The notes below the pieces were generated by a model. The model worked only from the letters and a program-made list of their open reading frames with translations, was not told the DNA's origin and did not search any database. The position numbers and the translations under genes were made by a program. From assembly GCA_002049455.2 (NCBI GenBank), contig KV918878.1, positions 151,207 to 215,206 of the forward strand: DNA of 64,000 bases, in the 5' to 3' direction. Positions 1 through 64,000 of this stretch are shown here, one piece after another; position 1 is the first letter of the stretch, and every line of letters begins with the position of its first letter. Origin of the DNA: Porphyra umbilicalis (Eukaryota; Rhodophyta; Bangiophyceae; Bangiales; Bangiaceae).

Positions 1-248
1 AGCATCGGTTCCTCATCCGAACGGATCACCAAGCACTTACCTGGATCTACAGCACGACCGACTCAAGCGGACGCTTGATGAGATGACGACTTCGCCTCTC
101 CGAATACACATTCGATATGGTTTATAAACCAGGTGCATCGCACCACTTGCCCGAATTCCTGTCGCGCGCCTCTACGGTGGCGCCGCCAGAAGATATCACT
201 GATGATATACGCTGCCTGGCATTGGCCGAGACGGCCAAAGGCTTCTGT
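1..248 (+). pseudogene. Ty3/gypsy pol fragment (end of RNase H)
   Basis: From about base 6 to 248 the sequence follows 58249-58492 of LTR element B with scattered substitutions. It encodes the last part of RNase H and the start of the connection to integrase: TDHQAL, then SSGRLM, then a region around SHHLPEFLSRAS. A one-base difference near base 81-86 turns the ATGCGATGGCG of element B into ATGAGATGACG, creating a stop just after GRLM. Similarity ends abruptly at about 248, inside what would be the linker before integrase, and unrelated Ala/Pro/Thr-rich sequence follows. The rest of the element lies left of the window or was lost. This is a truncated, non-functional copy. Confidence 0.85.
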
Positions 249-249
249 G

Positions 250-1419
250 AGACCCAACGCGCCAGCGACCAAGACCTCGGGCGACACGGCGCCAGTGCTG
301 ACGCCTCGCACTGTCCCTCCGATAGTGGAGGCCGCCGATGTGGCGCCTTTGTCGGCGCCGCCCGCGATGAGCCCGACCAAGGACGCCGGCGGAGCGGCGT
401 CCGCGTCGAATCCGCCGACCACGTCGCCGACCCAGACCCGCGCCGACGCGGCGGTTTCGTCGGCGCGATCCAGCGCGCCCCCGATCAAGACCTCTAGCGA
501 CGCGGCGCCCGCGCCAACACTGACCAACGCTCCGCTGGAGAAGACAGCGTGTGACTGGGCGCCTGAATTTGTGTCTCTCACGGCGCACGCGACCAAGACG
601 GTGCCAGATGCCGCGCCCTCGGTGACGTCGATCAATGCGCCGTTGACCTTTGCCGCATCGAGCGGGGCCACCTCGGCGACGGCGTCCGCCCCCTCGCAGC
701 CGCGTGTCGCCACGCTTCCTCCAGAAAGCGATGAAGACATTCCCATTCCATCGGCGCTGGACCGCGGGGGGCGCGGCTGGGTGTTGACAGGCAACAAAGT
801 GCCTGGGGGCTGGCTAAACCGCCTGCGCCGAGGCGGACGACGCCCGTCGGCCTCGACTGCGAACCTCATATTAAATTCGCAGCCTACAGAGATTATGAAA
901 GCTGCCGAAGCTGCAGGGGTTGACCGGGGGCGTCGACAAGTAGCAGTCGAGGGGAATGGTTTTTTCGCCAGGGCAGTGCGACACGTTGCGTCTAGCGTTG
1001 CTGCGCTCGTCGGCGATGAACCGGGTGTCACGTATTATGGTGTGACGCCCAATCTCATCATTACGATGCCGCGCGCTCTGGCTTAGTTGGCGCACGCCGA
1101 TACAGGTCGCTATGGCGAGGTGGGAGGATCAGGCGCAACACTTCTCACGGTGTACTTTGCTTTCGAGGAGGGCACGCATGTCGACTTGTGGTCCGGAACC
1201 TATATAGGGGCCCCTGTGGGGACGCAAGCTGAGCCTCTTCCCCCCCCCAAGCGTATCTTTATTCCTGTCCGGCATTTTTTGATCGTGCGCTCTGACATTA
1301 TCCACCGCGGTACAAACAACCCCCATGGTCGTTGACAGCAGGTGTGTGTGCATTTCTATTTGGCAGTCCGCACCGACGGTGTGCATATGCGCTATGCGGA
1401 GCACACCTCCTTGCTTTAA
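250..1419 (+). pseudogene. Ala/Pro/Thr-rich ORF ending in a 2OG-Fe(II)-oxygenase-like domain
   Basis: One plus frame runs from inside the retroelement fragment to a TAA at 1417-1419, broken by TAG at 1084-1086 and TGA at 1333-1335. The first part (about 250-760) is imperfectly repeated Ala/Pro/Thr/Ser sequence with recurrent SPT, PPT and SDAAP motifs. The last 130 codons look like a double-stranded beta-helix oxygenase: an H-x-D motif (HAD, near 1093-1101), TLLTVYFAFEEGTHVDLWSG, then a conserved RHFLIVRSDIIHRG with a second histidine near 1303, then HFYLAVRTDG. This order (HxD, then distal H, then a strand) is that of 2-oxoglutarate/Fe(II) oxygenases. The usual 2OG-binding arginine is not certain here. 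Two stops argue for a pseudogene. The fold assignment is inference from motif order only. Confidence 0.4.
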
Positions 1420-2880
1420 GATGATGTGTAGGTATTCTTCTCTTGTGAACTCTTGGAGTTCTCTTTGTTGTATCAGTGGGCTTTTGGATACATAGTGCGG
1501 CTCACCACTGGTAGCGCGCCCCTGCGACAGTCCCCCCGTGGACGCACCCACAGAGCCAAGTTGACGACTCCACTGCTGCGACAAACCGGCATTCTCACTG
1601 GCATGGAAACCGGGTGTGTGTGTCGCCGACCCATGCTCACGATGGAAGCACGCAGTCGACCGCTAGGATTTCAGGGGTTCCCAAGCCTGCCACAAGGGAA
1701 ACGTGGGCCGCCAACCCCCTGTGTGACGTCACTACACCATCCTTCACACCCCCGCACACCCTGCCGTACCGAATCACACCGTCAGCAACGCGAGCAGCCG
1801 AGGCGGCCACAGAACTAATGTCGGCTTCAATGCCCCCTAAAGGCGGGCTGCCACAACTGCCGCTGCCGCCGCCGCCGCCACCGCCGCCGCCGCCAGCAAG
1901 TGCAAAGCACATACGCAGTGTCAGACGCGCCTCGTTGCTCATGCGCACGGCGCGCTCGATCGCCTCCAGGTGCAGCAGACAGCAGGGCTACGAATTCCGT
2001 GTCCGCCGTGGCACGGCTGCTCCGAGTGAGGCGACAAAGGCGCCGTCCAGGCGCAGGTCGCGGCGAGGCGACAAAGAATGCCGAAGTCGGGCAGCACGTC
2101 GAAGGCGTCGGGCACTAGGGAAAATAGGCGTTACACGGCAGGCATGGCGGTGCGCTGAAACGGTCGCCGCTGGCGAGCACGTGAGGGAGAAGGAAAGGTC
2201 TGTGCACAGCCAACCGTCAGCTTTGAGAGGCCTCGGGATGTCGTTAGACTCGCGCTGCATGAAAAAGAATGATCGTTGCTGTCGGGTTTCCGCCAAGATC
2301 TGAAGGAGCATCCGCTGCGCCGGCTGACATTACGGGGGGTGAGGGGGGGGGAACTCTACAGGGTAGCAGAATAGGGAGGCCGGGGTCGGCGTGGTAGTGA
2401 GGACGGCGCGGGCAAGCGGCAACATCTTTGAATTCACATCCAGAAGAAGAAATACATTGAGAAAGAAGCGCTTGTCCATGCGCTCCGTTAGCGGGCCTGT
2501 CATTGCGGGAAGGTCCGCATCGACCCCACGGCGAAGCTGAGGCCGCATCCAAAACACGGTACGCCACCTCCACTAGAGCGCGCTGTGCACTGCTTTCCAG
2601 ATGTCTGTGGCATCTGTCAAGCGCCACGCGCGGGACTGATCGCACGCGGCTCTGTTCACGCTGTGTATGAGCTCCGCACGCCCAGGGGGTGATCAGCCGG
2701 GATTATAACCTGTGATCTTTACGGATCACGACAGGTGGAGCCGCACGGTCAGGCGTCGCAAAATGAAAACCAAAAACGCCGCGCAAGCGGCCGACGGCAA
2801 GAGAGCGTGTTTCCGGTGCGAAAAGAGAGAACGACGCGCCAGCTTTCTTCTGGCAAGGAAAAAGCTCCGAGAAAGCTACC
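1420..2880. other. No recognised gene; CCG trinucleotide run
   Basis: Open frames occur on both strands but none shows a recognisable domain. A short run of CCG repeats lies at about 1861-1893 and a GGGGTGAGGGGGGG tract at 2333-2350. Nothing else can be supported. Confidence 0.5.
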
Positions 2881-2881
2881 T

Positions 2882-3345
2882 GCGCAACGGGCCCAAAACC
2901 GTCGTCAAGAGCACGTCTGCTTTTGGGTGTTTTGGGACGAACAGATAATCTGCAAACCGCTCTGGGGCTCTGTCAGGGCTGCTTTTTCCCGGAACGGGCG
3001 CCAAAATCATCTTTTCGCTGGGAAAAATGCATCTCAACTCGAAAAAAGTAAGACACAGCATAAGACGTATACACTTCACCCTTCCAGAAAGAGAGAGAGA
3101 CAGAGAAGCATCTATGGCCCTGCTAGCAGGCGCATTGTGTGGAGTAAGGAACGATTCCTGTTCTCGCAGACACAAATATGCAAGGACCTCGCATGGGATG
3201 GCTTCTGAGAGCCTGTCAAGGGGGTTCGATCTACTTTCTGCACAGGAGTTCTGTTTCTTGAAACAGGAACACGGGCCTCCAAGAGGCTCAAAACAGGCAA
3301 AAACAGACGTGCTTTTGACAACGGTTCTGGGCTCGCTGCGCTGGT
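2882..3345. mobile_element. Inverted-repeat-bounded element (MITE-like)
   Basis: A segment at about 2882-2935 (starting GCGCAACGGGCCCAAAACCG) is repeated in inverted orientation at about 3293-3345 with roughly 50 bp of alignable arm. The right arm, read on the minus strand, starts GCGCAGCGAGCCCAGAACCG, and both continue into AAGCACGTCTG. The 360-bp interior has no recognisable gene; frames through it are Lys/Arg-rich. The arrangement is that of a short non-autonomous DNA transposon or a large imperfect hairpin. Target duplications could not be identified, so the exact ends are uncertain. Confidence 0.5.
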
Positions 3346-3351
3346 GTAAAT

Positions 3352-5792
3352 GTGTCATACCTTACGTTCTCTGAACAGATCAAGAGGGACTTTGAGGATC
3401 CTCTGACGACATCTCTGTTCCACAGCGACGGTGACGCGCGCATTGGAGCAGTTGAGCGTCCGGCAGAGGTTTTCCAAACAGTAGCCGCCAGGGACCCCGC
3501 TCGCAACAACTTCAAGATAGCTTTCGTGCTCAACCGATACCGGCACGGCGTTGGATGCATCGCAGAGATCTTCTTGGATAGCAAGACCAAGTTTAAGGCC
3601 AAGTTGAAGAGCACCGCAATAGCTACCGATGGAGAAGTCACGATCTCACCGGCAACGTATGCCCATTCCCATGCACTTCGATTTGGTGACTTGCTCCCGT
3701 GTTTTGAAGTCCTTCCAGGCCTCCTTCCTCCAGTGCCCTGGAATTCATGCGTCTCATGCCAGCGCACAGTCACGCTGAGGATGAGTAGAGCCGGTGAAGT
3801 ATTTGTCATTAACCTCTGGAGCGCACCCGGGCGCGAGAAAGACTCATGAACGGCTGTGACTGCTCGAATTGCCATTGAGGTAGCTGAAGAGGCTCCGCCC
3901 GCTGCCGATCACCTCCCCGATAAAGACTCGTACACAATGTACGTGTCACTTTACGGTGACGAGTTAAGTGTCTACCAGCGGAGACGTGGGAGCTTGGAGG
4001 GATACTTCGGAGCGTACACGTCTCTGGCCCTTGCTGATCGTTCGATTTCCGTTCGACCTCTCTTTCATTTGCCACCGGGAGCTTGCCCAGAACCATTGAT
4101 TGCTCGCATCGTCGACGACCTATTAAAACTGAGTAAGGATGACTTGGTTGTCTACGACGCGTGCAAGAAAGAGGAAGTCGTGGTTCGAGCGTACTTGTCC
4201 CTTGTTGTATTCGATTCCCCGCTGGCTCCAAAATTCTCGAACTCTATCGGACCGAGTGGCACCGAGCAATGCACAAGCTGCGACATTGCCCATCCACAGA
4301 CCAAAAGCCGCAGGAAGGAGCGCGCCGTGAGCAGCGCCGAGTCATTTGACGTCCAGGACACGAGATATTGCAGAGTTCAGCAGCGCACGCCTGCGATCAT
4401 GTCAGCAGTTAAAGGATCAGTGGATCAGTCATCGGACTCCTTGAGTAAAAGCCCCCGTTTTGAATGGCGTGACAGACAAAGTTGGGAGTCAGTTGATGCG
4501 GTTACATGAAGCCCGGGGTCCCAGAAGCTTTGATATACACGAACACATCATCGTTGCTCGCTCGCACCTTCTTTACTACAACCTCGGGTACCATCACTTT
4601 CAGAAAGCGTACGATGCAATCTCTGTGCAGCAGCGAAACAATTTTGCGAAGGAAATGCGTCGCAGTGCAAAACATTTACCCACGCGTACTATCCTCTCTT
4701 CGTTCGAGCCTGAAAAGATGGGTGAAACGAAGTTGTCAATATCGGACTACGCGGTGCTGATCACGGTGAGTCCCAAATTTCTACAGTACCTCGTTCACAC
4801 GAAGACGACGTCTCCACATGCAGTTGCTGCCCTTGGTGCTCTGCAAGCCCTGCGACAGTTCGCTGCTGTCCGGTTTTATCGTCCAAAGATTTCAATTTAC
4901 GGAGAGTCAGCCATGAGGGAGCTGCCAACCGTTGCTGACCTTCAGCGGCTGAGTGAGGGTCTCATGATTCAGCTGCGTCTACTGCTACCTTTTTTTTTTT
5001 TAGTGGGAGCGACCATCTGTTCATCATGTATTGGGGCTGCTCTATCGTACTCTGCCTCTAGCGCAGCTTGGGTCTACAATATGCAAGCTCATATCAGAGA
5101 AGCTCCACGAACAAGCCAAGCGCGAAGTGGAACAGAGCAGCAACAGAAACTCTGCTGAGTACGCCCTGCAGCGATGGCGTGAAACAAAGAACTTGACAAG
5201 GGCCCTGTCCATGCCTGCGGACCACAGCATTTCTCCTTCATGGCTGCTCGGAAAATACGGAAAGCCTTTGAAATCCGTTGTGTTCCACCAGCTTGCTCCT
5301 CAAAAGCGCTACACAGCTGCTACATTGAACACGTGCTGCCCTAGGACAGCGCTGCACGCGGTATCGGCTACAAAAGAGGAGTTCTGGCGATCCCACGCAC
5401 CCAACGCGGCGGTCAAGTTCTGGCGGAAGGCCCGGCACCCGGAGCGGGCCCTCACGATACGAGAAGGTTCCACTGTGACTATATCTAGCAGGGCGGAGAT
5501 TTCCGCGAGATTATCCGGCTCCTCTTCAGTCGGCGGCGAAGCCGTACACTTCGTCCGGGTTCAAACGATCTGGACAATCGATGGCGATGTATACCTTGCC
5601 TGTCTTGCTTGGAGAGAGCCAGAGAGTGAGCCTTCCGTCTTGGGGCAGCCTGTAGTAGTCAGACGTGATCCTGCGGCCGGCGTCACCCTCGTACGAGCTG
5701 AATGGGTCAGGAGAATGGCGTTCGTACTGCCGTGCGGGAACAAAGATGTCATGATTTGTAAGAGGTCAGGCTTCAATTTTAAAAGTGGTTGA
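3352..5792 (+). pseudogene. TNP2-like (EnSpm/CACTA) transposase remnant
   Basis: Three overlapping plus frames (3352-3849, 3856-4509, 4460-5158) and a fourth (5031-5792) read as one protein broken by a stop near 3847 and by frameshifts near 4460 and 5000. Motifs follow the order seen in TNP2-type transposases: LYGDELSVYQRRRGSLEGY, LPPGACPEPL, RAYLSLVVFDSPL, a CTSCDI zinc-ligand pair, HLLYYNLG, then a helical region and a C-terminal beta-rich domain (FVRVQTIWTIDGDVYLACLAWREP) like the domain that closes many CACTA transposases. Acidic residues in YGDE and VFDSP sit where the first two catalytic aspartates would be. A T-rich tract ending in AG (about 4990-5003) looks like a 3' splice site. No TIRs were found. 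The family call rests on motif order. Confidence 0.5.
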
Positions 5793-6165
5793 GCGTGCGG
5801 ATGCGGCTGAAGAAGTCAGCCGGCTTTTTTTGTTGTAGATGTTAAAACAATGAAAGCCTATTTTACATCGTGGCCATCAAGGTAAGCGCGGTCACGACAG
5901 CCAACAAAGAACCGCCAAACTACACATCGTCGCTTGAAAAGAAGCAGAATAGCATAAAGTCCTCACATGCAAACACACAGCTCACTCATGCCCTTCCTCC
6001 ACTGCCGGTGCCACCCATTATCTTGAGCTTCTCGATCAGCAATTACGTGCGGCCGTTGGGAAGCCGCTGTACAACCACAGGAGCGTGACACGCAAGAAAA
6101 CCAGGTTCCCCGTCATGCTTTGCCGCTTGGTAGTGGGAATCGTCGTACTTCGACGGCGCGCAGCG
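5793..6165. other. No recognised feature
   Basis: Intergenic sequence of ordinary composition between the TNP2-like remnant and the JmjC pseudogene. A short GC-rich inverted repeat followed by T's (about 5800-5835, GGCTGAAGAAGTCAGCC) could form a hairpin but no function is supported. Confidence 0.4.
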
Positions 6166-7605
6166 CTAACAGCAGATTTGGGCCCGCGATCCCGCGCCCG
6201 CTCCCAGCTGCTCAAAACACGTCGGGCACACAACGACAGAGAGCCAGGTGACAATCCTACAGTGTGAGCACGCAGCACCGTCCCCTGAGAAGTCTGTGCC
6301 CACGCCCTCCTTCTCCTCAGGGAGTGCAAAGGGCTCTCCCGATGGTTTGATGGCATTTTCTACGATAAAACGTCGCACAAGCTGGGGAGCATGGTCAAAG
6401 TCCACCGCCGACGGCTTCTTGCCACTCCAGGCTGGACTCGCTTCCGTATTCATGTACGAGAGGACGAAGGTGAGGTATTGGGACAGGTCGGACACCATGT
6501 AACCAAGGTCCCGCTGGAATTCAGTCGGCTCCAGGGCCTCATAGGCAATGGCGTCGTCGAACCACCTTTTCCCATCAGCCAGCTTCCAGGCACTGAGCAC
6601 CAGCAGCTTCTCAACAAGAATGAGCATCCCAAGCTTTTCGCGCCACTGCATGGTGTGCTTAATTGCATGCACAAGCCAGCCTGTGCACGCGAGGTTCGCG
6701 GCCGAGGCCTTATTAACCCCCGCGTTGAACCAGCTGTGAGGGACCCCGTAGCCTGTCACGGCAAAGTCCCCAGGCTCTATTTTGTGGAAACCCACACGGA
6801 CACCATGCGCGAGGAAGAAAGAGGCAGGCCATAAACTAGCATTGAGCCCCAGGACCTGCCAGACGTCCCCCCATGCGGGTGCGAGAACGACTGGATCAAT
6901 GTGCTGAACCAAGGCGTGTACCATACGAGGAGCTTCGCACTTTGCAGTGAAGGACCACATTTTGCTAGCCTTGGACTACAAGTAAGAGACGGACTGTAGC
7001 AGGTGGTCCTCAACGTACTAACTGAAGTGGGATCCGGTAGTGCCTATTTACAGAAGATTTGTGTTGATATCTTCGTATGTGGCGGCTTCACCAAGCATGC
7101 TGTGATGGTTCAGAGTTCGGGGGCTCTTGAAGCGGTCTGATGGGGGGAATGGAACAGCTTTCGCAGTACAGGCGGGGTCGCCCAGACTCCTACCACACCC
7201 ATCTTCATTTGACGGCGTGAGGTCCGAGACGTCGTACACATCGACTGGTTTAGGCTTTCCAGGACCCATGACCGTCGTCTTGTGGCCAACAGATGTCTTT
7301 CCGTTTACCCACGTCACCATTGGATCATTGACACGGGCGAGGAACTGCGGCACACCAAACTCATGGTACTGTTCGAGAAGGGCGGCTTTACTGTCCCTGA
7401 TGTTCTTCTTGAGATCGTCAGCCACCAGCCACTTCTCCCGCTCGGGCGGTAGTTGAGCCCGCAGCTCGTCACTGTTCACAGTGGGTTCCGGATCAGGGCT
7501 ACGGGAAAAGACATCTCTCACAATTGCTGGTTACTGAGGAAAGGTTAGAACCCGTACTCTAACCCGCACCCCCACCTTCCGCTTCAACGCGACACATGAC
7601 GCGGG
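6166..7605 (-). pseudogene. JmjC (JARID/KDM5-like) histone demethylase pseudogene
   Basis: One minus frame carries a recognisable JmjC domain. The first half (about 7035-6965) reads TTGSHFS-stop-YVEDHLLQSVSYL-stop, matching the conserved GS.FSWHVEDH..S.NYLH block. The second half (6960-6700) has IEPGDFAVTGYGVPHSWFNAG followed by ASAANLA, the usual second iron-histidine region. Downstream CSHC...TWLSVVVC (about 6250) resembles the C5HC2 zinc finger that follows JmjC in JARID proteins. Upstream residues (7521-7050) are helical and contain FLARVNDPMVTWVNG. The iron-binding His of HVED is Tyr here, and there are in-frame stops (7048-7050, about 7019-7021, about 6984-6986). It cannot encode an active demethylase unless edited. 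Length and order suggest a decayed JARID-type gene. Confidence 0.7.
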
Positions 7606-7656
7606 TCGAATCTTGGGATCTTTGATTCGGAACACGTGCGCACCATATGCTCTGAT

Positions 7657-8447
7657 TCACGCGGCATGCCATCGGATTAAACCGAGCAAGACCATTTCGG
7701 GAACAGAACTTACGCATGATATTGGAATCGTGTGAAAATCCAAAAATTGTCGCTGTAAAGGGGTTGGCCCCTTGCCGGGTGTATCATATCGCGCCCTTGA
7801 CACATGCCTGGGATCGTCCACGAGATTGACGCCCTCACACCCCACACAAGCCATTTCATCATCCTCGGCACCGAGCTCCGGCTCGTGAACGACCTCGTGT
7901 CGGCTGTGCGACACTCGGTGGGTCTCGCCACAAGAGGCACTGACACAGGCGGCCCCGAAGTCCGGCCGGCCACCTTTGCTCGTATCAATAAGGCCGGAAT
8001 GCAGGCGGGCGTGACGTTGAGTGTCGGCCGTTGTGCTGTCCAGTGACGGCGGTGAGGCAAGAGGGGATATTGGCGGTAGTGAGGGAGGAACGCCGGCCAG
8101 AATATTCATGTCGGCAGAGTCCGAGTTATTCCATTCATCGGTACCATGCGAGGTGATGCGGCCATCGAGTGGTCCAAACCCAACGTCATTTCTGTCGGAG
8201 TGGCCCCCGCCCACGCTTTCAGCACATCCCTTCCCTCCGCCAGAGGGCTCCATGTCGAAGGCCACTCCGGGATCCCCACCGTGCTCCACAGTCGCACGCT
8301 GTATCATGACACGCGAGAAATTAGGCACACCCTGATGCTGGAAAATTGTACTACCTCGCGGACAGACACAGTGGCGCCTGTCAGCAGCACGAGACTCAAC
8401 GCAGACATCTCCACCAACGCCTCCAGAACAATTACCGCCATCAGAAT
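7657..8447 (-). other. Open minus-strand stretch in the same frame as the JmjC pseudogene
   Basis: The minus frame used by the JmjC pseudogene is also open through this region and on into the 249-bp repeats. Near 8000-7800 it has a Cys-containing stretch (ACVSASC, then MACVGCEGVN) that could be a degraded zinc-binding module, but no finger can be assigned. It may be an upstream part of the JmjC gene or a separate gene. Nothing else is recognisable. Confidence 0.3.
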
Positions 8448-8464
8448 CTAACAGCTGTTCACCT

Positions 8465-9610
8465 TGGCGCCCACCACCAGCACAACCATGACGCCCGTCT
8501 TGACAGGCACCGGCACCACCACGGTGTGCGCAGCGGTCACCCCGTACAGCGCCGTCGTCGTCGTGGGCGCTTCCGCGGTAGCCACCTTGGCGATCCCCGC
8601 CGGCGGCGCCACCCCGCGCAACTCGAACTTGGTCGGCACGAGCGCCAACTCCAGCAGTTCCAACATCAGGTCCAGCAGAACCATTACAGCGAGCACAGGC
8701 GCGCACTCCACCTTGGGGCCCGCCCTCACCACGGCCATCACGCCCGTCGTGCACACCGCGGTCACGATCGCGGCGCGCACCACGAGCACCCGCCAAAATG
8801 CCGTCGTCACCGTGGGCGCCGCCGTGGTCGCCACCTTGGCGTTGAACGGCGGCGCAAGCGTCGTTTGCAATTCCCACAAGGTCACAAATGACTTCACCTG
8901 CTGCAGCACGAACATCAGGTCCAGCACCCTTACCACCACGAGCACCCGCGCGCACTTCCCCTTGGTGCCAGCCGTCGCGACCGCCATCACGCCCATCTTG
9001 CCCACCTCGGGCACGACCGCGACGCGCACGACGAGCACGCGCATCAGCGTCGTCTTCGCCGTGTGCGCCGCCGCGGTCGCGACCCTACTGTTGGCCGTCG
9101 TTGGGGCCAACCTGTTCATCTCGAGCTTGGTCGATACGAGCGCCAACTCCGACAGGTCCAACATTCGGTCCAGCAACACCGTCACCGCGAGCACCGGCGT
9201 GGGCTCCGCCGTGGTGCCAGCTCTCGCGACCGCCATCACGCCCATCATGCCCACCTCGGGCACGATCGCGACGTGCACGAAAAGCACGCACATCAGCGTC
9301 GTTGTCGCCGTCTGCGCTGCTGCGATCGCCACCTTGGCTTTGACCTGCGGCGCAACCATCGTTTGCAACTCCAACATTGCCGCAGATGGCGCCATCTGCA
9401 GCAGCACGAACATCAGGTCCAGCGCCAGATCCACCGCGAGCACCGGAGCGCGCCTCACCTTGGTGCCGGCCCTCGTGACCACCCTCACCCTCGTCTTGCG
9501 CACCAAGGTCACTCTCTCGGCGCGCACGACGAGCACGCGCATCAGCGTCGTCGTCGCCGTGGGCGCCGCCGCCGTGGCCAAAATGGCGCTGAACGGCGGC
9601 GACGACATCG
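8465..9610. repeat. 249-bp tandem repeat array, about 4.5 units
   Basis: The phrase AACATCAGG (or a one-base variant) recurs at 8662, 8911, 9160 and 9409, exactly 249 bp apart. The phrase GCCACCTTGG and variants recur with the same period. Units differ by many substitutions but no net indels. Because 249 is 83 codons, every frame is preserved across units: plus 8464-9621 is open, and two minus frames are open for most of the array. The minus-strand product is an 83-residue Ala/Val/Leu-rich repeat (PTATTTLMRVLVV, VGKMGVMAV, LDLMLELLELAL). The plus product is a Thr/Ser/Ala-rich repeat. Which strand, if any, is translated cannot be told by eye. Confidence 0.9.
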
Positions 9611-9611
9611 C

Positions 9612-12090
9612 TCAGAAGTAAAGCATGATCGGCACCGTCTTGTTGGTCCATAGCCCGACGTCGCCCGCCACCAGAATTGCTTCGACTGCTGCCCTCTTGC
9701 CGGCGTCTGTCTCTGCAGACGCAGACGCTGCCGCGTGCGCTGCCGCCAGCCTGGCTCTCGGTTCCTCCGCCGCTCCCACGAGAACCGCCTCTTCTTCTCT
9801 CATCTAAGCCGTCTCTTGCCCCCTCCTTGCCATCCTCACTATCGTGATACGTCATTGTATGCGCACTCTCCATCTCGTACTCAGAGAGATCCCGTCCATT
9901 CATGAGTTCCTCAGCGGACTCGTCCTCATCGAAAGTGTCCTTGCCCGAACGATGAGGGTCAACGACGAGTCGTACGAGGCCGCGAAGGCGTCGAGATGCG
10001 TGCGTCTGTCCCCAGCCACGCCCACAAGGGTTGCGCAACAAGGCACCAGCAGCACCAGGCGTGGCCGACTGCAGAAGCGTGAAGAAGGCAAGGAGTCTCT
10101 CCGCTGAGTCGTGGGGCTCACCTCTGTTCATCTCGACGACCACGACCGGCGCCCCTCGCCGCAGCGTCTCAGCCACCCTTGAAAGCGTCACAGGCGAGTT
10201 GGACGTCCGAAGAATCGTCCGGCAGATGGCTGTTGCCAGCACGAGGAACAGTCGGTCCACCACTCGCTCGTCCCACCCACCTGCGTTCTTTCCCTCCGAA
10301 GACGTGTTCACCACCACAAGCGCCGGGTCTCGGTCCGCGGCCCCCACGAGTTCCCTACCGTGACGCTCTGCTTCAACCACCACCTGGACCATGTGGTTTA
10401 TGGACCGTAGCACAATGCCCCACCAAAGCCGGCCAGAAAGCACAGGTATCAGTACTGTGCCCGAACTTAACACAAGCCTCTGGTGCACAACGTGAAAAGC
10501 CCGGTCCATTGACGCCCGGTCACCGCCCCCAGCTGCGGAAAAGTCTGCAGCGTCTAATGATGTCAGCACTCGCAGACCACCGATTGACACTCACTCCCGT
10601 TTCGATGCAGCAACCAGAGCAACATGCCGTCAGTAGTGTTAGGCGAGACGGGGGACCCATCGGCGAGCGACGGCACGTCACCGGCAAAGAGCTTGACGTA
10701 ACGCATGGCCGCACGTGATAACAGAATCCGAGGACCGACAGGAGGAGGTGGGGGTAGCAGCCATGTGCTCACTTTACGTGAGCGGGCCAGGGAGTTGGGC
10801 TCTGGCCGCACACGTGCTGCAGCTTCCGGCATCCAATGTATCTCACGGCGGTTGCCGTCCTCGGAAACACACTCTCGAAAACGCTTGTGAGGAGGGGAGG
10901 GGGAGCGCGCCGCAGGCGACCGTTTTACTGCAGAGGATACCTCGGCAGGAGGCGGGTCCAAGTGGCACACTGCTGCGGCCGTCGGGGAAGTGGAGCGTGA
11001 TGGTGGTTGGCAAGCGCCGCTGCACGCGTGCGCCTCCAGGGCGCCTTGCACAAGGCGCACGGCCGTGTCAATAGGGCTGACCATCGAGCCGTGACCGCCT
11101 TGCCATATCCTTACAGTGGACACCAGCAGCGAATCAAAGGCCTTTGCATCCCAACGCCACCCAGGGCAATTTCTCATTGCTCGCAATTGACGTGGGCTCG
11201 GAACGAACTTCAGCCCGGCAATTCCGAGCACGGTGAAAAATCATGCGACCTTCGGCCAGGGAGAACCCTCCATTTTGACGAACCAGCGAGCGCCGTGCGT
11301 CGTTGAAGATCGCCACCAGCGATTCCAAGCTTGGGGTCGCTCCCTCGGGCCCGCGGGAGCGCGGATCAGCGCCCTGAGCACCGTGCATTGAGACTCGATC
11401 CGATTCCGGCCCTTTTACACGCGCATCTCGAGGGCCGTCGTCACCATCCGACATCGCGATTGCCGCTCCAGAAGGCACGACACTTGGTTGATGGACTGGC
11501 GCGTCGAGAGCCACGCAGTGGCGGCTTCGCCCGGGCCCGCCTGTGCTGGCCGGGATCTCGAGCTCTGAGCGCGCGCACGACGCGGTACCAGAACCTTCGT
11601 CCAGCGCAGAACCGTAATCAGCCGCTTCGACGAACGACCGGGAAGGCCTTTCGCAACTGTGGGCAGGGCCACGTTTTTTGGCACCGCAACTGGCGAGCGG
11701 CCGCACAGCTACCGGACGAAAAAGTCGGTTTCGGGCCGGACGCAGCTCTCCGCGCAAGCTCTTCGGAGCGCTACGCGGCCCCAGCTGCTCCCAGCATCTG
11801 CGTGGCATGACGGGCGGCCGCCGCGGCCTTGGCCTGGAGGGCTTTGCGCCGGGAACAGAGCGCCACGCCTGGACCGAACAGCGCGGCGCCAATTGCTGCG
11901 CAGCCGGCTGTCGCTCGGATCTGGACAGTACTGAGCGGGACCGCCACTGTCTGCTTGACCACTGCCGCGGACTGTGCACGCATCTTCGGCGCCGTGCATC
12001 TTGGAAGCCACCGGGTACAGCGAACATCTCACAGGCTTTGGGTCCTGCAGCCACGGGTGGCAGTGGCGACCTTTTAACAAAATCCACCAT
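9612..12090 (-). pseudogene. Unrecognised minus-strand gene, broken
   Basis: Two minus frames join into one likely gene. The frame 12090-11134 gives an Arg/Ser/Pro-rich region ending SLESLVAIFNDARRSLV. The next frame, 11231-10563, gives FVPSPRQLRAMRNCPGWRW and RYVKLFAGDVPSLADG. The first frame then resumes from 10590 with helical, ordinary-composition protein (DERVVDRLFLVLATAICRTIL, RVAETLRRGAPVVVVEMNRG, AERLLAFFTLLQ), an acidic stretch (FDEDESAEELMNG), and then the 249-bp repeat array. Switches near 11180 and 10580 are either small indels or unrecognised introns. No family is recognised. It may belong with the JmjC remnant downstream, since the last frame is the same, but this is unproven. 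Confidence 0.4.
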
Positions 12091-12215
12091 GCTCTAGCCA
12101 CACACTGGGGTGGGGATGCAAAGAAGGCCTCTTAAGGAGCCACCCCACCATCGGGGCGCTGCCGATCTCACATGAGAATTGACACAGCAGACTAAGAGCA
12201 GGGCTCGAGTGTAAC

Positions 12216-13780
12216 AGATTCGGGCGTGGCCAACAACAATTCAGGGCGCGGACCGCCGGAGTCGCTTCTCGAGACCGCCACGCTGTTGGGGCGGGCCCGA
12301 GTGGAGGGCAGCGACGAGCGTCAGCCGGGGATGCGAAATCGCGTGTACCCAGCCGATCCAGCCGCACCTTGCCATGATGAAGGGCGGGGACGACCAGACT
12401 CCCTTCTCGGGACCGCCGCGCCGGTGCGGCGGGCCCGAGTGAAGCCCAAAGGCAATGTTCTGTCGAGTTGGTGAAAACGCGTGTCCCTGGCAGATCCAGC
12501 CGTCTCTCGCCCTGACAGAGGGTGAGGACGACGAGACTCACTTATCGGTACCGCCGCGCCCGTGGGGCGGGCTCGAGTACAGGGCAGTAGTTAGCGTCAG
12601 CCAGGGATGCGAAAACTCGTATCCCCAGCCGATCCAGCCGTCCCTGTAGTGGTTTATTCCCACGAAGCCGACGGGGAAAGTTCCCCGTCAGAAAACCCAG
12701 CAAAAGATGCGGAGCGACACAAAGGAGAAAGGACACAAGCGCCTGGATCACAGGGCGCGGAGCGCACCAGAATGCCAAAACTAACGCTAGCGCAACGCTG
12801 AATTATTCGGTGAAGCAGGTCGACCGCAGCAATAACACCCATATACCCTCAGGAGAAGAAAAACGCGAACACGAACCCTGCCCTCGAGGCGGTCATGGGG
12901 GGACCGGTGCCCAGAGGGCCACGGTCCTGGAACGGGAGCCTCCGGTGGCCCCTGCCACGCATTAAGTGACTCTCTTTCGCTGAAAGAGATATCTGGCCCA
13001 TAGAAGTTTGGGTCAACCTGGACTTGTGAATCCCTCTAAGTCCAAAGGGACTGAGCGAAAGGATTTTCCAATGCTCCAATGGAAGTTCTTGGTAAGTATC
13101 TCCAATGACCGAGATCTGATCTCGTTTCTCGGTCCTGCCCCGAGTGGGGAAGCTTCGAAAGCTTCCCGGCCCCTCCAGGGGGCCCAGATGAAAGAGGGGC
13201 CGGCGCCCCTTCCGTCTGTGCTTGTCCCCGCCGGGAGGCCCGATCAGGAGATGCTCCTTCGTTCACCTCCCAGGAGAAGGTGTAACGGGTGAGGCTAGGG
13301 GCCACTCTGGGCACCCGCCCGAGGGGGCGCCACACGTCACCCCCCTTTGGGGAGCGTCACGTGGAGGCTCGCGACCCGCCCCTTCCGGCCCCGGCCAGAG
13401 GGTCGCGTCATCCGAGTCCTGAGGTATTCACCCACAGTCCCTCGCCCTGACAGAGGGCGGGGACGACCAGACTCACTTTTCGGGACAGGCATGCCGGTGG
13501 GGCGGGCCCGAGTGGATCGCGAAGGCAATGGTCTGCCGGGTTCGCGAAAACGCGTGTCCCCGGCGGATCCAGCCGTTCCTCTCTCTGACAGGGGGCGGGA
13601 ATGACCAGACCCACTTCTTGGGACCGCCGCGCCGGTGGCGCGGGCCCGATTGGAGCGCGAAGATGATGGTCTCCCGGGGTCGCGAAAATGCGTGTCCTCG
13701 GCGGATCTGGCCTTCACTCACCCAGATCGAGGGCGAGGACGACGAGATGCCACGCCCGTGTCCGCCGCGCCGGTCGGGCG
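12216..13780. repeat. 138-bp satellite array, interrupted by a solo LTR
   Basis: The motif GATCCAGCCG occurs at 12355, 12493 and 12631, 138 bp apart, and again at 13566 and (as GATCTGGCCT) 13704, also 138 bp apart. Each unit contains a GGGCGGGCCCGAGTG block and a GCGAAAACGCGTGTCCC block. The array is split by a 792-bp insertion at 12645-13436; removing it restores a normal unit. About 3.5 units lie to the left and 2.5 to the right. No coding function is supported. Confidence 0.85.
12645..13436. mobile_element. Solo LTR with 5-bp target duplication
   Basis: The insertion that splits the 138-bp satellite starts TGTAGTGG and ends CCCACA, the TGT...ACA ends shown by both LTR elements in this window. 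It is flanked by the 5-bp direct repeat GTCCC (12640-12644 and 13437-13441). Length is 792 bp. No gag or pol sequence is present, so it is best read as a solo LTR left by recombination between two LTRs. Its sequence is not like the LTRs of elements A or B beyond the termini, so it marks a third family. Orientation is undetermined. Confidence 0.75.
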
Positions 13781-15094
13781 GAGACGGGAAGAATAAGCAA
13801 AAGCGTGCGTCCGCGAGCGCGAGACAAAATTTCAGGCACTGCAACAGTAGGGCCGTCCCTTACGAGGTGTATCATGGAACAGACACTCAACCGCGACCTG
13901 AGCACCAACAGACTAGAAAGCAAACAGGGCAGAGTGGGGATAAGAGGGTTGGTGTGAGGTCGTCGGTATGAAACAAAAGCAGGAAATAGATCTGAGTGCA
14001 CGGTGCGATCTGCGTCCGCCACGCGCGTGGTCGCACGTGGAGGTCAGCGAGCAAGACGGGGCGTGTACGGTCACCGCGGTGCGGAAAGGGCGTCGCGCGG
14101 TGGGTGCAGGCGCGTCTCCCAACCGTGGGGACGTGCGGTGACTGTGTTCAGAGCGTTCGCCATCACCCTGACGAGCTCACAAACGGTGACCGCCCCAGGC
14201 GTCCCCGCACGACACCCTGCCGTGGAGTCCCCGTGTGGCGCGATCTGAACGGGTGGCCACACAAGCTAAATCCGACGGAAATGGCGCGACAAGCTCGATT
14301 GAGACCACTCGTCGGCCGAAGCCGAGCGAGCCGGATAATTGATATATCTCCGATCAGTTGCAAAATTGTAAACGACTCATGTACTTAGAAGTCGCTCATC
14401 AATGGCCTCATACAGTGAGATCGGCCAAGCAATCTGAGATACATAGTCCCGAAGACATGCTCTTTGTCCCCACTCATCGGTGAGTGCTCCTGACTGCAAA
14501 GCTGTCCGGGATCGCCGCCCGTGTGCGGCACTATCTGTAATGATCTGCGAGACAATGCGGGTTATAGAAAATACTGTGGAGCTGTGATTTCCTCAGCATC
14601 ACAGCCTGTCCCTTAAAACTGGTCTTTATCCGCTTGCGTGCTTGGCGTACGCCCTCGCATTGTGATCATGACTTGGGAGCTCAACGGTCGCCGACAACAA
14701 ATGAGGAGTCATCGTGCCAGGTGGGCTTGCGATCCGACCTCGACTCCCATCGACAGCAGACTGCCCTGGTTGACATCGGCCTCGACAACGGTTGCCGGCA
14801 AACAATATGCCTTGTGTTGCTTCCCAAGACCCATCAGGACGCAATAATGCGAAACAGTGACGTTAAAGACGCCGACGGTGCACCCGGCCGGTCTTTCGGG
14901 CCCTGCTCTCCTGCAGTCGATGCTGCCCTCTTCTTGAGCATTTTGAGCTGCTAAGGGGTATGATACTTTGCTTCTAGGCCCTTCTTTACGTGTTTATGTG
15001 ATACAAGATCGTGCGAGCATGGACTTGTACATTATACATACGACGCTGCTGTCACAAACGTGGCACACCGAACCGTAACCTAACCCGATACTAG
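13781..15094. other. No recognised gene
   Basis: Mixed composition with short frames on both strands; none has a recognisable domain. No tandem or inverted repeats of note were seen. Confidence 0.4.
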
Positions 15095-15913
15095 TTGCTT
15101 TTCGTGTCAATTGTGTTGTGCTTGAACGTGCCTTTCAAGCTGCTGCTGCTTCAGGATGAGGTGGTTGGTTACTTTTTTCGCTTCGCTCAAGCCATGCTCA
15201 AGAAGATTTGCAAAGGATCCGTGAGCCCTGATATCAATGGGAGCGCTGTCGACTCGCCCGAACATGATTGTCTCTCATGGATGACCCCGCCCGGACAGCT
15301 GGAAGGCCCGAACTGTACTCGCCCTCTTCGAAGCGTCGTGAAGAAACCCGTTGATGAATGCTCGGGGCACATTGACTATGTTGCAAGTGGCTGGACGAGC
15401 AGGCGGCGCGTCGTGAAGATAGCGTTGAGAAAGGGACTGCGCACTCACTGCAGCCGTAGGCGCACCTCTGCTAGGCTGCTTGCGTATGGTACACGAGGAG
15501 TGTACATGGAAAATGATGTCAAGGAGGCCTCAATGGACCGCGTCGTTATCGCCACTGAGGCGCAAAATGCGTCTGAAGCAGCGAAGCTGGCCACGCTGGC
15601 CAGCTTGGGAAAAGTCAGTTACCGCTTCAAGCTAAAGGACGGCGCCAGGGAGATAGAGCGACCGCTTGACCTGAATGGGACTGCGACGTCCATCATTGCT
15701 GAGCTGCTTTTTCTGGACGCTACTGAAGTATGGACCTCTGTTCGAGCTGGTGGAGCAGCCTGCTTGCTGAAGTACGCGGATGCTGTGGATTTTCCCAAAA
15801 AGGTGCGTCCTGCGAGCGCCGAGGCTCGCAAAAGCGTTGTTCGCTGCATGCGAAACGAGCTGAAGGACCTGGAGGCCGGTGATATTGATAAGTCTGATGA
15901 GAAAGCTGACTAG
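15095..15913 (+). CDS. Hypothetical protein
   Basis: An uninterrupted plus frame of 272 codons with ordinary amino-acid composition, which stands out among the low-complexity frames nearby. The first codon of the open frame is TTG, so the start may be later; ATGs occur at 15194 (MLKKICKG) and further in. The N-terminal 30 residues are hydrophobic (VSIVLCLNVPFKLLLL). The C-terminal half is mixed helix/strand, with KVSYRFKLKDGAREIERPLDLNG, then SIIAELLFLDATEVW and a Lys/Glu/Asp-rich tail ending LKDLEAGDIDKSDEKAD. No family is recognised. No clear promoter, intron or poly(A) signal was identified. It could be an exon or a fragment of a larger gene. Confidence 0.4.
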   Translation: MLFVSIVLCLNVPFKLLLLQDEVVGYFFRFAQAMLKKICKGSVSPDINGSAVDSPEHDCLSWMTPPGQLEGPNCTRPLRSVVKKPVDECSGHIDYVASGWTSRRRVVKIALRKGLRTHCSRRRTSARLLAYGTRGVYMENDVKEASMDRVVIATEAQNASEAAKLATLASLGKVSYRFKLKDGAREIERPLDLNGTATSIIAELLFLDATEVWTSVRAGGAACLLKYADAVDFPKKVRPASAEARKSVVRCMRNELKDLEAGDIDKSDEKAD

Positions 15914-16776
15914 AGAGCACGCTCGACTGATTGTCAAGGTGAAAATTGACGAAGACACGCCGTCTAAAGCGTAGAGCAGCTGACGTTGGTCAGTTACGGA
16001 TTGCTTCGTGCCCTTGGCGGCCCTCTGGCCCCGGCTGAGGGACATTTCTTTCTACCCGTGAAAGCGGGTGCATCTATCACTTCCTTAGAGTGGCTGCTAC
16101 TTTTGTTTGCTTTCTTTGTTTGTTTTCTGTCTTTTTCCGTCATATATTCTATAACAACCAATCTTGCACCGCCGAAGGGGAATCTGCAGGCGATGAATCT
16201 CCGTGATTACCCACGGTGCAGAACATGCAACAAATGGCAGGATTTCCTGAGACACTGTTTCGCAGTTGATCATGAAGGGTACCCCGCAAACCACACGATG
16301 GCAAGTCCTCAAGCAGCTCCATGGAGCAGCCCACGGATAGTCTTGTTGGCAGCTCCTCAATCATGCCAAAAACTAATGTTATGCTTCTTTGCAGCAGTTG
16401 ACTTCAGGATGGTCTCTTCGTCAATTTTGCGGCCCGGCATCAGTGGTGTTCCGGAAGCTTTGGCCCGTATGAGTTTGCTCTCTTTCCACCCATCTGCCTC
16501 TGTCTCTAAATAAAGAAAAGAGTTGAGAACGGGCGCCGGCTGCTGTGGCCACTCAATCCTACGGCATGGACACTCAAATGATCTTCGTCCTATCCCATTT
16601 GTGAGCGCATGGCTTTGTCAGCATCAAATCAGTAGAACAGTCCAGGATAAGTGCCGCTGGATGCGCCGAAGAACTATCCGACAGACAGTCTTGGAAACAG
16701 TTCCTGGATGGATCCCAGGTTCATCTGTCACCTGATCTCACATTAATCCGTGCACGAGTGTGGGATAAGTCCAGTA
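15914..16776. other. No recognised gene
   Basis: A 175-codon plus frame (15986-16513) contains a hydrophobic stretch (LEWLLLLFAFFVCFLSFSVIY) and a Cys/His-containing patch (YPRCRTCNKWQDFLRHCF), but no family is recognised and the frame is partly simple sequence. Treated as uncertain. Confidence 0.3.
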
Positions 16777-16829
16777 TTGCTAATCCCCGAATTTTGTCCG
16801 AGTGGAGAGAGACTGACTTGCGGACCGAC
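16777..16829. mobile_element. Terminal inverted repeat of the 399-bp TA element family (one end)
   Basis: The 53 bases here follow one end of the 399-bp elements at 49092 and 52008: TTGCTAATCCCCGAATTTTG, a purine-rich GAGAGACTGACTTG block, then GCGGACCGACTC. The end is preceded by TA (16775-16776), the target duplication of the family. Similarity stops at about 16829, where the NTPase coding sequence begins. No matching second end was found within the window. This may be the end of a larger member that carried the NTPase gene, or a truncated copy. Confidence 0.65.
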
Positions 16830-17556
16830 TCAACTTCCTGCTGCACGTGCAGCTCCGCGTTCTTGACGAAGCTCGTTAACTCGGACAGCATCGCCTTGAT
16901 GAAGTCAACCATCGGCTTATTGTTCTTGTCCAGGATAAGTTGATACTCATCGATGTGAAAACCAAGGAGCACGGTGTCGCCGGCAGACGCCTCCTCCCGG
17001 TCTAGGACCCGAGCGATGATGGCAGCCAACACGCGCGTGGCCGACGGACCCGTCAGCTTCCCACCGTTAAGGACGTGCACGTATTCTAACGAGACGCACA
17101 GGGCACGTGCGGCCATGCGAGCACCAATGCACTCGCTGGCGTTCCCATTGTCAAGGTCGCGATGGCCGCTGCCGTTTCCCAGGTCAAGGTAGAACGGCAC
17201 AGAGTGCAGTCGATGGGAAGCACTCGCTGATTGCACCCTCGACAGGCGCTTCGCGCGCAGGAGCGCCTCGTATCCTGTGCGCGTTTTGCCACAACGAGCA
17301 GGTCCGTATGACACGAGCAGCTGGGGCTGAATCGTAGAAAACGGGGATAATAAGTTAGTGCTGCTACTGCGTCGATCTTGTACAGAGTTCGACTCGTCTG
17401 GCCAACAAGCGTCGTGAGGGTCGACAGTTGCCGCCAGTTCAGGTACTGCCTCTTAATGGATGGCAGAGGCGCAACTCGCAGTCGAGCTAACACCTGGAAT
17501 CGAAAACACGGAAAAGACCGCATGAAAAACAGACACGAGATGGTACGATCGCGTGA
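16790..17556 (-). pseudogene. Crinkler-type P-loop NTPase, 3' part (split by LTR element A)
   Basis: The minus frame 17314-16740 starts SYGPARCGKTRTGYEAL, a Walker A motif (GPARCGKT). It continues with YLDLGNGSGH and GARMAARAL, then LLGFHIDEYQLIL, a Walker B motif (hydrophobics followed by DE). This combination, with the HIDEYQ phrase, is typical of the NTPase module found in Crinkler (CRN) family proteins of oomycetes, fungi and some algae. Upstream, ending at an acceptor AG near 17325, lies a probable short intron with a CACTAAC-like branch site. The preceding exon reads KRQYLNWRQLSTLTTLVGQ. The gene is cut at 17556 by LTR element A. Its last codons read into the TA-element end. No nuclease or other effector domain is visible here, so activity is unknown. 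Confidence 0.55.
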
Positions 17557-17922
17557 TGTGGCAACAAAGAAGGCGCGAACAAATACCCTAGAACCACACT
17601 GACAGTACAAAAATGAAGGACCTAAAGGGTCAACCTACCGAGAGGACCTAGACGGCGCAAAGGCGCTCAAAGGCTAGGACTCGAGAGGGACGCCAAGATT
17701 TAGATGGCGAGCAAGACGGGGCGGCGCGGGGCAAGGCCGGCGCCGTAATAACAAGACGAAAACAGACGAAAAGGAGAGACGTAAGAGTAACCCCTGGCCC
17801 GAATAGGGGGGCTACTTATAGAGGGACAGCCGTCCCACAGGCCGCAATCCGAAGTACGGTGAGACGGGCGCAAGTCCCGGCAGGGGCATAAGTACTGGAC
17901 TTAGCCCCTGCCGAATGCAACA
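17557..17922 (-). repeat. Element A 3' LTR
   Basis: 366 bp, direct repeat of 27344-27708. In element orientation it starts TGTTGCATTC and ends GCCACA. Immediately 5' of it (17923-17933 on the plus strand, CCCCCCTCGGG) the minus strand reads CCCGAGGGGGG, a good polypurine tract. Confidence 0.95.
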
Positions 17923-17933
17923 CCCCCCTCGGG
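17923..17933 (-). promoter_or_regulatory. Element A polypurine tract
   Basis: Minus-strand CCCGAGGGGGG directly abuts the 3' LTR, the position where plus-strand DNA synthesis is primed in LTR retrotransposons. Confidence 0.6.
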
Positions 17934-18343
17934 CCAAGACCTGGCGGTCACCCGACAGCAAGGACGGATGCGGGGCCGCTCGGGCCGAGCAGCCGCGCGG
18001 GGGTCGCCAGCGCGAGGGCGCAGGGCGGGGCCACCAGGCGACGCGGGCCGCGTGGGGGCGCGCGCGCGGGCAGCACGCGGCGGCGAGCGGCGCCGAGGCG
18101 GACATACCGCCGTGCGGGGACCGGCGGGGGCAGCGTTGAAGAACGCGGGGCGCCGGCGGCGGGGGGCGGCACGCGCGGACGCCATCGGCGTGGGCGTGCT
18201 GCGGGGTTGCCGCTCGGGCAGACGCCGTTGCCGAAGGAGGCGGACGACGCGGTCGGCGGCGGCGGCGGCGGCACGTGCGGACGCCATCGGCGTGGGCGTG
18301 CTGCCGACTTGGTCGGATGGCGGCAACCGGGGAAGCGGCGGCG

Positions 18344-20727
18344 ATGGCCTACATCGCGCCTTCCTTGCGGGACGCGTTGAGGGCGGGGCTGCGGCGGTAC
18401 GCCGAGTGCGTATTGGCGGACCACGACGAGGTGCCGGAGCGGGAGCGGGTGCCGGGGCCAGACCCGCGGAACTAGCCGGCGGTCGAGCACATGCAGGCCG
18501 GCGTACGCATGGCGTACTGGCACGGCGGCATCCACGAGGTGCACTCGCAGCGGTGCGATGGCGAGTTGGCCGTCCGCTTCAGCCGCGAGGTGGCGCGCTT
18601 CGGGACGGCGTTGCCGTCGTGGTTCGTCCGGACGGCGTACGCCTTCGTGAGGGTGAACGAGAACGAGGCTGTCCTCCGCGAGTGGGTGCCGTGGGTGGGG
18701 CACTGCTGGGGCCGCCTTATGAGCCTCATGTTGGACGCGGTGACCCCACTGGCGGAGTACCTGACGGAGTTGTCGCTTCCGTATCTACGGACGTCGGCGG
18801 ACCTCGGGTACGTGCAGGCCGCCGAGGCGCAGCACCGGAAGGCGATGGACGCGGCGGCGTACTACTACGAACAGGCGGCGGACAAGAAAGCCCGTCGTGT
18901 GGACGCGGAGGCGGCGCCACGGGCGGTCCTGCTGTACGAGTGCCCGGCCATCAGCTCCTGGCCGAAACCCGAGCGGGTTGGGCGGGATCTGACGCTCCTT
19001 TTTGCGGAGGGCGACCGCGTGGCGGTCAACCAAGCGCGGAAGGAGGTGGACGTTCGGGCGCGCAAGGGCGACGACGTCCCGTACCTGATGACGGCCGGCC
19101 ACCATGCCAAGGGCTCGAACCGAGCCGGCTGGCGGCGCGTGCCGGAGGCGCTGGGCGAGTTGGAGCTGCCGAGGGGGCTGCACGTGGCGTACCCCACCGT
19201 GCTGTCGTATTATTACGACCGCATGATGGGGGACGACCGCAGCTGCCTGTGGGACATGTACGTGGTGGAGCGCGTGCAGCTCACCGCCATCGCGCTGCTG
19301 GCGGACCTCGCCGGCGGGCGAGCCACCGCATCTCCCCAGCCCTTCTCCACCGGCTGGAGTGTCCCCGTCTGGACGACATGGCGGAGGGGAGTGCGGACGA
19401 GCACGCCCGGCTGCAGCGGCTGCTCCAAGGCATGGCGGTGCTGCTCCCCAAATGGGAAGACGTGGTGGCGGCTGCGGGTTTGCCGCTCGGGCAGACGCCG
19501 TTGCCGACGGAGGCGGACGACGCGGCGAACCCATACGGGTTTCGACTAGCGTTGGACGCTGAGGGCGTCGACGTCCCAAGTCGGGCCGAGCGCGCGACGT
19601 CGCAGAGCTCCACGGCGCGGGGGCCGCCGGAGGCGTCCGGGAACGTGGGGGCGGGGCCCACCCGGGGCGGGGACAGCGACGCGGCCCGGGAGGACGCGGC
19701 GGCGGCAGGCTCGGGATCACCGTCATGGCGGGCCGTGTCGCCGTCGCGGTCGTGGCCGAGGGGGCGTGCCCGGGACGACCCCCAGTGGGTGCCTTCGCGG
19801 TCCCCGTCGCGGTCGTCGCCGAAGAAGCGTGCCAGGGACGACGCCCAGTGGGTGCTGTCGCGGTTCCCGTCGGCGTCGGCGTCGACAACGCGGACGCGAT
19901 CGCCCGTTCGGGGGTCGTCACGTCGGGCGACGGGGTCGCGCCGGACACCGCCGCCGGGACGAGGGACGCCTCGCCCTCGGCGCGGGCCGACGCCGGGACG
20001 GGCAACGCCGCCGCCGGCGGCGTCGCAACGGAGTGGCGCGGCGGCGATGGGGGAATCCGCAAGAGGTAGCCAGCGGTCGTGGTCACCGCCAACGGCGTCG
20101 ACGCGCCGGCGGAAGCCGCCGGCGTCCGCTGGAGCGTCAGGGCGGGCGGACGGCGGCGCGGCGGCGCCCCGACCGGGCTACGCGCGGCGCCGCCGGTCGC
20201 CGGTCGGTGCCGATGGGGCGGCGCGGTCGACGGCGGGGGCAACCGGGTCGCGGCGGAGCGGGGGGACCACGCGAGGGAAACGCCCGAGGTCGTCCGAGGG
20301 GCAGGAGGTGGAGCCCCCCTACGCGGCGCACCACAAGTGGTACCGCGTGGGGTCCATTGCGCCTGAGGGCGACGCGCTCCGGGCGCACCTTTCGGCGGCG
20401 GCCGTGAAGCGCTTGGCCGCGGCGGGCGGCGCGCCGGCTGGCGCCGTGGGGCTGGCGATCAGCCGGGTGCTGCGTAGTGGCGCGGACCGGCTGCACGCGT
20501 CCCTGCGGACGTCCAGCGACCGCACGATGGGGGAGGCGATGGACGGCGTCGTCAAGGTCGTCAAAGAACTCCGCCGCGCGACGCACCTGGAGGACGACAT
20601 TGGTCGTATCCTGGACGAAGTGCGGGCGGCGGACCGCGTGGCTTCTGCCGACGAGCGATTCGTCTATGACGACAGCGACGAGTCGGGGGGCGATCGGCCC
20701 ACGGGTCCTCGGCAGCGGCACCGCTAA
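18344..20727 (+). pseudogene. Element A antisense gene (aORF), broken once or twice
   Basis: Opposite to pol, between pol and the 3' LTR, a plus-strand gene starts at ATG 18344 (MAYIAPSLRDALRAGLRRYAE). TAG at 18473-18475 interrupts it; the frame then continues (MAYWHGGIHEVHSQR, FVRTAYAFVRVNENE, LHVAYPTVLSYYYDRM, CLWDMYVVERVQL) to about 19320. There a frameshift passes to a frame running to 20727: LQRLLQGMAVLLPKWEDVV, a long Ser/Arg/Pro-rich segment (SPSRSWPRGRARDD), then a folded-looking tail (LRRATHLEDDIGRILDEVRAADR). A block of about 100 residues aligns with the antisense gene of element B (60759-62717). No known domain is recognised. Role unknown; possibilities are an RNA- or nucleic-acid-binding accessory protein, judged only from the SR-like tract. 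Confidence 0.6.
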
Positions 20728-23700
20728 GCGGTGGCGCAGGCGTTGACCCGTATGGTGTGGGCCTCCTCAAAGCGGAAGATCACGACGCGCCACACGGGCG
20801 GCGGGGAGGAGGCGGTGCGGCCTGCCACCGTGAACGTAGGATAGGGGGGGTTGAGTTGCACCCGAGCGGCGCAGTAGCGCGTCGCGAGCGTCCAGCAGGA
20901 CTGGTGTTGCCAGCGCGGGGCGACGAGGGTGATGTCGCATGGATAGGAGGTGATGCGGGCAAGGACCTGCGGTAGAAAAGAAAAGGGGGGGTTGGCCCAC
21001 CCGTTCTCGACCGCCCAGTCGACCGAGAACGCCGCGGCGCAGCCGCGCGCGGCGTCCGCGGGGGACAGGGGCAGGAACCGGGGTAGATGGGTGGCCGCGG
21101 CGGTGGTAAACAGGTCGACCGTATTGGGGCCCCAGACCGCGTCGAGTTTCTCGAAGGCGGGGCGGCCCAACGCCCAGTGGGCAGCCGGCGGGTCGTCGGG
21201 AAACGCCGCGAGGAGGGAGGATGCCCAAAGAGGAGGGACGGTATCCTCGTGGCTTTTCGCTGGGGACGCCCAGCGCACATCGACGAGCATGGCATTCGTC
21301 TCGTCGGTGTGCTGCTGGACCGCGACGCAGACCCAATTGGGTTGCCGCGGGGGCGGGGCGAGGACGACCGGCGTCGTCGGGAAGGCGTCGTCGGGGAGCG
21401 TAAACGTCTTCTGCTTCGCTAAGCGGATGACGAGATGTTTCGGTAAACCCGAAATGGGTTCCTACGAATCATCGCCCCGGCCATAAGTGGCCCACCGAAC
21501 TTTCGCCACGATGCCGTTATCGGTGTCGTGGCAAATAGCCAACAGCCGGTCGATTTCCCAGGTCGGATCCTCATCGGAGGAATTCACGTCGGGGAGCGGG
21601 GCCTGTGTAAGCCGATGCGGCTGGGCATCCGGTCCCGGCACCGGGCGCGGTGCCGGTGTGACGTCGTTACTGTTGACCCGTCCTTCGCCATCGCCTTGGT
21701 CAATTACGAAGTAGGTGCCGCCCGTATCGAGAATCTCGAACGGGCCAAGGGCCTAGGGCAGCAGCTTGTGCCCCCCGCGGTGGGAGCGGAGGTAGACGAA
21801 GTCACCGACCACCAGGTCCTTGTTCTTCGGCCGTACCCGGCTGTCCCAGTCTCGCTTAAAGCGAGCTTGGTACTTGTCAAGGGAAGCGCGCACCGTCGGG
21901 ATGAGCTTTTGCAAGCCCTGGATGATGGCGCGCTTCACCATGAGCGGGGAGCCATCGGCGGATGCCAGCGGGGACGAGCCAGCGAGGCTCTCAACCGTGA
22001 GGTTGGGCATACGGCGGGGGATCAGGAGGTCGAACGGCGCCATACCGGTGGCCCTATGCGGGCAGGTGTTGTACGCCAGGCTCAGGGCGGGAAGGAGGCG
22101 ATCCCACTGTCGAGGGTGCTCCTCACAGAAGGCCCGGATCTGGTTCAGCAGCGTACGGTTATACCGTTCCACCTGACCGTTGGTCTGCGGATGGTAAGGC
22201 GTCGTGTACTTGCACCTCGTGCCCAACATATTCATGACGGCGCGGAAGAACGCGTTGTCCATCTGTCGACCCTGGTCCGATAGGACGCAGTCGGGGGGCC
22301 CGTAGGCCGCGACCCATGCGGTCAGGAACGCCGACGCGACCGTGACGGCGGTGATACGTCGGAGCGCAACCGTACGGGTTAGCTTCGAGAAGCGGTCGGA
22401 CATGACGAACACATACCGGTTGCCGTCAACCGTGTTGAGCAGCGGTCCGAGGATGTCAATTCCAACCTTGGTCAACGGTTCCTTTGGCGGGAACAGGGTC
22501 ATGGGGGACGTATGCCGTCGCTCCTGCAGCCGGCTCTTCGCGCACGGCGGGCACTGCCGGACGAAGTCGTACAGGTCGACAGTCATCGACTCCCAATAGA
22601 AGCAACGCTTCATGGCGGCGTACATCCGCTGCACCCCAGGGTGACCTTTGGTCGTCGGGTAGTGCTCGAGGCCCATCACGCGGGAGCGTAGGGCCTCGGG
22701 GATGTAAACTTGCATAACGTCCGTCGTTGGCTGACGGCGCACGAGGCGGCCTTCCTCATCGAGGACGAACCGCTTCGGCTTTCCCGAGTCGATCACGGCG
22801 CGTAGCTGCTGGCATCGGCAATCCGCGCCTTGTGCGCGAAGGAGCTCCTCCGCTGTGATAGGGGGAGGCGGTAACGGCGCCGAGAAATTGTTTGTGTCTG
22901 TGCCCCTGGCGGCCTGAGCCAGCAGGAAGCATGGGATGTCGTCGTCCAGCTCCTTCTTGTCCAGACCCGTCGTGGGTACGCGGGACAGGGCATCGGGGAG
23001 GTGGTGGTTCGCTCCCTTCTTGTACTTCACCTCGAAGTCGAACTCCGCTAGGCGGAGGCGCCAACGGAGCAGACGACCGGTGGCCGTTGTCAGCCGGTAG
23101 ATTCAACTGAGGCATTCGTGGTCGGTACGCAATGTGAACCGCGAGCCCGCCACATATTGTCGGAGGTGGAGCACAACCCAGACGAGGCCCAGGCACTCCT
23201 TCTCGGTGGCCGAATAGTTGCGTTGATCGGGCTGCAGGGCGCGGCTGTAGAACCCCACGGGTTTCAGCTGGCCGTCCTGCTGCTCTTGGAGCAGAGCGCA
23301 CCCCAATTGGGTGTCGCACGCATCGACGTCAAGGGTGAAGGGCGCTCCGCGGCGGGGGAGCGCCAGGACCGGCGGATGAAGCTGCGCGTCGCGTAGGCGC
23401 GTGAACGCTGCGGCCTGCGTTTCGGTGAACGTCGGGAGCGTGTCGCCGTACGCCTTGGTTGTCAGCTGGTTTAGGGGCGCTGCAATCCGTGCGTAGTTCG
23501 CGACGAAGCGGCGGTACACGTTACACATGCCGATGAAGCTACGCAATTGCATCTTTGTTCGCGGGTGACCTACCTTCGCGAGCGCCTCCAGGTTCTTGTT
23601 AAGCACCCGCATCTCCCTAGGGGATATGATGTGCCCGAGGTACTCGACGGACGTCTGGAAGAACTGGCACTTCTTGGCCTTCAACGTGACGCCGGCCCGA

Positions 23701-25211
23701 CCCAAGCGGGTCAGGGCTTCGTCGAGCGCTTTCACGTGGTTCTCCGGGGTGTCGGAGAAGACGATGACATCGTCGAGGTAGACAAGGCACGTTTGCCAGG
23801 TCATTCCGGACAGGGTGATGTCGAGGGCACATTGGAAGGTCGCGGGAGCGTTGGTGAGGCCGAAGGCCATCTTCACGTACTCGTACGTGCCCATGTGGCA
23901 GGTGAAAGCGGTCTTGTCGATGTCGTCCAGGGCCATGGGTATCTGCCAATACCCGGCATTGCAGTCGAGCGTTGAGAACACGCGGGCGTCTCCCAGCGAG
24001 TCGATGCAATCCTCCATCCGCGGGATGGGATAGGAGTCCTTCTTTGTCACCGCATTGAGACGACGGTAGTCGACGCAAAAGCGTGGCGACCCGTCTTTCT
24101 TGGGGACGACAACGACAGGGCTTGCCCATTCACTGGTACTTGGTCGGACGACCTTGGCTTCCAGCATCCGATTGACCTCGTCACGGATCATGTCAAGGGC
24201 ATGGTGACCCGCGCGGTACGGTTGCTGCCTTACCGGCTTCGTCCCGGGTTGGACCTCCACGCGGTGGACGGTGGCGTCGGTGGAGCCGAGCGTCCCGTCC
24301 AGCATATACGCATGGCGGTGAATGAGTGCCTGGACATCCGGGAGTAGCCGGTCGGGTACGCCAGAGAGATCGACTTGGTCTAGCACCGCTTCTGCGGCCG
24401 CGGTGGGCGATGCCGCGTCGTCAGTGACGAGCAGGCCGTCAAAATCGTCGACCGGACTAACGGTAGCGAGGATAGATCCCTTGCCGAGGCAGACCGGTTT
24501 TTCGCTGAGGTTAGCGACTTCAACGCTGAAGCGTTGCCCCGGGACAACGACGGCCAGGCCCCGCGCCGTTTCACAGCGGTGATGCCTGTGAAGGCGGTTG
24601 TACGGCGCGACTAGGACCTGACCAGCGAGGTCGGCGGTGACCAGCAGGGCCGTACTGGTTTGCGGGGGCAGCACCCGCCGCTGCGCGAGGCGCACCGTCG
24701 CATCCTTCGGGGATCGGCGGCGTTCTTTCTTGCCGCGTGCCGTGCACGATAAGATGGGCACCGAAGCATCGGTGGACCATCTGACGCGTTGACGGCGCGG
24801 GTAGAGCGCCTCGACATGGCGGTTGATGAAACTGGTGCCGAGCAGCACAGGGACGGCGAGGCGCGGGACGACGACAAAGTCGACGTCCGTGGCGAAGACA
24901 CCGGAGCGCAGGCGCATGGTGATCATGCCTCGGGCGGAGATAGGGGATTTATTTGCGTCCACAATGTGGGGCAAATGAGGGCGTCGATGCAACCGCCGCT
25001 CCCAACCCTTGGGCAGGGCGTCCATCCGAATGATCGAGGGCCCGGCGCCTGTATCCAGGGTCGGTGTCATCAGCCGCATGCGAGCCTCGTCAAAGCCGAG
25101 GGACGCGGGGATGGTATACTGCCGGTATACCGGAGCCAAGACACGGTGTACCCGTATCTTCGGGCCCTGCGGGCTGGGGGCGCCACGGGGCGGCCGAGCC
25201 GCTAGCGGCAC
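20724..25211 (-). pseudogene. Element A pol: protease-RT-RNase H-integrase-chromodomain-methyltransferase-like
   Basis: One minus frame of about 1,495 codons, broken by TGA (23103-23105), TAG (21753-21755) and TAG (21462-21464). Order: protease (TLDTGAGPSII), RT (RFCVDYRRLN, QTCLVYLDDVIVF), RNase H (TLDVDACDTQLGCALLQ, RTDHECLS), integrase zinc finger (LEHYPTTKGHPG then CPPCAKS), and integrase core with D (VGIDILGP), D (LSDQG) and E (GQVERYNR). The chromodomain follows (WEIDRLLAI..., KVRWATYGRGDDS-stop-EP). The last 180 residues resemble the Dam-like methyltransferase domain of DIRS elements: VDLFTTAAATHLPRFL, AAFSVDWAVENGWANPPFSF, LVAPRWQHQSCW. Two of the stops replace Trp. The frame differs from gag, so pol would need recoding or re-initiation. 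Confidence 0.92.
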
Positions 25212-25219
25212 GCCCCGTG

Positions 25220-27102
25220 TTAGTTTCCCGGCCCGGCAGGGGCAGGCGGGTCCACCGTTGGACTCGGATCCGGTTGCGGATCCCCGGGCGAGGCGCCGAC
25301 CGTCTCGTCTCCGCTGACGGAGCCGGTGTCGTCCGGCACCAGCGGATCACCCCAGGGGTCCCCGGCGATGGCGGCCATCGGGTATTGCATACGACTTGGG
25401 CGTAAGGCAGGACGGGCCGCGCCAGGGGGTCCCGGGGCGACCGCAGGCGGCGCACCTGTCCCCATCGCCCGTTCGGGCGAAGGACATACGCAGGCGTAGT
25501 GACCGAAACCGCGGCAGCGGTGGCACTGCACCTGGCTCAGGTGGACGAGAGCCGGCCGTCCCGCCGGACCGCCCGGTCGGGGAGACCATTGGGTTGCCTT
25601 TCTGGCCGACGGCGTCCGGGCCGCCGGTGGCGTAGGGTTGAATGCCTGGAACGGCTGCTGCGGTAAAGGCCGACCCATGGGGTTCCGGCTCTGTGGCGGC
25701 GTGGCCTCCGACGTCGTCGCTGGTGGCGCCGCCCAGAGGACCGGTTCGGCTTTTGCTCCGCTCCCGGAGCCCAGCTGCAGGACGCTCTTGGCCTTGGCGT
25801 ACCGGTCGGCTTTGCCGGTGGTGACCTTGACCAAGCGGAGCCCATCGCCGATCTTCTGCGAAAGCGCCACGAGTTCGTCGAAGGTGGCGCATGTGCGGTC
25901 GGCCAGCTCGGCTTGGGCACGTGCCGAGGGGTGGAGCCCCTTCAGGACAGGTACCGTAGCTGCCCCGGGTCGTGCATACCCATGAGCTGTTGGCCGAGCC
26001 GCATCAACCGCTGATAGAAAGCGCGCTCGCCTTCGTCTTGGCGCTGCTCCGCGGTACGGACGGCCATTTCGGCGGTGTGCAGGGCGTCCTCGGGTGCATA
26101 GCGGGTCAACAGATAGTTGATCGTGTGCGGGAAACTGGTACCGACGGCGCTGCCGTGTGGGCCATCTGTTTCCTGGACGAAGTCGTCCTTGGCCTCACCG
26201 CCAACGCGGTAGGCGAGGAGGTACGGGGCCTCGCCCAAAGTGACATCCATCTTGTCCGCGGCTGTGCGGAAGCGAGTGAGGAGCGCCAGGACGGCCAGCG
26301 GATCCGAGCCATCGAAGAGCGTGACGCCGTGGAACGGACCGTCCAGCAGGCGATGGCGCCTGAGGAGTTGGCTTGCTTTCGACCGGCCATACGTCGGATC
26401 CGCATTGCGGACGAGGAAGCGGCGGAAGTCGAGCAGCGACGAGAACGGGCCATGCTTGGACGTCAAGGGGAGCGGCCAGGGGATGACCGCCATTTGCGTC
26501 GAAGCTGTCCGACCGGTGACCCGCGTGCGGGTGCGGCGCCGTGAGCGAACGCGGTGGCGCGCGGGGCCGGTGCCGTCACTGCTGCTGCTGCTGCTGGGGT
26601 CTCGGGGCGGCTCGTCGACATCGGCAGACCGCGAAGAGCGGGCGTCGGGATCCGATCGTACGCCCGCGCTCCGCGAGGCCAACGGCGACGTTGAGGCAGC
26701 GGACCTGCGCGACCGAGGCCGGTCACGCGGGGCCGGGGTGTTTGCCGGTGTTGGGTCAGTGGGCCGGGGTCCACTGGCGGTCGACATCGGCAACGTCCCA
26801 GTTGGGTCGCGCAACGTTGTCACGTCGGCGCGTAGCTCTCGGACGGACGCAGCCAACGTACGCACGAGCGTCGTTAACTCGGCGACCGCCGATTGCTCCG
26901 CGCGACGACTAGTATCGCCGAGGGAAGCGCCCGAGCCGCCCGAAGCGGGAGCCGCTGCGGTTGGATCGGGGAGACCAGAGGCATCGTGGGGAAGAGGGGG
27001 AGTCGTAGTCGCAGGGGCTGACCCGTCGGCCGAACGCCGAGCGTCAGCGCCCGTATCATGAGGGGGGGCAAAGCGCGGGGGATCGGCACCCCCGCTCGCC
27101 AT
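25220..27102 (-). pseudogene. Element A gag with zinc knuckle, one frameshift
   Basis: ATG at 27102 (MASGGADPPRF) opens a gag protein. It has a Ser/Thr/Pro-rich N-terminus, a predicted coiled coil (AVAELTTLVRTLAASVRELRADVTTL), an Arg/Ser-rich linker, and a capsid-like helical region (SSLLDFRRFLVRNADPTYG, INYLLTRYAPEDALHTAEMA, ERAFYQRLMRLGQQLMGM). The frame closes at TGA near 25942. The same protein continues one frame over (LKGLHPSARAQAELADRTCATFDELVALSQKIGDGLR), implying a one-base loss near 25945. It carries the nucleocapsid zinc knuckle CHRCRGFGHYACVC (C-x2-C-x4-H-x4-C) and ends at 25220, nine bases before the pol open frame. I chose 27102 because earlier starts in the frame are non-ATG. 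Confidence 0.88.
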
Positions 27103-27323
27103 CGGAGATAGGTTGGCTTCTTCTCTCGAGATAGCACAAACCCGGACACAACGGCACCACGGCCCGTCGGGCACCGTCGAGCGACTCCCCCGGCCTGCAA
27201 CAACAGCCGCCGGGTGACCGGGACCACAAAGTGGTCACGTCACGTGAACCGTCAGGGGCGTCCGCACCGTTGTCGCCGGGGCTCGCGAGAGGAGAGGCGT
27301 CCCTCGAAAGGGACGACGCCCTC

Positions 27324-27341
27324 TCCCCTGCTGCTCCACCA
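27324..27341 (-). promoter_or_regulatory. Element A primer-binding site
   Basis: Two bases inside the 5' LTR, the minus strand reads TGGTGGAGCAGCAGGGGA, starting with TGG as expected for pairing with a tRNA 3' CCA. The same 18 bases occur at the same position in element B (56042-56059). The implied tRNA ends CTGCTCC-A-CCA. The amino-acid identity is not assigned. Confidence 0.8.
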
Positions 27342-27343
27342 AG

Positions 27344-27708
27344 TGTGGCAACAAAGAAGGCGCGAACAAATACCCTAGAACCACACTGACAGTACAAAAG
27401 AGAAGGACCGAAAGGGTCAACCTACCGAGAGGACCTAGACGGCGCAAAGGCGCTCGAAGGCTAGGACTCGAGAGGGACGCCAAGATTTAGATGGCGAGCA
27501 AGACGGGGCGGCGCGGGGCAAGGCCGGCGCCGTAATACCAAGACGAAAACAGACGAAAAGGAGAGACGTAAGAGTGACCCCTGGCCCGAATAGGGGGGCT
27601 ACTTAGGGAGGGACAGCCGTCACACAGGCCGCAATCCGAAGAACGGAGAGACGGGCGCAAGTCCCGGCAGGGGCATAAGTACTGGACTTTGCCCGGCCGA
27701 ATGCAACA
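27344..27708 (-). repeat. Element A 5' LTR
   Basis: 365 bp, about 96% identical to 17557-17922 by eye. Differences are spread along the length, including a small deletion in the CCCCTG/CCCGG region near the outer end. Confidence 0.95.
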
Positions 27709-28205
27709 TGTGACACCAGCCGCGGCAAACACATGCGAACGATGCACAAAAAAACAAGAGAATCCAACACAAAGAAGGTTACAGATAATGTCGAGACCCC
27801 TGGGCTAGTACCCTCGGATGTGACAAACGCTCCAGTGCACGTCGCAAAGCCACATACCAGGACGGTCTCTTTAGAGAGAGACGCATGCACAGGGTCGTCC
27901 GCGCCGTCGCCCGACTCGCCTGCTCCGGCGCCAACCTGTGCCAGGATCGAATTTATCAGCTCCTCCTCGATCAGCTGCATCTCCTTCCACTTTCTATCCA
28001 ACGAGACGTACAGGTCCGACACACCCCCACCCGATGGAGACGCATCTTCATCCGACGGGGACGAGTCCACGTCCACTTCCCGTCGTTGGCATGTTACAAT
28101 CAATACAAGACGTGCCTTGCCGGTGCATATTCGGCTGACAAGGGTGGGCGGGTGTCTCACCAGGGAAGCTGGTACAGCACACCATGAAGTAACCACCACC
28201 AGCAC
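27709..28205 (-). pseudogene. Possible 5' part of the gene split by element A
   Basis: Directly right of element A, a minus frame reads an acidic Ser/Asp-rich stretch (VDVDSSPSDEDASPSGG), then SDLYVSLDRKWKEMQLIEEELINSILAQ, then Ser/Thr-rich sequence ending in a hydrophobic run (FFVLDSLVFLCIV) close to the LTR. Because the LTR element lies between this and the NTPase remnant at 16790-17556, and the NTPase also reads leftward, the two could be parts of one gene. Nothing in this piece is diagnostic. The first codon of the frame is not ATG and an intron upstream is possible. The hydrophobic run could instead be translated intron. Confidence 0.3.
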
Positions 28206-28909
28206 CGCCGGACGCTGACTGACAGCATCGCAGACGAGGGGAGGACAGAGTCGAAACGCTATCGCCGTGCGTCGGCGCCCAACAGCAGCTCGGACGTCGC
28301 CACGAAGAACAGGGATATTCGTACCCTGTGCAGAGCCGCAACGCGACCTGCAGTAGGCTTGTATTTCACGCCCTCAAACCCGGGGCGTGTAGGCGTGTCA
28401 CGCCCGATCACGCCCGATCACGCCCTAATTACGCTCTTTTGGGGGCGTGAACATGAAAAGGTAGCACCCACAGTTTTTATTCCGTGATTTCGTGGCACCC
28501 CTTCCAGTCGGGCAGCGATCATTGTGACCTGCTTCGGGGCTTGACAAAAACGAATCAATCACAGCCCAACAGCGGCCCCAGCTTCCTGCAAGTACGACTC
28601 AGTGTCGAACATGTTGAAGATGAAGAGGCATGGCTTCGAACCACGGGCAGGAGGGGAGGGAAGTAAGAAGACGGATGGCGGCCAGGCGAGGTCATAAACG
28701 AGGCGCGAATGTCGATGATGGACATTCGCGCTCAGCCAATGAAATTGCAACGAGCCAAACGCCGCAATAGCCACACTGTAGGGGGGCTACCAGCGAATCT
28801 TAAAAACACAGTGCATTCCGTGGGAGGACTGCGTCATGCGATCCTGCCTACAGGTATCTTCAGGTAATCAGCTGTCGAGAATATCAGGCCCGCTTGCATT
28901 CCCGCGCTA
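28206..28909. other. No recognised gene; GGGCGTGA-rich spot
   Basis: Around 28366-28450 the motif CACGCCC/GGGCGTG recurs several times in both orientations, including two adjacent CGATCACGCC units. At 28700-28730 a perfect short hairpin has arms GCGCGAATGTC and GACATTCGCGC. No gene is supported. Confidence 0.35.
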
Positions 28910-29537
28910 TGGTGCGTGTCTCAAAAATGAGACATGCGCGTTTTCTGAAGGACTGACACATCACTGCACGAGGGCAGACGGCGTGGAATACGAGAAATTT
29001 CTCGACTGGCCTCCATGGAAAGAGCCTCTCCCGACGCGTGCTTGGCTGACAACTCCTTAACAACCTCCTGTGGGCCCTGTTCTGTGGACCTATCAGATAG
29101 CCCCGATCTTTGAGTCAGTCTTTTTCAGGTTCTTGGGGTTGAAGGTTTGCAACGCCAGAGCTCATGTGATAACAGGAGCTTCGATGAGGGGTGTCCCAAA
29201 TCGTGTTTTCCTCACAGGGGGCTACATGGGGGCCTCTTTCACGTTTTTATCGGCAAGGTGGTGCCCTCTTCTTCGTGCAATAATTATCTGCACATGCCTG
29301 CTCTAGTATCTGTGCATTTGATTGGGCCGCGTGATCGTCACCTGTTGAAGTTGCAATAAATGACACTTTCCCCCATGACTTGTCAGGGTGTTCCGCCTCT
29401 TCTATTCCTGTCAGGGGCTGTTCTGGAAGCACAGCGAGACCGAGAGGGTCATATTACATTATCGGACCGTTGCAGAAGGCCGGTGGGCCAAGAAACATAG
29501 AAAAAACCGCAATGTCTCATTTTTGGGACACGCACCA
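28910..29537. mobile_element. 628-bp TA-flanked inverted-repeat element
   Basis: The left end TGGTGCGTGTCTCAAAAATG (28910) is matched in inverted orientation at the right end, where the minus strand reads TGGTGCGTGTCCCAAAAATG from 29537. TA precedes the left end (28908-28909) and follows the right end (29538-29539). Arms align for about 40 bp. The arm itself contains a small palindrome (GTCTCAAAAATGAGAC). This is the structure of a non-autonomous Tc1/mariner-type transposon. Interior frames show no transposase. Confidence 0.8.
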
Positions 29538-29589
29538 TACGACATAGGGTTGGAAAGAGCGCCCGGGGCACTATTGAGGTGCGTTGAGA

Positions 29590-29633
29590 GGGCGCTGTTA
29601 GGGCGCTGTTAGGGCGCTGTTAGGGCGCTGTTA
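29590..29633. repeat. 11-bp tandem repeat (GGCGCTGTTAG) x4
   Basis: Four near-perfect copies of GGCGCTGTTAG. A related but degenerate set (GGGCGCTGCTAGGGCGCCATT) lies at about 30196-30235, followed in both places by CGCCC/GCGCCCCTC sequence. Confidence 0.75.
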
Positions 29634-29826
29634 ACGTCCCGCGCCCCTCGACGCCGAGGCGCGAATAGGGCGCGCTTAGAGCATGGATAATTCCAGTTTT
29701 TCAAGTTCATGATTGCCTGGTGCCCAGCACGCAGCTCCGGGTGTTGGAGCTGGGCGTGGAACACGTTGTCAAGGGGCCACAGCCTCTACTGGGGATTCGA
29801 AGGGGGATGGCGCTGCCCACCGCTAC

Positions 29827-29925
29827 CGTCGCGTCTTGCAGCGCAAGGCCGTGGGGCTGGGTGACGTCTTGAACGTACGAGAGAGACGGCACCCAGCCCC
29901 ACTACCTTGCGCTGCGAGACGCGAC
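29827..29925. repeat. Strong inverted repeat (36-bp arms, 26-nt loop)
   Basis: 29827-29863 (CGTCGCGTCTTGCAGCGCAA...) is complementary to 29890-29925 with about three mismatches, separated by 26 nt. Transcribed either way it would form a long stable hairpin. No flanking target duplication was recognised. Confidence 0.75.
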
Positions 29926-31235
29926 ACGCGTGGTGTGGAACCTTGCGGCAGCAGAGCGTCTGTATGGTGAACGATGATGATGCAAGCGTCGTGGTGGTTC
30001 GGCGTGATAGTGAAGGAATGAAAGACTGACGAGGAATCGGCAGGAGCGACCCCAGACTGTCATCAATAAACAGACAATTGGATCAACTAGCGGCTGCAAT
30101 CACAGAAGAATCACGGAGCAATAGGGTGCTATCTGTATTAAATCAGTTTTCATGGGTTCTACTTGGGGCGTTTTGGAGGCGTCGTTTGCCTGCAGAAGGG
30201 CGCTGCTAGGGCGCCATTAGGGCGCGGTTACGCCCCACGCCCCTCACATGGGGGCGCTACTGCGAACCCTATGGCACTTCCCCCAAAAAGTGGCACCCCC
30301 CGGATCATGCGCACGATCACCCCTCTCACAGACCCCGTGAGGGGCGGCACGATGTCGACGGGGCGCACGATGTCTTACAGAGCAGCTCAACACGAGTACG
30401 GATGCCAGGACATTTCTCGCCCATCACGTGGTCGGGATTGCGGAATCGAGGCGAACGAGCGATCTGATGGCCAATTGTCTTAGCCAAGTGGGCCACGTCG
30501 TAATATCGGGCTACCTGTCACCATTTAGATTCCCGGTTTCGACATCAAGCAGGACATCGTGCGAGATGCACGGTATCCACTTCGTGTAGATTTAACCAGA
30601 AGCCCCTAACTGGGCCAGTGGAAGCGGGTCGGCCGATTTCGTCTCGATTAGGACTGCCAATTTCCGGCCTCCCTGGCTGAAAAGAAGGCATCGTGCACGA
30701 CATCGTGCTGCCCCGTCAAGCGTGCAATCCGTAATGTGTGGCGTGCAAACATGGCCGTCCGTCTGGGGCGTGCAGCTGTGCACGGATCTGCCGACTCAGA
30801 ATGGCAGCATCGATTTTTCATTGGACGTGCGCGTCGTCTCGTGGGCGTCACGAAAGTTAATCTCCCGGATTATTCCGCAGTGGACCGCCGTGTCGTTCCC
30901 CAACTGTGCAAGGCACACCTCTCTGGGTGCACACTGCGACAGCCCACGTCACACCCTCTCGAGCGGCGCCAAGTCGAGCGAGACGTCGTGGGAGCGGCCG
31001 TCGGCGACGGGGCCCACCCATGGACTTCGCACAGAACAGAAAGCGCCTGCAAGCTGGCGTAGCAGATTACTCCATGAGCATCTCCTCGATCGTCATACTC
31101 CTCGACCTAACACAGAATGCACATAATCTGCGGATGTACAGATACTTCTGCCAAAATTTATGGCCGACGGACTGTCCGCGTGTGGCTGACGTGCCTGCAG
31201 AGCTTGGCACGCTGATGAGCTAGAAAGAGGGGTGG
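29926..31235. other. No recognised gene
   Basis: Short frames only. Two GC-rich patches near 30190-30350 resemble the 29590 repeat. The region 30600-31200 is ordinary sequence without a recognisable domain. Confidence 0.4.
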
Positions 31236-31375
31236 CGGATTGCCACCTCCACCGTCGCCACCCCCACCGTCGCCACCCCGAAGGTCGCCACTCCAACCGT
31301 CGTCATCCCCACCGACAACACCCCCACCGTCGCCACCCCCACCGTCGCCACCCCCATCGTCGCCACTCTTCATTA
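31236..31375. repeat. Short tandem repeat CCACCGTCGCCACCC
   Basis: About eight imperfect 12-18 bp units built on CACCGTCGCCAC. They would encode PSPPPPS or HRRHP repeats depending on frame, so open frames here carry no coding evidence. A relative of the repeat lies at 43350-43475. Confidence 0.85.
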
Positions 31376-34060
31376 CCGTCGTCGCCCTTGCGCTTGCCGC
31401 CCCCGCTTCCTCCGCCGCCGCCCCCGGCGCAGCCGCCGCCGCGGTCGCCGCCGTAGCAGCCCTTGCCAGCGCCCCCGTCGTGGACTCCCCCGATCCCGCC
31501 GCCGCTGCCCTCGCCCCTGCACTGGTGGTTTCGTCTTTAGGCGGCCCCGCCCCATTACCCGTTGTCTCCGCCGCCCCAGCCCCCTTGTCGCCGCTTCCAT
31601 CGGCGCTGCCCCCACCATCCCGCCCCAATTCCCTGCAATCTCCTCACCCGCCCCGACTGTGGCTGCCGCCGTCCCCGCCGACGCCACCCCCGCCTCGGCC
31701 CCCGCCATCGCCGACGCCGCATTTGTTTCGTTTTCCCTCCCGCCGCCGCTGTCCCTTTTTTTTGTTTCTCATCCAGATATTACCCTACTTGCTCTGCTCT
31801 CTCTTCTTCTTCTCTCTCTTATGTTGTCAGTTTGGTGCCACATAAAACAATCCTGTTTGCCGAAGGCGTTCGCTCCGAGACGCCATGGGCTAGTGGAAAT
31901 AAAGTGACAACCCCCACCTTCGCAGAGTGTCGGTCATCGTTGGGGCGGCTTCCACGCGGGTGAGCACGATAAGGCAGAGGGAGCAATGGCCTGCACGACA
32001 GGAGAGCGCGGATTGGGGTGGGTGCGAGAATAAAACCACAACAAATATTTGTTCTTTCTTGGCGCAGAGGCGCAACTGGCCGACGACATGCACACAAAGC
32101 AAAGAGCTGATTGGACTTGACGGCGATGATGGTCGTGGCGAAGGTTCCGGAGGTGGTATCGATGAATACGAGCAGACATCATTGTTAACGCCTAGAAACA
32201 GCAATACAAGAGAGGGATAAAGAAAATGGATGGAGCGTAAGGTGGGTTGTGATCGGAAAAAAAAAAGAAAGGGGACATGCGACGGGCGGCGGCGGCGGCA
32301 GCAGCACGCTGACGGGCAGCCCCCGCCGCCCGTACCCGCCGTCCGTACCCGCCGCCGCCCAAGCGGCCGGCAGCAGACATGGGCGCGGTGCGGGGGGAAC
32401 GGAATCTGCACCGGCACCCCCCGCGGCTGCTCTTGCCGGCGCTTGCGGCGCCTGCCGCCGTGTCGGGCACAGGGCCGCCCCTCTTGCGGTGCCTCGGCAG
32501 GGCCGGCGCGGGGCCGCGCCCGCGGGCGAGGTGGCTGCCAACGGCCGCAACCGCCGAGAGGCGGCGAGCGCTGTCGCGTCTGCAATCGCCGGGTCATCGC
32601 CGCCGGCCGCTGGCCGGTCACTCCGCTGACGCGGCTGTCGCGGCGGCGGCCGACGGGCCGGCGGGGAAGACGGTGACAGCGGCGGCGCCCGACACGCCCG
32701 CCGCGTCGCCGCCCCCGTCGCCCGCGCCCACCTCGCTCGGCCGGCTGGCGCCGTTGCGGGCGGGGGGGCGCACCCCCCCCTTGCGGCGGCGGCGGTCCGC
32801 TCATCGGCGTTGTCATTGCCGCCGTCGCCGCCGCAGCGGCCGCGGCTGCCCGTCGTCAAACGCCGCCGATGGCGGTGCAGGCGGGGCCCACGGGCACTCG
32901 GCGGCGGGGCTGCTCGCGATCCCCACCTCCCCGCCGGGCGAAGGCGCCGAAACGCCCGACAGCACTGGCGACGGCGGTCGCGGCGGCGCCAAGCCCTCGA
33001 CCCGAGCCGCCCGACCGCAAGGCGGGGCAGTCGACACGGCGGCGGCGGCGCCGCCGCCGCGCTGCCGCCGACCTTCACTTCCGCCCGAGGTTCCCTAGGG
33101 GCGCATACTAGAGCACCCGCACCGACGCGACCGCCACCGCCTAGGGGCCGAGGCGGCATGCGAGGTCGGCGGCCGCGTCGGGGACGATGGTTGTGAGCTG
33201 CCGCACCGCCGCGCTTTCCGCGTCGGTGGTGGCGATGGCTGCGGCGGCGGCGGTGGCGGCGGCGAGGGCGGAGAAAGTGGGGGCGGCGGCGGCGCCGCTG
33301 AAGGCGGCGGCAACGGTGTTGTTGAGGGCGGTGACGGGCGTCGAGAGGACGAGGGCGGCTTCGGCGTGGGCGGTGGCGGTGGCGGTGGCGGCAGCGGCGT
33401 GGGCTGAAGCGGCGAAAGCGGGTGCGGCCGCGGTGGCGGCGGGAGTGGCGGTGGCGATGGCGAGGGCGTGGGCAAGGGCGGCCACGGCGCGGGCAGGCGC
33501 GGCCTGGGCGGCGGTGGGCGCGGCCAGTGCGGGCGCGACGGTGGCGACGGCAGTGGCGGCGAGGGTTGCGACGTCCACGGCGGGAGCGGGGTCGCCCACG
33601 GAGGGTGTGGGGGCGGGGTCGCCCACGGCGGGGGCGGCGGCGGGGTCGCCCACGGCGGGGGCGGGGGCGGGGTCGCCCACGGCGGTGGAGAGGGCGGGGT
33701 CGCCCACGGCGGGGGAGGGGGCGGCGAGGGTGGGGACGTAGGCGGCGAGAACGGGGGCGGGGGCGGCCATGGCGGGAGTGGGGTCGCCCACGGCGGGGGA
33801 GGGGGCGGCCATGGCGGGGGCGGGGGCGGCCAGGGTGGGGGCGGGAGCGGCCATGGTTGGGGCGGGAGCGGCCATGGCGGGGGCGGGAGCGGCCATGGCG
33901 GGGGCGGGGGCGGCCATGGCGGGGACGTGGGCGGCGAGGGCGGGGGCAGAGACGGACCCCAGATTGATCTGCATGCCACGGCATGCAGTGGCCGATCGCA
34001 GATTCTGTGGCCACGAATGGCCGGCCCAATTGCACACAGCAAAAATGGCGGCGGTACACA
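31376..34060. repeat. GC-rich low-complexity region with tandem arrays
   Basis: CCG/GGC-rich sequence in which all six frames are open for long stretches. The clearest array is 33570-33960, about 20 imperfect units of 18-21 bp based on GCGGCCATGGCGGGGGCGG, encoding VAHGGGGGG on the plus strand and RPRHGR on the minus strand. Non-repetitive, AT-richer sequence interrupts at 31740-32260. Long frames such as minus 34059-32185 and minus 34261-33095 are composition artefacts unless shown to be expressed. Confidence 0.7.
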
Positions 34061-34590
34061 AAAAAAATATGACTCTACCTCCCGAACAGGCCATAGGAAT
34101 TCTGGACGGCGATCGCATTCGCCAAAGGCGGACACGAAACGCAAACTCAAACGTCGCGCGACGGCGGATCGTGCCGATGAAGAAAGAAATGCCCCCAGAC
34201 AGAAGGCTTTTTTCCTTGCATGAGCAGAAGGCATTTGGTGACGTTGGTCGGCTTCCTGCATCTCGCGTGGGGATCATCAGAGTGCGACAAGTTTTACCGG
34301 GGCACAACTGCGGCACAGTCATTGGCTCCTCGCGCAAGAGGATCTCTTAGAGCATTCCCACCAATGTCGGGCCAACGCCATATGGGGCACACGTTGCAGA
34401 AACGTGTCTCAAATTCGCCGTTGGCCAGTTCTCGGGGCGGGTAACAATGTCGAACGTGCACGCGGCGTTGCCAACGGAGGTCAAGCGAGTTAAAACGCGA
34501 ATGTACTTGCGTCCGATTTGGGGTCGGAGCCGTTGGCCCCAGGGCCAACGAGTTGCCAACAGAGCCCCCGTTGGCAACTCGTTGGCCCTA

Positions 34591-34879
34591 GTGTCTATTC
34601 TTCTGCTCCCGAGGCTCAAATGAGGCTCAGATGAGGCTCAAATGAGGCTTTCTCTCATATGGCCGGGAAACGCGGCCTTCTTGGGGTGTCTGGGGCACCC
34701 CCTCCGAGTTTTCATCGTACACAGCCGCCGAGTTGGCCCATAGGTAAGTGGACTGCGCTGAGTCCAGATCTATTCTCAGAAACAGCAGCCGAGGCCGGAA
34801 ACATGGTCACAGAGAGGCATCAAAAACAGCCTCAAATGAGGGGAATCGGCTCAAATGAGGTGGCCAGTAGAATAGACAC
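34591..34879. mobile_element. 289-bp TA-flanked MITE nested in the Harbinger element
   Basis: The ends GTGTCTATTCT and AGAATAGACAC are inverted repeats and are flanked by TA (34589-34590, 34880-34881). The second Harbinger copy has no insert at this point: there the sequence reads GTTGGCCCTGGGGCCAACGG (about 52544). Near its left end the MITE has three tandem GAGGCTCAAAT units, with the same motif inverted near the right end. Confidence 0.85.
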
Positions 34880-35319
34880 TAGGGCCAACGGGTTCTGTGC
34901 TCTGATTGGTCCATCGCGGTTTCACGGGGTTAAATGAGTGACATGTGGCACTTCATATTGGCCTCAGATTGTCAGATTTATCATACTTTTGTTTCGACGG
35001 CTACCCACGGATGGAATATGATACCTCTCGGAACTTGGCGGCCGCGTGTCAGCTCGGCCCCAGGGTCGCGATTGCTGATGCTTGTCACGTATCCATCGTA
35101 TGGTGGCGCGTCACCGAACACTCTTTAAGGCAGGCCCGGTTTCACTGACAGTGGTAAAATTGGACGATCTGAGCGACTGAGGGGGCACACGTGGCGGGGC
35201 CGGGCAAGCCGGGCCCGCGTCAGACACTCGTCAGGCCGCGAGGCGGCCCCTCCGGGCGCCACGTGAGCACGCGTCGCCAGCGCGGGAGCGCTCCCCACCC
35301 ACCCCCCCCAGAACCGCGG

Positions 35320-37500
35320 TGGCGGTGCCCGACGATGGTCCCGTGACGGTGGCGGTGGCCGACGACGGTCCCATCGGCCACCCGCCCCGCCGCAACCGCC
35401 GCCCCAGCAACCCCCTGCGCCGTCGGCCGCCGCCCCCGCCCCGCTCATCGCCGCCCCCGCCGCCCCCGCGGCCCCTACCGACGTCGGCAGCGGCCCCCTC
35501 GGGCCCCGCCGCCATCACGTCCGTCGGCCGCCGCCGCCCCCTGTGCCGCCGCCGCCGCCGCCCCTGCCGCCGCCCCCGCCCCCGACAACGTCGTGCGCCG
35601 CCCTTCCCGCGCCCAACAACGTCGTGCGCCGCCCTCCCCGCCGTCTCCACCCCCGCCGCCGTGGGTCGCCGCCGCCGCTCCCGCCGTCGCCGTCATCGGC
35701 AGCCGCCGACGTCCCCGCCCCCGCCCCCATCTGCCGCCGGCGCCCCTGCCCCTCGCCCGCCACCCCGCCGTCGGTGCCCCCGCCCCTGTCGCCGTCAGCC
35801 GCCGACTACCCCGACGCCCCTGCCGCCGTCCGTCGCCACTTCCCTAGCCGCCGCCGCGGCCGTCCCGCCGTCATTGGTCGCCTCCACCGCTCCAGCACCC
35901 GACGCCGTCGGCCACCGCCGCCCCCGCCGACGTCCCCACTGCCCCCGCCGCAGCCTGCCGCCCCCGCGCCCGCCACCTGCGCCCCGGCCCCCGCCCGTGC
36001 CGTCCGCCGCAACCCTCCCCGCCACTACGCCGCCGCCCCCGCCCCGACCTTTGTCAGCCGCCGCCGCCACCCCCGTCGACGGTGTCGTCTGCCGCTGCCG
36101 CCCCCGCTCCTGCCGCCGACCCAACCACCGGCGCTCCCGCCTCATTCGCCTTCGGCCGTGACCCCGCCAGCTGCCGCCGCCTTCCTCCCCACCGCCCCAG
36201 CCGCCGTCCGCAACCAGCCCCCCCGCCGCTGCGACCCCCGCCGCCGCCGACGCCGTCGGCCACCGGCGCCCCCGCCGACGGCCCCCCCGCGCCCCTGCCG
36301 CCGTCTGCCGCCCCGCCGCCAGCCGCCGCCGCCACCGCCCCCGCTGCCGACGCCCACCGCCGTACCTGCCGCCCCGGCCGCCGCCTGCCGCCGCCTCGCC
36401 CGCGTCTTCTGCCCTTGTCCGCTCAGCAGCCGCACGCGCCTCCGCGCGCTGACATCCGCCGCTGCCCCAGCCGCGGCCGCCGCCGCCCCCCCCGCCTTCT
36501 GCTGCCGCCGCCGCCCCTCCCGCCGCCGCCACCCCCGTTGCCGTCGGCTTCCGTCGCCCTCGCCGTCCCCGCCAACGCTCCAGCCCCTGCCGCCCACCCC
36601 GCCGCCTCCCCCCCCGCCGCCGTCAGCTGCCGCCTCCCTAGCCGCCCCCGCCGCCGCCTCCACCGCCCCCGCCAGCGCCCTCCCCGCCCCCGCCGCCCTC
36701 GACGCGGTCGCCTGCGACCCGCAAAGTCCCTGCCGCCGTCGGCCACTGCCCCGGCCGCCGTGTCCCGTCGCCTTCGCGGCTCCCGCCGCCGTCACTCGCG
36801 CCCCGCACCCCTCCCGTCGCCTCTGGCTACCACCGGCACCGCCCTCGCCGACCTCGTCCGCCTTTCCGGCCGCGGGCGTCGCTTTTCACGGCCGCCCACG
36901 CCGGCTTCAGCGCCCCCACCGCCGTCACCCGCCAACCCGACCGCCCCCGCGGGCGCCCCTGACGCCCCTGCCACCCCACGACCGTTTTTTGCCATCCCCA
37001 CAGAAATCGCCGGCGTCTTTTGCCGGCCCCGTCCTCTTGACGCCCGCCCCCGCCGCCCCCCCAGCCGCCCGCGCCGCCGTCCGCCGCCTCACCTGCCGAC
37101 CCTACTGCCATCGCGCGCAGCCACCGCCCCCCCCGCTGCCGTCACGAGCCGCCCCCGCAGCCCCCCCCACCGCCCCCGCCGCTTTCGGGCGGCCTACCCG
37201 CAGACCTCACCGCTGCCACCGCTGTCCCCGGCGCTCTCACCCGCCGCCTTCGCCGCCAACACGGCCGTCTGCCGCCCCCCCCGGCAACATCGCCGACTTC
37301 GGCCGCCCCGACTGCTTCCACCGCCATCGCCCGCCCCACCCGCCGACCCCACCGCCGTCGCTCAACGCCACCCCCGCAGCCGCTGTCCCCAAAGCTGTCG
37401 GACGCAGCGGCTGCGGCGCGGGGCTGCTGCTGCCGCTGCAAGGAGCGAACGGCGGCTCGACCGAATCCTTGCCGGCGGCGCGGGCCGGGGGGAGAGGGGA
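35320..37500. repeat. 2.2-kb CCG/CCCGCC low-complexity tract
   Basis: Almost pure C/G with CCGCC, CCCCGCC and GCCGTC motifs on the plus strand; all frames are open. The longest (35543-37702) would be a 719-residue Pro/Arg/Ala-rich chain. A similar tract at 53050-54290 occupies the same place in the second Harbinger copy. That position could mean a real Pro-rich protein or a conserved structural spacer. No start, intron or domain distinguishes between these. Confidence 0.7.
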
Positions 37501-38966
37501 GGGGGGAGCGATGATGTATGTGCGGGGGGGGGGTGGGGGCCTCGTGGGTTTTGTACTTTTGTTCTATAGATGCATAGCATACACTGCATGGGCATCGTAC
37601 TGGCAGAAACAAGCAGAGCACCAGTCAAATCATGTCCTGCGCTTGTCTTGTTCCTGTCCCTGTCGGCCTATATTCCTGCAACACCTAAACCGTTCAAAGT
37701 AAGGTCGCGACAGAGAAAGTTGTCGCGGAGGCGCCGGCGACTGCGGGGATGGTGATTTAACAGCGGGGGCCATCGCGTGGGGCAGATCGGCGGGCAGCGC
37801 AGGTCTGGTGGGGGGGAGGGTGCGCTCGCCGTTGGCATGCGAACGTGTTTTCCTTCTGCCGACTTCTAAGGCGCTCGGGCTAAGGTGGGGCAGGGGTCGG
37901 GTTCGAGTGGGGGCAGGGGTGGGGGGGCTGGACGTGGGGTAGTGGTGGGGTTTCAGACGCGGCAGCGGTGGGGCTGGAGGTGGGGCCGGAGTGACCTTCG
38001 AGTCTTTGCCTGTGGTCAGAAATCACACACGCCTGGGCAGCACGCTCGCTCTAGAATCTCGCACGACATCGCCAGAGCGAGCACGCTGGCACCAGCGTCA
38101 ACGTTCATGCACCGGCGTGCTAAAGCATGGTGCGACACTGAGCCTGCTGAATGGCCTGTCAGCGCTTCACTCTCACAACTGGCAGCCGTGCCCGCAACAG
38201 CAGGGGGCGACGACACAAGCGCACAAACACGCACGCAGGAGTGCCCAGATCTCGGTCGCTGCCCTTTATAGACCCATTCTGGCCCAGCCTTGCCCTTTTC
38301 GGGACAGCAGAGCCTGAATAAGGAGCGTGACAGAGCCCTTGAAACCGTCCTAGTCAGCCTAAGGTGGCACGCACACGGTCGAGGGGGACACGCACACGGC
38401 TCTCAGGCCACCCGTTTGCGCAGTTCGGCAGGCCACTGTGGCCGCAGGCGACCGTTCCACCGATATGACTCAGGCTCCAACACCTTCGACAACCTGAGGG
38501 GGTGCGACCGCAACACACGTCACACACTCGAGCGGATTCGGTCCAAATTGGTACCGAAAGGCCTCCACGTGTCTCGCTAGGTTGCCTTGATTTGGGCGGT
38601 TTGGGCTCTGTTCACACGCTTTCCGTCACCTGTTCGGCACGTATTCGACGAACGCCTCTTCATTTCGATACGTGCGACGACGCTGATACGTGTCCTTCGT
38701 TGGCAACCACAGACTGCGGCCAACAACGCCGAGGCCAACGGCGCTCAGATCTTCGAAAGGTAGCCCACTATATTTCACCCATTACATTGTCCGTTGGCAA
38801 CGCGTTGGCCCGTTGGCAACTGACAACTCGCAGGGCCACACGTAGCGGTTTCATTTCACCGTTTCAGACCGTTGGCCCGACATTGGTGGGAATGCTCTTA
38901 CAGCACGATGTGGGAACGATGCATCTTGATCGGCGGTGTGTCCATTTTTGAGGAAGTGTCATAATA

Positions 38967-39097
38967 CAGTGCGTTCTCGTTATGAGAGAATCGTTTATAA
39001 AAGAATATGGGTCGCGAGTCTTCCATTCCAGTCCGTGTGGGCCACGTTTTCTTCAGATTGAGCCGAATCAGCTGTCTCTTATAACGAGAACGCACTG
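38967..39097. mobile_element. 131-bp TA-flanked MITE with pogo/Tigger-like ends
   Basis: CAGTGCGTTCTCGTTAT at the left is exactly inverted at the right (ATAACGAGAACGCACTG), flanked by TA on both sides (38965-38966, 39098-39099). The ends resemble those of pogo/Tigger elements (CAGT...CTCGTTAT). The interior is too short to code. Confidence 0.85.
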
Positions 39098-39417
39098 TAC
39101 GACATACGTGAGCAGCTCGCGTATGCCATAATGTTTTAACGCCGTGTACATTTTAGGAATGGATCGATGCCTGGTCTGTTAAATTCGAGACTTAAAGTTG
39201 AGTCCTGCCTTCCAATGTCGCACCACTCGACGAGAGGCACGGCAGGATCCTTTCAGAGCGCCCTTGTCGCCGCCCTTAGTCCCAACCGAGTGCAGTCCAC
39301 CACCCCCACTACCGATTCAGAACCCACACCCCTTGCCGCTGGTTGTTCAGTCTTCCGATCGGGTATGGCATCTTGAGTGACGGTTAAGCGGCTCAAGGAG
39401 GATCTGAACGTCGCGGC

Positions 39418-40754
39418 TTGCCAATTTATGGCGACAAAAGCATCCCATCGGATCGACGTCGCGAGAAAGGATTCACGTGTTCTGCACCGGACGACCCCGA
39501 CCGTTCCACGTGGAGCTTGGATCCTCCGCCCGCCTCTATTGGTGTCACGCGGCCGAATGTGCTCCCGGTGGCTAAGGCGCCTGCAGGCTCCAGTGACACG
39601 CCCGACACTGCTTCAACGGCAGGGACGCCACCCGTCCTGAAAGTGCGCGGCGCGCCACCTGCTACGCCCGCGGCAGCAGCCGCTCCATCGCCGACTGTTG
39701 GGCCGACCGATGCAGCCGTGGCGGGATCTCCCGGCCGAGTCGCCTTTCTCAAAACACAAAAAGGCGCGTCCGGCACATGTGCTGTGCACAGGGGAGGTGG
39801 CGGCGGGTGTCGTGGTCTCGCGAGGGCCGATGTCTCTCCGTCAACAAGATGCTCGGTCGAGCCGCACTGAAGTTTGGGTTGCGGTCGTGGCCGAGATGTT
39901 CAGAGGTACAGACCGCTTCTTTCCCCCGCAAGAATGCGTTAATGGGGGCTTGGACCCAAATGTTCCTCCCCATGTGAGGCCAGGCCTCTTGTTGAAGGCC
40001 GAATGGTCCGAGGTAAGTGGCGCTTCTCTACGCTGCATTTGCCCATTTCTCTTGCGTTCAGCGCACTGAGTGTGCTATCACAGACCAAATTCACTCTAAC
40101 TGGATGATCACCTGGCCATTTTCTCTTGTCCTTGTGCAGTTTTGTGCCTCTTTTCGGCGAGTGTCCAAGCAGTACGCTACTTCGGGTCAGAACGATCCTG
40201 CTCTAAGGGGTAACTTTTCCCAGGGCGACTTTGTCCTCGACTATGTCTTCTCTTTCTCCAGGAACAACAGCCTTGTGCTGGAGTTGACAAACCCGGAGGT
40301 AGGCGCCGCGGGTGGTGAAGGAGATGACGCGTTAGAGACTAGCAATGGCACTCGAGTGATGAATACCTCGAAGGGCAAGCGCAAACGCGACGAAGCGACA
40401 GCTGCTCTGGATTCCCTCGTGGAGAGCTCGGCGAGCATGGTTTCTTCTGCAGCCACGCACACGTGATACGCCGAGATCGTGTCGCTGTCTACAAACCTCA
40501 AGAATCTCCGAGAGTGCCAGGCGGCTCCAAGCCTGATTAGGACTGTAGAGCAGCAGTTGGACGACGCTGTTCTTCAGCGCATGTCAACTTCAGTTCCGGA
40601 CGAACAGGACGCACCCGGCGGGTCAAGTGGCGATGAAAGTACCGAGGAAGTTGAGAAGAGAGGAGGGGGTCCCGATTTGGCGTCGAGTGTCGCTTCTATG
40701 GTGGGGTTGCGTGTTTTTCATTGCATGTGCCGCGTTAGCATCGAACAAACCTAA
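39418..40754 (+). pseudogene. DNA-binding-protein-like partner of a Harbinger transposase, two exons
   Basis: An Ala/Pro/Ser/Thr-rich N-terminal region (39418 to about 39770) shifts frame and continues as SSRTEVWVAVVAEMFRGTDRFFPPQE and LLLKAEWSE. A clear intron follows (40013-40139, GTAAGT...GTGCAG), joining in phase to FCASFRRVSKQYATSGQND, GNFSQGDFVLDYVFSFSRNNSLVLEL and a Lys/Arg motif (GKRKRDE). TGA at 40464-40466 interrupts; the frame then runs to 40754 with a helical, acidic tail. The W...F...Y pattern resembles trihelix/Myb-like modules of the second protein encoded by Harbinger elements. It converges on the transposase at 41115-41975. Function is inferred from size, composition and position. 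Confidence 0.45.
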
Positions 40755-41114
40755 GGGTACTTGTTATATGGCACCCACGCTTAGAAGCTCTATGGCCGAC
40801 AACTTATATAGTATGATAGTTTAACGCGTTGGAAGTGAAGCACACCTGGTGTTAAAGAAAAAGAAAAAGAAAAGAGAGACAACCTGACGGCATACAATGT
40901 ACTACACAAGTCAAGTTGAAAACATTGGCGCAGCTCCTGGTCGGAGAAGCCCTCGCTCCTCCAAGTGGTTCGTCATTCTCACCCTCAGGTCAGACGGCTC
41001 TCAATCACGGCGCCGATCACGCTGGCAATCACTCACATCATGATTTCGTGCAAAGCGGACCTCCGATCCGACACGATGATTGCCAAACGGAGCGCGGACG
41101 GCAGCCGCTGCAAC

Positions 41115-41975
41115 GGAATTCGGTCGACAATAGTTGTGCAGTCGGAAGCATGCTCGAACCAGGCTGGGGCGCTTCGCAAAATGCACCCTGAGCGGCCGCT
41201 AAAAGACGCCCAACCTCCGTAGCAACATCTCAACAGATTGTTCAATATGGATGCGCAGAAAAGACAGGTAGAAATTGTACGCATCTCGCTACCGATCTCT
41301 TCGCCCACTGCCTGGCCACGGGACCGCTAAAACATGGCTAGCAGCTTACGCTTCATCCGCAGCAATGCTGTGCCCGTCTCGAATCATGTAGCGTGTCAAC
41401 ACGCTGTCGCGGCCAGACAGTTGCCGACCCAGAGATGTTCCCGATAAGGCTGTGGAGTCGTGTGTTGCGCCAGGACTGGTACACGCCATCCAACGAAACT
41501 TGTACTCAGAATCGCAAATGGCTTCAGTGTTCAGAGCGTAGAAGCCCTTCCTTGAATATCAGTCCGCGACACACGGTACGTCCGTCGCGAGAGGTTGCTC
41601 CTGCTCGACCGCAATCCCGTCTAGTGCCCCACAAACGTTGCCAAATGGGGTGCTTCGACGGCTTTGAAACCCCGACGCATACGCCAGCCGACGCACGGAG
41701 CTGCTCAACTGGAAGTCCAAGTCCAAAAAGGGTGTCGATTTTACGGCATCTACGACATCCCAAAGAGCACGGTAGACAGTACAGGTGTGCACTTTCAAAG
41801 TAGCACAAATGTCTAGGTAGCTCCCGCCGCCCAGGTAGAGAGGCGCAATGGCGATCCGCACGTCAGGCGGCACACCGCGGCGAGGAAGACGCGGCCGCAA
41901 ATGGTCAAGCAGGTCGTAGAAGGCATCGGCAGACATGCGCATAGCGCGCTCAAAGTGGAGGCCGTAGCTCCTCTG
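41115..41975 (-). pseudogene. HARBI1/DDE_Tnp_4-type transposase pseudogene
   Basis: Minus strand: an N-terminal helical region (YGLHFERAMRMSADAFYDLLDHL, SYLDICATLKVHTCTVYRALWDVVDAV) leads to the first catalytic Asp in FGNVCGALDGIAVEQEQP. Then VPCVAD-stop-YSRKGFYALNTEAICD and KFRWMACTSPGATHDSTALS follow. The second Asp lies in SIAADEA-stop. The third acidic residue is in LRIHIEQSVEMLLRRLGVF-stop-RPLRVHFAKRP, and the tail is VRACFRLHNYC. This is the DDE_Tnp_4 order. TGA, TAA and TAG stops plus at least one frameshift inactivate it. It reads toward the partner gene at 39418-40754, the usual two-gene complement of a Harbinger element. No TIRs for this pair were found. Confidence 0.8.
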
Positions 41976-42249
41976 TACGTCGAAAAAGGAGATATGGCGA
42001 CGGGGGTGATAAGTGCGCGTGGAATTGATACCTTAATGTGAGTACACCGCGCTCGCAACTGTGGTCACAAACGGACCACACCTTAGAAGGGAGGAGGGTT
42101 CCATAGCGGCTGGCCTGCCTGACGCACAGGGAAAACCAAACTGTGTGTCGTGAGAGCTTCAATGTGCGGCAACTGGATGGGCGAGAGTGGTAGTGTTTCC
42201 TGATGTGGCCTTAATAGAAATTGTGAGCGTAAGTATCAGGGGTTGTCAG

Positions 42250-42420
42250 GACATGCATTTCGGGGCGAAATCGGATACGGATACACGCCGATGCTTGGTA
42301 TCTGATTACGGATATCTCCCTTGACTCAGATACGGATACGGATGTCTGCCTCCGAAAGCGAATGAGAACGTAGAATATATCCGTATCTGGATACGATCAT
42401 CGTATCCTATGATGGTGCTT
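42250..42420. repeat. Degenerate GGATACGGATA repeat
   Basis: GGATACGGATAC-like words occur several times in both orientations within 160 bp (GATACGGATACGGATGTC, TATCCGTATCTGGATACG). No coding content. Confidence 0.6.
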
Positions 42421-45400
42421 TTCTAGAATTTGCAACGGTTCCTGCGCACCAGGTTTCCTCAAACCCGTTAGCAGGGACATCAACCCCCCCACACGTCCCC
42501 GGCAAGGCCTGCGTCGAGCACGAGCACGCATAATGGACGCCGGTCCGCAGTTGAGAAACGGGCTGATCGAGACGATTTTGTAACAATAAAATCCACAGAG
42601 CCCAAGGTTGCGAGTGGGGGCACCCACAGGACGTGTTTTTGAGGACCTGTACCAACGTTCCGAAGGCCGACGTGAAATGGCGATGGAAACCCGACTCAAA
42701 GCAGATAATCAAAACGCTCAAATCTTACTAGCACCCCTTTACCGTCCCGCATTCGGCACATGCCTACCTAATCACAAGAAGGAGTTTGAACAAAGACACC
42801 CGAAGGGCTGAATTGGCCACGCAAACCCGCTATGCTGTCAGTGTATGTTCGACCGAACGCGACCGTCCACGCTGTCAGCATGTACCTTTTAGAAGGACAA
42901 CGTTGGTCGGACAGCTCAAGAAGCGCTGCGCTTTCTTCTTTGTTCAGTTTGGATCTAAAATACGTTGAGCCCACGACAGGAACAGGGTAACTGGATCTGC
43001 TGGTCCCAGTTCTCTGTGCCTCTGGCTCGGAGTCAACTCCGCAAGAGCCTGGTGAGGCTCCGCCAGTGGGTCTCAGGGCCGTCCGTGGAGAGGACGCCCC
43101 AGAAACTCAACGACTTCAAGAGAAAACAGATTCCAGGACGCCCTTTGCAGCTGGCCTGCAGGCATCAATGGTCTCGTCGATCGTCCCATCGCCTGACCCA
43201 ACGCGAAAAGGGAGCTGGATTCGTCTGTACAGAATTCTTCTGTAATTGTCATAGCCAGTGTCCGACCAAATGGGTGGCTCCAGAGCCCTGTTCTGAGAAA
43301 GATGATTTCTGAACGTTGCAGGGGGGTGAGCGCGTTGCCACCGCGAGGTGGTGGCGGATCGTCGCCGCCACCGACATCGCCACCACCGTCGTTGCCGCCA
43401 CCGTCGTCGCCACCACCGTCGTCGCCACCACCGTCGTCGCCGCCACCATCGTCGCCTCCACCATCCTCACCGCTCCGGGGGGCACCGCGACGTCGTGGCA
43501 GGACCAACAAGGGTCACGGTACGGGTGGCCTGCAAGGGGGCTTAAGTCAGGTGTGGTTGGGGCGAGGGGTGCCGTATCACAGTGCATGCGTGAATGGTGT
43601 GTGGACGCCAGCGAGTCGTGAGAAATGGGGCAAAGGACACTGGCGTTTGTGGTCTGGTTTTTTTTTTTAGGCCGACTGAAGTGCCGCCCACCATTTTCGT
43701 GCTCGGCCACGGCAGGGCGATGGCCTGAAAACGACCAGTGCATTATCTCGGGGCATCGCGGGGGGGTAGCGCAGTCGGCGAGGGCGCTTGCGGTGGTGCC
43801 TTCCTCCGGGCCAGTCGGCCTGCCGGTAGCCTCCGGCGTGAAGGACGTCTTGGCCGATGTGGAGTCCCCACGGACGGTCGCCGACGCGTTCCTCCACAGG
43901 TGGATGGGGTTCGGCGCCGCGGGCGGCGGTGCTGGGGCCAGGCAAGGACCGAGGGTCGTGCGTCACGTACCCGCTGTTTGTTTGAGTATAGAGGTGGGGG
44001 TGGGAGGGGTGGTGGGCATGCGGTAGAAACGGGAGGTCGTTCAGGGGGGGCGGGAGGTGGGGCGCCGGCGCCGTTCTCAACCGAAAAGCACGCCACCATA
44101 GCACCTTATTGAAGCCACTTTCCGCGCTTTCCCAGAGAAATAAAGAAGCGGCGGCATTCACTTGCAAGCACGCTCCTTCCAAGCGCCCCCCAGTTGGTCA
44201 GGTCACAGCTGGCGTTGCCTGCCCTACCTCTATACCCCCCCTCAGTCTCATGGCAGCACATCGCTATACACGCGCGCCTGACTATATGCCGCCGTCGCCA
44301 CCGTCCGCTTTCTTTTGCCCCACCGTCGCCGTCACCACAAGTGGGTGCTGCCTGCCTTGGCGCTACCACATCCCACCCCGGTTATGAAGCGCGCCGCTGT
44401 CCGGACCCACCGCTTTGCTGATGCCCCTGCGGAGATGCCGACGCGGCGACACGGCCGGCTACGCGCGGCGCGACACTGGCGTTGACGCCCCTCCGGCTCT
44501 GGACGTCGTTGGTGGCGGCGCGCCGCGGCGGCGGCAGCGACCTGTCGCCGGCAGCGGCACTAAGTAGGCGAGAGTGGGCCGAGCACGACGTGCTGCTGCC
44601 ACCCCCACGACTCGTGTGCAGTGTATTTCATTCCCTGTTGCAAGAAGTGTGTGGCCCCTGCCGCCACTGCCGTCGCAAAAAACGTATCATCGGCGGTAGA
44701 CGACGGCTTGACGGGGGAAACCCGCCCGCGGCGGGCGTCGCCATCGATCTCAATGGCCACCGCTCTAATGTTTACCCATCAGTTGTAAACTCCCCGCCCC
44801 AAGCCGACCGCCGTCCCATCTTCATTCTGCCTCCGGCACCCTGTCACTCAAGGCCGGCCCAGACTCTGCCGCCTCTTTTTCCGCCCCCCCCAGCGCCCGC
44901 TGCCATGATCACATTCGCAGCCGCGCACGGCGGCAAAATTATTGCCAGCCCGCGACGTTTTTCCGTCGCACCCCCCTGCCCCCATCTCGGTTGGCTACCC
45001 ATTTGGTGGCCAGAAGCAGGAGGGCCTGCCACCGGTACGTTCACGGCACCGCCGCAGCCGCATCGCACCATCGCGCACACCCCCACCCACACGCCGGCGG
45101 CCTCGCGGCCGCGCTCATGGTCGCCACTGATGCCTCTGGCCGCATCGTCGCCAGCGCCGGTGCCGGCGCCGACGCTGGGGGCTGCTGCCGGCGCCGACGC
45201 CGCCACCATCACTGCCGTGAACGCCGTCGCCGCCGCCGCCGGTCGCGAACGCTGGCTTGCCCACCACAGCCGCGGAGCCATAGGCACCTCCGGCAGTCTG
45301 CGACGATGCCGCCCGCCGCGGCAGCGGCGGCACCCGCGTCTGTGGTTACGCCGCCATCAAGGGGGGGCAGGGGGGCGGGAAAGATAACACATCCCAGTGA

Positions 45401-45770
45401 GAGTCAGGGAAGGCGACAGGCGACAGACTGAAAAGCGACGGAGAGAAAGGAGAGCATGTTGGATGTGGCAGTGGGAGCCGAATGCAGGGATATGCGGTGA
45501 GAGGGGTCGCTGGAAGTGAGGAGCGGCGCTAGGGGCGTCAATCGGGGACCAGCACCATGGTGCTGACCACCGCGGCGACGTCCGTATCAGCGTCGAGCGG
45601 CGAGGTAGCTCGACCGGTCGACCCCTCCCTCTCTCAAGGCATTAAATGCCAGCATCTCCGTATTGGTCGTATCTGTGGCCACGGACACAGCACACAATAC
45701 AAACATGTCTCGATTGCGGGAAAAATGGACAGATATTCCACATGTACATTCCTCGAGCCCGATTTCTTGA
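42421..45770. other. No recognised gene; includes CCACCGTCGTCGCC array
   Basis: 43350-43475 holds about ten 12-bp units of CCACCGTCGTCG, related to the array at 31236. 44480-45390 is Ala/Pro/Arg-rich in all frames. The remaining sequence has frames without recognisable domains. Two GGGGGG-rich stretches (44045, 45360) look like ordinary local composition. Confidence 0.45.
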
Positions 45771-45773
45771 TCG

Positions 45774-46361
45774 GTGACGGAGATAGGAACGGCGTGGCGA
45801 AAGATCGCTGCTCACGGAGCCGTCTTTAGGCATGCACGAAGGGTTTCAAGATCGCGTGAAGCAAACTCCGAAGCATCGGCCGCTTTTCTTTTTATTCTAC
45901 CAGTGGTTCTGGCTGGCCGATACTGTCTGAAGCCTCATTGGTCCCTAAACTCTCCAGAGAGCATCGAGACCCAGTGGTCCACATCCGGTTTGGTCAAACG
46001 CGGGGAACATCTAACCTTGCAGTTTTTGGAAAAGCACCATATTCTCCTACAAGTCCGCCAGACAGCACAACTAGAGCCAGAGAAGGATGCCACTCAGATT
46101 TGTTTCGAGTGCCGAATGGACATCAAGATTCCTGGCCTTCAGGACAGGGTGCTCTCAAAGCGAAATGATGCACACATATATGTAGATAAAAAGAAGTGCT
46201 CTCCGTTTCAGAAGTGGCAGTTTGTATTCGTGTCCTCAAGGATCCGAAGGCGTTTCAGCGTTGAAGGGTCGCGACTGTCCTGCCACCGGGGTCACATTTT
46301 GCCCCCCATGAGGCGTGGCATCCAAGGGGTGCCACTGGAAAGGGCGGTGGCACCAACTTAA
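45774..46361 (+). CDS. Hypothetical protein fragment
   Basis: A 195-codon plus frame of ordinary composition. It begins with a basic region, then a hydrophobic stretch (AAFLFILPVVLAGRYCL), then mixed sequence (GEHLTLQFLEKHHILLQVRQ, ICFECRMDIKIPGLQDRVL, FQKWQFVFVSSRIRRRF). No family is recognised and no splice sites were assigned. It may be a decayed exon. Confidence 0.25.
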   Translation: MTEIGTAWRKIAAHGAVFRHARRVSRSREANSEASAAFLFILPVVLAGRYCLKPHWSLNSPESIETQWSTSGLVKRGEHLTLQFLEKHHILLQVRQTAQLEPEKDATQICFECRMDIKIPGLQDRVLSKRNDAHIYVDKKKCSPFQKWQFVFVSSRIRRRFSVEGSRLSCHRGHILPPMRRGIQGVPLERAVAPT

Positions 46362-46483
46362 TCTGCCGTAGCGCGCGACGCTTGCAGACGCATCTGTACA
46401 TACGCACGAGATACTCCCGCATGATATCGCGGCGTCCTGAGGCCTTGTAGCAGTGCTGTGTCAAATGATGACCACCGGCGGAA

Positions 46484-48448
46484 ATGTCGACCACATTACA
46501 GTGGGGGAATGCCACAAGGGTGGCTGCAAGAAAGCGCGATTGCCTTTGCCGTCGGCTCTTTCGTCGACCGACTCCCAGCTACAACCGCCTTCCAACTTTT
46601 GTTGTCGACCCATGCCGCATATCTCGCACTCGATGGTACACCCAGTCGTGTTGCCAGCCCGTCACCCACGCCCCCCCTTTTTTTGCTCTCGCAACGACGA
46701 AGCCTTCCCCACTTCCGGCCGCGCCGACCTCGCCCGAGGCCGCCCCGAGCCGACCCAAATGGGGTTCTCGACTTACGAATGAGGTGCGTGACAAGCTCTC
46801 TGCTGCCCGCAAGGAGCTGGGCACGACAAGCGTGAAGCGCCTGATGGATGCCACCGGGGCACCCCAATCAAATGTCCGCACCTGGTTGCGCATCGACGGT
46901 GAAGAGGTCAAGCTGGGGCGACCAACATTTTTTTCCGCCGAGGAGGAGGATGTTATCGCCGCCTACATGGCGGCATGGACCAGGGTTGGGGACCTGTTGA
47001 CTTTTTACCTGGCTTCGGTTTTGCTGCGGCAGTACATTGCCGACGTGGGGCGTAAGGCGGAGGCGGAGCGCTTGTTTGGGGGGGATGGAATGCCGGGTCG
47101 TACGTTTATAAGACTCTTTCTAGGGAGGCATCCGCAGCTCTGCCACGTGCAACCCGTCGCTCTAGAGGGCGTGCGCGCCGAGGCGGCCACGCCGGAGGCC
47201 GTCGCCAAGTTCTTTGCTGCGTTTCGATTGGTTTGTCGTGAGTTTTCTATCACCCGGGCGGAGCAGGTATGGAACACTGATGAGTCAATGATCAAAGCCG
47301 AGGAGCTGATGGAGGGAGCTGGCACGGCGGTGGTGACGGACAACCCGGCGTCGCGGGCCGAGTTCAGGATTCCAAGCGTGCAGAATGGCGCAGAGGCAGC
47401 CAGCCTGGTGGCCACAGTGTGCGCGGGCGGGACCGGGCTACCGCTTTTTGTTGTGGTTGCTGGAAGCGGTGGCCGTCTGCCCTTCGCCGAGATTGAGAAA
47501 GAGGACGGGTCAAAAAGTCGCAAGCCGCTGGCGGGGTACCTGGATGGGGGCGCGGAGGTACACCGGCGGGAGAAACCCGGATTTGACGTGCAGCTGTGGG
47601 ATATGTATGCCGATTTTGCGGCAAGGCACATGAGCAAGCGATGCCTCGGGGATTGGAAGGTGCTCCTAATGGATGGGTGCACGGTGCACGCATCACCCGT
47701 CGGCATGCGCGTGTTGAAAGCGTCGAAGGTGGTGGTGTTGATGTTCCCCTCTCACCTGCCGCACGTACTGTAGGCTTTGGACAAGGACCCGTTCCTCAAG
47801 ACGAAAGGTGACGGGCGGAAGACGATGCGCGCTCTCCTGCCGACCATCCCTCGCTGCTCCAAGTTTCACCTAGTCCACCTCATGCAGGTCATGAATCGTG
47901 CGGCTTTCACCGGCCTCTCGTCGGTCAACATCATCAATGGCTTCCGCAAGACCGGCACGTGGCCCATCGACCCGTCAGTTATTGACGTGGGACGACTGAC
48001 CAAGGGCAAAGGCGCTCAATGTGCTGCGCGAAAAGTCATTATCGAGCAGTTGGCCTTGAAGTTGGGGCCTGAGGCGCGCCGCGATATGCGGAAGCCGGCC
48101 ATCTCCTTTGGCTCCATTTCCACGCGCGGGCGGGCCATTGAGGCGACGAGTGACGGGATGCTAACTGCGATGGGCCAGCTCGCGGCCATTGCGTTGGAGA
48201 AGCAGAAGGCCAAGGACAGGTCCCAGGCCGCCAAAGAGGCCAACACAGCCAGCGCGGTTGCACAAGTGGCGCGTGAGGAGATGGCGGCCGAACAGCGTCG
48301 CAGCAGCCCAGCGGTCGTGGCACGTAAGGTGAGTCTGCGTCGCCGCGCGGCGCAGGCTCGCACCACCGCAGGGCCCGTGGCACCCTACGTTCGCGCTCGG
48401 GGTGCCGTGGTGCAGGTCGAGCCTCGCAGCAAGCGCCCGCGCCTGTAG
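46484..48448 (+). pseudogene. pogo-like (Tc1/mariner superfamily) transposase with one stop
   Basis: ATG 46484 opens a frame running to 48448 with a single TAG at 47771-47773. The first 100 residues are Pro-rich; then a helix-turn-helix/CENP-B-like region follows (LTNEVRDKLSAARKELGTTSVKRLM, LGRPTFFSAEEEDVIAAYM). The DDE_1 core has D266 in VWNTDESMI, D397 in LLMDGCTVHAS and D433 in ALDKDPF, counting the stop as residue 430. Thirty-five residues separate the last two, as in the DDxD type of pogo elements. A conserved NIINGFRKTGTWPIDPSVID block follows, then a Lys/Arg/Ala-rich tail. The stop falls in the HVLQALD-type position, consistent with CAG to TAG. Everything else looks intact, so this element died recently or the stop is suppressed. 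Confidence 0.85.
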
Positions 48449-49057
48449 GTCGGTGCCACGTTGGTGTGAGTGGGATGGGGGGGGGTGTTGACGGGAGATG
48501 GAAGGATCGGGGGCGGGGGGGGTGTTGGGGTGGTCAACTTGGTGAAGCGTGACTGTTGGGCACAGGGTGGGATGGACCAAGTGAAAGTAACAGACAGAGA
48601 AAATAACGTCGGGATGAGACATTGTTCGAGGAGACAGGTGACAAGCCCCGTGGGCCAGGATTTCCTTGCATGCAACAGAAAATTCCGGATGGTCGACATT
48701 GCAAATATGAGAGATACAGATCATATTTTTCATGCTGACTCCTACGACTGAGTTCGTACAGGCAGAGCACCTATCTTTGCAGGAAAATAATAATCGTCAT
48801 GCTCTTTCTTTTCATGTGCAGGGTGACGCTCGGCGACCCCAGTGAGCTGAGTTGGTCGTCAGAATGGTCAACATTTGGTCCAGACTGGCTATAGACGGCG
48901 CGTGCATGGCGTGCACAGACGAGTGCTAGCCAATCAGAACGCACAGCTTCAATCACACGCGAATCACGCGGACCAATTCGTCCTTCACGGACCGATCGGA
49001 TGCTATGGCACACGAGGGAGTTACGAGCCAAAATGTGCCATTTCGTCCCTCTTGGGC
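48449..49057. other. No recognised gene
   Basis: GGGGGTG-rich sequence just after the transposase (48475-48535), then ordinary sequence. TIRs for the pogo-like element were looked for here and upstream of 46484 but not found by eye. Confidence 0.4.
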
Positions 49058-49515
49058 CGAACACGTTCACGTGTGCGAGATTTTTTTTTTTTTGCTGATC
49101 CCCGAATTTTGTCCTGATGGACAGAGACTGACTTGCGGACCGACTCTCTCCACAAATCAGATGCGCCCCTGGCACTGACTTGGTGCTCCTGATTGCTTAC
49201 ATGTGCCCATGCAGTCTGGAAACCAACATCAGCTCCTCTTCTTTTCTGCACTTCTGGCGAGGAGACAGTAGAAAATCTCAAGATCTCGCGTGGGCAGCTT
49301 GCTCCGTGCCAAGAAAAGCGGATCAAGCGGCAACAAACAGTGAGTTCTGCTCGATGCAAGGTCCTGGCACAGAATGCGGGCTTTCTATTGGCTTCGATGC
49401 CTTCTTACTGTCGTTTTAAACCAATAGAGTGCTCTTATTCAGAGTCAGTCTCTGTCTCTGTCCCCCAGGACAAAGTTCGGGGATCAGCAATATCTCGCGC
49501 ACGTGAACGTGCTCG
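49058..49515. repeat. Palindrome split by a TA element
   Basis: Left arm 49058-49080 (CGAACACGTTCACGTGTGCG...) and right arm 49493-49515 are inverted repeats of 23 bp with two or three mismatches. They are separated only by a T-run, the 399-bp TA element and its right TA. Without the element this would be a near-continuous palindrome centred on TA. Confidence 0.75.
49092..49490. mobile_element. 399-bp TA element, copy 1
   Basis: Terminal inverted repeats of about 40 bp: TTGCTGATCCCCGAATTTTG at the left, its inverse with one mismatch at the right. TA follows the right end (49491-49492); the left flank has become a T-run (49081-49091). It differs from copy 2 (52008-52406) by about seven bases. 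The interior has no transposase. Size, TIR and TA target point to a Tc1/mariner/pogo-type MITE. Confidence 0.88.
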
Positions 49516-50436
49516 AAAGTCAACTTGAGCTTCCAGTTGCGATCTTTTCCACACTTCTAATTGGTCGAAGAGGTGCCTTCCCCACGGTGAGTTTCTGTTT
49601 ATGCGAGCGTGATCTGATCTACTCGTTTTGGCAGCCGATTTTTGAGCACGTCGCGTTCATGCATGCCGTGTTGCCGTGAAGACAGCAGTGCTCGTTTCAC
49701 GCCCGTTTCCCGGAATTGTGTTGCAGTTTATGCCCAATCACGCGCACGACGGCCCGCCGTCTTAACGAGGCCTGAGCCCCGGTGGCGTCGCTGGAGCCAC
49801 TTACAGGTGCAATAGTTTGCAATAGTTTGCAATAGTTTGCAATAGTTTGCAATAGTTTGCAATAGTTTGCAATTCTTGCATTGCGGGAGGCGCCCCCGCG
49901 CCTGGCACATGAGCAGACAGCGCACCTCGGTCGTTATTTGTCAGATAGCGTCAGAAACGGCGCCTGACACCTGAAAACAACTCCCATGTGTTGAGCTGTT
50001 TCTGGCACCACCTTTTCTTGCCACGCACTTTTTGCACTGCTTTTTTTCTCTTTTCCAGATTACTCCGTTCAGAAATGTGGACATCCACGGCCCCAATGCT
50101 GTGTCCATGCGGAGGTTCAACCACCAACATGCAAAAATGCGTTCTGTTGTTGAGAATGCTTTTAGGCGTCTCAAGGGCCGGTGGAACGTGTTGCGTCACA
50201 TTGCTACTCACCTCGTTCTTGCGGCGGCTGTGTAGGAGGCAACAGTGGCATTGCACAATTTTTTGGAAGCCAGAGATGCGGCGTATGAAGAAGAGTGGGA
50301 GGGGGAGAGCGATGACATGACACGTGATGGAGAGGTGGGGGTCCAGTCCGATGATGCGAGACGCGCGGCGGGTGCCGCACGCCGCGTGCGGCTGGTGAAG
50401 GCTCTCGGGTTGGTATGGGTGGATGGCGCTGAGTAA
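49516..50436 (+). pseudogene. HARBI1-type transposase, C-terminal part, two exons
   Basis: The first exon fragment (about 49500-49587) reads LESQLELPVAIFSTLLIGRRGAFPT. An intron (49588-50058, GTGAGT...TTCCAG) joins it to ITPFRNVDIHG, SMRRFNHQHAKMRSVVENAFRRLKGRWNVLRHIATHL, a TAG stop (50232-50234), and ATVALHNFLEARD with an acidic tail ending at 50436. VVENAFRRLKGRW holds the third catalytic residue of DDE_Tnp_4. The second Asp (GD in relatives) is Arg here (IGRRGAF). The 5' half is missing, and the 399-bp TA element lies just upstream, probably within the former gene. It converges on the gene at 50730-51785. Confidence 0.75.
49811..49870. repeat. 10-bp microsatellite (AATAGTTTGC) x6 inside the transposase intron
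   Basis: Six perfect copies of AATAGTTTGC, 49811-49870, inside the inferred intron 49588-50058. Confidence 0.95.
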
Positions 50437-50729
50437 GTGGGAACGTGTGTCTCGGTAGTACAAGGGGTGGGGTGTGGGGGGTCGGATTGTCGGGAGGGGA
50501 GGATGGCGTGGGTCGGGGGTGCTTACTGTTCTTTTCGGACAGGCAACAGTGTGTGGCCTCTCGAGCGATATGATGGTTATCAAGACTCATCGCCGGGACC
50601 AGCCGTGAAGAACTCGGTGGATTTCTCACATTGATTTGTGACGTGCGCTCAGCAGCGGCGCTTGCAGAACTATTTTTTTCCCGTGACACATGAAAAAAGC
50701 AAACAAGAAAATGTGTACCAGACAATCAA

Positions 50730-51785
50730 TCACTGGCGACACGCCTTCTCGGAAATCGCAAGAATCATATCAAGCACTGCGCGGCGGATGTCATTGTCGC
50801 TTACCGCGGCTTGGCCAGAGTCAGAGGTGCGCTCGTTGTGCCTCTCTGAGAACAGCACACGTTCTCGTTCATTCTTTGCTTGCAGGTACTCGCTGACGGC
50901 CGCCGAGGTGCTCACCTTCTTGGCTTTCTTGGGATTCTTGTGTTTCTCGGCGGCCGCCAAGATCTCAACAGCATTGTAGGCGGCGTCCTCCTCGTCGCTC
51001 TGGCCCATGATGCTGTCGCTGTCACCCTCCTTGTCGACCGAATAATCCTCGACCCCGCCTACGCCACCCGCGGCCGCCTCACCCACGCTCGTAGGAGAGC
51101 TTTCACCACCAGTCGCCGGTCTCGGCACCCCAGCCGCCGAGCCAGGCGCTGTGGCGTGGCTAGCAAGGCCGGGGCTGCCGCCGCCCCCGCCTGCTGTGGC
51201 GTCCACAGCGCCAGCAGAAAGCGTTGCAGGCGCGCCAAACACCACTGGCTCCCTGCCAGTGGACTCGTTGGCGACAGATGACGTGCGGAGCGCTTCTCGG
51301 GACAGGCTGAATAGCTCCGACCCGCTAAGCTTGATAAGGAAGTCCTCCCGATCAGAGGTGCTAAGCCCCGTGCGCTTAAGTTGGGCTCGGGCCGCCACAA
51401 ACTTCGTTCGAATGTCCTTGAGATTGCGGTCCAGCGAGATCGCCGTCCGTGTCTGGGCCACCATGCGGCTCCCCGGCCCAACAGCGGCCACAAACGCCGC
51501 CTGGAAGCCCTCGCTTTTTCGTCGGCTTTTGTCGTTCGTACGGCTCCCGCGGTACTCGCCCCAATAAGTGGGGGCTACCCGGAGCGCGCCCTTGAGCTCA
51601 TCATTCGCCCAGTTGGGCGCGCGAGGCGTGGGGGAGTCGGTCGTCTTGCGCTTCCCAGAGCCCTTCCCATTGCCCTTGCCCCTGCCTTTAGCCGCCGAGT
51701 TGGTCGCGGTGGCCACTTCCGAGGAAGGGGGTGTCGTGCTGGACGTCGGCAACGCCGCGGTGGTGGGGGGGGGCAGAGATGCCAT
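50730..51785 (-). CDS. Myb/trihelix-like partner of a Harbinger transposase
   Basis: An uninterrupted minus frame; ATG at 51785 (MASLPPPTTAALP) is preferred over an upstream in-frame ATG at 51956 that lies inside a neighbouring transposon end. 351 residues: a Ser/Thr/Pro N-terminus, a basic Gly/Lys patch (GKGNGKGSGKRK) that could be a nuclear signal, a helical module (NWANDELKGALRVAPTYWGEY, SRRKSEGFQAAFVAAVGPGSRM, LDRNLKDIRTKFVAARAQLKR), a Gly/Ala linker, an acidic stretch (DKEGDSDSIMGQSDEED), and a Lys-rich coiled tail ending ISEKACRQ. Harbinger elements encode a second, Myb-like protein needed for transposition, and this gene faces a HARBI1 remnant 300 bp away. The domain call is inference; no W-repeat Myb signature is complete. 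Confidence 0.5.
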   Translation of the reverse strand: MASLPPPTTAALPTSSTTPPSSEVATATNSAAKGRGKGNGKGSGKRKTTDSPTPRAPNWANDELKGALRVAPTYWGEYRGSRTNDKSRRKSEGFQAAFVAAVGPGSRMVAQTRTAISLDRNLKDIRTKFVAARAQLKRTGLSTSDREDFLIKLSGSELFSLSREALRTSSVANESTGREPVVFGAPATLSAGAVDATAGGGGGSPGLASHATAPGSAAGVPRPATGGESSPTSVGEAAAGGVGGVEDYSVDKEGDSDSIMGQSDEEDAAYNAVEILAAAEKHKNPKKAKKVSTSAAVSEYLQAKNERERVLFSERHNERTSDSGQAAVSDNDIRRAVLDMILAISEKACRQ

Positions 51786-52007
51786 CGTGTAGTGGTGAAG
51801 AGGCACTGGCGGCCGGGAGATGGGAGAGTAGAGCGATGGGGTGGCTCGTGCGGTGGTAAGGTGGTTGTAGAGAGACGCAGTGGGCGAGACGGATGACGGC
51901 GTCGGGGTACTCAGAGCATTCCCACCAATGTCGGGCCAACGCCATATTGGGCACACGTTGCAGAAACGTGTCTCAAATTCGCCGTTGGCCAGTTCTCGGG
52001 GCGGGTA

Positions 52008-52406
52008 TTGCTGATCCCCGAATTTTGTCCTGGTGGACAGAGACTGACTTGCGGACCGACTCTCTCCACAAATCAGATGCGCCCCTGTGACTGACTTGGT
52101 GCTCCTGATTGCTTACATGTGCCCATGCAGTCTGGAAACCAACATCAGCTCCTCTTCTTTTCTGCACTTCTGGCGAGGAGACAGTAGAAAATCTCAAGAT
52201 CTCGCGTGGGCAGCTTGCTCCGTGCCAAGAAAAGCGGATCAAGCGGCAACAAACAGTGAGTTCTGCTCGATGCAAGGTCCTGGCACAGAATGCGGGCTTT
52301 CTATTGGCTTCGATGCCTTCTTACTGTCGTTTTAAACCAATAGAGTGCTCTTATTTAGAGTCAGTCCCTGTCTCAGTCCCCCAGGACAAAATTCGGGGAT
52401 CAGCAA
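52008..52406. mobile_element. 399-bp TA element, copy 2, with empty-site proof
   Basis: Starts TTGCTGATCCCC and ends GGGGATCAGCAA, flanked by TA (52006-52007, 52407-52408). The 34-kb Harbinger copy reads GGGCGGGTAACAATGTCG at the same point (about 34434-34451), with a single TA. The insertion therefore duplicated TA. Confidence 0.93.
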
Positions 52407-53049
52407 TAACAATGTCGAACGTGCACGCGGCGTTGCCAACGGAGGTCAAGCGAGTTAAAACGCAAATGTACTTGCGTCCGATTCGGGGTCGGAGCCGTTG
52501 GCCCCAGGGCCAACGAGTTGCCAACGGAGCCTCCGTTGGCAACTCGTTGGCCCTGGGGCCAACGGGTTCTGTGCTCCGATTGGTCCATCGCGGTTTCACG
52601 GGGTTAAATGAGTGACAAGTGGCAGTTCATATTGTCCTCAGATTGCCCAATTTATCATATTTTTGTTTCGACAGCCACCCACGGATGGAATATTGTACCT
52701 CTCGGAACTGGACGGCCGCATGCCATCTCGACCCCAGAGCCCGGATCGATGAAGTTTGTCACGTATCTCTCGTGCGGTGGCGTGTGGCCGAACGCGCTTG
52801 CGGGCCTGTCGGACACGCGGCGCGATCGCACCGACACTGGTGAAACAACTGGATCGGAGCGCTCGTGCGGGCACACGAGGCGGGGCCGGGCCACAGTCCC
52901 GCGCCCGGTCGCCAAATGGCCGCACCTGCGGCCACGTAGTGAACTGAGCAGAACTCTCCACCCTTGACAGCACCCCAGGGCACCCCTGACAACCGCCACA
53001 CCCCCACAGCAACCCACAGCCGACACAACACAGACGCTTGGGCGGCCAG

Positions 53050-54290
53050 AAACACCGCCCTCTCTACCACCCACCACCGCGTCCCGCGCGCGCGCGTACA
53101 GCCCCCCCTCCACGCCACCCGCGCACACCGGCACCCCCGCCGCCGCCCCCACGTCACCGCCGCCCCCGCCGACCGATGCCGCCACCCGCGCCACCGCCAC
53201 CGACCGCCGCAGCCACCCACGCTACCGTCCCCGTCGTTGCCGTCCGCCCCCCCGCCCCCGCCGATCGCCGCCGCCCCCCGCACCGGCCGCTTTTGACGCC
53301 GCCCCCGCCGACCGTTGCCGCCACCCGCGCCCACGCCACCGACCACGACCGCCGCTCGCCCCCCCCGCCCCCGCCCATCGCCGCCGCCCCCGCAAACCGT
53401 TGCCGCCGCCCGCGCGGCCACCACCGACCGTCGTCGCCGCTCGCCCCTCCCGCCCCCGCCCATCGCCGCCGCCCCCGCCACCCATTGCCGCCGCCCGCGC
53501 GGCCACCACCGACCGTCGTCGCCGCTCGCCTCTCCCGCCCCCGCCGACTGCCGCTGTTCTCGCCAACCGTTTCCACCTGCGCCTTCGTCCCCGTCCTCGC
53601 CGTGCGCCTCCCCGGCGCCACCGACGGCCGCCGCTGCCGCCGCCCGCCGAAACCACCGTCCCCGCGGCCGACGGCGGCCCTCGCCGCCCGCCGTCGCGTC
53701 ACCGACCCCGGTCCCCGCCATCGCTGTGTGGCCCGCGACGACGCTGGTCGCTACCGACAATCTGTGCCCCCATCCTCGTCACCGCCCCCGCCGACCACCA
53801 CCAACGTCGACCGTCACCCCTGCCAACACCGCCAACACCTTTTTCGCCCCGTGCAACACCGCCAACGCCGTCCCCGGCCCCGCCGACCACCGCCAACGAC
53901 GTCGGTCGCCCCCGCCAACATCCCGACGCGCGGCCCCGCCCCCGCCGACCGCTGCCAACGCCGACCGTTAACGCTGCCGACACCGACAACGCCGTCCCCG
54001 CCCCCCCACCCGGTGCCCTCGCTGCTGACGCCGGGGAAGCCGTCGGCTCTCTCCGCCGCCGCCGCTGCCGACCGGCGCCCCCGTCCCTGCCGACGCCGCC
54101 AACCAAGACAACCGCCGCCGCCAAGCAGAGCCGCCGTGCAAGTCGGCGCTGCCGCCGACCAAGGCCGCATCGCCCGCCGGCTCCGCCGCCGACTTACGCC
54201 CGCATCCCTGCAGGCGGCGGCGCCGCCCGCCGGGCCCGGCCCCGCTCCCACTGACCAGAACCGTCGTCAAGGACGGGGGCCCGGTTCACA
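53050..54290. repeat. CCG-rich low-complexity tract
   Basis: C/G-only stretches with CCGCCCCCGCC and ACCGTCGTCGCC motifs; all frames are open (53038-54300 on plus). It occupies the same relative place as 35320-37500 in the first copy. A 60-70 bp block (CCGCCCGCGCGGCCACCACC...) is duplicated at about 53403 and 53485. Confidence 0.7.
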
Positions 54291-54521
54291 TCGTTGCTAA
54301 CCGACTTGTGCGTTTCCCATTCAATCGTTTTCGACAATGCGTTGCACTTGTGTGTGCGGTGTACCGGGTGCTGTGCGGGGGAGCACGCCAGCGAGTGTGG
54401 TTTCGACGTGGGATGCAGTGTCTGACATGGAGTGCCGTGTCACCTCGATTCTCTGCTTCCTGTGGCTTTGTTGGTCGGTGCGTTCCCCTGCAAGCCTGAT
54501 TTCTTTGTTGATGCAGACCAT

Positions 54522-55652
54522 GAACGTCCACGACGAGGAGCACGGCGACGACAAGGGGGGTGCTGTGGACCAGGACGACCTCTCCTCGGGCCTCGCGATG
54601 GCTGTGAGCCACCATCTTCGGCTGCTGCAGTTGGCGCGGCGGGTCCGCGGTTGTCAGCGCCTGCGGCGACGGCACCTCGGGTCGGTTCGTGGGCGCGCGC
54701 CCAACAAGAAGCGCGACTTCAACCTCGGGCTGCGCAACATTTTGCGAGACTACTGGGGTGTGGACGGGGAGCCGCCCGTCTTCGACGAGGCGGACTTTGA
54801 GAGCCGGTTCCAAATGCCACGCGCTGTCTTCATGCGCGTCTACAATGACATAAAGGCCGAGCCGTTTTTCCGCCATCGCGTCAACGCCACCGGGCGACCC
54901 CAGGCGCATCCGCTTCAGAAGGTCGTCGCCGCGCTGCGCGTTCTTGGCAACGGCGAGGCTGCGGACCGCCCCGATGAGTACGTCCGGTTGTTGAAGTCGA
55001 CCACCAATGCCGCCGTCAAGAGCTTCATTGAGTTCATCGTCAACAAGTACGAGTCGACCTACCTGCGCGCGCCGACGAACGAGGACATCACGCGCATCCT
55101 GGCGTTCAACAAGGACCGGGGCTTGCCCGGCTGTATCGGCAGCTTGGACTGCAGCCACTGATAGTGGCACGGCGGCCCGAAGTCGGCGGCGGGACAGCAC
55201 AAGGGCAGGTCGGGCAAGCGGTCCATTGTCCTGGAGACGGTGTGTGATCCGGACTTCTGGGTTTGGCACGTCTTTGCCGGCTCGCCAGGAAGCAACAACG
55301 ACATCGAAGTCCTCAAGCAGAGCCCTTTGCTTTCTCGTATCGTGCGCGGCGAGTGGCCGCCACGTGAATTTTCTTTTGAAGTGAACGGACGGAGGTACAC
55401 GTAACTTTACTATTTAGTCGACGGTATCTATCCCTCTTACCCCTTTCTAGTTCGCCCCCACCAGAACCCCGGCACCCCGGAGAAGCTTGAGTTCAACGCC
55501 GTACAAGAAGGCGCTCGCAAGGAGGTCGAGCGCCTGTACGGCACCATGTACCAGCAATTCAAGGTGGCTCTCCACCCCGCGCGCCACCACAGCGTGGCGC
55601 ACCTCATCCTCACGGCCAAGGCCGTGTGCATCTTGCACAACATGGTCGTGGA
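54522..55652 (+). pseudogene. Harbinger (plant-transposon-protein type) transposase, truncated by element B
   Basis: ATG 54522 (MNVHDEEHGDDKGG) follows a possible 3' splice site (TTGATGCAG). The protein has RDFNLGLRNILRDYWG-like sequence, FESRFQMPRAVFMRVYNDI, a GRPQAHPLQKVVAALRVL block and DEYVRLLKSTTNAAVKSF. The first catalytic Asp is in GCIGSLDCSH. TGA-TAG (55159-55164) interrupts; the frame continues with GKRSIVLETVCDPDFWVWH and GSNNDIEVLKQSPL, a TAA near 55402, the second Asp in LVDGIYPSYPFL, and the third acidic residue in EGARKEVERLYGTMYQQF. It ends at HNMVV, where the element B LTR begins. The order matches the PF04827-type Harbinger family. Stops and truncation make it inactive. Confidence 0.88.
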
Positions 55653-56039
55653 TGTAGCATATCTCTGCTACATATTGGCAATTAGCCACGAGTAGCCCCC
55701 TTGACTGGCCGAATCCACGGATGTGTGTGACTCGGCTTGTGGCACGCCCTTTTGGGGGGTTACTTCCGCATTGTGTATTTTTTATTGCTTGCCTGTCTTG
55801 TCTGTCTGCCGGCACTCATTACGATCGCTTGATCGGATGGTCGATCGACTAGTGCCGTTGTTTGTATTAAACCACCGTGGGTCCGGGGTCGCCGTCGTGG
55901 GCACCACCCGGCTCCCCATCGGATGCCCTTCAACAAAAGGTCTTTCTTCGTCGCCGCGACGGCGATAGAACTCGCTTTATTGCTTGGCTACGGTCGGTCT
56001 CAGTACACTGGTAATTGAACTAACGATATTAATACCACA
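55653..56039 (+). repeat. Element B 5' LTR
   Basis: 387 bp, starting TGTAGCATAT and ending ATACCACA, with the primer-binding site two bases downstream. The first 20 bases form a small palindrome (ATGTAGCATATCTCTGCTAC...). Confidence 0.9.
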
Positions 56040-56041
56040 TT

Positions 56042-56059
56042 TGGTGGAGCAGCAGGGGA
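56042..56059 (+). promoter_or_regulatory. Element B primer-binding site
   Basis: TGGTGGAGCAGCAGGGGA, two bases after the 5' LTR and identical to the site in element A although the LTRs are unrelated. The primer would be a tRNA ending TCCCCTGCTGCTCCACCA. Confidence 0.82.
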
Positions 56060-56268
56060 TACCCTCGCCTTCATCGTGCCTCGCGGCACGGTGTCCCCGA
56101 GAACTTTCTCGCTGCCTCGTGGCATTGTGACGGTGTCGATACGGTCGCTTGGCGCGCGGGGCGCAAGCCATCGACTTGTGGGCGTGGTGCCGGGGGCATC
56201 ACGGTTGAGTTCTCCGACGTTGGCGAGCAGGGCGTAAGCAAAGTCGGAACACTTGTTCAGGTCCCAGT

Positions 56269-59200
56269 ATGTCTACTGGTGGTACCGGCGGCACTCGGCG
56301 AGCCAGAGACGGCAAGTTGCCATCTGGCTTCCGGCCGCCGGGCGAAGGACAAGGCACTCCTGCCGCCTCCGACGCCCCAACGGACGGTGCTCCAACTCCT
56401 CCCATCCCTGCGGATCAAGCCGCCTCTGGGCAGATGCAGGTGGTGGAGAGCCTGAAGGCGGCCGTTGAAGCACTTCAGCGACGCCTCACGGCCCAAGAAC
56501 AGACTAACGAGTCTCTGGCGCGAGCCAATGACAAGTTGGTCGACGACGTCGAGGCCCTGCGCAAGATCGTCTGGCAAGAGCACGTGCGATGCACGGAAGA
56601 GCAACCTCGGCCAACGCCGATCTTAGCTTGTCTTAATGACAGCGCGTGGGACCGCCACTGGCAAGATAAACCCGCTCGGGTTCGAGCCTGCAAACAGGTG
56701 CGTGTCAACGGACACAAGGAGGAGTGGATCATGGCCACGTGCGACACGCCTGGTATGGTTACCATCACACCGAACATTCGGTTGTGCCGACACAAGTCCA
56801 TGGCAGTCGCCCGCGGCATCGCCATCGTCAAACCGGACGAACCATTCCTGGTCAAGTTATGCAACTTCGGCAAGGACCAAGTCATTGTTCGCAAGAACTC
56901 TACCTTGGGGTTTGCAGAACCCTACCAAGGGCCGATGCTTTCCGCCGTCTTGGATGACAACACCCAAAAGGGTGGAACCGATAACGCATCGGACGACGCG
57001 AGTCGTGACCCACTCGAGGATCTCGACCTCAGTGAGGCACCCGAGTACCTGCACAAGCAGATTCGAGACATGCTGAAGACGCATTCGTCTATGTGGGATG
57101 GAACCCTTGGCGTCATCCGTGCTACGGAGCACGCCATCGTCACTCCTCTCGACGCTCTGCCCATACGGGCCCAACCCTACCGCACCGGGCCGTTCAAACG
57201 GCAGATCATCGCTGAACAGATCAACAAGATGTTGAAGCTCAACGTCATTGCCCCAAGCCATAGTGCTTGGGCAAGCCCCGTGGTAATTGTACCAAAGAAG
57301 AACGGCAAAGCCCGATTCTGTGTCGACTATCGTCGGTTAAACAACATCACCAAGAAGGATGCTTATCCCTTGCCTCGGATGGAGGACTGCCTCGACTCCT
57401 TGGGAGATGCCCAGGTGTTCACGTCTCTCGACTGCACCGCGGGGTACTGGCAAGTACCCTTATGCAAGGAAGACCAAGAGAAGACGGCGTTCACAACGCA
57501 TTGTGGTATATACCACTGGTAATCCATGCCTTTCGGCTTGACGAACGCGCCCGCTACCTTTCAGCGCGCGTTGGATATTATCCTCTCGGGTTTGAAGTGG
57601 CAGATATGCCTTGTCTACTTAGACGATGTCATCATCTTCTCCGCAAACGCGGAACAACACGTCAAAGACGTTGACACTGTTCTGCACCGTCTGCGCGAAG
57701 CCGGGGTTACCCTGAACTTGGAAAAGTGCACGTGGTTCTCCGATGAGGTCAAGTACCTAGGACACATTGTCCGTCCCGGGCAACTGCACGTGCACAACAA
57801 GAACGTGGATGCTCTGAAGCATGTTCCAAACCACAAAGACCCAGCTGAAAAGCTTCTTGGGCATGTGCAACGTCTATCGACCGTTTGTCAAAGACTTTGC
57901 CAAACGAGCAAAGCCCCTGAACGCCCTGACTAGGGCCGAGATCCCAACGGATTTACCACCACCGACGGACGTGGCTATCGCCGCCTTCGAGGACCTTGGC
58001 AACGCACTGTTGGGCCCACCGGTACTTGCTTTTTCGAAGGCCAATCGGAAGCTCGTCGTTGACGTGGACGCATGCGCCGACCAAGTTGGTTGTACCCTCC
58101 TCCAAGAGGAGCCGGGCGAACTGCTTCACCCTGTCGGGTATTGGAGCCGAGGACTCACTGCTGCAGAGCAAAACTACTCCACCACGGAGCGAGAATGCCT
58201 CGGCGTCGTGTGGGCTGTCCTCAAGTTGAGGCACTTCCTCGACGGACAACGGTTCCTCATCCGAACGGATCACCAAGCACTTAGCTGGATCTACAGCACG
58301 ACCGACTCAAGCGGACGCTTGATGCGATGGCGACTTCGCCTTTCCGAATACACATTCGATATGGTTTATAAACGAGGTGCATCGCACCACTTGCCCGACT
58401 TCCTGTCGCGCGCCTCTACGGTGGCTCCGCCAGAAGATATCCATGATGATATACCTTGTCTGGCATTAGCCGAGACGGCCAACGGCTTAAGAACGGGGAG
58501 GTACACGGGTACCGACACACCGGAACCGGTGGAGTTCGACGATGTTGTCATAGCACAACAAACAGACGACTTCTGCGTCGAGATGTCCACTCGCGTGGAG
58601 CGCGGAACGGCCAAGGCCTTCTTCCGCGATGAGCATCACGCTCTGTACCGCCGTGCGCCTTACGGCAAACAATTGGTTATTCCAAAGTCGCTAAGCGAAC
58701 GCGTGTTGACCCTCGAGCACCACGCAACCGTCGCCGCCCATCCTGGTATGAACCGGATGTACTACACAATGCGTAAGGCATACTACTGGCCTTAAAAGGT
58801 GACGGATATTCATTCGACCATCACCAAATGCACAACGTGTGCGCAAAACCGCCTCGCCTTGCGGCGACACACCACGCCCTTGACCCTGTACCAGGCTACC
58901 GAGCCTCTCACGGAGCTATCCGTTGACATCTTTGGGCCCATCCCGGCCTCCAAGAAGGGCAACCGCTTCATCTTGGTTATCACCGACTGCTTCGCCAAGC
59001 TCACCAAGTGCGTCGCCTTGCGGCGAATCACGGCTATGTCAGTGGCGTCAGCCATCATCGACGCGTGGGTATCAGCCTACGGGCCACCGGACCGGATCCT
59101 ATCGGACCAAGGGCCCCAGTTCATGTCGAACTTCTTCATCGCTGTGATGAAAATGCTTGGCATTGAAACTGTCCGCACCACGGCGTATCATCCCCAAACC

Positions 59201-60616
59201 AATGGGCAAGTTGAACGGTACAACCGTACCATGGCTACGCAGCTGCGACACTACGTCGCCGACGACCCATCACGACGGGATGAGCTACTCCCGGTAATCA
59301 CCATGGCGTATAATAGCCAACCACATCGGTCGACGGGCATCGCCCCATTTGAGCTCGTTATCTCAAGGCGGATCCCCAACCTCACGGTTCGCAACTTGCC
59401 CCCGGGCACTCCGCTTACCAATAAGGGAACGCTCAAGGATGGGTCACCCCTAGCTCGCAAACGCGAGTTCATGGCCCGCCTGCGCAAGCAGATCCCCATC
59501 GTGGTAGAGGCCTTGCGCAAGACGCAACAACGTTACAAACGTAACTTCGACCATCGGGTCGCAACCCGCAATGCGGACGTCAAGATCGGCGACTACGTAT
59601 ACACGACCAACCACGATCGGCAAAATAAGCTGCAAAGCAAAGCTATTGGCCCCTTCGTGGACGTTGACGCAGACGCGGACGCCTCCACGTTTGTCATTGA
59701 CATTGACGGCGAGGAGAAACGCGTCAGCAGTGACCATGTCACCCCAGCTCCACGTCCAACGACGACGGACACGGTTCCACACCCCTTGCTAGATGGTCTA
59801 GACCAACGCAAGTCACCCCCGGTAACTGCCGATGAGTATGTGATCGACAAACTCCTAGGCTTACGCCAGACGGGTGACAGCTATAGCGCTAAGGTGCGCT
59901 GGTTCGACTACGGGTCGAAAGACGACACCTGGGAACCCCGGGAGAACCTTCCCCGCAACCTGGTGGTGCGTTTCCTTCGACAGAAGAAGAAGCATGTACC
60001 GGGGTACGAGTGGCAAACGCCAACACGACGAAGTCGCCGACAGGCCGGGCTCACAACCGTGGCCAACATCGTCATGGACTCCACGTGGATACCCACTATC
60101 CAACATGTCCATGTTACCGGTGACGGAGTTATCCATGCCGATGTCTCTTGGACAGAGTCAAGTACCGACGCTGCAATTAAGGAAGTAATTCCTGTGGCGT
60201 GGCTCAAGTGCACTCTGCCGTCCATGACGCGCAACATTGCGTATGATCCCCAACTTGCCTTGCGGCATTTCTCTCGGCTGAACCGTGTTTACGGCCCGTA
60301 CACATATGTGTGGCCGAAATCCGCACAGGCGACACTGATCGGGAGCGATCCCCGTGTACCAGTGCTCCCCAACGGGTTTCTGGTACCTCCGGTGCAACAC
60401 TTGGACTCAGTCCTTCGACGCTTGGTAACAACCACAGAAGAAGCAACCGTGGTTATACTACAATGGACCAACACCAGTTGGTACGCTACTGCCATACGTG
60501 CATGTTTCGAGTACGAGGTGCTTTTATCAGCAGACTCAAGGGATACAAATCCCACAACATGGGCCATGATGGCCTGCCACTTCCTTCATCGCTATGACGA
60601 TAAACAGAAAAACTGA
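56269..60616 (+). pseudogene. Element B gag-pol, internally deleted and broken
   Basis: ATG 56269 (MSTGGTGGTRRARDG) opens a short gag-like N-terminus with a coiled coil (VESLKAAVEALQRRLTAQEQ). It runs without capsid, zinc knuckle or protease into the pre-RT region. RT: RFCVDYRRLNNITKKDAYPL, then ICLVYLDDVIIF at about 57605. RNase H: VDVDACADQVGCTLLQ. Integrase: zinc finger LEHHATVAAHPG then CTTCAQN; core D (SVDIFGP), D (LSDQGPQF), E (GQVERYNR). Chromodomain at about 59833-59985 (EYVIDKLLGL, KVRWFDYGSKDDTWEPRENL). The C-terminal 200 residues align with the methyltransferase-like end of element A but read NGFLVPPVQHLDSVLRRL where A has NPPF. Two TAA stops and one frameshift are present. Confidence 0.92.
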
Positions 60617-60758
60617 GAAGTTGATACAAACATGTCAAACGACAAACAACAACAAGACGAAGAAATATCAACACCCTAAAAAGGCGTAAGACCCCGACAT
60701 TGTCAATCCCACCCCCCCACCGGGGTCAACCGAGCAAGTCACTGAACAGTGAACCTCG

Positions 60759-62717
60759 CTACTCCTCGTCGTCACGACAACGCGAGTCCCGGCGAGAATC
60801 GCGGCTCGCGCCAACACTGGCCGCCGACTCCTGCGAGACACTACGCGCACGCGTGTTGCGCGCCGAGTGCGGAGCCCCCGTCGACGGGCCTCCGCCCGCG
60901 TGGGTCCGACGACCGAGGATGCTCTGCGCGTTGAAGCGCGCCGGCGCGGCCTCCTCCTCTGGCTGGATAGCCTCAAGGTTCTGGGCGAAGCGCTCGTACT
61001 TGGCCTCGCCGTCAACGGCGCGAGCCACGGCCTGTCCAATAATGGACAAAGCCGACTCGACACCCCGTCCGTCCGCGCGCTCTACAGCGGTACGCAAGCC
61101 TGCGATCTGCTCGACCCAGGCGCTAGCCACCGCCGACAAGGCTGCCCCGCGGGGCGCGCGAGCGCGTACATCGCGCGCGCGCGCCGACCCAAACAAGGCA
61201 ACCGCCGCGGTGGAAGACGCGCGGGTCGGCCAAGTGGCATCCACTGCCCGGGGCGGAGAGGGCGAGCGATCGCGCCGCGGTGAACGCGGGCGGTAGCGGC
61301 CCTTTCGGGCGTCGCCAACGGCGTGAGCCCAGGTCCGACGACCACGACGCCACACCCCGGGATGGTTCGAAGTGATTCGAGCCATCGGGAGTGGCGCGTT
61401 CTGGTCCAACGCCCAGTCGAAATCGACACAAGGGTGGCGAAGGCAAAAGCCGTACTCCTTGGTCGGGTCGACCGTGACCCGCACCTGACGGGCTTCCCCG
61501 GAGTCGCGGTCGCGCCAGACGACGTCTTTAAGGACCTCCCGCCAGGGAAACGCCGTCACGGCTTGACGCATCTTGCCGTACAAGACGTACTTGGCTTCGC
61601 CGTCGGGCGCGTCCTTCAACTTGGACGGATCCAACGCGTCGAAATGACGAAGCGTCTTCGCGTCCAAGTGGACGAAGAGCTTGTCATCCTGCAGGGTGTG
61701 AACCCACGCAGCAACTAAGTTGCAGTAGTACTCGGAGTACACCTCCTGCCAGACGGAGCTGTAGGCGTTACGCAACGCATCCGCCAGGTACGACACCACT
61801 ACGGGGGTTGCCACCCACAACCCCGTGTGGGGCTCCCAGTCCGGGATAGGCGGAAGCCAACGGGACAAGTCGAACCCCCGTGGCGCACGGAGAAATCCAG
61901 CCGCCCACGCGGTGGGCATCAACTCGCGACCGCGAAAGAAGCGCGTGTCAGCGGCCCGACGGTGGTCGGATGGGAACATCGGCAGCCGAAACGGGTTCGG
62001 CAACCCGGTGACACGCGGACTGCGGTCATCCTCGACGTTGTCGTTCTCCTCGTGTTTCACCAGCGCGAGCTGCTCGAGGTACGGCTCCAGACCAAAGTCG
62101 TGCCCGAACGGGACCGAAAGGTCCTCGGCGAGAGCCCGCTTGAGGAAGACGGCCTTCGGCCAATTGCGCAGCAAGCGGCAAAACGAGTTGGCCGCCGCCT
62201 CGATCGACTCCGTACCCTTCACAGGGAACATAAGCGCATTGACGTACACCAAACGGTGGAACGGGTGCAAGGGCAGTTGGTACCGCACGACCTCGTTGCA
62301 AAACGACATCTCCTCGTATACACGACGCTGAGGTCCCTGGTTCCCAAAGAACGGGTCCCCATGGACCTTGGCCACGCGGTCGCCCGCGTGGTCCGGCAAC
62401 CCGGCTTGCGCCATCACGTCGATGAAGTCGGGCAACGCCTCGTAGTGCGCGTACACACGGCGCGTGTGCGCACGAGCGCGGTTGCGTACGCACATCTCGT
62501 ACAGACGGTTGTCGGTGACTCGCGGGACCCCATCGACCACCTCAACAGGGTTCGCGTGCACGTAGTACGAGCCGCGAGGCCGAAACTGGCGCAAGACCTC
62601 CGGGTCCGCGGAGCAATCCACTTCCGGATGGCCCCCCGCGGCGGCATGCGCCCCGTCGATGGCCTGACCGCCACCGGCAACGCCGACGTCCACCGCCATC
62701 GCGGCTGAATCCGCCAT
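60759..62717 (-). CDS. Element B antisense gene (aORF), intact
   Basis: An uninterrupted minus-strand gene of 652 codons from ATG 62717 (MADSAAMAVDVGVAGG), between pol and the 3' LTR and opposite to both. The frame is also open upstream to 62954 through Ala-repeat sequence, but the first ATG after the repeat is preferred. The protein has ordinary, folded-looking composition for 480 residues (RLYEMCVRNRARAHTRRVY, FHRLVYVNALMFPVKGTESI, GLWVATPVVVSYLADALRNA, VWQEVYSEYYCNLVAAWVH, YGFCLRHPCVDFDWALDQNA). An Arg/Ser/Pro tract follows (RPRSPRRDRSPSPPRAVD), then a helical region and a basic/acidic tail ending CRDDEE. A block near residues 290-400 aligns with the antisense gene of element A. No known domain is recognised and no membrane span is visible. 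An intact frame in an element with broken pol suggests it matters. Confidence 0.7.
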   Translation of the reverse strand: MADSAAMAVDVGVAGGGQAIDGAHAAAGGHPEVDCSADPEVLRQFRPRGSYYVHANPVEVVDGVPRVTDNRLYEMCVRNRARAHTRRVYAHYEALPDFIDVMAQAGLPDHAGDRVAKVHGDPFFGNQGPQRRVYEEMSFCNEVVRYQLPLHPFHRLVYVNALMFPVKGTESIEAAANSFCRLLRNWPKAVFLKRALAEDLSVPFGHDFGLEPYLEQLALVKHEENDNVEDDRSPRVTGLPNPFRLPMFPSDHRRAADTRFFRGRELMPTAWAAGFLRAPRGFDLSRWLPPIPDWEPHTGLWVATPVVVSYLADALRNAYSSVWQEVYSEYYCNLVAAWVHTLQDDKLFVHLDAKTLRHFDALDPSKLKDAPDGEAKYVLYGKMRQAVTAFPWREVLKDVVWRDRDSGEARQVRVTVDPTKEYGFCLRHPCVDFDWALDQNAPLPMARITSNHPGVWRRGRRTWAHAVGDARKGRYRPRSPRRDRSPSPPRAVDATWPTRASSTAAVALFGSARARDVRARAPRGAALSAVASAWVEQIAGLRTAVERADGRGVESALSIIGQAVARAVDGEAKYERFAQNLEAIQPEEEAAPARFNAQSILGRRTHAGGGPSTGAPHSARNTRARSVSQESAASVGASRDSRRDSRCRDDEE

Positions 62718-62754
62718 TGCGTTGGCCGTTCGGGGGGTGTTTACCCTGGCCGTC

Positions 62755-62886
62755 GCCGCCGGGCTTGCCGCGCTTGCCGCCCTTGCCGCAGCGCTTGCCG
62801 CCCTTGCCGCCGTCGCCGCCGGGCTTGCCGCGCTTGCCGCCCTGGCCGCAGCGCTTGCCGCCCTTGCCGCCGTGCGCGCCGCCCCC
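62755..62886. repeat. 66-bp tandem duplication, Ala-rich in the antisense frame
   Basis: Two near-identical 66-bp units of GCTTGCCGCGCTTGCCGCCC type, encoding RAASAA/AALAALA. They lie just upstream of the antisense gene start. Confidence 0.85.
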
Positions 62887-63030
62887 CCCACCCCGCGCAA
62901 ACCCACACTCACCGGGCCCACCACCTCGCGGTGTGCCACCTTGCGGCGGCGCACCCCTACTCAACCTTGCCGTTAGGCAGCGACCTGTGCGTGAGCACGA
63001 AGACACGGGATGGCCCCGTGCCGACACAAC

Positions 63031-63262
63031 GCGGACCCGCACCCCGGCTTTCGCCGTGTCGTCGGGGGAGTCAACACCCCGACGAGGGCGGCGCCTGCCG
63101 TCACGACGATAACCACCCAGCTGGTGCTGCACCGCGCGCACGCCTCGGTGCTAACCGGCCTGAAGGTGTGGACCCCACCCCCACGCTCGGCACCACGGAC
63201 CCGCACCCCGGCTTCCGCCGTGTCGTCGGGGTAGTCCAACCCCCGACGAAGGAGGCGCCACT
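63031..63262. repeat. Direct repeats of about 68 bp upstream of the 3' LTR
   Basis: ACCCGCACCCCGGCTT... at about 63037 is repeated at about 63201 with a few changes, including CGCCGTGTCGTCGGGG. The period is about 165 bp. The region 62960-63660 has no recognised gene. Confidence 0.7.
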
Positions 63263-63661
63263 CGGCGCCGACGACGGTTGCCCCAACACGTGTTGCACGA
63301 CGCACCCGCGCACCAACGGGTCTTAACCCCGACGCTCGTCGCCTGTCAACCGGCAGTCTGGCCACCACGCCGACGCCGACGCCGACTCGCCTGCGAGGGC
63401 GCGCGTACGCGCAAGCGCCGGTCGGACCCGCAGCGTCTGCTGCCTGCCACCCACGCCCACGCGTGTGTGGCGGGACGGTCGCGACCGCCGACGGCGAACC
63501 GCCACCTCCCCCCAATCGGGACTGGGCGGCGCGCCCCCCCCCACGGCTCCCGCCACCTGGGCGGCTGCACCCGCGCGGGCCCGTAAGAGGCCGCGATCGC
63601 CCAATCGGGTTTCACCATCCTCGGATCTCACCGGGACGGTTCGAGTCTCGCGTTGGAGGTA

Positions 63662-64000
63662 TGTAGCATATCTCTGCTACATATTGGCAATTAGCCACGA
63701 GTAGCCCCCTTGACTGGCCGAATCCTTGGATGTGTGTGACTCGGCTTGTGGCACGCCCTTTGGGGGGTTACTTCCGCATTGTTTATTTTTTATTGCTTGC
63801 CTGTCTTGTCTGTCTGCCGGCACTCATTACGATCGCTTGATCGGATGGTCGATCGACTAGTGCCGTTGTTTGTATTAAACCACCGTGGGTCCGGGGTCGC
63901 CGTCGTGGGCACCACCCGGCTCCCCATCGGATGCCCTTCAACAAAAGGTCTTTCTTCGTCGCCGCGACGGCGATAGAACTCGCTTTATTGCTTGGCTACG
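63662..64000 (+). repeat. Element B 3' LTR, partial
   Basis: 339 bp matching the start of 55653-56039 with about three substitutions (CCTTGG for CCACGG; TTTATT for TGTATT) and one deleted T. The window ends before the LTR does. No good polypurine tract precedes it (TTGGAGGTA). Confidence 0.93.

Follow-up and report, generated by a model that had tools for sequence, protein, structure and literature searches.

Methyltransferase (MT) domains are known in retrotransposons of the DIRS type, elements with a tyrosine recombinase in which the MT follows RNase H; what it does there is stated as unknown in PMC3266345. Chromodomain Ty3/Gypsy elements are built differently, with LTRs, the order reverse transcriptase (RT), RNase H and integrase, a GPF region and a chromodomain at the integrase C-terminus; such lineages of Ectocarpus are reported as not being chromoviruses (PMC12477816). 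The nearest precedent for a methyltransferase in an element of this order is the cytosine enzyme of KnitGypsy-Dnmt3 from Klebsormidium nitens, a Gypsy element with an acquired DNA methyltransferase under purifying selection. That enzyme, however, is a DNMT3 and not DIRS-derived, and de Mendoza et al. (2018) call DNMT3 structurally unrelated to Dam-like adenine methyltransferases (PMC5890265). A Dam-like MT fused to a Gypsy element was not found reported in the main texts of the open-licence literature searched, including passages of PMC9289625, PMC6338049 and PMC11673190. Outside retrotransposons, the relevant enzymes are the phage Dam-like N6-adenine methyltransferases (PF05869, TIGR01712), which are free-standing proteins with an NPPF or NPPY motif, and PCIF1/CAPAM, which acts on RNA.

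An in-frame methyltransferase domain in element A

LTR comparison placed a Ty3/Gypsy element, A, at 17557-27708 on the minus strand of the window, the 64,000-nucleotide stretch of Porphyra umbilicalis DNA analysed here. Its 5′ LTR (27344..27708) is 96.2% identical over 366 columns to the paired 3′ LTR (17557..17922), with TG...CA ends. A 430-aa open frame in the gag position (25942..27234, from the ORF list) matched no Pfam family in the Pfam scan. The first part of pol (23103..25346) encodes a protease-like region, RT (RVT_1, 6.8e-34) and RNase H (RT_RNaseH_2, 1.5e-28); the protease match is weak (RVP, E 0.0018, 19.0 bits, below the cut-off of 20.7), with DTGA at 25032-25055. The integrase part (21753..23102) has an H2C2 zinc finger (Integrase_H2C2, 1e-14), an rve core (9.4e-9) and the GPF region, and is followed by the chromodomain (21408..21566), for which PF00385 scored E 0.0012 and 19.1 bits on the sister copy P0001, below the cut-off of 25.1. 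We call element A a chromodomain Ty3/Gypsy element, where the sequence-only reading had 'chromovirus'; the label is set by its LTRs, its order of protease, RT, RNase H and integrase, and its chromodomain, and not by RT phylogeny. In place of the tyrosine recombinase that defines DIRS elements, it has a DDE integrase and LTRs.

The frame of element A, unlike that of described chromodomain elements, goes on past the chromodomain by some 225 residues that take in an MT domain (20769..21179), with the pol stop codon at 20724..20726, so that RT, RNase H, integrase, chromodomain and MT lie in one frame. Between chromodomain and MT, a spacer holds a possible second chromo-like segment (21195..21338), picked out by eye in all four lineages described below; hhalign gave it 18% against the chromodomain, its dN/dS is 0.93 in lineage A and 0.42 in lineage D, and in a model of P0002 (mean pLDDT 47) it is predicted as low-confidence strands and a helix. 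The three stretches quoted by the sequence-only reading were all found in a single minus-strand frame of the MT: VDLF...LPRF (VDLFTTAAATHLPRFL, 21072..21119), the catalytic-type NPPF (motif IV, 20982..20993) inside ...NPPFSF (20976-20993), which is intact, and, 3′ of it, the LVAPRW stretch (LVAPRWQHQSCW, 20892..20927). Frame continuity from chromodomain to MT also held, with the C-terminal part of the former and the whole of the latter open from 21461 to the stop; that reading did not mention that, in the window copy, the frame is interrupted before the MT by three stops, at 23103-23105 and 21753-21755, which end the two pol parts, and at 21462-21464, within the chromodomain.

A search of the 83.8-Mb genome (665 contigs) listed 36 close copies, counting that of the window; they match across 233 or more of 245 residues, at 86-100% identity. 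Twenty-six are stop-free across the 245-residue stretch and ten have stops, and in C3, C94 and C28 a single 1540-aa open frame runs through the MT. With this many close copies, mostly open, and three with the full frame, the fusion is not a matter of chance. Further copy-level tests used 30 of the 36, loci being given for 30 of 115 matches. Database proteins carry the MT at 80-91% and 50% identity to that of the window; P0002-P0009 and P0060 (sources jgi and ena) have an integrase C-terminus and/or chromodomain and then the MT, which is incomplete in P0007 and P0008.

Homology and predicted fold of the domain

The window MT is homologous to DIRS-type MTs across the whole domain. Against those of the same genome, identity is 27-39%, mostly 29-39% (best pairwise match 4e-23 at 36%), profile-profile comparison of the lineage A MT with the DIRS MT (hhalign) gave 99.9%, and the alignment is full-length, reaching the terminal W..FRF. 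Together with the predicted fold described below, these results uphold the earlier proposal of a DIRS-type methyltransferase. The wording then was 'DIRS/Ngaro'; Ngaro elements are described without an MT in PMC3266345, so 'DIRS-type' is the safer label. As in DIRS elements, the domain lies downstream of a nucleic-acid enzyme in one pol frame, but here it comes after a DDE integrase and chromodomain, between LTRs.

DIRS-type relatives in the genome score above the Pfam Dam (PF05869) cut-off and also match phage adenine methyltransferases by sequence; of 53 other places in the genome, 50 exceed that cut-off. RVT_1 lies upstream of Dam in all seven relatives scanned; PF00589 scans of four downstream or overlapping frames gave recombinase matches in three, all below the Pfam cut-off, and none in L061. 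The window MT alone falls far short of the Dam cut-off (12.2-13.8 bits vs 28.1; E 0.046-0.15), and what ties it to Dam is a chain of homology rather than its own score; the lineage C MT reached 25.1 bits against the same 28.1. The PHROGs scan of the window MT returned no PHROG, phmmer found nothing in the PDB at E <0.3, and a profile of 18 MT domains had no match to the PDB by sequence. The A1 profile, which matched many PDB reverse transcriptases, was set aside because it contains full DIRS proteins. Aligned with three phage Dam proteins (15-22% identity), the window MT shares invariant G, D, PP and P, the Asp being that of the VDLF stretch. Weak Pfam PCIF1 matches occur in four DIRS relatives.

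The window MT is predicted to adopt a Rossmann-like methyltransferase fold, and a Foldseek search with the model suggests N6-adenosine/adenine methyltransferases as its closest folds, so that similarity to methyltransferases, on which the sequence-only reading depended, is present in both profile and predicted structure. The Foldseek matches are weak, with a best E-value of 2.9e-3 and nothing below 0.001, and the model has a mean pLDDT of 66, with residues 67-78, directly past the VDLF stretch, below 50. The best structural match is PCIF1/CAPAM, a cap-specific adenosine methyltransferase, which shares NPPF but is only 10-17% identical; the list further includes T4 Dam, E. coli Dam and TaqI. 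That the closest fold is an RNA and not a DNA methyltransferase counts against a DNA-methylation reading. The pattern (D/N/S)PP(Y/F/W) is present, as NPPF, in the window and in 28 of 30 lineage A copies, the two without it being L020 and L027.

Four lineages and the origin of the fusion

Four Ty3 lineages of the genome (A-D) carry the MT, with 23-45% identity to that of the window, and the order chromodomain, spacer, MT is common to all of them. Lineage D is represented in the window by a second chromodomain Ty3 element with the same C-terminal extension, on the plus strand (57902..60616, pol from RNase H to its end as far as read); its chromodomain scores above the PF00385 cut-off (3.1e-7, 30.6 bits), and that of lineage C scores 25.0 bits (1.8e-5) against 25.1. 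The MT-like domain of this element (60242..60613, plus strand) is degenerate, with VPPV for NPPF. Across lineage D the motif is VPPV in eight of nine sequences and VPPE in the ninth and the DLF stretch is gone, leaving no catalytic pattern, although the D profile still matches the DIRS MT at 97.1% (profile-profile). Lineage C has NPPP in 3/3, outside the strict (D/N/S)PP(Y/F/W), and judged by motif the catalytic status of lineages B and C is doubtful. The DIRS motif count covered 40 rows from the genome, several of them the same place twice (for example L032/L061 and L038/L066). Of the 150 integrase matches scored, 111 are D-like (55-58% identity), a count made on the integrase and not on the MT; among six lineage D loci chosen for their chromodomain hits (L080, L081, L083-L086), two, L080 and L083, showed no match to the MT profile in pieces of at least 80 aa. 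Three loci (L078/L079, L082), from two further families of chromodomain Ty3 elements in the genome, show no MT. In lineages A-D the MT is fused to pol and not a separate gene, and it is missing only in more distant families. L082 sits at an unresolved fork of the integrase tree, so its MT may have been lost rather than primitively absent.

The MT most likely came from a DIRS-type element: an ancestor of the four lineages would have captured this Dam-like module from the end of a DIRS-type pol, where it follows RNase H. It is unlikely, but deserves weighing, that the MT was instead acquired repeatedly from different DIRS donors, for example once in an ancestor shared by A, B and D and a second time in C. 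In a 63-row MT tree, a 93/95 branch has lineage C on its DIRS side, but C attaches there to a very long branch; a 38-row tree, which omits 25 of the 63 rows including the long branches P0061 and P0062, requires three changes among Ty3 rows. The tree does not establish a single capture, the Ty3 MTs being recovered as one group in 26% of bootstrap replicates, yet a single Ty3 group is not rejected (p-AU 0.44, or 0.39 without D), the integrase-chromodomain tree joins C to D (96/93), and the shared domain order also speaks for one event. The abundance of both Ty3 and DIRS elements in the genome would allow a coincidence, a Ty3 element inserted beside or into a DIRS element with the MT a remnant read in frame. 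This we consider extremely improbable: the fusion lies within the LTR-bounded unit and recurs in the database proteins, and we rejected insertion beside a DIRS element on finding the fusion, in diverged form, common to all four lineages.

Selection and possible functions

The MT is under purifying selection, much like the integrase but less constrained in a shared-site test (0.36, vs 0.20 for the integrase core and 0.08 for the chromodomain; p values one-sided and uncorrected over 18 tests). In lineage D, its dN/dS is 0.30 (12 sequences tested).

We give a probability of about one half to the reading that the captured DIRS-type MT acts as an N6-adenine methyltransferase in lineage A and as a noncatalytic fold for nucleic-acid binding or assembly in lineage D. 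The lineage A MT is probably an active adenine methyltransferase; riding on the integrase/chromodomain protein, it would methylate the element's own DNA copy and/or landing-site DNA, the chromodomain reading chromatin and the MT writing a base mark. Lineage D has lost the catalytic residues and would have kept the fold only for binding nucleic acid or for assembly, and we infer a binding module without catalysis there. That catalysis is dispensable in C and D follows from NPPP in the one, the altered motif and lost DLF in the other, and the prevalence of D-like integrases.

Those same observations also fit a possible, though less favoured, explanation in which the MT methylates nothing even in A and serves the integrases of all lineages as a pseudo-methyltransferase, for binding DNA or RNA, for targeting or for assembly. 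Lineage D retains the fold under purifying selection although its motif lacks both the N and the F, whose mutation was used to inactivate PCIF1 (PMC10544176), and lineage C departs from the motif as well. A structural role alone, however, would not explain why lineage A keeps exactly NPPF in nearly all copies, with residues invariant in the three phage Dam proteins. We think it improbable that the MT is a PCIF1-like RNA N6-adenosine methyltransferase marking the element's transcript or primer: the best structural match and the weak PCIF1 matches point that way, but the stronger sequence matches are to phage DNA adenine methyltransferases, the Dam enzymes and TaqI share the fold list, and the MT is placed on the integrase, not near gag.

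Returning to the preferred reading of an enzyme in A and a binding fold in D, we tentatively see an integrase equipped with a chromodomain reader and an adenine-methyltransferase writer captured across retrotransposon orders, and passing from active form (A) to pseudo-enzyme (D) within one genome. The same module sits on a DDE integrase both in an apparently catalytic and in a degenerate version, and the window contains an example of each; lineages A and D thereby offer a natural comparison for asking if the MT puts a mark on DNA or simply binds it. The finding points to module transfer between retrotransposon orders with unrelated integration chemistry, and the MT may let element A chemically mark the places where it lands.

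Element A and the tail of its pol

Element A is a Ty3/Gypsy LTR retrotransposon on the minus strand at 17557–27708, bounded by a 5′ LTR (27344–27708, −) and a 3′ LTR (17557–17922, −) that are 96.2% identical to each other and have TG...CA ends. The flanks of these LTRs, at 17542–17556 and 27709–27723, read ...CGTGA and TGTGA..., respectively, and suggest a target site duplication of 4–5 bp with one mismatch. Between the LTRs, all on the minus strand, lie a frame in the gag position that is without a Pfam family and a pol that contains a protease-like stretch (RVP, 0.0018, below the cut-off), reverse transcriptase and RNase H (RVT_1, 6.8e-34; RT_RNaseH_2, 1.5e-28), an integrase (H2C2, 1e-14; rve, 9.4e-9), a GPF region (21726–21746) and, 3′ of this, a chromodomain (21408–21566), followed by a spacer and a tail with the Dam-like methyltransferase-type (MT) domain (20769–21179). 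The pol of element A forms a single frame from the protease-like stretch onward; the window copy has in-frame stops in RNase H, the integrase C-terminus and the chromodomain, and none in the MT part.

The sequence-only reading had pol continuing past the chromodomain into this tail, and the tail proved to be real. A genome search with the 245-aa tail as query listed 36 close copies, including that of the window, at 86–100% identity; the tail is stop-free in 26 of them, and three have one 1540-aa frame that includes it. Shared by these copies, and open in them to this extent, the tail belongs to the pol of a family of elements and is no accident of the window copy.

Two neighbouring segments were also examined. 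The segment between chromodomain and MT (21195–21338, −), like the homologous places in the other lineages described below (B, C and D), resembles a degenerate second chromodomain, a likeness that is not significant (18%). An antisense open frame of 940 aa (17905–20727, +) fills the 2.8 kb from the element A pol stop to the 3′ LTR, and a Pfam scan found no family in it. When all six frames were compared over the 1.5 kb adjoining pol in 28 copies, this one was interrupted least often, by 1.6 stops per copy, and its dN/dS of 0.67 was below that of the other five, so it may be coding.

Lineages, motif variants and origin

More distant matches to the tail were fetched in batches of nine and seven. 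Eight of these 16 were Ty3 integrase–chromodomain elements with the tail (L033, L040 and L071–L076), and eight were DIRS-type elements with the same tail (L032, L034–L039 and L077). The Ty3 elements with the MT could be grouped into four lineages that differ at the catalytic motif. NPPF is present in 28 of 30 copies of lineage A (the window element and its copies), while lineage B (L040 and P0009) has SPPF in one member and NPPF in the other, and lineage C (L033, L076 and P0060) has NPPP in all three. Lineage D (L071–L075, L081 and L084–L086) has VPPV in eight of nine members and VPPE in one, and the DLF stretch is absent from its MT. D-like integrases, with 55–58% identity to that of A, made up 111 of 150 scored matches (from 1478 candidates), a count that rests on the integrase match, MT presence having been checked in only part of those elements. 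The window itself also holds a lineage D chromodomain Ty3 element (57902–60616, +) with the same C-terminal extension, VPPV where A has NPPF, and one in-frame stop within the part read.

DIRS MTs without the Asn were also seen, with FPPF, YPPF and TPPF in the host genome and VPPV, VPPP and FPPA in the database (P0011 and P0012 among those noted). As DIRS MTs too include such variants, loss of the predicted catalytic residue has occurred in both element orders, Ty3 and DIRS.

In the integrase–chromodomain tree, A and B form one pair (84/99), C and D another (96/93), and no MT was found in the 1.3–1.4 kb downstream of two other chromodomain Ty3 families (three loci: L078/L079 and L082). Because of these pairings and the lack of the domain in those families, the MT is most simply read from the sequences as a derived feature of one Ty3 group in the host genome, acquired by one capture; the MT tree (p-AU 0.44) neither shows nor rejects a single capture.

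DIRS-type MTs are known, and PMC3266345 gives their function as unknown. A Gypsy element with a DNMT3 (PMC5890265) and orchid Gypsy elements with an extra m6A demethylase frame (PMC9289625) are known as well; the DNMT3 is a cytosine enzyme, whereas in element A a chromodomain-bearing integrase carries an MT of the Dam-like type. Full-text literature searches, in the passages they returned, gave no report of an arrangement like that of element A.

Selection on the MT and its proposed action

In lineage A, the MT and the chromodomain each had a pooled pairwise dN/dS of 0.37 and the integrase core one of 0.40, values in which related copies are counted many times. In a second test, each site was counted once and only changes common to at least two copies were used, most of which should predate insertion. 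The lineage A MT had 13 synonymous and 11 replacement changes of this kind, with replacements at 0.36 of the neutral expectation (one-sided p=0.01), a weaker depletion than in the integrase core (0.20). The degenerate MT of lineage D is constrained too (0.30, versus 0.22 for the integrase core; 12 sequences).

The integrase is the protein that takes the cDNA to the chromosome, and the MT would be made as the C-terminus of this protein, adjoining the chromodomain. The main rival explanation would have the MT purely structural in all lineages. Ahead of it we place, as first choice and because the catalytic motif is present, the reading that the lineage A MT is a predicted adenine methyltransferase, which would act on the DNA of the element or on its landing site.

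In PCIF1, a cap-specific adenosine methyltransferase and the closest predicted fold match of the MT, loss of two residues, the N and F of NPPF, inactivates the enzyme (PMC10544176). Both of these residues are gone from lineage D while the MT fold is kept, and for this reason the MT of lineage D would presumably bind only.
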